Positions 1 through 33,689 of a stretch of 33,689 bases of DNA are shown in pieces. The notes under the pieces were generated by a model. It worked only from the letters and a program-made list of their open reading frames with translations. It had not been told where the DNA came from and searched no databases. Origin of the DNA: Ignavibacteriaceae bacterium (GTDB lineage Bacteria > Bacteroidota > Ignavibacteria > Ignavibacteriales > Ignavibacteriaceae); NCBI GenBank assembly GCA_014860115.1, contig JACZKK010000018.1, forward strand, positions 1 through 33,689. Direction: 5' to 3'. A program made the position numbers and the translations under genes. The first letter of the stretch is position 1, and the number at the start of each line of letters is the position of its first letter.

Positions 1-177
1 AAATTATCCGAGTACATAGAAAAATTTGCCAATCCCTATATTACCGCCGAACGAGGTTACGTTGATGACGTTATTAAGCCTTGTGAAACTAAACAAAAGC
101 TTGTAAATGCATTCAATCTTCTTCGCACAAAAGTTGATACTAATCCGAAGAAAAAACATGGCAATATTCCCTTATAG
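1..177 (+). CDS. Acyl-CoA carboxylase beta (carboxyltransferase) subunit, C-terminal fragment
   Basis: Frame 1 is open from the window edge to TAG at 175-177 and gives the last 58 residues of a protein whose start lies outside. The tail reads FANPYITAERGYVDDVI, then a P-x-x-T-K-x-K-L-like stretch, and ends KKHGNIPL. This is the characteristic end of propionyl-CoA carboxylase beta subunits and of methylmalonyl-CoA decarboxylase alpha subunits, which transfer carboxyl groups between carboxybiotin and an acyl-CoA in the cytoplasm. The fragment cannot separate propionyl-CoA, acetyl-CoA or decarboxylase versions, so no symbol is given. No clear terminator follows it; the next gene starts 114 bases downstream and seems to have its own promoter. 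Family assignment is strong, substrate is open. Confidence 0.85.
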   Translation, partial: KLSEYIEKFANPYITAERGYVDDVIKPCETKQKLVNAFNLLRTKVDTNPKKKHGNIPL

Positions 178-229
178 CCAGTTAAGTTAATGTTATTAGC
201 TGAGTTATGGAAAACATCTAATTTTCTAC

Positions 230-260
230 TTGATAAAAGATTTATTAAATACTAAATTTG
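230..260 (+). promoter_or_regulatory. Possible Bacteroidota-type promoter for the transglycosylase gene
   Basis: TAAATTTG at 253-260 fits the TAnnTTTG -7 box described for the primary sigma factor of Bacteroides and Flavobacterium, and a TTG at 230-232 lies 20 bases upstream, near the expected -33 position. The gene start is 31 bases downstream of the box. Both boxes are short and AT-rich DNA produces them by chance, and use of this consensus in the source lineage is assumed. Confidence 0.3.
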
Positions 261-291
261 AAAAAGTAATTTTTTAACCTGGAGAGAACAT

Positions 292-3276
292 ATGAGGCTA
301 AATTTACTGAAGTTACCACTCCTTATTTTAGCGTTTGCTATTCTATATTCGTGCGGCGGCAGCGATGAGATTACCAAGAAAAAGGATGAAGCCCTTAATA
401 ATAAGGGTAACGTTGTTGCAGAGATGCTTGAACAAGCGAGGCAATTCTATTTAACTGCACTTGAAAAACAAAATCTAAATTTAATTGAAGAGGCTGTTCA
501 AAATTATGAATCGGCACTAAGGATTATTAATAACCTTAGTTATTACCCGGGTGTTGATGATAATGAAGCTTATATAGAACTTGAAACTGCCATTATAGAA
601 GACTACAAATCTTATGTAGACGGCTTACCTGAACTTCCTCCCGGTGTATCTTTAGCAGCACTTGAAGAGTGGATGAAAGGCTATGTTTCTGAGATTGAAA
701 TTAGCGAGGATGAAAAGCAGGAAAGAGAAATAATTCCTGCCGATATTCCACTTGAGGTAAATGGTTATGTTGAACAATACCTGACTTACTTCACAGGCAA
801 AGGTGAAAGATCAATGCGTTTGTGGCTGGAAAGATCTGGAAAGTATTTCCCAATGATGTCAAGTATCTTTGCTACGGAAGGAGTTCCTAAACAGTTAATC
901 TATTTGAGCATGATGGAAAGTGGATTGAATCCAACAGCAAGATCCTGGGCTAGAGCTGTTGGTTTGTGGCAGTTCATAAAATCCACAGGCAGTCTTTATG
1001 GATTAGAAGGAGGATTTTATTATGATGAGCGAAGAGATCCTGTTAAATCAACTACTGCAGCTGCAAAGCATTTAAAGGATCTATACAACTCATTAGGAGA
1101 TTGGTATCTTGCTCTTTCCGCATACAATTGCGGTGAAGGTAGGGTAAGAAGGGCAATGCAGAAATCAGGGGCGAATGATTTTTGGTCATTGAGAAAGTAT
1201 TTGCCAAAAGAAACAAGAAACTATGTTCCACAGTACATTGCAGTATGTATAATTGCAATGGATCCTGTTGCGTACGGATTCAATAATATCGAATTTCACA
1301 AACCGTATCAGTTTGAAACTTATAATGTACCGGGTGCCGTTGACCTCGGATACCTCGCTACCATCTCCGGAACTGATTTGGAAACTTTGCAGGATATGAA
1401 TCCCGAACTTACTCAGCTAAGCACACCTCCGGATTTTCCCGGTGGATATGCTTTAAAAATTCCTAAAGGATCGTTAGAACAATTTGCTGCACAAATGCAG
1501 AATATTCCCGAATCTGCACGCAGAACATTTCTCGTACACGATGTTAGAAAAGGTGAAACTCTAAATAAAATTGCAAAAAAATATGGAGTCACCATTTACG
1601 AACTGGCTGATGCAAATAACATCTCAACCAAATCAAAATTATACGTTGGTGTTCCCCTAAGGATCCCTGTATTGGTTAATCCAAATGAAAATGATTATTC
1701 GTACAATACAGATGTAACTGCTGCACAGGATAATGGGAACAAAACAGACCAGGAGTATGTATCTCCTTATGCGTCGCTGAACGGAAAAAATGATCAGAGT
1801 GTTGATCTGGAGGTGAGTGAAGTTGATGAATCTGTTTCAGAATTGACAATAAAAAATGATGAGTCATTTTTAACAGAAATTTCTATTGAAGAAAAGGAAA
1901 CTGTAGGAACTATTGATGCAATTATTCCTGAAGGATATGTATCTGTTACTTATCGAGTGAAAAAAGACGATAGCTTACTAGGGATTGCTGACTTATTTAA
2001 TTCAAGAGTGAGTGATGTTAGAAACTGGAATAACATACCTTATACTTCATCGATAAGAGTTGGACAGCAATTGACGATTTATGTCCCTCAGGATAAGCAA
2101 AACTATTATGCAAGTCTGGATAAAAGTACTGAGATAGTTGAAAAAGCTCCAAAAGTATATACAGAAACTTCAAAGTCAAGCTATGTATATCATAAAATCA
2201 GTCGTGGTGAAAATCTTGGATTAATAGCAACTCAATACGGAGTTAGCATAGCAGCTATTAAAGAATGGAATAATCTAAATAATAACAAAATTGTTGCTGG
2301 CAAAAGATTAAAAATATATACCGATGAAAGTTACGCTCCTATCAGCACAGATGCTTCAAAAAATACAAAAGGAAGTATTAACTACTATAAAGTCAGAAAA
2401 GGCGACTCATTAAGCGGAATAGCTACAAAATACCACGTCTCAGTTTCAGAATTAAAAAAATGGAATAGTTTAACCAGCAATAATATTAATGCAGGCCAAA
2501 CCTTGAAACTTTATTCAAGCGGGTCATCTGGTGCGTTAGTAGAAAGCACTTCACCACCAGCAGCTAATGTGAGTTATCATAAAATTAAAAGTGGTGAAAC
2601 TATCGGTGGTATTGCTGAAATGTACAAAGTTTCTGCTTCAAGCATCAGGGAATGGAATAATATTAGTGGAAATAAAATAATTGCCGGAACAACACTGAAG
2701 ATTTATTCCGACGTTTCACTAAATACAGTTTCAAACAATTCAACTCAAAAAACTGAACTAACAAGTGAATCAATAAACCACCAGATTCAATCAGGTGAAA
2801 CGATTATTGGCATATCTGAATCGTATGGTGTTTCCGTTGAAGATATCAAAAGATGGAATAATTTAAGCAGCAGTAAAATAGTAGCAGGAAAGACTTTGAT
2901 TATTTACTCGAATGGAAATACTCATAATGATTCTAAAACAACTGTAGTTCAGAATACCAGTAACTCTGCGACACATAAGGTGAAGAAGGGTGAAACATTG
3001 GGAGGCATCTCTGAAAAATATAAGGTAAGTATTTCAAGTATTCAACAGCTGAATAATATCAGCAGTAATAAGATAATTGCAGGGCAGGATTTGAAGATTC
3101 CTCAATCAACCGGAACAACAGTACAAAAATCAAAAGATGGCCTCCATACTGTTGAGAACGGTGAGACTCTTTACTCAATAGCAATTAAGTATAACACTTC
3201 CGTTCAGAAAATTAAAAAACTTAATAATCTGTCAAGCAGCAAGATTATTATTGGTCAGAAATTAAAAGTGAGTTGA
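292..3276 (+). CDS. MltD-type lytic transglycosylase lipoprotein with eight LysM domains
   Basis: This should be a peptidoglycan-cleaving lytic murein transglycosylase acting in the periplasm. The N-terminus is a lipoprotein signal with lipobox LYSC and Cys21 as the likely lipidated residue. An SLT (GH23) domain spans about residues 180-330: MMESGLNP places catalytic Glu209, followed by AVGLWQFI and, later, [16 protein letters not shown], all standard family-1D motifs. The rest is a series of eight LysM units (starting near residue 416 and ending at 994), each with a GETL/GDSL-like start, a WNNL/LNN centre and a K-I-x-x-G-x-x-L-K-I end. E. coli MltD has two LysM, so this one is unusually long in its glycan-binding tail. 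The acidic linker at about 470-550 between the first two LysM units is low complexity. ATG at 292 follows a GGAGAG Shine-Dalgarno. It probably stands alone as a transcription unit. Confidence 0.93.
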
Positions 3277-3304
3277 TTTCATTTATTACAATTATTAGAT
3301 TCCG

Positions 3305-3333
3305 TTTGTAATTAAAGCGTTCTTTTAAATTTT
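3305..3333 (+). promoter_or_regulatory. Possible promoter upstream of the TPP riboswitch
   Basis: TTTG at 3305-3308 and TAAATTTT at 3326-3333 approximate the -33 TTTG and -7 TAnnTTTG boxes of Bacteroidota sigma-70 promoters (one mismatch, 17-base spacing, slightly short). The position, about 70 bases before the aptamer, is sensible for a riboswitch leader, but the match alone is weak. Confidence 0.25.
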
Positions 3334-3403
3334 TTAAACTAAGGACATGAGATAATATTAAGGAAGATGTAAAAATCTTTCAGGAAATATCTCACATCCT
3401 AAA

Positions 3404-3580
<177 letters not shown>

Positions 3581-3600
3581 ATTTTAAATGGAGGCGCGAT

Positions 3601-6084
3601 ATGAAAATCTTGATCGTTCTTTTTATAATTTTAAACTTCTCAGCTTTTACTCAACAAATAACCATTAAGGGTAAAATAGTTGATGCTGAGACTAATCTAC
3701 CATTGCAAAATGCAAACATCACTGTTATTTCACAATTTAATGTCGGAACTTATAGTGATGCTAATGGCGAATTTATTTTGTCTTCAATATTTAAGACTGA
3801 CACATTAAAAATAAGTTTTATTGGCTATGTATCTGTTGATATATCCATTCTTGAAATTTACATTCAGGAACCGGATGCTTACTATACATTCCGATTAACT
3901 AAAGCGGCAATCCCTTCTCAATCTATTCTAGTCGAAGCAACTATTGGTAAAAAGGGAATTACTCCACTCGCATTCGAGCAAATTAATGGTGCTGAGATTA
4001 AAAAAACTTACTCACTCTATGACATCCCAAAATATTTGAGCGAACTTCCATCAACAACATTTTATTCAGAAGGTGGGAGCGGGATAGGATATAATTATCT
4101 GAGCATAAGGGGATTTGATCAAAGAAGAATTTCCGTTTCCATCAATGGCGTTCCTCAAAACGATCCGGAAGATCATAACGTCTATTGGCTGGATTTTCCT
4201 GACCTGCTTGCAAGCACTGAACTGATTCAAGTTCAGCGAGGTGCTGGTTCAGGCGTATTTGGATATCCTGCTATCGGTGGATCGATAAATATTATCACTT
4301 CTAACTTTTCAAATAAGCCAAAGTTGGAACTTTCTGCTTCCTATGGTTCTTATGTTACGAGAAAGTATTCAGCAGCTTTTTCAAGCGGCTTGATTGATGA
4401 TAAATATTCTATTTATGCAAAACTTGGACAAATACTCAGCTCAGGATATAAACAGCAAACCTGGGTGAACTTTAAAAGCTATTTTCTTTCTGCGGTTCGA
4501 TATGACAAAAATTTTACAACTCAACTCAATTTTTATGGTGGACCAATTGAAGATGGACTTGGCTATACAGGTGTAGCGAAATTTGCGGTGAAGGATAAAA
4601 ATCTTCGAAGAGAAAATTATTCTTATTGGGAAACCGATGAGAATGGATACACTTATACACTTCAACGAAGACCTGAAGAGATCGAGAATTTTTCTCAACC
4701 GCATTTTGAATTGCTTAATGATTGGCACATTAATGAAAAGCTAAAAATGAATTCAGCTTTATTTTTAGTTTTAGGCGAAGGCTTCTTTGATTACGATGGT
4801 TCGTGGTCAGTTTTTTATGATGATTATTTCAGACTAAAGCAAAATGGATTTGACACAAACTACATTCCTACCAATGCTTTAATTAGAGCAAAAGTTGAGA
4901 ACAAACAATTCGGCTGGATTCCAAGATTCAGTCTTGAACATTCAAACGGGACTCTGTTTTTTGGTGCTGAAATTCGTAAGCATAACTCGGTTCACTGGGG
5001 AAGAATTGAGTATGCAGAAAATCTACCGCCTGGAGTTACAAAAAACTATAATTATTATTCTTATGAGGGAGCAAAAGATATCTTTAGCGCATTCGTGAAT
5101 GAATCATACAGATTGAATGAACAATGGAACCTGCTCGGCGAGTTACAATTGGCATATCACAAATACAGATTGTTTGATGAGCAGTATGTCGGAAATAATT
5201 TCACTGTTGATAATTTATTTTTGAATCCACGCGTTGGAATAAATTACAAACCATTAAATCTTTTGAATATATATTTATCTTTTGCCAGAGTTTCCCGTGA
5301 ACCACGATTGAAAGAATATTACGATGCTGCTGAGTCAAGCGGAGGAGAAGTTCCGCAGTTTGAAGTTAAACCTGATGGTTCTTATAACTTTGATGAACCG
5401 CTTGTAAGACCGGAGACAATGAATGACTTTGAACTTGGTGCTTCATATAATCAAAATAATCTTACACTTACACTTAATCTTTTTTATATGCTGTTCAATG
5501 ATGAAATAGTTAAGCAGGGACAGGTTGACAGATTTGGTCAACCCATTACTGGAAATGTTGATCGTTCCGTTCATCTCGGTGCTGAACTTTCGGGAATTCT
5601 GAAATTCTGGAATGATCGTATTGAACTATTCGGAAATGCAACATTCAGCAAAAACACAATCGAAGAAGGTAAATTCTTTATCGATGAACAAACCTCAATC
5701 GACCTAAACGGAAATAGAATCAGCGGCTTTCCTGATCTTCTGGCTAATGTTGGTGTTGCATTCAGTCAGTCAGGATTTTATTTAAGATTGACAGGTAAAT
5801 ACGTCGGAGAGTTTTTCTCTGATAATTATGATGATAGACTCGCAGCTTATTTAACTCAATATCCTGGATTTGTTGATTACACTGATAACCTCAACGAAGC
5901 TTATTTTGTTTCAGATGTATTTTTGAGTTATGAATTTCCACTGTTGAATTTTTTAACTCCGTGGAAAGTATATATGCAGGTAAATAATACTTTTGATAAT
6001 TTGTATTCGGCTTATGCAATCGGAAAAGAATTTTTCCCTGCTGCTGAAAGAAACTGGCTGGTTGGCATTCAGGTTGGATTATAA
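3601..6084 (+). CDS. TonB-dependent outer-membrane receptor, TPP-riboswitch controlled, probable thiamine importer
   Basis: An 827-residue TonB-dependent receptor. A signal peptide (about residues 1-18) is followed by a carboxypeptidase-D regulatory-like domain (about 20-85, with VDAETNLPLQNANI and SDANGEF), a plug domain (about 105-235, with YLSIRGFDQRRISVSINGVP and GSINIIT near its end) and a 22-strand barrel predicted to the C-terminus. The N-terminal extra domain is common in Bacteroidota receptors. ATG at 3601 has a good GGAGG four bases into the preceding leader. The substrate is inferred only from context: the TPP riboswitch lies directly upstream and thiamine pyrophosphokinase follows, matching the predicted thiamine-specific receptors of Bacteroidota described in comparative-genomic work. 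Vitamin, TPP or pyrimidine moiety cannot be told apart from the sequence. Confidence 0.9.
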   Translation: MKILIVLFIILNFSAFTQQITIKGKIVDAETNLPLQNANITVISQFNVGTYSDANGEFILSSIFKTDTLKISFIGYVSVDISILEIYIQEPDAYYTFRLTKAAIPSQSILVEATIGKKGITPLAFEQINGAEIKKTYSLYDIPKYLSELPSTTFYSEGGSGIGYNYLSIRGFDQRRISVSINGVPQNDPEDHNVYWLDFPDLLASTELIQVQRGAGSGVFGYPAIGGSINIITSNFSNKPKLELSASYGSYVTRKYSAAFSSGLIDDKYSIYAKLGQILSSGYKQQTWVNFKSYFLSAVRYDKNFTTQLNFYGGPIEDGLGYTGVAKFAVKDKNLRRENYSYWETDENGYTYTLQRRPEEIENFSQPHFELLNDWHINEKLKMNSALFLVLGEGFFDYDGSWSVFYDDYFRLKQNGFDTNYIPTNALIRAKVENKQFGWIPRFSLEHSNGTLFFGAEIRKHNSVHWGRIEYAENLPPGVTKNYNYYSYEGAKDIFSAFVNESYRLNEQWNLLGELQLAYHKYRLFDEQYVGNNFTVDNLFLNPRVGINYKPLNLLNIYLSFARVSREPRLKEYYDAAESSGGEVPQFEVKPDGSYNFDEPLVRPETMNDFELGASYNQNNLTLTLNLFYMLFNDEIVKQGQVDRFGQPITGNVDRSVHLGAELSGILKFWNDRIELFGNATFSKNTIEEGKFFIDEQTSIDLNGNRISGFPDLLANVGVAFSQSGFYLRLTGKYVGEFFSDNYDDRLAAYLTQYPGFVDYTDNLNEAYFVSDVFLSYEFPLLNFLTPWKVYMQVNNTFDNLYSAYAIGKEFFPAAERNWLVGIQVGL

Positions 6085-6085
6085 A

Positions 6086-6147
6086 CTCTGTGGCTCAGTG
6101 CCTCTGTGGTTATTTTTTTTACCACGAAGACACAGAGACACAAAGAA
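6086..6147 (+). repeat. Intergenic palindromic repeat of the CTCTGTGGT / ACCACnnAGACACAGAG type
   Basis: Two arms, CTCTGTGGCTCAGTGCCTCTGTGGT (given in parts: 6086-6100 and 6101-6110) and ACCACGAAGACACAGAGACA (6121-6140), form an imperfect inverted repeat around an oligo-T spacer at 6111-6120. Repeats built from CACAGAG/CTCTGTG blocks flanked by ACCAC are familiar in intergenic DNA of many bacterial genomes. It fills nearly the whole space between the receptor and thiN and could fold as a hairpin in the operon mRNA. Only one copy is present in this window, so its repeat status rests on recognition. Confidence 0.6.
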
Positions 6148-6164
6148 GACAGAGAGAAAATCAA

Positions 6165-6818
6165 ATGAAAAAATGCATAATACTCGCAAATGGAAAACCA
6201 CCTAAAAAAAGTATAATTACTTTTTTTCTTAAGAGGGGATACAACAAGCTAATCTGTGCTGATGGCGGTGCAAACTCAGCTCTGAAAATGGGTTTGAAAC
6301 CTGATGTAATCATTGGTGATCTCGATTCAATTTCAACCAAAGCATTAGAGAAATTTAAATCCGTTTCCAAAATCATAAAGTTAAAAAGACAGAACGATAC
6401 AGATGTCGAGAAATGTCTGAAGTTTGCTATCAGGAAAAAATATGATGAAGCTTTACTTCTTGGTGCAACTGGAAACCGTCTCGATCATACTTTCTGTAAC
6501 ATTGGAATTGTTCTCAAGTTCTTTCCGAAAATAAAAATATCACTTATTGCCGAAGATTCCTTTCTGAAAGCTTACACAGGGAATGTAATGCTAAAAACAA
6601 TTTCAGGAGAGACTATTTCGCTTTACGGAATTTCTCCAAAAACAATAATCACTTCGAATGGATTAAAGTATGAACTTAAGAATATTGCACTCCCTTTTGG
6701 AGTAAGAGAAAGTACAAGTAACATCGCACTTAAAAATCCTGTAAAGCTGCAAATAAATAATGGAGTTGCTTTTGTAATTCGTGATGTTAAAACTATGATT
6801 GAAAATGATCTCTTTTAG
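6165..6818 (+). CDS. thiN: Thiamine pyrophosphokinase
   Basis: The enzyme transfers pyrophosphate from ATP to thiamine, giving the cofactor TPP in the cytoplasm. With the chosen start it has 217 residues, normal for the family. Motifs in order: CADGGANSAL (31-40), PDVIIGDLDSI (47-57), NDTDVEK (77-83) and GATGNRLDHT (100-109), the latter two being the Asp/Arg-Asp-His regions that bind Mg-nucleotide and thiamine; a C-terminal beta domain follows. ATG at 6165 is preferred to an in-frame GTG at 6090, because the extra 25 residues would be encoded by the palindromic repeat and the family normally starts just before the IILANG-like strand. Its place downstream of a TPP riboswitch and a TonB receptor indicates thiamine salvage rather than only de novo synthesis. 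The 3' end overlaps the symporter start. Confidence 0.92.
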   Translation: MKKCIILANGKPPKKSIITFFLKRGYNKLICADGGANSALKMGLKPDVIIGDLDSISTKALEKFKSVSKIIKLKRQNDTDVEKCLKFAIRKKYDEALLLGATGNRLDHTFCNIGIVLKFFPKIKISLIAEDSFLKAYTGNVMLKTISGETISLYGISPKTIITSNGLKYELKNIALPFGVRESTSNIALKNPVKLQINNGVAFVIRDVKTMIENDLF

Positions 6819-8208
6819 TTTTGTTGATATCCTGATAGTACTGGCATTCTTTGCTACGGTATTATTCATCGGATTCTATACAGGCAGAAAAACCAAATCT
6901 GAAGCTGATGATTATTTACTTTCGGGAAGAAAATTAAGTCTGTTCTTATTTGTTGCAGTAAATGTTTCAACCTGGTACGGCGGAATACTCGGAGTAGGGG
7001 AGTTTACTTATCGTTATGGACTGGTTAGCTGGTTTACACAAGGATTTCCATACTACATTTTTGCATTTGTGTTCGCTCTCTTCTTCGCTAACAAAATCAG
7101 GGAAGCTTCTCTATTTACAATTCCTGATAAACTAACTGAAGTCTATGGAAGGAACGTCGGATTACTTTCTGCGATAATTATTTTCGTTCTAGTTTCTCCC
7201 GCACCGTATCTGTTAATGACGGGAAATCTACTTTCATTAATTTTTGACATTGATGTGATTCCTGCTCTTCTCATTTCACTTTTGCTGTCAATCGTTTATT
7301 TAATCAGAGGAGGATTTCGTTCAAATGTTTATGTGGATGTATTTCAGTTCTTTGTAATGTTTGCCGGATTTATTCTGATAGTAATTTTTTCGGGTATGGA
7401 GTTTGGCACAATTGATTTTCTTTCATCAACTGTTCCGGAAAACCATTTGAAAGTTACAGGTGGAATGTCTCCGACTTTTTTAATAGTCTGGTTTTTAATT
7501 GCATTGTGGACATTTGCAGATCCCGGATTCCATCAGAGATGTTACGCTGCAAAATCAGGTAATATCGCTAAATGGGGAATCATCATCTCAATTTTTTTCT
7601 GGTCTTTATTTGATTTCTTAACAACAGCAACCGGATTATTTGCAAAAGGTGTCTTACCCGAACTTGAAAATCCAGTTCTTGCATTCCCATTATTTGCAGA
7701 ACAAGTTTTACCAGCAGGAGTAAAAGGATTTTTTTACGCTGCACTTTTCGCAACGATTATCTCAACTCAGGTGAGCTTTTTGTTTTTGAGCGGAACAACA
7801 ATCGGAAGGGATTTCGTCTATCACGGCGTAGTCCGCCTCAAGCGCACGAAGCCGGATGAATCCAAACTAAAAAATTATACAATCATTGGACTAGTCATTT
7901 CAGGAATTGTTGCTCTACTGCTTGCACACTTTATCCCATCTGTAATAGAGATCTGGTATACAATCGGTTCACTTTTTATTCCGGGAATTATTCTCCCTGT
8001 TATAAGTGCCTACTATCCAAAGCTGAGAGTATCCAATAAAATTATTTTAGTTGAAATGGTAAGTGCTTTTATTACCAGCACAGTTTGGTATTTTATAAGA
8101 AGCGAATTTTTAGGCATTTCTTTAGTTAATGAACTTGAACCTATGCTGGTTGGGCTGGTATTTGCTTTTTTTATACATGTAGCTGGGCTTTTCTTTAAGA
8201 GAATGTAA
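6805..8208 (+). CDS. Sodium:solute symporter family protein, candidate inner-membrane thiamine transporter
   Basis: A 468-residue, highly hydrophobic protein with about 13 predicted membrane segments and SSS-family features: an N-terminal GFYTGRKTKSEADDYLLSGR (a typical first loop), then VNVSTWYGGILGVGEF in helix 2, IPDKLTEVYG and a late ISTQVSFLFLSGTTIGRDF block that corresponds to the Na-binding helix 8. ATG at 6805 is chosen over TTG at 6799; either overlaps the end of thiN (stop at 6816-6818), so translation is probably coupled. The substrate is inferred from operon position only. SSS proteins have been predicted as thiamine or thiamine-precursor carriers (ThiV) in other lineages by riboswitch context, which supports but does not prove the call. 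Confidence 0.85.
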   Translation: MISFSFVDILIVLAFFATVLFIGFYTGRKTKSEADDYLLSGRKLSLFLFVAVNVSTWYGGILGVGEFTYRYGLVSWFTQGFPYYIFAFVFALFFANKIREASLFTIPDKLTEVYGRNVGLLSAIIIFVLVSPAPYLLMTGNLLSLIFDIDVIPALLISLLLSIVYLIRGGFRSNVYVDVFQFFVMFAGFILIVIFSGMEFGTIDFLSSTVPENHLKVTGGMSPTFLIVWFLIALWTFADPGFHQRCYAAKSGNIAKWGIIISIFFWSLFDFLTTATGLFAKGVLPELENPVLAFPLFAEQVLPAGVKGFFYAALFATIISTQVSFLFLSGTTIGRDFVYHGVVRLKRTKPDESKLKNYTIIGLVISGIVALLLAHFIPSVIEIWYTIGSLFIPGIILPVISAYYPKLRVSNKIILVEMVSAFITSTVWYFIRSEFLGISLVNELEPMLVGLVFAFFIHVAGLFFKRM

Positions 8209-8313
8209 TAATTCTTCTTTAACTTGGAGGATTTCTGAACCTCAAATAAATTCTTCTTGCAACTTTAATCATTTCTTAAGATTTTACAATCGAAGTAAAT
8301 AAACATTACTCAG

Positions 8314-11300
8314 ATGAAGGATCCAGCTCGATATTGTATTTTACTCGCTTTCGTGTTTTTATTCTTGTCTCAACAGGCATTCTCTCAAACTTATATTCCG
8401 GATAAAATTCAATTCAAACATGTTACCAGAGAACATGGTCTTTCTGACACTTACATTCAATGTTTAATTCAGGATAAAAAAGGATTTATCTGGATAGGGG
8501 TTCAAGAAGGATTATACAGATATGATGGACAGAAATTTAAATTATTTAAATATTCGCCAAATGCTCCAAATAGTCTGGGCAGAGGTGGAGTATTTGTTTT
8601 ATGCGAAGATAAATCAGGAGTTCTCTGGATTGCAACAGGTGGAGGCGGATTAAATCGATACAATACTGATCAGGAGAATTTTACCAGATTTCTCAATACT
8701 GAAGATTCTTCTGCTATGCATAATTTTATCTTAGGACTTTATGAAGATAAATCAGGCACTCTTTGGGCAGGAACACAATACGACGGATTATTTTCATTTG
8801 ATATTACAACGGAGAAATCAACTTATTATAAAAATATTCCTGATGATGTGACGAGCTTAAGTGAAAACAGGATCTGGACATTTTTCGAAGATTCAAAAAA
8901 TAATTTTTGGGTCGGTACATTATCAGGTGGGTTGAATAAATTTGATCGGGTTAATAAAAAGTTTACTCGTTATCTGCATAATCCAAGAGATCCAACTAGT
9001 ATAAGTTTTAATACCATAGCCGGTATTCGGGAAGATAAGTCAGGAAATATATGGATAGCAACCTTTGGGGGCGGACTGGACAGAATTACTTATAAAGATG
9101 ATAAACAAACTCCGATTTTTGTACATTATAAATTCGATCCTAAGAATCCTTCCAGTATAAACAGCAATTATCTTGTCTTCATTCATATAGATGAAAACGA
9201 TGTTCTTTGGCTTGGTACATCCGAGGATGGATTAAATAGATCTACTTCAAGCCCTAGTGGAAGTTCAGGGTTATCATTCATATCATACAAAAACGATCCG
9301 CTTGATAAATTTAGTCTGCTTGGTAATTATGTATCATGGATCTATCAGGACAATTCAGGGTTACTCTGGATTGGAAACCAGGGGGGAGGGCTGAATATTA
9401 TTAACACAAAGCAGAATCAATTCAAACTTTTTAGCCATAAACCGGATGACCCCAATTCTCTCAGCAGCAACAATGTTACTGCAATCTGTGAAGATAAATC
9501 CGGAGTGGTGTGGGTTGGAACTCACGATAAAGGATTAAATAAATGGGATAGAACAACAAATAAGTTTACTCATTATCAGCACAATCCAAACGATCCTACT
9601 AGTATAAGCGATAACCGGGTAACGGATATTTATGAGGATAAATCAGGTGTTTTGTGGGTGGCAACATATTTTGGTGGATTGAACAAGTTTGATAGGCGAA
9701 CTGGGAAGTTTTACACCTACTGGCACGATCCCTCAAATGTCAAAACTATTAGTGACAACTTAATCTATAGTATCAGTGAAGATAAATCTGGCGTGTTATG
9801 GATTGGAACTGCTAATGGTGGATTATGTACGTATGATAGAGAAAATGACTGCTTCATTCATTTTAATTATAAGTCTGATAGCTCAAACATATTGAGTTCG
9901 ACCCATTCCTCCAGTATTTACTTAGTTGATAAATCTGGAACTCTTTGGATAAGTGCTGATGATGGCGGTTTGATTTCTGTTAATCTTCAGAAAAATGAAA
10001 TTGTTCATTACAAGCACCAACCAAACAATCTGAATAGTCTGAGCAATGATGTTGTTACAGATGTATACGAGGATAAATCAGGATTTTACTGGATTGGAAC
10101 CAGTGGCGGCGGACTAAATAAATTTGACAAAGTCAATGGTCAATTCAGATGTTATCTAACAAAAGATGGATTACCGAGTGATAATATAACCGGAGTATTG
10201 GAGGATAATAATGGAAACCTTTGGATAACTACGAATGACGGATTGTCGAAATTTAATCCTCTGTCAGAATCTTTCAGAAACTACGACATTAAAGATGGAC
10301 TTTCAAGTATATCATTGACAAAGGGTCGTAAAGTTAAATCAGGTGAAATGATTTTGGGCAGTGATAATGGGTTTATTGTTTTTTATCCTGACAGTATAAA
10401 AGATAACACTCATATCCCTCCAGTTTTTATAACAGAATTTTATCTGTTTAATAAACCAGTTCAAATCGGATATGATTCTTTGAGCGGACGAACAATTCTG
10501 AGTAAATCCATAATTGAAATTAAAGAACTTGAATTGAATTTTGATGATAATGTTTTTGCATTCGAATTTGCCGCTTTGGATTATCACGCTCCGCTTAAGA
10601 ATAAGTATGCTTACAAAATGGAAGGGTTTGATAAGGACTGGACTTACACGGATGCAAACAGAAACACTGCAACCTATACGAATCTTGATCCGGGTGAATA
10701 CACATTCAGAGTTAAAGGGTCAAACAACGATGGTTACTGGAATGAACAAGGCGCATCAATTAGAATAATTATTTTACCCCCCTGGTGGCGAACGAACATA
10801 GCTTACCTGTTCTATATCCTATTTATCGCCGGAATAATCTATTTTACCTGGAGGATGCAGCTTAGAAGAATAAGAAATAAGCACGAATACGAGATGAGCA
10901 GATTCGAAGCACAGAAGCTGCACGAAGTAGATGAGTTGAAATCACGTTTCTTCACAAACATCTCCCACGAATTCAGGACTCCCCTCACACTTATACTTGG
11001 GCCAGTTAAGCAGATGATTGAAAAATTGAAGGAAGGAAAGATGAAAGATGATCTTGGTATAGTTCACAGAAATGCTAACAAATTGCTCGAACTTGTCAAC
11101 CAGTTGTTAGATATATCAAAGATTGAATCTGGAAATATGAAGTTGCAGACAGTTCCTCAAAACATAGTCCCGCTGGTAAAAGCATTGGCTTTATCATTTA
11201 CTTCTTATGCTGAAAGAAAAAAGATCACACTTAATTTTACTTCTACTGAGGATAAAATTGTTGTATACATTGATAAGGATAAAATTGAAAAGATTATTAC

Positions 11301-12513
11301 TAATATTTTATCAAATGCTTTTAAGTTTACTCCCGAGGGTGGAACAATAGAAGTAACGGTAAGAACAGATGAGCGAAACTCAAACATTATCATAAGTGAT
11401 ACAGGTGTTGGAATACCAAAGGAAAAAATTTCAAAAATCTTTGATCGATTTTATCAGGTAGATGGAAGTCATACAAGAGAACAGGAGGGAACCGGCGTTG
11501 GTTTATCGTTGACAAAAGAGTTAGTAGAATTACACAAAGGAAAAATTGAAGTCGAAAGTGAGGAAGGGAAAGGGACTACTTTTATTGTCAGCATTCCTCT
11601 TGGCGCAGAACATTTGAAACCAGAAGAAGTTGCTGAGAAAGAGAAAGCAGAAGATTTTGAAGACGAGAAGTTAAAACCAGTTTATGATGAGGAAATTGAA
11701 AGGAAATCTTCTCATTATGTCGAATTATATGAGAATGAATCACTACCGCTATTGCTCGTTGTTGAAGATAACAAAGATGTGAGATCCTATATCAAGGATA
11801 ACTTGAAAACAGATTACAGAATTCTTGAAGCAGCAGATGGAGAAGATGGTTGGGACAAAGCAACCGAGTATATACCTGATTTAATTGTAAGCGATGTAAT
11901 GATGCCGAAGATGGATGGATTCGAATTATGTAGGAAGTTAAAAACAGATGAGAGAACGAGTCATATCCCAGTAATTCTTCTTACAGCTAAAGCAGCGAAG
12001 GAAGATAAACTGCAAGGATTTGAAACAGGTGCAGACGAATATTTGATGAAACCTTTTGACACAGATGAATTAAAATCCAGAATAAAAAACCTTATTGAAC
12101 AGAGAAAGAGACTTCACGAACATTTTAAAGGACAGGGAATCATTGATTACGAAAAGGCAAAGTTGACCTCAATTGATAAAAAGTTTTTACAAAAAGCGCT
12201 TAGCATTATAACTAAAAATATTTCTCATTCGGAATTTGGATTAGAGTCTTTTGCCGAATTACTAAATGTTAGTCGATCCGTTCTACATAGAAAAATCGTT
12301 TCTTTAACAGGTGAATCACCGGGAGATTTAATCAGATACATTCGACTAAAAAAAGCAGCTCAGCTCATCGAACAAAAATTTGGGAATATAACAGAAATAT
12401 CTCTTGAAGTTGGTTTCAATAATCCCGGACAATTTGCAAGAAGTTTCCAGAAACAATTTGGAGTATCACCTTCAACGTATTCTCAGAAATTTGCCAGAAA
12501 TTCACAAAAGTGA
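8314..12513 (+). CDS. Hybrid two-component system regulator (propeller sensor, histidine kinase, receiver, AraC-type HTH)
   Basis: A one-protein two-component system of 1399 residues. A signal peptide (1-24, ending QAFSQ) exports the sensor. Fourteen Reg_prop motifs of the LWIGT-x-GGLN type (residues about 60-690) make two seven-bladed propellers, followed by a Y_Y_Y domain (about 740-825, YAYKMEGFDKDW and TFRVKGSN) and one membrane helix (about 828-850). Cytoplasmic parts are HisKA with NISHEFRTPL (His885), HATPase_c with N box near 990-1005, DTGVGIP (from 1029) and GTGVGLSL (from 1060), a receiver with SDVMMPKMDG (Asp1194) and an AraC-type HTH (about 1305-1395). In Bacteroides such HTCS proteins sense oligosaccharides and switch on neighbouring utilisation genes; here the neighbours are T9SS-secreted proteins, and the ligand is unknown. 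No Shine-Dalgarno is seen before ATG 8314; the signal peptide supports the start. Confidence 0.95.
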   Translation: MKDPARYCILLAFVFLFLSQQAFSQTYIPDKIQFKHVTREHGLSDTYIQCLIQDKKGFIWIGVQEGLYRYDGQKFKLFKYSPNAPNSLGRGGVFVLCEDKSGVLWIATGGGGLNRYNTDQENFTRFLNTEDSSAMHNFILGLYEDKSGTLWAGTQYDGLFSFDITTEKSTYYKNIPDDVTSLSENRIWTFFEDSKNNFWVGTLSGGLNKFDRVNKKFTRYLHNPRDPTSISFNTIAGIREDKSGNIWIATFGGGLDRITYKDDKQTPIFVHYKFDPKNPSSINSNYLVFIHIDENDVLWLGTSEDGLNRSTSSPSGSSGLSFISYKNDPLDKFSLLGNYVSWIYQDNSGLLWIGNQGGGLNIINTKQNQFKLFSHKPDDPNSLSSNNVTAICEDKSGVVWVGTHDKGLNKWDRTTNKFTHYQHNPNDPTSISDNRVTDIYEDKSGVLWVATYFGGLNKFDRRTGKFYTYWHDPSNVKTISDNLIYSISEDKSGVLWIGTANGGLCTYDRENDCFIHFNYKSDSSNILSSTHSSSIYLVDKSGTLWISADDGGLISVNLQKNEIVHYKHQPNNLNSLSNDVVTDVYEDKSGFYWIGTSGGGLNKFDKVNGQFRCYLTKDGLPSDNITGVLEDNNGNLWITTNDGLSKFNPLSESFRNYDIKDGLSSISLTKGRKVKSGEMILGSDNGFIVFYPDSIKDNTHIPPVFITEFYLFNKPVQIGYDSLSGRTILSKSIIEIKELELNFDDNVFAFEFAALDYHAPLKNKYAYKMEGFDKDWTYTDANRNTATYTNLDPGEYTFRVKGSNNDGYWNEQGASIRIIILPPWWRTNIAYLFYILFIAGIIYFTWRMQLRRIRNKHEYEMSRFEAQKLHEVDELKSRFFTNISHEFRTPLTLILGPVKQMIEKLKEGKMKDDLGIVHRNANKLLELVNQLLDISKIESGNMKLQTVPQNIVPLVKALALSFTSYAERKKITLNFTSTEDKIVVYIDKDKIEKIITNILSNAFKFTPEGGTIEVTVRTDERNSNIIISDTGVGIPKEKISKIFDRFYQVDGSHTREQEGTGVGLSLTKELVELHKGKIEVESEEGKGTTFIVSIPLGAEHLKPEEVAEKEKAEDFEDEKLKPVYDEEIERKSSHYVELYENESLPLLLVVEDNKDVRSYIKDNLKTDYRILEAADGEDGWDKATEYIPDLIVSDVMMPKMDGFELCRKLKTDERTSHIPVILLTAKAAKEDKLQGFETGADEYLMKPFDTDELKSRIKNLIEQRKRLHEHFKGQGIIDYEKAKLTSIDKKFLQKALSIITKNISHSEFGLESFAELLNVSRSVLHRKIVSLTGESPGDLIRYIRLKKAAQLIEQKFGNITEISLEVGFNNPGQFARSFQKQFGVSPSTYSQKFARNSQK

Positions 12514-12678
12514 AACAGTTTTGTTCAGCCTGGCATAAAACTGCAAGAAATTGACACAAATCTGGTAGAAAATCCTTTCTTAAAATCTTACCATTTAGCC
12601 AACGATTATTTTTTTATTGATTCCTAGAAATCCCGGAAAGAATTTTTCTTTCAGGCATTCAAAAGAAAGTATACGATT

Positions 12679-12978
12679 ATGAACGAACTTGTACCGTCAG
12701 AATTTTTTGTTAGCCAGAATTATCCCAACCCATTTAAGGAAAGGACAAAGATAAAATATTGCGTGGCTTATAAAACCAGAGTGCAGATAACAATTTATAA
12801 TTCAGAGGGTGAAGAGATAGAAAAACTTGTTGATGAGACAAAGCAGCCGGGTGCTTATGAGGTTGAATTCTCACCCCGTCATTCCGGCGGAAACTGGAAT
12901 CTAAACGGAAGTGCATACTCCTATCGTCTTGAAGCCGGAGATTACAAGAGCGAAAAGACAATGCAATTACTTAAATAA
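12679..12978 (+). CDS. Orphan T9SS type A sorting domain, probable gene remnant
   Basis: The 99 residues are almost entirely a type A C-terminal sorting domain: SQNYPNPFKERTKIKY near the start, VQITIYNSEGEEIEKLVDE, then the final strand EKTMQLLK. There is no signal peptide and no cargo; an in-frame TAG at 12625-12627 closes the frame upstream, with only weak Shine-Dalgarno-like purines. A sorting domain without a Sec signal could not reach the T9SS, so a deletion remnant is likelier than a working secreted protein, although the frame remains intact. Compared with the neighbours' tails it carries about six additional residues (region SPRHSGGNWNLN) where a repeat-like sequence lies (see 12881-12900). 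The next gene starts 20 bases after its stop. Confidence 0.6.
   Translation: MNELVPSEFFVSQNYPNPFKERTKIKYCVAYKTRVQITIYNSEGEEIEKLVDETKQPGAYEVEFSPRHSGGNWNLNGSAYSYRLEAGDYKSEKTMQLLK
12881..12900 (+). repeat. dRS3-like ATTCC-N10-GGAAT palindrome inside the orphan sorting domain
   Basis: The 20 bases begin ATTCC and end GGAAT, preceded by CCGTC and followed by CTAAAC. This resembles degenerate copies of the dispersed GTCATTCCCGC...GCGGGAATC repeats (the Neisseria dRS3 core is ATTCCC-N8-GGGAAT). Read on the minus strand it encodes LDSSFRRNDG, the peptide typical of such repeats in spurious frames. It lies in frame in the sorting domain. Confidence 0.5.
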
Positions 12979-12997
12979 TTTATATAGGAGGTTCGCA

Positions 12998-14332
12998 ATG
13001 AAAAACTTAATACAATTTTTGTTTTTCTTTTTAATGGTAACACAGATTTGTTTTGCACAGTGGGTGCAGGTTGGACTTGATGGTAAAAGTATCGATGAGA
13101 TAGCAGTGAAGGATCAAACAATTTTTGCTTCAACCGATGAGTATGGTGGACATCCTTTATTTAACTTAGTTGGAAAGTTGTACCGATCACTTGATAACGG
13201 AATCAATTGGACAATGATAGCTGATTCCTGCCTAGATGTTGCAATATCTCCAACTGGGAAGGTGTTTATGATTAAAGATAGTTCCTGGTTTACTTTTTGT
13301 CTTTATACATCCACGGATAATGGTGATAGTTGGTTGTTGTCTGATGCTGTTGTTCAACTCGTAGACTCTTTTGGCTACTATTGCGGCATCGGATGTATTT
13401 GGCCTAAAAGCATTATAGTAAGTCCTGAGGGAAATATTATTTTGACTATACTATATGGAGCTGGTGGGTTTGGGACCTCGGCCACTGGTTTTGCAATATC
13501 CAAAGATGATGGTCTAACTTGGCCTACACCTGGGCCATCAGTTGTTGGTGGAAACAAATTTGATTTTAAGAACCAACAAGTGATTACTCACGGATTTAAG
13601 GGAGGTTCTACAAGTGCCGGAGGGTTTATTTATTTATCCTTAGATTATGGAACTACTTGGGATTTCTTAGGGGGTGATCCTCTGATTACTGTGTATGCCT
13701 TAGGTCTTTTTACAAATGGTAATATTATTGTGGGAACTCCCGAGGGTTGGTTTTCTCAAGGCGTCTATATTTCTGATGATCTATGTAATACTTGGACTCA
13801 AATAGCAAATGTCAACGGTAAGACTGGGTTATCTTTATCAAGTGGCTCAGAAGAAGGTTTTTTGGTAGGAACTGAAGATTTGGGTTTATTTCTCTTTTCC
13901 GATGAAGGTGATAGCCTGGGTTCAAAAAATGAAGGACTAACCAATCTCAATATTCATACACTCACACTAGATAACAACGGTTTCGTTTATGCGGGTACAG
14001 CGAATGGTGTTTGGCGAAGACCATTATCCGAAATAGTTACATCAGTTGAAAATGAATCAATTCAACCAACAGAATTTAGACTATCACAAAACTATCCCAA
14101 TCCTTTCAACCCGAGTACAAAAATAAAATACTCGGTTCCTCAAATATCACAAGTTCAAATTAAAGTCTTTGATGTTTTGGGTAATGAAATTGAAACACTA
14201 GTGAATGAAGAAAAATCAGTTGGAAGTTATGAGTTAACCTGGAATGCAAAAGAATTACCAAGCGGAGTATATTTCTACCAACTCAGAGCGGAAGAATATA
14301 TAGCAGTCAAGAAAATGATATTAATAAAATAA
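12998..14332 (+). CDS. Secreted Asp-box (BNR-like) propeller protein with T9SS type A sorting domain
   Basis: A 444-residue exported protein. ATG 12998 is chosen over an upstream in-frame start at 12911 because it has an AGGAGG six bases away and is directly followed by a signal peptide (about 1-23, ICFAQ). The body has five or more Asp-box motifs of the S-x-D-x-G-x-x-W form: SLDNGINW, STDNGDSW, SKDDGLTW, SLDYGTTW and SDDLCNTW. These mark blades of sialidase/sortilin/HCF136-like propellers, but the fold alone does not indicate sialidase activity and no Arg triad is evident. The last ~80 residues form a T9SS type A domain (LSQNYPNPFNPSTKIKYSVP to VKKMILIK). It probably shares a transcript with the serine hydrolase that starts 34 bases downstream. 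Function unknown; cell surface or secreted. Confidence 0.85.
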   Translation: MKNLIQFLFFFLMVTQICFAQWVQVGLDGKSIDEIAVKDQTIFASTDEYGGHPLFNLVGKLYRSLDNGINWTMIADSCLDVAISPTGKVFMIKDSSWFTFCLYTSTDNGDSWLLSDAVVQLVDSFGYYCGIGCIWPKSIIVSPEGNIILTILYGAGGFGTSATGFAISKDDGLTWPTPGPSVVGGNKFDFKNQQVITHGFKGGSTSAGGFIYLSLDYGTTWDFLGGDPLITVYALGLFTNGNIIVGTPEGWFSQGVYISDDLCNTWTQIANVNGKTGLSLSSGSEEGFLVGTEDLGLFLFSDEGDSLGSKNEGLTNLNIHTLTLDNNGFVYAGTANGVWRRPLSEIVTSVENESIQPTEFRLSQNYPNPFNPSTKIKYSVPQISQVQIKVFDVLGNEIETLVNEEKSVGSYELTWNAKELPSGVYFYQLRAEEYIAVKKMILIK

Positions 14333-14366
14333 TTCTCTAATCAATTATCCATAACTAGGAGGATTT

Positions 14367-16550
14367 ATGAAAAAGTTTTACCTGTCGATTGTTTTATTAC
14401 TATTGGCTCAGGCACATACGCTTGCTCAATACGAATTTTTTAACAATCAAGAGCGATATAAAATAAATTCAGAACAACTAACCGATGCTTTCAATGCGAA
14501 TCTCGATTCTTTAATGCTTGATTCTATAATATTAGCCTATCAAAACTCACTGTCAATTCCAGGTATAGCAACTTTAATAATTAAAGACAATGAAGTAGTC
14601 TGGAATAAAAACTACGGATATAGAAACCTTCAATATCAATTACCTGTTGAAGATTCTACAATATTTCTTATAGTATCAATTTCAAAAACAATACTGGCTA
14701 CAGCTGTAATGCAGCTTTGGGAGAATGGATTGATTGACCTGGAGAAGAATGTAAATAATTATCTGCCAACCGGTTTTACAATCGCAAATCCAAGATTTCC
14801 AGGTGATACAATTACTGTAAAAATGCTGCTAACTCATACATCAAGCATTTTGGATAATGGAACTATTGAAATCCCCTTGATAAGCTGTGGTGATTCTCCA
14901 TTAAGTCTGGATAGTTTTCTTGTAAACTATTTGACACCAGGTGGATCATATTACAGTTTGAATAACTATGGTAATTATCGACCCGGGGAACAATGGAATT
15001 ATTCAAATCCTGGTTCTGCCGTGCTGGGATTGATAGTGGAGAACTTAACAGGAAAATCATTCGATCAATATTGCAAGGATAGCATTTTCATCCCTCTATC
15101 AATGAACTCTGCATCTTGGTTTTTAGCAGGAATGGATACTAATCAGATTGCAACTCCATATGTTGGATCAACACCAATTTGTCATCAGGGTTGGCCACAC
15201 TATCCCATAGGCTTTTTAAGAACAAACAAATTTGATTTAGCCAAGTTTCTGATGGCATATATGAATGGCGGAGTTTATAATAATGTAAGAATATTGGACA
15301 GCACAACTATATCATATATGCTCTCAGATCAACTCGGCTATCCTGCTGTGTATCTAGCACCTTGGTGGATTTGGAAACAAGGATTGCTTTGGTGGAATGC
15401 TTTCCCAATTAATAATTCAGCCTGGGGACACGCTGGTTCCTGGTATGGTTATCTGACTTATATGAGTTATGATCCTTCCGAGAAGTGGGGAACTATCTGG
15501 TTTCAAAATTGGAGACGCTATGAATCTGATGTATCAGGATTAGGAGAAATTAATAGTCATTTCACTAAATACGCCTATTTATATGGCAATATTTATGCGC
15601 TTGCTTCGAGTGTTGACAAACCTTATGCAAAAATAAATGTTGATTCTGTTTTGTTCAGATCAAGATTTTCAAATATTTATAATCATCAGTTTACACCACA
15701 TCTAATCTTTGCGAACCTCGATAGTACATTAATTGATTCACTTACTCTATTTGATGACGGTTTGCACGGTGATTCACTTTCGAATGATGGAATTTATGGT
15801 GGATATATTTCCCCAATACCGATTGAAGACTTCTTTGCATTAAGTGTCAGCACTCTAGACAATCAAACAAATAAATATTTTAATACTTCTGATCTTTGCC
15901 GATTTACAACCGCAGGCCCAGTAGTCATTGATTCATTAATTGTTACTTATAATCAATTTCCAAGAACGTATACCATTAAAGCTGCTGTAAAAAATGAGAG
16001 TCAATCGGTTACTCTTGAAAATCTTTATATAAATATGTCAACGGATGATAGTTCAATAACATACATAAGCGGATCGTTAAGTATAAACAGTTTAGCTCCT
16101 GGGCAGACTATAATTCCTTCCGGCAGCTTTACAGTAAGAGTTGATACAAATACGTTCTCAGGTGAATTCAAATTCAATTTTAATATTTACAGTAATACAC
16201 TGTTATACTGGTATGATTCGTTTACATATATTATAACTGAAGTTGAAGATAACGAGTCTTTACCTTTTACTTATAATCTTGAACAAAACTTCCCAAACCC
16301 GTTTAATCCAAACACTAATATCAAATTTCGAATTGCGGATTTCGAATTTGTGAGTTTAAAAGTTTATGATTTACTTGGACGAGAAATTGTAACACTTATC
16401 AACGAAGAAAAACCTGCCGGAGAATATGAAGTTGAGTTCAATGCATCAAATCTTCCAAGTGGGATTTATTTTTATCAGTTAAGAGCCACACCTGGCGGCG
16501 GGCAAGCAGGTTCGTTTGTTGAGACGAAGAAGATGGTTTTGATAAGATAG
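14367..16550 (+). CDS. Secreted serine hydrolase, class-C beta-lactamase/DD-peptidase fold, with T9SS sorting domain
   Basis: A 727-residue protein in the beta-lactamase-related (Pfam PF00144) serine hydrolase family. A signal peptide (about 1-21) leads to the catalytic domain (about 45-420): S-x-x-K as SISK with Ser104 and Lys107, Y-x-N as YSN with Tyr212 and Asn214, and the third motif as HAG at His355-Gly357. All three active-site boxes are intact. This family covers class C beta-lactamases, DD-peptidases, esterases and D-amino-peptidases, so the substrate is open. Residues about 420-640 resemble Ig-like beta sandwich regions, including a calcium-loop-like DDGLHGDSLSNDGIYGG segment. The C-terminus is a type A sorting domain, with an odd GC-rich insertion in its last loop. 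AGGAGG lies seven bases before ATG. It is probably co-transcribed with the preceding Asp-box gene. Confidence 0.9.
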   Translation: MKKFYLSIVLLLLAQAHTLAQYEFFNNQERYKINSEQLTDAFNANLDSLMLDSIILAYQNSLSIPGIATLIIKDNEVVWNKNYGYRNLQYQLPVEDSTIFLIVSISKTILATAVMQLWENGLIDLEKNVNNYLPTGFTIANPRFPGDTITVKMLLTHTSSILDNGTIEIPLISCGDSPLSLDSFLVNYLTPGGSYYSLNNYGNYRPGEQWNYSNPGSAVLGLIVENLTGKSFDQYCKDSIFIPLSMNSASWFLAGMDTNQIATPYVGSTPICHQGWPHYPIGFLRTNKFDLAKFLMAYMNGGVYNNVRILDSTTISYMLSDQLGYPAVYLAPWWIWKQGLLWWNAFPINNSAWGHAGSWYGYLTYMSYDPSEKWGTIWFQNWRRYESDVSGLGEINSHFTKYAYLYGNIYALASSVDKPYAKINVDSVLFRSRFSNIYNHQFTPHLIFANLDSTLIDSLTLFDDGLHGDSLSNDGIYGGYISPIPIEDFFALSVSTLDNQTNKYFNTSDLCRFTTAGPVVIDSLIVTYNQFPRTYTIKAAVKNESQSVTLENLYINMSTDDSSITYISGSLSINSLAPGQTIIPSGSFTVRVDTNTFSGEFKFNFNIYSNTLLYWYDSFTYIITEVEDNESLPFTYNLEQNFPNPFNPNTNIKFRIADFEFVSLKVYDLLGREIVTLINEEKPAGEYEVEFNASNLPSGIYFYQLRATPGGGQAGSFVETKKMVLIR
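16484..16513 (+). repeat. GC-rich short insertion in a T9SS sorting-domain loop
   Basis: Bases encoding ATPGGGQAGS sit where the neighbouring tail has just RAEEY. The 24 bases at 16486-16509 have 18 G or C, against an AT-rich gene, with short complementary ends (ACCTG/CAGGT). This looks like a small inserted sequence kept in frame. Confidence 0.4.
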
Positions 16551-16553
16551 ATT

Positions 16554-16611
16554 AAGATTAGGAGTAAGAGTAAGAAATTCTAATCTTGCTCTTACTCGTT
16601 CTCTTAATCTT
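16554..16611. terminator. Bidirectional hairpin between convergent genes
   Basis: A long interrupted stem separates the convergent hydrolase and TerC-family genes. Inner arms are GAGTAAGAGTAAG (16562-16574) and CTTGCTCTTACTC (16585-16597), 13 pairs including one G-U; outer arms are AAGATTA (16554-16560) and TAATCTT (16605-16611). It contains the stop codon of the minus-strand gene. Flanking U tracts are poor, so it may be a repeat element serving as terminator or RNA stabiliser. Confidence 0.6.
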
Positions 16612-17527
16612 TGTCCTTTTTCTTTTTAGCAAGAAGGGAGAGTACAACCGAACCAGTCAACATCACCAAAATGAATACAAGTGAATACTCAGTTGGAATA
16701 TGATACCACTCAGAAATTATCATCTTCATTCCAACGTAAAATAAAATTATTGCAACTCCATATTTCAGATAAACAAACAAATCAACAACTCCCGCCAGTG
16801 CAAAGTATAGAGCACGCAATCCAAGTATCGCAAATATGTTTGAGGAAATAATGATGAATGTGTCCTTAGTTATCGCAATGATAGCAGGAATAGAATCAAC
16901 TGCGAAAACAATATCAGAGGATTCGATTAAGAGCAACGTAATGAACATTGGTGTAGCATACCGTTTATGCTCTTTAGAAATAAAAAACTTCTTGCCTGAA
17001 TACTCTGGGTCAAAATTTAAGTAACGGGATGCAAGTTTTACCAGCCAGTTATTTTTAACATCTATTTTATGCTCAGCACCGAAAGCCATCTTGTATGCGG
17101 CATAAAGAAGGATTGCAGCAAAGATAAAAATAATTGGTTCGAAGAGATTTATTAAACCGACGCCAGCAAGGATAAAAATAATTCTGAATACAATTGCTCC
17201 GAGAATTCCCCATTTAAGTACGTGCGGCTGCTGCTCAGGTTTAACATTCATTACCTGGAAGATGAGCAGGAAAACAAAAAGGTTATCTACCGATAAAGAT
17301 TTTTCGATAAGATAACCTGTTAAAAATTCTACAGCTTTTTCTTTGCCAAGATCGTAGTAAATGAACACATTGAAAAGCAAAGCTGCAGTTATCCATACTG
17401 CACTCCAAATAAGACTTGCTTTTAAGGAGATCCTGGCTGTTCTTCTTTCACTAACGTAAAGATCAATATAAAATAGAATTGCAACGATCGCCCAGAATAC
17501 GATCCAATCAATTAATCCGCGTTCCAC
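16604..17527 (-). CDS. TerC/Alx-family integral membrane protein
   Basis: A 307-residue membrane protein with about eight or nine hydrophobic helices and the acidic membrane signatures of the TerC/Alx family: IDLYVSERR in the first helix loop, EKSLSVDNLFVFLLIF in the third, and SSDIVFAVDSIPA later. Family members include tellurite-resistance TerC and the manganese exporter Alx; recent work links them to Mn export and metalation of secreted enzymes. The Asp residues in the membrane fit a metal carrier, which is inference here. The start codon is GTG at 17525-17527; no strong Shine-Dalgarno precedes it and the gap to the upstream decarboxylase stop is only 13 bases, so translational coupling is likely. 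It ends the tyrS, decarboxylase, TerC run. Confidence 0.88.
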   Translation of the reverse strand: MERGLIDWIVFWAIVAILFYIDLYVSERRTARISLKASLIWSAVWITAALLFNVFIYYDLGKEKAVEFLTGYLIEKSLSVDNLFVFLLIFQVMNVKPEQQPHVLKWGILGAIVFRIIFILAGVGLINLFEPIIFIFAAILLYAAYKMAFGAEHKIDVKNNWLVKLASRYLNFDPEYSGKKFFISKEHKRYATPMFITLLLIESSDIVFAVDSIPAIIAITKDTFIIISSNIFAILGLRALYFALAGVVDLFVYLKYGVAIILFYVGMKMIISEWYHIPTEYSLVFILVMLTGSVVLSLLAKKKKDKD

Positions 17528-17540
17528 TTAATGATATATT

Positions 17541-18086
17541 TTATGGAAGAAGTATTGCAGCCGCAATAACAGTTGTCCACAGACCGTTTTTATCACCTTC
17601 AGCAGACTGAGTTATGTTGAACGTCTTAACAATCTTGCCGGACATTTTATAAATATCTTCACGCTCGTTCCAATCTATGTCAGAATTAAATTCTATTCCG
17701 AGAGTTGTTGCAAGCATGGTTGCTGCAAGGTCTTCTGCATATTCACCGGCAATCTTTTCGGTCTGACCATAAGGATGATGCTCGGATAAATAACCATAAG
17801 CATTTTTATCGGTTGGCAGTGCAACTCCAAGAGAAGCAGCGACTAATCTGTTGGGTTCATTCGTAGAGTTTCGGGCAATAACTGCGTGCACAATCTGTCC
17901 GGGTTCAATTTCTTTTAAACCCTCTTCAATTGTAACTCTGCGGCAGTTCACCGGAAAAATGCTGCTCACTGATACAAGGTTACACATTTCAATCCGGGCG
18001 GATCGTAATGATAATTCAAATGAAGTTAAATATTCTTTACTTCTGCCGACACCCTTGGTGAAAAAGATTTTGGTAGGTCTGTACAA
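17541..18086 (-). CDS. pdaD: Pyruvoyl-dependent arginine decarboxylase
   Basis: The enzyme converts arginine to agmatine, the first step of one polyamine route. The 181 residues match the archaeal/bacterial pyruvoyl-dependent family: [12 protein letters not shown]-like segment [15 protein letters not shown] contains the self-cleavage site between Ser41 and Ser42, so Ser42 would become the pyruvoyl group; downstream are [16 protein letters not shown] and [13 protein letters not shown], both standard. The length is close to the usual 150-195. Its start is TTG at 18084-18086, supported by a strong AGGAGGG eight bases upstream, in the spacer just after tyrS stops. The order tyrS-pdaD-TerC with short gaps suggests one transcript. 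A housekeeping polyamine role is inferred; no other polyamine gene is present here. Confidence 0.92.
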
Positions 18087-18104
18087 TTTAGTTCCCTCCT
18101 GAAT

Positions 18105-19349
18105 TTACTTAATGAATTTTATGAATTTTCTTTTACCAACTTTCAGAACCATCCCATCATTTAGCTTTACCGTATAATTAAAATCTGTGATTTTATTTCC
18201 ATCTATTGAAACGCCACCCTGAGTGACCAATCTGCGGGCTTCACCTTTTGATGGAGCAAAATTTACTTTGAGAATCAGGTCTAATATATTAAACTCTGCG
18301 ATATTGTCATCAATTTTAAATTCTTCGACTTCGTCCGGCACTTCTTTTTTTATAAAGATTCTGTCAAACTCTTCTTCAGCTTGGATTGCTGCTTCTTCGT
18401 TGTGATACATTCTCACCAAAGTTCGTGCAAGTCTCCTCTTAATATCTCTTGGATTTACTTTCGAATCTTCAAGCTGATGTTTAACACCCTTTAATTCTGA
18501 TAATGAAATATCAGAAGCCAGCTCATAATAGATGTAAATCACACTATCGGGAATTGAAAGTGTCTTACCGAAAATTTCTTTCGGAGATTCAGAAATTCCA
18601 ATATAATTATCGTAAGATTTACTCATCTTCTCAACACCATCAGTTCCAACAAGAAGAGGCATTGTTAAAATAACCTGTGGTTCCTGTCCATGTTCTCTTT
18701 GAATATCTCTTCCAACCAGCAAATTAAATTTCTGATCAGTCCCTCCCAATTCAACATCGCTTTTAATAGCAACAGAATCCATTGCCTGTGCAAGAGGGTA
18801 GAGGAGTTCGTGAATACTTATTGGTTCGCCAGCTTTGTAGCGTTTAGTAAAATCATCACGTTCCAGCATTCGTGCCACAGTATATTTTGAAGCAAGTTTT
18901 ATCACATCTTCAAAACTCATCTTGCCAAGCCAATCGGAGTTGTAAACTATTTTTGTACGATTCGCATCCAGAATCTTTGATGCTTGCTGAAAATAAGTTT
19001 CACCGTGTTCTCTTGTTTCCTTTAATGTGAGAGATGGACGTGTTGCATTTCTTCCGGACGGATCGCCAATCATTCCGGTAAAGTCACCAACGATTAGTAT
19101 TGCCTGATGTCCGAGTGATTGAAACTGTGCTAGTTTTCTTAAAACGACTGAATGTCCGATATGAAGATCTGGTCTAGAAGGATCGCAGCCAAGTTTTATA
19201 TTTAACGGTGTTCCTTCATTAGCAGAGCGTTCAAGCTTTTTAACTAAATCCTCTTCAGGTATAATTTCGCTTGTACCTCTTTTAATGAGGTCCATCTGCT
19301 CGGTGATTGGGGGAAACTTTAGTTTAGTGAGCAAAATAGTCTCGGTCAT
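18105..19349 (-). CDS. tyrS: Tyrosyl-tRNA synthetase
   Basis: The cytoplasmic class Ic synthetase charges tRNA-Tyr with tyrosine. Of 414 residues, the Rossmann catalytic domain has GCDPSRPDLHIGHS with HIGH at 63-66, GDFTGMIGDPSGR (88-100), a tyrosine-binding ELGGTDQKFN (200-209) and KMSKS at 241-245. The C-terminal region from about 350 has an S4 RNA-binding domain (FAPSKGEARRLVTQGGVSIDG). Size and motif order are standard for the bacterial TyrRS subgroup with KMSKS rather than KFGKT. No T-box-like leader is seen. ATG at 19349 has no obvious Shine-Dalgarno. A four-helix-bundle gene separates it from smpB, and pdaD follows closely. Confidence 0.97.
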   Translation of the reverse strand: MTETILLTKLKFPPITEQMDLIKRGTSEIIPEEDLVKKLERSANEGTPLNIKLGCDPSRPDLHIGHSVVLRKLAQFQSLGHQAILIVGDFTGMIGDPSGRNATRPSLTLKETREHGETYFQQASKILDANRTKIVYNSDWLGKMSFEDVIKLASKYTVARMLERDDFTKRYKAGEPISIHELLYPLAQAMDSVAIKSDVELGGTDQKFNLLVGRDIQREHGQEPQVILTMPLLVGTDGVEKMSKSYDNYIGISESPKEIFGKTLSIPDSVIYIYYELASDISLSELKGVKHQLEDSKVNPRDIKRRLARTLVRMYHNEEAAIQAEEEFDRIFIKKEVPDEVEEFKIDDNIAEFNILDLILKVNFAPSKGEARRLVTQGGVSIDGNKITDFNYTVKLNDGMVLKVGKRKFIKFIK

Positions 19350-19386
19350 CTATTAATAATATATGAAATGCATTAATTATTGGAAG

Positions 19387-19414
19387 TTTGTATGAATGTA
19401 TGATTGTATGGTTC
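19387..19414 (+). repeat. Left inverted repeat flanking the four-helix-bundle gene
   Basis: Three tandem TGTATG-containing octamers (TTGTATGA, ATGTATGA, TTGTATGG). TGTATGATTGTATGG at 19397-19411 is exactly the reverse complement of 19924-19938. Confidence 0.75.
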
Positions 19415-19880
19415 ATTCTATCCCATAACTTTCAATAATTTCTCTGATCAAATAGTCATTCTTCCAATCTTCTTTTGCTTTCATCTTCGAGATGTAAGTT
19501 TGGTTTAACTTAATAAGTTTATTCTCTAATGAATAATGTTTTTTATCGTACTCTTTGAACCAATCAATATCAATGTCACCTGAATTAGTTAAAGTAAATA
19601 TTTGAGAATAATTCTCTCCCAAAGAGGAAAGTGAAATGGCTATGTATTGAATGTTTTCTTTAATTGATCGTCTGCAATATCCTTCGGCTATATTAGAATG
19701 TACCGAAAAAATAGAATCCTCAACCTGAGCTTTTACTTTAAAAGATAGATTGTCAAGTGTTTTTAATTTTTCTCTTACGAAATGAAAAAGTTCAACCGCT
19801 TCTTTCCAAACCTCAAGTTCTCTATATCCACGATTAATATTTTTGTGTTGCTGTAATAGTTCTTTTAACTCTTCTTTCAT
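19413..19880 (-). CDS. Four-helix bundle (S23/IVS-type) protein
   Basis: The 155-residue protein has the signature of the four-helix bundle family first found in intervening sequences of 23S rRNA genes: NRGYRELEVWKEAVEL near the N-terminus, a middle VEDSIFSVHSNIAEGYCRRS and then an ALSSLGEN-like SLSSLGENYSQI. Avd proteins of diversity-generating retroelements have the same fold. The family is a basic, homopentameric, nucleic-acid-binding bundle of mostly unknown function. In this copy no rRNA or retroelement is near: it stands between smpB and tyrS and is bracketed by an exact 15-bp inverted repeat (19397-19411 and 19924-19938), with the stop codon two bases from the left arm. That layout suggests a small mobile or passenger cassette. 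Its role is unknown. Confidence 0.85.
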   Translation of the reverse strand: MKEELKELLQQHKNINRGYRELEVWKEAVELFHFVREKLKTLDNLSFKVKAQVEDSIFSVHSNIAEGYCRRSIKENIQYIAISLSSLGENYSQIFTLTNSGDIDIDWFKEYDKKHYSLENKLIKLNQTYISKMKAKEDWKNDYLIREIIESYGIE

Positions 19881-19912
19881 AATAAATACTCAAGAGTAAT
19901 GTTCAATTCTAA

Positions 19913-19940
19913 TTTTCATACATCCATACAATCATACAAA
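19913..19940 (-). repeat. Right inverted repeat flanking the four-helix-bundle gene
   Basis: On the minus strand this reads TTTGTATGATTGTATGG followed by ATGTATGAAAA, the same octamer units as the left arm in a different order. The shared exact core is 15 bp (19924-19938). It lies between smpB and the four-helix-bundle gene. Confidence 0.75.
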
Positions 19941-19953
19941 GGGTTGGTGTACG

Positions 19954-20412
19954 TTAATACTTTATTCTTCTTTCTTGTTCTCTCTGGAAATCTTTTTTAG
20001 CTATATCGTGACGCTTATCGTAAACTTTTTTACCTTTGGCTAAAGCTAATTCAACTTTCACTTTCCCATTTTTAAAATATAATCTCAATGGAACCAAAGT
20101 TAATCCTTTTTCTTTGGTTTTTCCAATAAGCTTTCTGATTTCACTACTTTTCAGCAGGAGTTTTCTGTCTCTGACTGGATCATGATTATTAATGTTGCCC
20201 TGCGTGTATTCACTGATGTGAACACTTACAAGCCAGACTTCACCTCTTTCAATTTTTCCATAACCATCAACAAGGTTAGCCTTGCCCTGGCGTAATGCTT
20301 TTACCTCCGTTCCAACAAGTACAATTCCAGCTTCATACGTTTGTAAAATTGCATACTCATGTCTTGCTTTACGGTTTACAGTTATATTTTTTTCAGTGTC
20401 TTCTTTTTGCAT
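19954..20412 (-). CDS. smpB: SsrA-binding protein SmpB
   Basis: SmpB binds tmRNA and brings it to stalled ribosomes for trans-translation. The 152-residue length is normal and the family motifs are present: [10 protein letters not shown] (10-20 region), [21 protein letters not shown], a DHPxRxRKLL-type motif as [13 protein letters not shown], and [28 protein letters not shown] near the end, with a basic [20 protein letters not shown]-like tail that enters the decoding centre. Start ATG at 20412 lacks a clear Shine-Dalgarno; a small CGCT-TT-AGCG hairpin lies just upstream (20417-20426 region). The tmRNA gene itself was not found in the window. Confidence 0.97.
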
Positions 20413-20564
20413 TCCGCTTTAGCGAGATGTTCCAATTGAAAAATCAAACGTAAAAATCCTCTTAATTGCTGTTAATAGCAAGAAGAAATTTTTCGGAAAA
20501 TTAATAAGAGGACAAAATTAATGGTAGCTATTTAATCTGCCCTCCAAATACAGGGTTGAATAAA

Positions 20565-21029
20565 TCAAAACATTTCTTTTGATTTTACTTTCCCATGCTG
20601 GAATACAATTTTTATTTTCTTGTATTTGTTCACCCACCATAAATATCTTTCCCAATCCGGTTTTTGTCCCTCTTTCCCAATTAGCTTTGCGACATCTTCA
20701 TATGTCTGGTTATGTGTCATAGGACCATCAGCACCAGCACAGGCTTCTTTTAATTTTTCATAGCCGTTTATCTCGCCTTCTTTTAACATAGCGCTTGTTG
20801 TTGAGTAGGAATTAATCTTACCTTTCACCCATTCCACTTGCAGGTTGTTTTCTGGCCAGACGTAAATGAGAGTTGTATCCAGAGTTCCATCGACACCAAA
20901 TATTTTTTCCGCTTCCTCAAAAGTCAACCCTAATTCAACTTTCCGGTAGTCTTCTTCGGATACAAATTTTGTTTGAGCAATAGATATAACAGTGGAAATG
21001 GTAAGAATTAAAATTAGTAAAAGCTTCAT
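20565..21029 (-). CDS. Small exported protein with two BLIP/SmpA-like repeats, function unknown
   Basis: With the chosen start it has 154 residues. ATG at 21029 has an AGGGAGG five bases upstream, so it is preferred to the in-frame ATG at 21047, whose additional codons contain that Shine-Dalgarno. A signal peptide (about 1-18, ending ISIAQ) is followed by two similar halves: YRKVELGLTFEEAEKIFG with LIYVWPENNLQVEWVKGKI, and then a second helix pair TYEDVAKLIG with RYLWWVNKYKKIKIVFQHGKV. This helix-helix-strand duplication resembles the BLIP/SmpA-OmlA (BamE-like) fold, where a short helical hairpin precedes a sheet ending in FxxGKV. The likeness is by pattern only. Periplasmic location is expected. 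Partner and role are unknown; no operon link to smpB (152-base gap) is obvious. Confidence 0.75.
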   Translation of the reverse strand: MKLLLILILTISTVISIAQTKFVSEEDYRKVELGLTFEEAEKIFGVDGTLDTTLIYVWPENNLQVEWVKGKINSYSTTSAMLKEGEINGYEKLKEACAGADGPMTHNQTYEDVAKLIGKEGQKPDWERYLWWVNKYKKIKIVFQHGKVKSKEMF

Positions 21030-21124
21030 AGCAGCCTCCCTGTTCATTATTGAAAGAAGTTGAACTAATGTATTACAAATATCGTAATTTCATTAATTAA
21101 ATGCTTAATCGAACCAAGTAAAAA

Positions 21125-21153
21125 TAAAAAAGGCAGCCACCCTGACTGCCTTC
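21125..21153 (-). terminator. Intrinsic terminator after the lipoprotein gene
   Basis: On the minus strand AAGGCAG (21153-21147) pairs with CTGCCTT (21137-21131) around a nine-base loop and runs into TTTTTTATTTTT. It lies 25 bases after the stop of the gene at 21178. Confidence 0.85.
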
Positions 21154-21177
21154 TTAGAGGAATAAAAATAATTAATT

Positions 21178-22005
21178 TCATTCGGGACAATTTATATCGT
21201 CAAGCCTTTCATCCCAGCAGTGCCAGTTGCTATCTTCAAAATAAATTGCATCTTTTACTCTTCCAAAACGCTGCTCGTAATTCCAATAGATATCTATCAA
21301 CCGATTTTCTTCAGCACCATAAATCTGGTAGAATCGGTTATGAGGAATTTCATTTGTCTTTCCATAATGTATGTAGCTTCCATTCTGCAAACTTCCGGAA
21401 GCAATGCTTGTATACTTTAAATCAACTGTACCTTCAGCAGTGTTTCGCTTCCATTCAATATATAGAAACGGTGAAACTTGATTTGGATCTTTATTTAAAG
21501 TCCAGGTTCCTTCAGTTGCTGGAAGATTAGAAAATCCGGTGAACCACTCAAAATCAGTGTAGGCTCCTTGCTTTGTGAGAAGCATTTTCCATTCAACACC
21601 TTCGGTGACAGTTTTACCGTAAAGTTTAGCAGTAAATAACTCTTCCTGAATGGAAACACTAAACTGCCATAGCCAGCTTCCGTCAGCTTGCTTAACTGGC
21701 TGATGATTAAATGCTTCTACAAAAGCAGCAACAGGTACAGCGAGAGTTAACGTTAGAACGGAATTCCAAACTGCTACATTTCCAGCTGCCCAGCTCCAGT
21801 TTCTTTTTAAAAGAAGAGGATTATCTGGAGCGCTGCCTGAAGCAGTATCAGGAAATTCATCGAAATTAATAACCATACTTGATTGTGGTGGTATTGCGGG
21901 AGCCTGATCTTGTGGATTAGTTGTTTTATCATCCTCGCAGGAAACAATTAGCCCGATTATACCAATCACAAAGAAAATTGGAAATAATTTTATAAATCGC
22001 ATCAT
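21178..22005 (-). CDS. Lipoprotein of unknown function
   Basis: A 275-residue lipoprotein: hydrophobic signal followed by lipobox LIVSC (Cys23) and a short acidic/Thr-Asn linker (EDDKTTNPQ). The rest is rich in Trp and Tyr with alternating short strands (NWSWAAGNVAVWNS, FLYIEWKRNTAEG, IDIYWNYEQRFGRVKDAIYF) and a C-terminal HCWDERLDDINC containing two Cys that could bond. I do not recognise a family; a beta-sandwich or barrel is likely. The EDDKTTNP segment after the lipidated Cys resembles the CxDDxxTNP start common in FCB-group lipoproteins, such as the PEGA lipoprotein at 25442. Two consecutive ATG codons (22005 and 22002) offer starts; an A11 run directly upstream leaves no room for a Shine-Dalgarno. 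It is monocistronic with its own terminator. Confidence 0.75.
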   Translation of the reverse strand: MMRFIKLFPIFFVIGIIGLIVSCEDDKTTNPQDQAPAIPPQSSMVINFDEFPDTASGSAPDNPLLLKRNWSWAAGNVAVWNSVLTLTLAVPVAAFVEAFNHQPVKQADGSWLWQFSVSIQEELFTAKLYGKTVTEGVEWKMLLTKQGAYTDFEWFTGFSNLPATEGTWTLNKDPNQVSPFLYIEWKRNTAEGTVDLKYTSIASGSLQNGSYIHYGKTNEIPHNRFYQIYGAEENRLIDIYWNYEQRFGRVKDAIYFEDSNWHCWDERLDDINCPE

Positions 22006-22008
22006 ATG

Positions 22009-22019
22009 TTTTTTTTTTT
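22009..22019 (-). repeat. A11 homopolymer in the leader of the lipoprotein gene
   Basis: Eleven T on the plus strand (A on the mRNA strand) end three bases before the ATG of the minus-strand lipoprotein gene, where the ribosome-binding site would be. Tracts of this length are prone to slippage. Confidence 0.8.
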
Positions 22020-22197
22020 GTTTTTCTCGACCTGCATTAATTAAAACAATAATTATGCCTCAAGAACAGCTTCAAAATAATTTAGGATTCAGGATAATCA
22101 GAATGATAGATTTGGACAGGGTAAAATCGTCTTTCAAAATTACATCCCTTTGGCTATTTTAACTTCCGATTTATAAATTCAAAGGTCATAAAACCTC

Positions 22198-24042
22198 TTG
22201 TATCCCAATATTTTCAAAACATTACTTTTAATATTTATTTATAGCCTTCCAGGCTTCTCTCAAAACTTTTCAATTGACAAAATTGAACCACCAAATTGGT
22301 GGGTTGGAATGAAATGGGAAACCGTTCAACTCATGGTTTATGGTGAAAATCTTTCGGGTGTAAGAGCAAGTTCATCAGATAATGAATTGAAAATACTTAA
22401 TGTTCAGAATCCCAAAAATTCTAATTATTTGTTTGTTGATCTGGTCATCTCTGAAAACCTTGAATCAGGTAATTACAAATTGAAATTCTCTAAAGATGAT
22501 GTTGAAAAGGAAATTGTATATCCAATACTGGAAAGAGAAATATCAATAAATAATCATCAGGGATTCTCAAATGAAGATGTAATCTATCTGATTTTTGCTG
22601 ATCGATTCTGTGATGGTAATCCCAATAATAATTCTATTGGCGATTCACTTGACCAATTTACTTCTGCAGATATTGATGGACGCAAAGGTGGCGATATCAA
22701 AGGTATAATTTCAAAACTTGATTATTTAAAAGAACTTGGCGTTACTGCAATATGGATTACTCCAATGCTTGAAAATAACATGTGGATGAGCTATCACGGT
22801 TACGCAGCAACTGATTTATATAAAATTGATCCTCGTTTCGGAAGTAATGAATTATATAAAAAATTAATCGATGAAACACATAAACGAAATTTAAAAATTA
22901 TTCTTGATCACGTGAGCAATCATATTGGAATTAATCATTACTGGGTAAAGAATCTTCCTTCAAATGATTGGTTTAACGGAGCATCTGAAAATTTTATCAG
23001 AGCTTCTCATGATAAAATGGCTTTCCTTGATATTCATGGCGATTCAACAATTGTAAAAATGAATCAGCAGGGGTGGTTCACTGACTATATGCCTGACTTA
23101 AATCAACGAAATCCTTTTCTAAAAAATTATCTGATACAAAATACACTTTGGTGGATTGAATATGCCGGCATCGACGGAATCAGAGAGGATACTTATCCGT
23201 ATAATGATCAGAAGTATTTAGCTGATTGGGCGGAAGCAATCTTATCAGAATATCCTAACTTCAATATTGTCGGTGAAATCTGGCAGGGTGTTCCTTCAGT
23301 GGTTTCTGGTTATCAGACTAAATCTCCTGTCAGGAAAATGGACTTTGATTCAAACCTTCCAGTAGTCACTGACTTTGCTTTGTCAGATGCAATACGTGAT
23401 TATCTTAGTGGAGCAAAGAGCATTTATAAAGTTTATGAAACAATCGTTCAGGATATTGTTTATTCTGATCCTGATAACTTGATGGTTTTCTTTGATAACC
23501 ACGATGTAGATCGAGCAATGCTCGTTGCCAATGGAAATATCGATAAATATAAAATCGCACTAAACATTGTTCTATTCACAAGAGGTATTCCAAAAATATT
23601 TTATGGGACAGAGCTCGGTATTACAGGTGGGACTAAACACGGTGAATTAAGACAGCCATTTCCCGGTGGATTTAATGGTGATGATAGAAATGCTTTTGTA
23701 CGGAAAGGAAGAACCGAAACTGAAAATAATCTTTACGACTATATTAAAGAACTTTTAAAATTAAGGAATGAGAACACAGTTCTTTCAAAGGGAAAGTTAA
23801 GGCATATTTATGCGTTCGATGATGTTTACATTTTGATTAAAAGTTATGAAGATGAAACAACACTTGTTCTAATTAATTCCCGTGAAGAAGAATTATCAAT
23901 AGAATCTTCACAAATAAAAAAGTTTTTACCGGAAGCAAATGGATTACTTAATCTAAAATCGAAAGAAGAAATCAAACTTGATTTTGTTGATAACATTCAA
24001 ATAAATAAAATGACTGCAGAAATATTTTTAATAAGGAAATAA
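22198..24042 (+). CDS. Periplasmic GH13 cyclomaltodextrinase/neopullulanase-type alpha-amylase (SusA-like)
   Basis: This 614-residue enzyme should hydrolyse alpha-1,4-glucans or cyclodextrins outside the cytoplasm. A signal peptide (about 1-21, PGFSQ) precedes an N-terminal beta domain typical of cyclomaltodextrinases (about 22-115; EPPNWWVGMKW), then the TIM barrel: LDHVSNH (region I), GIDGIREDTYPY with nucleophile Asp331 (II), VGEIWQG with acid/base Glu360 (III) and FFDNHD with Asp436 (IV). The triad is complete. A C-terminal beta domain (about 530-614) follows. The pattern RxDTYPY-like in region II is shared with Bacteroides SusA. The start is TTG at 22198: an in-frame TAA at 22189-22191 excludes anything upstream and the signal peptide excludes much later ones. 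It lies one base from the sugar permease gene. Confidence 0.93.
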   Translation: MYPNIFKTLLLIFIYSLPGFSQNFSIDKIEPPNWWVGMKWETVQLMVYGENLSGVRASSSDNELKILNVQNPKNSNYLFVDLVISENLESGNYKLKFSKDDVEKEIVYPILEREISINNHQGFSNEDVIYLIFADRFCDGNPNNNSIGDSLDQFTSADIDGRKGGDIKGIISKLDYLKELGVTAIWITPMLENNMWMSYHGYAATDLYKIDPRFGSNELYKKLIDETHKRNLKIILDHVSNHIGINHYWVKNLPSNDWFNGASENFIRASHDKMAFLDIHGDSTIVKMNQQGWFTDYMPDLNQRNPFLKNYLIQNTLWWIEYAGIDGIREDTYPYNDQKYLADWAEAILSEYPNFNIVGEIWQGVPSVVSGYQTKSPVRKMDFDSNLPVVTDFALSDAIRDYLSGAKSIYKVYETIVQDIVYSDPDNLMVFFDNHDVDRAMLVANGNIDKYKIALNIVLFTRGIPKIFYGTELGITGGTKHGELRQPFPGGFNGDDRNAFVRKGRTETENNLYDYIKELLKLRNENTVLSKGKLRHIYAFDDVYILIKSYEDETTLVLINSREEELSIESSQIKKFLPEANGLLNLKSKEEIKLDFVDNIQINKMTAEIFLIRK

Positions 24043-24043
24043 A

Positions 24044-25300
24044 ATGCTCGCTATTCAGAAAAAACTTACCAACACTTTTTACGCGCTGCTTGCTCTGCCT
24101 GCAACTGCTATGGGCTTTGCATTATCTATTCAGATTGCAGTGCTGAGCTGGATATTAAATTCACAATATGGATTAGACATTCACGAAATTGGTATTGTCT
24201 GGGCTGCAGGTCCGCTAGCAGGAATATTTGGCCAGGTGATTGTTGGATTTATCAGTGATAAAGTTTGGTTTTGGGGTGGAAGACGAAGACCATTTATTTT
24301 AATTGGCGGAACGTTAGCAGCAATAATGATTATTGCTCTTCCGAATATCGGAGCGATAAATGACTTTTTAGGGATTGGTAGTATTCTTGCTGTTGCAATT
24401 GTGGTTGCATTAACTCTTGATCTTGCAATTAACATTAGCTTTAATCCTACTCGCTCGGTAATTGCAGATGTTACTCCTGATGGAGTGCCCAGAACAAAAG
24501 GATATACCTGGATGCAAACTATATCTGGTTTTTGGGGAGTGATGGCTTACGCACTCGGAGCAATCTTTGGAAATTATTTTCTGATATATCTGGGTGCATT
24601 TATAGTTCTTGGATTTTCGTTTATACCTCCTTTTTTCATTAAAGAAAGTAAAGAACTTACAGAACAAAAAAAAGAAACCGAAGTAACAGCAACAAAATCA
24701 AAAGTTACTGAATGGGGTGAACTATTTAAATTATATTTTGCACACGGTTTCTCGTGGATTGGTGTGCAAACTATGTTCGTTTATATAATTGCTTTTATAC
24801 AGCAAAAATTAAACCCTGCAGATCAAACAGAGACAGGACAAATAATAGCAATTTCATTTCTTGTGTTGAATGCAGTTGGATTTATTTTACCAGCATTTGT
24901 TCTTGAGCCAATAACCGAAAAGATAGGAAGAGTGAAAACACATCTTACTTGTGTTGCTATAATGGCAGTTGGTTATTTCGGAATAGTACTTATTGGCAAT
25001 TCACCTCTCGTTCTTTACCTGTTAATGGCAGTATGCGGTATTGGCTGGGCGGCAATTGTAAGCTTACCTTTTGCAATTATGTCTGAAAAAGTTGACCAGA
25101 GCAGGATGGGATTTTTTATGGGCATATTTAATCTTTCGGTTGTGCTTCCGCAGCTCATAGTCAGTTTGGTGTTAGGATATTTCATTCAACAGGCCGAAGA
25201 TAAAAATTTAATATTTATCATCAGTGGTGCAACTCTGGCTATTTCAGCAGTTCTCTGGCTGCTTGTCAAAGAAAAATTCGTTCCTGTAAATAAGGTCTAA
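24044..25300 (+). CDS. MFS sugar transporter, SLC45/SUT-like, probable maltose/maltodextrin permease
   Basis: A 418-residue MFS protein with 12 predicted membrane helices. The loop between helices 2 and 3 reads GFISDKVWFWGGRRRPFILIGG, containing the GRRRPF signature of sucrose/maltose proton symporters (plant SUT, animal SLC45 and bacterial MalA-type permeases). The second half has LEPITEKIGRVKT in the equivalent loop and a helix-rich end LWLLVKEKF. The start is one base after the amylase stop, preceded by AAGGA, so they form an operon. Taken together: the periplasmic enzyme cuts oligosaccharides and this inner-membrane carrier imports the glucose or maltose units. Maltose rather than sucrose is inferred from the partner. 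Confidence 0.9.
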   Translation: MLAIQKKLTNTFYALLALPATAMGFALSIQIAVLSWILNSQYGLDIHEIGIVWAAGPLAGIFGQVIVGFISDKVWFWGGRRRPFILIGGTLAAIMIIALPNIGAINDFLGIGSILAVAIVVALTLDLAINISFNPTRSVIADVTPDGVPRTKGYTWMQTISGFWGVMAYALGAIFGNYFLIYLGAFIVLGFSFIPPFFIKESKELTEQKKETEVTATKSKVTEWGELFKLYFAHGFSWIGVQTMFVYIIAFIQQKLNPADQTETGQIIAISFLVLNAVGFILPAFVLEPITEKIGRVKTHLTCVAIMAVGYFGIVLIGNSPLVLYLLMAVCGIGWAAIVSLPFAIMSEKVDQSRMGFFMGIFNLSVVLPQLIVSLVLGYFIQQAEDKNLIFIISGATLAISAVLWLLVKEKFVPVNKV

Positions 25301-25330
25301 TAATCACATAAAATAGTTTATTTCTTACGA

Positions 25331-25354
25331 CCCTGCATTAAAGCAGGGGTTTTT
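25331..25354 (+). terminator. Intrinsic terminator after the amylase-permease operon
   Basis: CCCTGC (25331-25336) pairs with GCAGGG (25343-25348) around ATTAAA, followed by GTTTTTATTT. It is 30 bases after the permease stop. Confidence 0.92.
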
Positions 25355-25441
25355 ATTTGCTAATTACAAATCGATTCTTCTTGCCTTCCTCAAATATTTT
25401 CTTTTAGTTTGTACAGGTTATTAAAAACAGTGAGGGTTTTT

Positions 25442-26095
25442 ATGCGAATATTAATTATTTTTTTTCTTTCAATGATCTGTCTGACATTTATCCAATGTTC
25501 AGAAGATAATCCAACCAACCCACCATCTCAATCATCAAAAGGCAAACTTGTAATTAAATCCAATCCACAAGGTGCTCGAATTTATTTGATGGGAACGGAT
25601 ACCGGTAAGAATACACCTGACAGTTTATTAAATCTTGAGCCAGACATTTATGATCTATATCTCTATTTGCAGTATTATGATACTGCTTATTTTTCAGTTA
25701 AGATTGTCGAAGACTTAACTACTACTAAGGAGATTACTCTTCAAGATGGATTACCTTTCGTTAATATTGTATTAGATCATGTTTATGCATTTAGTGGTGA
25801 CAGCGTAAAGTTTAGCTGGGTACTAAATCAGGATGTGCTCATGGATAGCGTAATAGTGCAAAGACCAATTGACAATTCTCCATTATATGTAACTGATAAA
25901 TATTTTTATAACAAAGAATTGTTTGTTTGGAAGGATCAATTTGGAAATCCTATAACATACTATTTACCTCCACCGGACTTTGGGCCAAACTATTATACGA
26001 GAGTTGAAGGATTTACATATGAATTTCATTTTTATGGGCAGAAGGCACACGGAACAATGACATCTTTTCATCTGTATATCAGTCAGGATATTTGA
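25442..26095 (+). CDS. PEGA-domain lipoprotein
   Basis: A 217-residue lipoprotein. The N-terminal signal ends in lipobox FIQC (Cys19), followed by SEDNPTNPPSQSSKG, a linker of the type often seen in this phylum. A PEGA domain occupies about residues 32-85: KLVIKSNPQGARIYLMGTDTGKNTPDSL and a later ITLQDGLP strand, the standard SxPxGAxVYxxGxxxGxTP pattern, normally a surface beta domain with no enzymatic role. The C-terminal part is beta-rich and unassigned. ATG at 25442 is chosen over the in-frame TTG at 25409 since it gives a clean signal peptide and has GAGGG upstream. It follows a terminator, so it is expressed separately. Confidence 0.8.
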   Translation: MRILIIFFLSMICLTFIQCSEDNPTNPPSQSSKGKLVIKSNPQGARIYLMGTDTGKNTPDSLLNLEPDIYDLYLYLQYYDTAYFSVKIVEDLTTTKEITLQDGLPFVNIVLDHVYAFSGDSVKFSWVLNQDVLMDSVIVQRPIDNSPLYVTDKYFYNKELFVWKDQFGNPITYYLPPPDFGPNYYTRVEGFTYEFHFYGQKAHGTMTSFHLYISQDI

Positions 26096-26286
26096 GCTTG
26101 GTTGGAGGCCAGTTCTATATGCAATGACAAGAAATTGCAAGAACTATAGATCATTTTGAAATAAATGGATAAACAGGTATGATTTGTATCTAAAATTTAA
26201 TTCGAGGAGATACATTAAATCTATGCTCATTCCTGTACTGAATCTAAAATACCTCTTTTACACTTTAAAGTTAGAAAGGTGATGCT

Positions 26287-27888
26287 ATGAAACACTTTTT
26301 TCTTTTTTTAATTCTTTTATTGATTAATGCCTCTTTTGCACAATGGTCAACTGATCCAAACAATAACCTGATAGTTGGTTACGGTTTAAACCCTGACCTT
26401 TGTAGCGACAGTGCAGGAGGATGTTATATAACTTATGAATACGGTACAACCGACTATCCAAGAAAATTAGGATTAGAGAGATTAGATAAATATGGTTTCA
26501 AACCGTGGGGAACATTGAAACAAATACCTGGTGAGCTGCCCGAACAATGGTACGCAGAAATTATTGAAGATGGTGAGGGCGGAGTTATTATTTCTTATTT
26601 AGATGATTTAATAGCAGGTTCAGATTTTATATATAGAATACGGGCACAACGGATAGATAGTGCAGGTAATTTATTATGGGGGCCGACAGGAGTGAGAGTT
26701 ACAACAGCAGAAATAAATCACGGTAATCAGGCATTAGTTAGTGATGGCAACGGAGGATGTATAGTTATTTGGCCACAAGTATTACAAAATTATACTTACG
26801 ATTACATAGTCAACAGAATAAATGATTTAGGAGAGCGCGTATGGAGTGATACGGGAATATTTCTCGAGAATAGTACTGATAGTCAACCTGCAAGTATAGT
26901 AAGAGCAAGCGATGGGAACTATTATATTCAGACTAGCACCATTTACCGGATAAACCAAAACGGGCAGATAATAAACCAGTACTATGGCAATATGCTCGGT
27001 CAACCTGTGCCTGACCCGGAAGGAGGTATAGTCTTAACTGGTGTAACTGGTAGCATAAATAATAGAAGGCTTGTAGCCCAGAGGAAAGATTCACTTGGTA
27101 ACAACCTTTGGCTGGAACCTTATGTTGAGATTGCTGATAGTCTTCATAGTAATACTATGCTTAGTATAATGCAGTATGGAGGATATTACTTCTATGGTTG
27201 GATGGGTAAAAAAAATGGTAATCATGAAATATTACAAGTTCAAGGGCTCAGAAACAATGGAACAATATTATTTAATCAAGGTTCTATTTCATTAAGTAAT
27301 AATCCAGGTGTAACAACATATATTCCTATAGTCCCCTCTGACTCAGGTTCTTGTATATTTATAAGCAGTTACACAAATGGTACGTTTGGTCAGAAGATTG
27401 ATACTCTAGGATTATTAAGGTGGAATTCTGAACAGGTGTTACTCAATTATCCGCAGTTAGGATTAGATCATTCATATGCAACTTCGGACTGTTTTGGTGG
27501 TGCAATAGGCCTTGGTGATTATTTAACTGACTTTGCAATTCCAGTTTTCAAAGTTAGTTCGAAAGGAATTCTTGGAGAGATAATTACTTCAATAGCTCAA
27601 GAATATCAAGAAAATTTTCCAACAGAAACAACTTTATTCCAAAACTACGCTAATCCATTCAACCCAAGTACAGTAATCGAATTCTCATTACCGGAAGATG
27701 TTGATAATGTAAAACTATCGATTTACAATATGTTGGGAGAAAAGGTAGCAGAACTTGTTAACACAGCGTTGATGGCAGGAAAGTACAGCTATCAATGGAA
27801 CGCACAAAACGTTGCTACAGGGATGTATATCTATGAATTGAGAACGAATAAATTTGTTTCGGTGAAGAAAATGATATTAATCAAATAA
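26287..27888 (+). CDS. T9SS-sorted secreted repeat protein of unknown function
   Basis: A 533-residue exported protein: signal peptide (about 1-19, ASFAQ), then about seven units with the pattern DGxGGxxxxW...Q-R-x-D-x-x-G-x-x-L-W-G (for example EDGEGGVIISYLDD, RAQRIDSAGNLLWG, SDGNGGCIVIW, NRINDLGERVWSD, AQRKDSLGNNLW), likely a propeller-like repeat. A T9SS type A tail covers about 450-533 (FNPSTVIEFSLP to VKKMILIK). The tail has NYANPFNPS, with Ala where the usual motif has Pro. No enzymatic motif was found. GAAAGGTGA precedes ATG 26287. Its sorting domain is about 86 percent identical to that of the large protein downstream over the last 71 residues, so one tail may have been copied from the other. 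Confidence 0.82.
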   Translation: MKHFFLFLILLLINASFAQWSTDPNNNLIVGYGLNPDLCSDSAGGCYITYEYGTTDYPRKLGLERLDKYGFKPWGTLKQIPGELPEQWYAEIIEDGEGGVIISYLDDLIAGSDFIYRIRAQRIDSAGNLLWGPTGVRVTTAEINHGNQALVSDGNGGCIVIWPQVLQNYTYDYIVNRINDLGERVWSDTGIFLENSTDSQPASIVRASDGNYYIQTSTIYRINQNGQIINQYYGNMLGQPVPDPEGGIVLTGVTGSINNRRLVAQRKDSLGNNLWLEPYVEIADSLHSNTMLSIMQYGGYYFYGWMGKKNGNHEILQVQGLRNNGTILFNQGSISLSNNPGVTTYIPIVPSDSGSCIFISSYTNGTFGQKIDTLGLLRWNSEQVLLNYPQLGLDHSYATSDCFGGAIGLGDYLTDFAIPVFKVSSKGILGEIITSIAQEYQENFPTETTLFQNYANPFNPSTVIEFSLPEDVDNVKLSIYNMLGEKVAELVNTALMAGKYSYQWNAQNVATGMYIYELRTNKFVSVKKMILIK

Positions 27889-27988
27889 ATCGTAAACAAA
27901 TAATAAGTTATGTGTTCAACTTGCTTAAAGATTAAAGATAAGTATTGTATTTATTTACAAGGCGGATTCATTAAAATGTTGAGCTTAA

Positions 27989-30900
27989 ATGGATATACAT
28001 ATGAAAGACATTAAGCTTATAAAATTTTATTATTCAATAGTTTTAACACTTATTTTTCTGATAATATCTGGACGGACTAACTGTCTCGCCAATAGTTTGC
28101 CTCATTTATCAGAAAGTGAAGCGGAAGTTGATACTATTGAGAACTTTGACGATGGGGAGGTTCAACTTCAATCTTATTCAAACCAGGATATCAATCCTAC
28201 TATGTGGACGCTGGAAAACAATATTACTTACAACAACTCACCTTATTCATTAAAATTATATGGTAATACATGGAAGCTTGAAGTTATTACACCTGTAACA
28301 ATTGACTCCGGCGATGTGTGGCAAATCTCGAATTATATTCAACAAGTAGCTGAGATACAGGGTTTTGGAATAACAGATTCCATTAACACCTTATTGTATT
28401 CTTTTGCCGGAACAGAACAGGTAAATCCTGACGATTGGATTACTGTTTATCAAGGTGCATTTCCAAATAATGTCTGGAATGAATATCAACTTCCCGTTGC
28501 AGATGATTGGATAGCAAGGTTTGGATATCTGCCTCAAGTGAAAGGAATAGTATTTATAAATGACAGAGACTACACATCGCAAGGAGTTTGTTACTTTGAT
28601 GAGATAATCGACATAACTAGTTCTTTGCCAATTTCACCACAGGTTGAAATAAGTTTTTCAATCGGTAAACTCTATAAAAACCGTGAAGGTCTTACAAGTG
28701 TGGATGTTGAATTCACTAGCTTTGTGTATGATCCTGATAGTGAAGTTCACGATTATTTCTGGGACTTTGGTGATGATTCGACAAGCACTGATCCCAATCC
28801 ATCTCATACATTTATTGTTGAAGATGATCACGATTATACAGTTCTATTAGAAGTTATAGATGAAACCGATTTGCATGGAAGAGCTTCCTGTCAGATTACT
28901 GTAGATCCGGGGCCAACAACTTTTCCGATAACAATGAATTTTGTTGGTGATGTGATGCTTGCCAGGAGAATTGAGGAATTGATTGATCTATCTGGTTATG
29001 AAGCTATCTTCGATCCTACTTCTGCAATTCTTGGTGAAGCTGCTGATATAACTGTTGCAAATCTCGAATGTCCACTAACGGATCAGGGTACACCTCATCC
29101 AACAAAATCAGTAGTTTTCAGAGGTTCTCCGGAAAATGTAACCGCATTATCTTATGCAGGCATCGATATGGTTACAATTGCAAATAATCACACCATCGAC
29201 TATGGATTGGTAGGTTTACAACATACTGAATCTCTACTGGATGAAGAACAAATATTATACTTCGGTGCAGGTGCCGATTATTATGAAGCGATGCAGCCTG
29301 CATTTTACCTTAAATCCGGAGTAAACTTAGCATTACTTGGTTCGAGTGATCGAACAGGTCAGTACAATAACTGGCAGCCTTACTTAGATGCTGGATTTAA
29401 CAAACCGGGATTTGCTAACCTTACAGAATCGAATATCGTTCAACAAATTAATTCAGTAAGAGATATTGCTGATTTGATAATTCTTGAAATGCATTCGGGT
29501 GTTGAGTACTCAGTAAATCCGGCAGATCCATTCAGTAGCTTAATGATGAATGAAAATTTGAATGAAGATGAGGAATATTCTGCTGATCTGAGAGCACCGC
29601 TTGAAAGCGATATTGAAATACGTCACTTTGCAATTGACAATGGTGCTGATGCCGTTATATGTCACCATCCGCATATAATTCAAGGTGTGGAAATTTATAA
29701 TGGAAAACTGATTGCACACTCACTTGGAAATTTCGTCTTCGATTTAAATTATCCCGAAACTTTTCCCAGTATGATATTAAATTCAAAAATTGATGAAACC
29801 GGTTTTTATGAATACAGCATTACTCCCGTATATATTGATGATTATATTCCTGTCCGTGCAAAGGGTGAACTTGGTTTATATTTATTGGATGATCTGGCGA
29901 AGAGATCTAAGGATTTAAATACTTACCTAAATATAGATAGAGAAAATATAACTGCAGAAATTGTATTGGACACAACAAAGTTAAATCGATTTCAAATTTC
30001 TTCTTCAGCAGAAATAAACCTTGAAGAAAAAAATGGTGCCTGGATTTCCAGTCCTGTGTTGCTGGAAAAGAATGGCAGTATTTCATCTGTAGACAATGTT
30101 ACTCCACAAGGAAATTGGCAATATCGATTGGGAAGACAGCTAATATGGTTTGGCAATTTTGAAAACGAAGGTTGCACTCTCTGGGAAATAAATAATGCAG
30201 ATGAATTCTATGATACAACGGAATCATTTACAGGTTCAAGATCGTTTTGCCAGGAGCGTCCAGCAGGTTTTAGTTCCATTTATACTTATTTGGAGAAAAG
30301 AATAAAGCTGTATTCTAATAGTTCAGATTATACTTTACATGCAAATCTGAGAACTGATAATGCGGTTAATGCTGGAATCTTAATACAGTTCTTTGAATCA
30401 CGCACTCAATTATACCCGATTGGCACTAATGACTTAGATGCAGAAGTCAGTGGCACCAATAATTGGTCATTTTATCATAATGAATTCAATGTTCCGAGCA
30501 ATACTCAATTTATTAATTTAAGACTTCAAAGTGAATCACCTCAATCCGGAGAAGGAAAATCCTGGTTTGATAATGTTGGCTTGATCGAATGGACTGATTG
30601 GAAGGATTGTAATTCAGTTTCAACTGTTTCATACCCAAATGATTTTTACTGGGTACAGTTTAAAACTACAGAACAAGTTTTAAACGCAAATGTAGATTAC
30701 ACTGAGACAAACTTTTCGGATATTATTTACCCTTCAAATATTACAGTTCTATCTCCAAACGGTGGAGAGATCTGGATGGTTGGTGAGAGTAAAAACATTA
30801 CCTGGACAAGTCAGAATATTAATGATGTAAGTATCGAACTAAGTACTGATAATGGTACAACTTGGTATACTATTGAAAGTTCAATCCAAAGTACCGGAAC

Positions 30901-32143
30901 ATATAACTGGACTGTATCTGGAACGGATTCATCTAACGAATGTCTTATAAGAATAAAAGATATTTTAAATACCAGTATTGATGATGTGAGCGATGGAGTA
31001 TTTACTATTGATATTATGACAATTACAAGTTTCCAAGTATCCGTAACAATACTAAATGGTTGGAATATGGTTTCGATTCCTGGATTACATCCTGTAGATC
31101 AAGATGTAAATACGTGGTGGTCATTCAGAGATTTGGGTGCCAACGTATTCAGATATGACGGAGGATATCAGTCAGTAACGGCAGCAGTACCTGGCACAGG
31201 CTACTGGATGAAACACGCTGGAGCCAGAACCTATAATACAGGCGACGAATGGCCGGCAGGTGGAATAAATGTAGTAGCACACGATCCGATCACAGCAGCA
31301 TCAGGCTGGAACCTGTTTGGCGGATATGAATTAGTAGTAACAGCAGCAAACGTAACCACAAATCCTCCTGGATTACAGAGTGGATCGATCTTCAAATATG
31401 CAGGCGGTTATTCAGTAGCTACCACTCTTGATCCAGGTCTTGGTTACTGGATAAAGCTGAATGCAGCAGGCCAGATAATCATACCTGAGACGATGTCAAA
31501 AGGTGAAGCAACAGAATACTTTGCTGAAGATTGGGGAAGAATAGTACTTACAGATGCAACGGGAATAAATTATACGTTGTATGCAGTAAAGGGTGAAGTC
31601 AATCTAGACGACTATGAATTACCCCCTGCACCACCAACAGGAATGTTTGATATCAGGTTCAGCAGTGGAAGGATAGCTGAGAATATCAACAGTTCAGTGA
31701 AGACGATAGATATGAGTGGCGTAACATATCCATTAACAGTAAGAGTAGAGGGAATGGATATAAGGCTGATGGATGAAAGCGGTAAGGGAGTAAATGTAAA
31801 CCTGAAAGCAGGAGAAGATGTAGTAATCAGTGATGCCTCAATTATGAAGTTGATGGTATCAGGTGAATTAGTTCCTGCAAAGTACGCACTTGAGCAGAAC
31901 TATCCGAACCCATTCAATCCAAGCACAGTGATCGAGTTCTCATTGCCAGAAGATGTGGCAAATGTAAAACTTTCGATCTACAATATGTTGGGAGAGAAAG
32001 TAGGCGAATTGGTTAATACATCACTACAAGCTGGAAAGTATCAATACCAGTGGAACGCAAGTAATGTAGCAACCGGAATGTATATCTACGAATTACGAAC
32101 CGATAATTTCGTTTCTGTTAAGAAGATGTTATTAGTTAAGTAA
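27989..32143 (+). CDS. Secreted multidomain protein: PKD + CapA-type metallophosphatase + Ig-like modules + T9SS tail
   Basis: A 1384-residue mosaic. After an N-terminal signal (either ATG 27989 or 28001 is possible) and a beta domain (about 40-220), there is a PKD domain (about 228-308; FWDFGDDSTSTDPNPSHTF). A CapA/PgsA-type metallophosphatase domain (about 312-600) shows GDVML, VANLECPL, IANNHTIDYG, EMHSGVEY and HHPHIIQG then SLGNFVFD, which in related proteins ligate metals. CapA is usually a membrane-tethered capsule (poly-gamma-glutamate) assembly protein; here it is predicted to be released by T9SS. Next are a CBM-like region (about 690-890), an Ig-like Kre9-type repeat (about 920-1005; LSPNGGEIWMVGESK), a twofold module with GYWMK and GYWIK (about 1022-1165), a further beta region and the type A tail (about 1300-1384). 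Valine codons switch from mostly GTT to mostly GTA near base 31030. Confidence 0.88.
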   Translation: MDIHMKDIKLIKFYYSIVLTLIFLIISGRTNCLANSLPHLSESEAEVDTIENFDDGEVQLQSYSNQDINPTMWTLENNITYNNSPYSLKLYGNTWKLEVITPVTIDSGDVWQISNYIQQVAEIQGFGITDSINTLLYSFAGTEQVNPDDWITVYQGAFPNNVWNEYQLPVADDWIARFGYLPQVKGIVFINDRDYTSQGVCYFDEIIDITSSLPISPQVEISFSIGKLYKNREGLTSVDVEFTSFVYDPDSEVHDYFWDFGDDSTSTDPNPSHTFIVEDDHDYTVLLEVIDETDLHGRASCQITVDPGPTTFPITMNFVGDVMLARRIEELIDLSGYEAIFDPTSAILGEAADITVANLECPLTDQGTPHPTKSVVFRGSPENVTALSYAGIDMVTIANNHTIDYGLVGLQHTESLLDEEQILYFGAGADYYEAMQPAFYLKSGVNLALLGSSDRTGQYNNWQPYLDAGFNKPGFANLTESNIVQQINSVRDIADLIILEMHSGVEYSVNPADPFSSLMMNENLNEDEEYSADLRAPLESDIEIRHFAIDNGADAVICHHPHIIQGVEIYNGKLIAHSLGNFVFDLNYPETFPSMILNSKIDETGFYEYSITPVYIDDYIPVRAKGELGLYLLDDLAKRSKDLNTYLNIDRENITAEIVLDTTKLNRFQISSSAEINLEEKNGAWISSPVLLEKNGSISSVDNVTPQGNWQYRLGRQLIWFGNFENEGCTLWEINNADEFYDTTESFTGSRSFCQERPAGFSSIYTYLEKRIKLYSNSSDYTLHANLRTDNAVNAGILIQFFESRTQLYPIGTNDLDAEVSGTNNWSFYHNEFNVPSNTQFINLRLQSESPQSGEGKSWFDNVGLIEWTDWKDCNSVSTVSYPNDFYWVQFKTTEQVLNANVDYTETNFSDIIYPSNITVLSPNGGEIWMVGESKNITWTSQNINDVSIELSTDNGTTWYTIESSIQSTGTYNWTVSGTDSSNECLIRIKDILNTSIDDVSDGVFTIDIMTITSFQVSVTILNGWNMVSIPGLHPVDQDVNTWWSFRDLGANVFRYDGGYQSVTAAVPGTGYWMKHAGARTYNTGDEWPAGGINVVAHDPITAASGWNLFGGYELVVTAANVTTNPPGLQSGSIFKYAGGYSVATTLDPGLGYWIKLNAAGQIIIPETMSKGEATEYFAEDWGRIVLTDATGINYTLYAVKGEVNLDDYELPPAPPTGMFDIRFSSGRIAENINSSVKTIDMSGVTYPLTVRVEGMDIRLMDESGKGVNVNLKAGEDVVISDASIMKLMVSGELVPAKYALEQNYPNPFNPSTVIEFSLPEDVANVKLSIYNMLGEKVGELVNTSLQAGKYQYQWNASNVATGMYIYELRTDNFVSVKKMLLVK

Positions 32144-32160
32144 ACCGATAGATTATTTCT

Positions 32161-32190
32161 AAGGCGGTCTGAAAGGACCGCCTTTATTAA
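32161..32190 (+). terminator. Strong intrinsic terminator after the CapA mosaic gene
   Basis: AAGGCGGTC (32161-32169) pairs with GACCGCCTT (32176-32184), nine pairs with a TGAAAG loop, followed by a short T/A-rich tail. It lies 17 bases after the stop codon. Confidence 0.88.
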
Positions 32191-32766
32191 ATTAATTGAC
32201 ATGATTACTTCATCGTCAAAATATTTTTTTAAAATTTAAGTTAGTTATAAAATTAATTCTTGAACATATGAATTATGATTTGAAGCGAAATGAATAGCTC
32301 AAATTGAAATTTCACATGCACGTTTGGATATTTAAAAGGAATATTAATTGACATATTTAAACCGCTGATGAATTAACTGACATTAGCCAAATATTTTAAT
32401 ATCATTTGCTGAGAGAAATAGCGGTGCTCAAATGGTGGGCAACAAAAGCAATGATGCCGATTAATTAACTTCAGCAGTTTCAATATGTCAATGAACTGAA
32501 AAACTTCAAGGGTTCATGAAAACAATCAATTAACTGTAGATAAGCTTAAAGAAAATTCAGAAAATCGATTCAAACGCTATTTATTTTGGATAATGAAATT
32601 TTTCAGATGATGCATAAAATTTAATTTTTCAACTATAATTTTATATCAATGATATTAGAAAATTTTTAACTTTATTAACTATTATAAACAATTATTTCTA
32701 TCTGCCAATGGTCGATGAGGGGTTTGCCTGCTTCTTGCCTTCAGTTGGATCAAACCTAACAACAAC
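32191..32766. other. About 580 bp of AT-rich non-coding DNA
   Basis: No open frame with coding character, tRNA or structured RNA was recognised on either strand. It is very AT-rich with no tandem repeats seen. The last ~60 bases (32705-32766) are less AT-rich and lie just after the stop of the minus-strand VCBS gene; no U-tract hairpin was found there. Confidence 0.6.
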
Positions 32767-33689
32767 TTATTCACCGAAATAAACTTCGATTCCGTCGGAG
32801 TCATTTTTGTTCCCGACAACAACATCAAAGGCATCATCCGTATCTAATTTTCCAACTGCAATTGAAGAAGCCCAGCTATTTCCAAATAGTTGATCTGTGG
32901 GTATAAATAATCCATTGCCGTTATTCAACCACCATCGTGTTTCATTCTCCAATATGTTAGCGGCGATCAAATCCAAGTTACCATCAAGATCGGCATCAAA
33001 TAACTTAACATTTATCGTCCCGGGATAGAATTCCGGTCCCGATTCAATAAATGTCCCTGTGTTATGTTCATTAAGCCATATTGTGATCCCATTTTTTATG
33101 CTGGTCACAACAATGTCGTTATCACCATCCCCGTCAATATCTCCACTATCAACGCCATCACAACCTTCTTGTTTTCCAATTCCTTGATCTATTTCAGTGA
33201 AGTTGCCTGAACCATCATTGATCAAAACCTTTCCAGGTTGGTCAATATAACAAAAGAACAAATCGAGAGATTGGTCACCATTAAAATCAATTACAAACAT
33301 CAATGGTGAGGTGCTTCCCCCATACTCAATATCTGATCTGGCAAAAATGCCGTGACCATCATTTACCCATAGCCTATTCGGCAAACGCGAATACGTGATA
33401 AATGCATCAACATCGTTATCACCATCAATATCGCCTAGCACGACAGTTTGAGGATTATCACCCACCTTTCCTAAATTTTGTTGACTATCGGTAAAATTCC
33501 CTGAACCATCATTGAAAAAAACTTTACTCGAGTCTCCATGAAGTATCAAAAAAATATCTGGGAAAGAATCTCCATTCAGATCTTCAATCCCAACATCATG
33601 TGCCTGGGCATTTGATATGCCAAATTTTTGGCGACTCTCAGAAAACATACCCTTGCCATCATTTACCCAGAGTTTACTGGGTCCACTGT
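32767..33689 (-). CDS. FG-GAP/VCBS-repeat beta-propeller protein, N-terminus cut by the window edge
   Basis: The frame is open through the window edge: the codons beyond ATG 33648 still read LWVNDGKG directly before MFSESRQ, continuing the repeat, so that Met is internal. About seven FG-GAP/VCBS units are visible, each with a calcium-loop DxxxDxxxD (EDLNGDSFPD, GDIDGDNDVDA, IDFNGDQSLDL, GDIDGDGDNDI, ADLDGNLDL, KLDTDDAFDV) and a W-x-N-D/N-G-x-G-x-F end. Such repeats fold as extracellular integrin-like propellers. The C-terminus ends directly after the last unit (GIEVYFGE) and has no T9SS sorting domain, in contrast to four other exported proteins here. Function unknown; adhesion or surface display is common for the fold. 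Confidence 0.85.
   Translation of the reverse strand, partial: SGPSKLWVNDGKGMFSESRQKFGISNAQAHDVGIEDLNGDSFPDIFLILHGDSSKVFFNDGSGNFTDSQQNLGKVGDNPQTVVLGDIDGDNDVDAFITYSRLPNRLWVNDGHGIFARSDIEYGGSTSPLMFVIDFNGDQSLDLFFCYIDQPGKVLINDGSGNFTEIDQGIGKQEGCDGVDSGDIDGDGDNDIVVTSIKNGITIWLNEHNTGTFIESGPEFYPGTINVKLFDADLDGNLDLIAANILENETRWWLNNGNGLFIPTDQLFGNSWASSIAVGKLDTDDAFDVVVGNKNDSDGIEVYFGE

What the first reader, a model, noticed from the sequence alone, without database searches (positions are those of the whole stretch)
19387..19940. Four-helix-bundle gene bounded by an exact 15-bp inverted repeat
TGTATGATTGTATGG at 19397-19411 is exactly inverted at 19924-19938, and both arms are made of permuted TGTATG octamers. 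They enclose just one gene, in between smpB and tyrS. The S23 family is known from rRNA intervening sequences and as Avd in retroelements, both inserted genetic elements, so this may be a free-standing mobile cassette.
Basis: partly seen in the sequence, partly recalled or inferred. Interest (0 to 1): 0.55.

Follow-up and report, generated by a model that had tools for sequence, protein, structure and literature searches.

The report
Four-helix gene with matched repeat arms
A small gene of a family known from inserts in ribosomal RNA sits here between two mirror-image runs of a short repeated DNA word, and its relatives across many bacteria carry the same kind of arms with their own word, which suggests that this little-understood protein reads these repeats.

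Summary
An S23/23S_rRNA_IVP four-helix-bundle gene (19413-19880, -) lies between smpB and tyrS inside inverted arms built of degenerate 8-nt TGTATGNN units. It is not a one-off. S23 genes in relatives, and in named Bacteroidota, Chlorobiota, Planctomycetes, Cyanobacteria and an ANME-1 archaeon, are typically flanked by inverted arms of about 4-5 degenerate units of 7 nt (8 nt in this gene's subfamily). The letters of the arms are locus-specific and change between species at one and the same site, yet the two arms of a locus keep matching each other. The repeat period follows the S23 protein clade. The 5' arm usually starts at the upstream gene's stop codon, and in Bacteroidota and Ignavibacteria nearly all copies lie in sense inside operons. 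The same unit also occurs without the gene elsewhere. The architecture matches the Coxiella 23S rRNA intervening sequence, which also has heptamers upstream of an S23 gene. Best reading: free-standing counterparts of rRNA intervening sequences whose ring-forming S23 protein recognises the repeats. Binding, RNA processing and movement are inferred. A test for RNA base-pair selection was negative, and one genome without S23 has heptamer arrays.

The parts
19413..19880 (-). S23 / 23S_rRNA_IVP four-helix-bundle gene, 155 aa
   Evidence: PF05635 E 1.2e-15, TIGR02436 E 1.4e-13; AlphaFold2 model pLDDT 92, six helices; best PDB matches 2gsc and 2rld
19917..19940 (-). 5' (upstream) arm in gene sense: TTTGTATGATTGTATGGATGTATG, three 8-nt units; 13 nt after the smpB stop codon
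19387..19411 (+). 3' (downstream) arm, inverted copy: units TGTATGAA TGTATGAT TGTATGG; begins 1 nt after the gene's end and ends 37 nt before tyrS
19954..20412 (-). smpB, co-oriented upstream neighbour
   Evidence: TIGR00086 184.8 bits, cut-off 119.1
18105..19349 (-). tyrS, co-oriented downstream neighbour
   Evidence: TIGR00234 377 bits, cut-off 113.8

Best explanation
This is an S23 cassette: an S23 gene plus two inverted arrays of the short unit that its protein clade is paired with, placed between co-oriented genes. It is the operon counterpart of the S23-carrying intervening sequence (IVS) of 23S rRNA. Shown by computation: the arms; their 7- or 8-nt period; that the period follows the protein clade; that arm letters turn over between species while the two arms of a locus stay matched; that the 5' array starts at the upstream stop codon; sense orientation in operons of Bacteroidota and Ignavibacteria; gene-less arrays of the same unit elsewhere. 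Inferred: the S23 ring (solved relatives have five chains) binds the array with about one unit per subunit, which would fit 4-5 units per arm and a clade-specific spacing; in the operon transcript the arms can close a stem around the S23 gene that a double-strand RNase such as RNase III could cut, as in Coxiella 23S rRNA; arrays and cassettes are occasionally copied to new sites, by a copying step that also keeps the two arms alike.
For: Arms and controls. Period: 5'-window lag-7 arrays in 73 of 127 loci, lag 8 in 9, other lags 0-3; modal 4-5 units, median 32 nt; control ORFs 6 of 318. Period tracks clade: window-like S23 lag 8 in 18, lag 7 in 0 (of 21 rows, two of them one place); other S23 lag 7 in 91, lag 8 in 10 of 125; 8 changes on an S23 tree against 23.9 when shuffled, 0 of 500 as low. 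Concerted evolution: in 195 of 200 same-site pairs the two arms of a locus match better than the same arm does between species (both loci pre-selected at score >=30); unselected, a 36-locus cluster has 19 of 36 own scores >=30 against 71 of 1260 cross-species. Array starts a median 1 nt before the end of the upstream stop codon, 56 of 73 within 10 nt; stop TAG 54 of 122 against 28 of 137. Same strand as upstream gene 123 of 124, controls 70 of 88 and 129 of 174. Coxiella IVS: 28-bp inverted-repeat stem, heptamers before the S23 gene, cut by RNase III (PMC4990558, passages). The arms close the predicted fold, z -3.1.
Against: RNA pairing: arm mismatches are not biased to G-U over A-C (48 against 66, p 0.11), so selection on the RNA stem is not supported. 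G016 has no PF05635 or TIGR02436 match yet 8 heptamer arrays in 254 kb. 11 of 59 genomes hold TGNATGNN arrays without a window-like S23. On 8 cyanobacterial plasmid loci, 3 S23 genes are antisense to both neighbours and one sits in direct, not inverted, arrays. 11 of 57 neighbouring ORFs also had a lag-7 array upstream. No binding data and no target-site duplication.
Confidence: 0.55

Rival explanations
1. Slippage-born satellites: degenerate 7-8-nt arrays arise and homogenise by replication slippage and template switching between inverted copies in tolerated gaps; S23 genes simply sit among them and the protein reads nothing.
For: Arrays occur without S23, some apparently inside genes and in S23-less G016. 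Arms differ by unit number. Slippage has been proposed for heptameric repeats (PMC4692102, passage).
Against: S23 flanks are strongly enriched (73 of 127 against 6 of 318); the period follows the S23 clade; arms at S23 genes are inverted copies and begin at stop codons. Slippage alone predicts none of these.
Confidence: 0.25
2. Pure RNA device: the arms are kept by selection for a transcript hairpin that isolates or processes the S23 cistron (RNase III site or stability element), with no protein-repeat recognition.
For: Sense orientation 123 of 124; arms close the predicted fold; rRNA IVS precedent with RNase III.
Against: No G-U bias; a hairpin needs no 7- or 8-nt period and no match of period to protein clade.
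Confidence: 0.12
3. Conventional transposon or MITE whose terminal inverted repeats are recognised by a transposase in trans.
For: Inverted termini, dispersed gene-less copies and hairpins; gain or loss at smpB-tyrS.
Against: No transposase in the cassette; termini differ from locus to locus in one genome; no target duplication seen.
Confidence: 0.06

Closest known systems
23S rRNA intervening sequence of Coxiella burnetii (PMC4990558, passages read)
   Same: S23 gene in the loop of a 28-bp inverted-repeat stem; tandem heptamers just upstream of the S23 start, varying in number between strains
   Different: Lies in 23S rRNA helix 45 and is cut by RNase III; here the cassette is between smpB and tyrS with 8-nt units, and processing is untested
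GGGAATC / GGGGA(C/T)T heptamer repeats of Xanthomonas and Nostoc (PMC4692102, passages read)
   Same: Degenerate heptamers, mostly 4 units, often as inverted pairs, close after or overlapping stop codons, dispersed
   Different: No protein partner named; one main unit per genome. The S23 structure 2gsc is Xcc0516 of X. campestris, but its flanks were not examined here
TAACTGA direct repeats of Beggiatoaceae, Cyanobacteria and Bacteroidetes (PMC4679880, passages read)
   Same: Intergenic heptamer arrays of 2-6 units, patchy across the same phyla
   Different: Direct rather than inverted, mostly upstream of start codons; 'S23', 'four helix' and '23S rRNA' do not occur in the text
REP/REPIN and RAYT (search listing and abstract starts only)
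   Same: Dispersed short repeats and hairpins tied to a resident gene flanked by the same repeats (partly recalled)
   Different: RAYT is a tyrosine (HUH) transposase; S23 is a four-helix bundle and matched no transposase family
Avd of diversity-generating retroelements
   Same: Four-helix bundle; weak fold match (8ub7, 4dwl)
   Different: No reverse transcriptase beside this gene

Membership tests
S23 / 23S_rRNA_IVP (PF05635, TIGR02436) | Profile score above the curated cut-off | tested here: met
   58.1 bits, cut-off 33.8; 51 bits, cut-off 24
S23 / 23S_rRNA_IVP (PF05635, TIGR02436) | Four-helix-bundle fold | tested here: met
   Model pLDDT 92; Foldseek 2gsc_B E 3e-4, TM 0.85 by target
S23 / 23S_rRNA_IVP (PF05635, TIGR02436) | Homopentameric ring | not testable with these tools
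   Only a monomer was modelled; relatives 2gsc and 2rld have five chains each
23S rRNA intervening sequence (IVS) | Inserted in a 23S rRNA gene | tested here: not met
   Between smpB and tyrS; two recalled conserved 23S motifs absent from the 236 loci held then
23S rRNA intervening sequence (IVS) | S23 gene between complementary termini | tested here: met
   24-nt arms, 88% complementary; arms pair in the predicted fold
23S rRNA intervening sequence (IVS) | Excision by RNase III | not testable with these tools
   No RNA data
Insertion sequence / transposon | Encodes a transposase | tested here: not met
   Only the S23 gene lies between the arms
Insertion sequence / transposon | Target-site duplication | tested here: inconclusive
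   smpB-tyrS, L006 and L007 sites read in relatives; the gaps without S23 are themselves rearranged or hold other repeats
REP / RAYT system | HUH (Y1) transposase flanked by the repeats | tested here: not met
   The gene matches S23 families; no transposase family listed
Diversity-generating retroelement | Reverse transcriptase next to Avd | tested here: not met
   Neighbours are smpB and tyrS
Intrinsic terminator | Short G+C-rich hairpin followed by a T run | tested here: not met
   Arms are 506 nt apart and A+T-rich; gene-less arrays also appear inside genes

The most novel reading that the evidence does not exclude
S23 ring proteins are the autonomous partners of a genome-wide repeat system without a transposase: each clade reads one repeat period (7 or 8 nt), its cassette and gene-less arrays are spread and homogenised within a genome, and rRNA intervening sequences, operon cassettes and the unexplained heptamer arrays of Xanthomonas, Nostoc and Beggiatoaceae are all members of it.
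Probability: 0.3. Interest if true: 0.9.

Novelty: new variant of a known kind. Interest (0 to 1): 0.77.

Why it matters
S23 proteins are described as of no known function (PMC4990558, passage), and heptamer repeats as over-represented in bacteria without detailed study (PMC4692102, passage). The link found here, repeats at S23 genes whose period follows the protein clade, gives each puzzle a testable partner: a binding assay of an S23 ring on its own array. It also connects fragmented 23S rRNA with a widespread cassette inside core operons such as nuoC-nuoD and metH-metF. The link was not found in print in searches, which cover only open-licence PubMed Central papers.

Tried and rejected
RNA-stem selection: looked for more G-U than A-C mismatches between arms and found 48 against 66, so it was dropped as the main force.

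Strict dependence of arrays on S23: G027 and G001 (no S23) had no lag-7 or lag-8 array of score 15 or more in 255 and 221 kb, but G016 (no S23) had 8 lag-7 arrays in 254 kb, so strict dependence is rejected. G016 does hold an Avd-like gene beside a reverse transcriptase frame; whether that gene has to do with its arrays was not tested.

Clean empty site: smpB-tyrS, L006 and L007 sites in the genus hold no S23 in some genomes, but the gaps carry another palindrome (GTCATTGCGA..TCGCAATGAC) or a short fold-back, so boundaries could not be fixed.

Terminator reading: rejected, because arms are 506 nt apart and gene-less arrays appear inside genes.

GxxExxY as a second cargo: its flanks also score high, 15 of 26 at 30 or more, but its arrays have no lag-7 period, 0 of 26, and mismatched pairs also match often (39 of 650). 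Kept as an aside.

Phage carriage: no match to one S23 protein in the phage collection.

Rows dropped before counts: one search used 35 of 38 S23 ORFs (short flanks); one search used 50 of 59; one search used 78 of 80; L161 was removed as a copy of L015; one search left out arms shorter than 20 nt (61 of 65 kept); one search left out L103 (same place as L247) and L217. L214 and L217 are near-identical copies and both stayed. Of 30 plasmid records with a match only 8 were examined. smpB loci were fetched for 30 of the 55 genomes with a match. The 36-locus cluster covers one operon neighbourhood but more than one gap.

Full report
What is there. The gene at 19413-19880 (-) is an S23/23S_rRNA_IVP four-helix-bundle gene. 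Its model (pLDDT 92) matches the S23 structures 2gsc and 2rld best and, weakly, Avd of diversity-generating retroelements. Both solved relatives have five chains, and a paper passage describes the Xanthomonas one as a ring of five (PMC4990558). The gene lies between smpB and tyrS, all on one strand, inside arms of three TGTATGNN units, 24 nt and 88% complementary, with a 15-bp exact core. An exact 15-bp pair alone is not rare enough to matter: 15 of 200 block shuffles of the window held one.

Other copies. The genome has nine PF05635 places. Seven of the nine have an arm score of 24 or more, each with its own letters, for example a 24-bp exact pair at L007. Of 59 genomes searched (the own one included), 53 have PF05635 matches. 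With the flanks of 50 S23 ORFs, 24 own pairs score 30 or more, against 24 of 2450 mismatched pairs, 6 of 318 control ORFs of G002 and 0 of 28 smpB genes. The control set was not cleaned: of its four small ORFs with the highest scores, two look like S23 and one like GxxExxY from their sequence (my reading). In 78 named loci from genome contigs, 43 score 30 or more, against 328 of 6006 mismatched pairs and 9 of 121 neighbour ORFs; these include Planctomycetales, Pseudanabaena, a deltaproteobacterium and an ANME-1 archaeon.

The period. Arms with a score of 30 or more repeat at lag 7, 14 and 21 (identity 0.61, 0.61, 0.57 against about 0.3); of 61 arms of 20 nt or more the best lag is 7 in 46 and 8 in 10. 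Without any choice by inverted match, 73 of 127 upstream windows and 66 of 127 downstream windows hold a lag-7 array above the 99% shuffle level; lag 8 is seen in 9 and 11, other lags in 0-4. Most have 4 or 5 units, median 32 nt. Controls: 6 and 9 of 318 ORFs; 0 of 26 GxxExxY genes; but 11 and 4 of 57 neighbouring ORFs that do not touch the cassette.

Period and protein. Relatives of this very protein (15 of 59 genomes) have arms of TGNATG or TGGAAT type. Eighteen of 21 such rows have a clear array and all are lag 8; among 125 other S23 loci, 91 are lag 7, 10 lag 8 and 1 lag 10. Two of the 18 rows are one place. The Fisher value of 1.4e-14 ignores kinship; on an S23 tree of 114 rows the label needs 8 changes against 23.9 for shuffled labels, 0 of 500 as low (the tree is poorly resolved). 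Between loci at different sites (both with arm score 30 or more), arm similarity rises with protein identity, from a mean of 10.8 below 30% to 23.2 above 60%. So the arms belong to the protein lineage rather than to the place.

Concerted change. At sites shared by several species, the two arms of one locus match each other better than the same arm matches its counterpart in the other species in 195 of 200 pairs, and in all 194 pairs with proteins under 80% identical (both loci were required to have an arm score of 30, which favours this result, and pairs share loci). Without that condition, the 36-locus cluster in the fatty-acid oxidation operon has 19 of 36 own scores of 30 or more and a mean of 32.3, against 71 of 1260 and 18.4 across species. 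This cluster covers more than one gap of that operon. Smaller sites agree; hosts named by profiles are thiolase/acyl-CoA dehydrogenase, methylmalonyl-CoA mutase, metH-metF, nuoC-nuoD and a pair of ABC permeases. Letters turn over; period, inverted match and position stay.

Position. The 5' array starts a median of 1 nt before the end of the upstream gene's stop codon (quartiles -3 and +4; 56 of 73 within 10 nt), and these stop codons are TAG in 54 of 122 cases against 28 of 137 other ORFs. The gene has the strand of its upstream neighbour in 47 of 48 and 76 of 76 cases, controls 70 of 88 and 129 of 174. In eight cyanobacterial plasmid loci (of 30 records with a match), seven have lag-7 and one lag-8 arrays and five have arm scores of 24 or more. 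Three of these eight S23 genes are antisense to both neighbours, and one sits in direct arrays between cas6 and cas4. The sense rule is therefore not general.

This site and gene-less arrays. Of the 28 fetched loci in which both smpB and tyrS were found, only G000 and G002 have the S23 gene (88% identical, arms of TGTATG units in different number); it is absent in G003 and G001 of the same genus. Three of the 26 gaps without S23 hold arrays; that of G023 is a long TGAATGGA array, the unit of G023's own S23 cassette elsewhere. Three-unit TGNATGNN arrays number 16, 43 and 46 matches (overlapping ones counted apart) in G000, G002 and G023, none for the reversed pattern, though these genomes have one, two and one window-like S23 genes. 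Some are gene-less inverted pairs, and some appear to lie inside reading frames. Over 59 genomes, 13 have both the array and a window-like S23, 2 the S23 only, 11 the array only and 33 neither (Fisher 3.9e-5, kinship ignored).

Known relatives. In Coxiella the 23S rRNA IVS has terminal inverted repeats forming a 28-bp stem, three or two tandem heptamers just before the S23 start codon, and is cut by RNase III (PMC4990558, passages). Heptamer arrays of mostly four units, often in inverted pairs and close to stop codons, are described in Xanthomonas and Nostoc (PMC4692102, passages), and direct TAACTGA arrays in Beggiatoaceae, Cyanobacteria and Bacteroidetes (PMC4679880, passages). No text that I read ties the dispersed arrays to S23 genes.

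Mechanism and limits. I commit to recognition of the array by the S23 ring as the most likely reason for a clade-specific period. It is inferred. That Avd binds RNA in its complex is recalled, not tested. The stem seen in the predicted fold and the IVS precedent suggest RNA processing, but the lack of G-U bias speaks against selection on base pairs; copying between arms at DNA level explains concerted change more simply. G016, without S23, has heptamer arrays, so arrays can at least outlive the gene or have another partner.

Noticed in passing
L087-L116 (GxxExxY loci); L122 15722-16178: GxxExxY genes (TIGR04256) are also flanked by inverted degenerate repeats, with a shared core such as CGCAAAG or CACAGAG and no 7-nt period, and lie in sense with their neighbours (24 of 25 upstream). 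Possibly a second cassette family.
   Followed up: partly
L279 (G000), L263 and L272 (G002), L276 (G000): TGNATGNN arrays appear to lie inside reading frames (asparagine synthetase-like, an epimerase-like gene in two species, an mnmA-like gene; names are my reading of the translation), adding residues.
   Followed up: no
G003 smpB-tyrS gap (L040); G004 and G001 at the L006 site (L147, L148): Gaps without the S23 cassette hold another palindrome of the type GTCATTGCGA...TCGCAATGAC.
   Followed up: no
L352 (G016), near 8955-9312: An Avd-like gene directly followed by a reverse transcriptase frame with YVDD, likely a diversity-generating retroelement.
   Followed up: no
L366 and L371 (cyanobacterial plasmids): S23 cassettes sit inside CRISPR operons, between cas6 and cas4 and between cas10/cmr2 and cmr3.
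   Followed up: partly
L015 (G057, nuoC-nuoD): One arm has expanded to a long run of alternating GAGATTT / GAGACAC heptamers while the other arm stays short.
   Followed up: no
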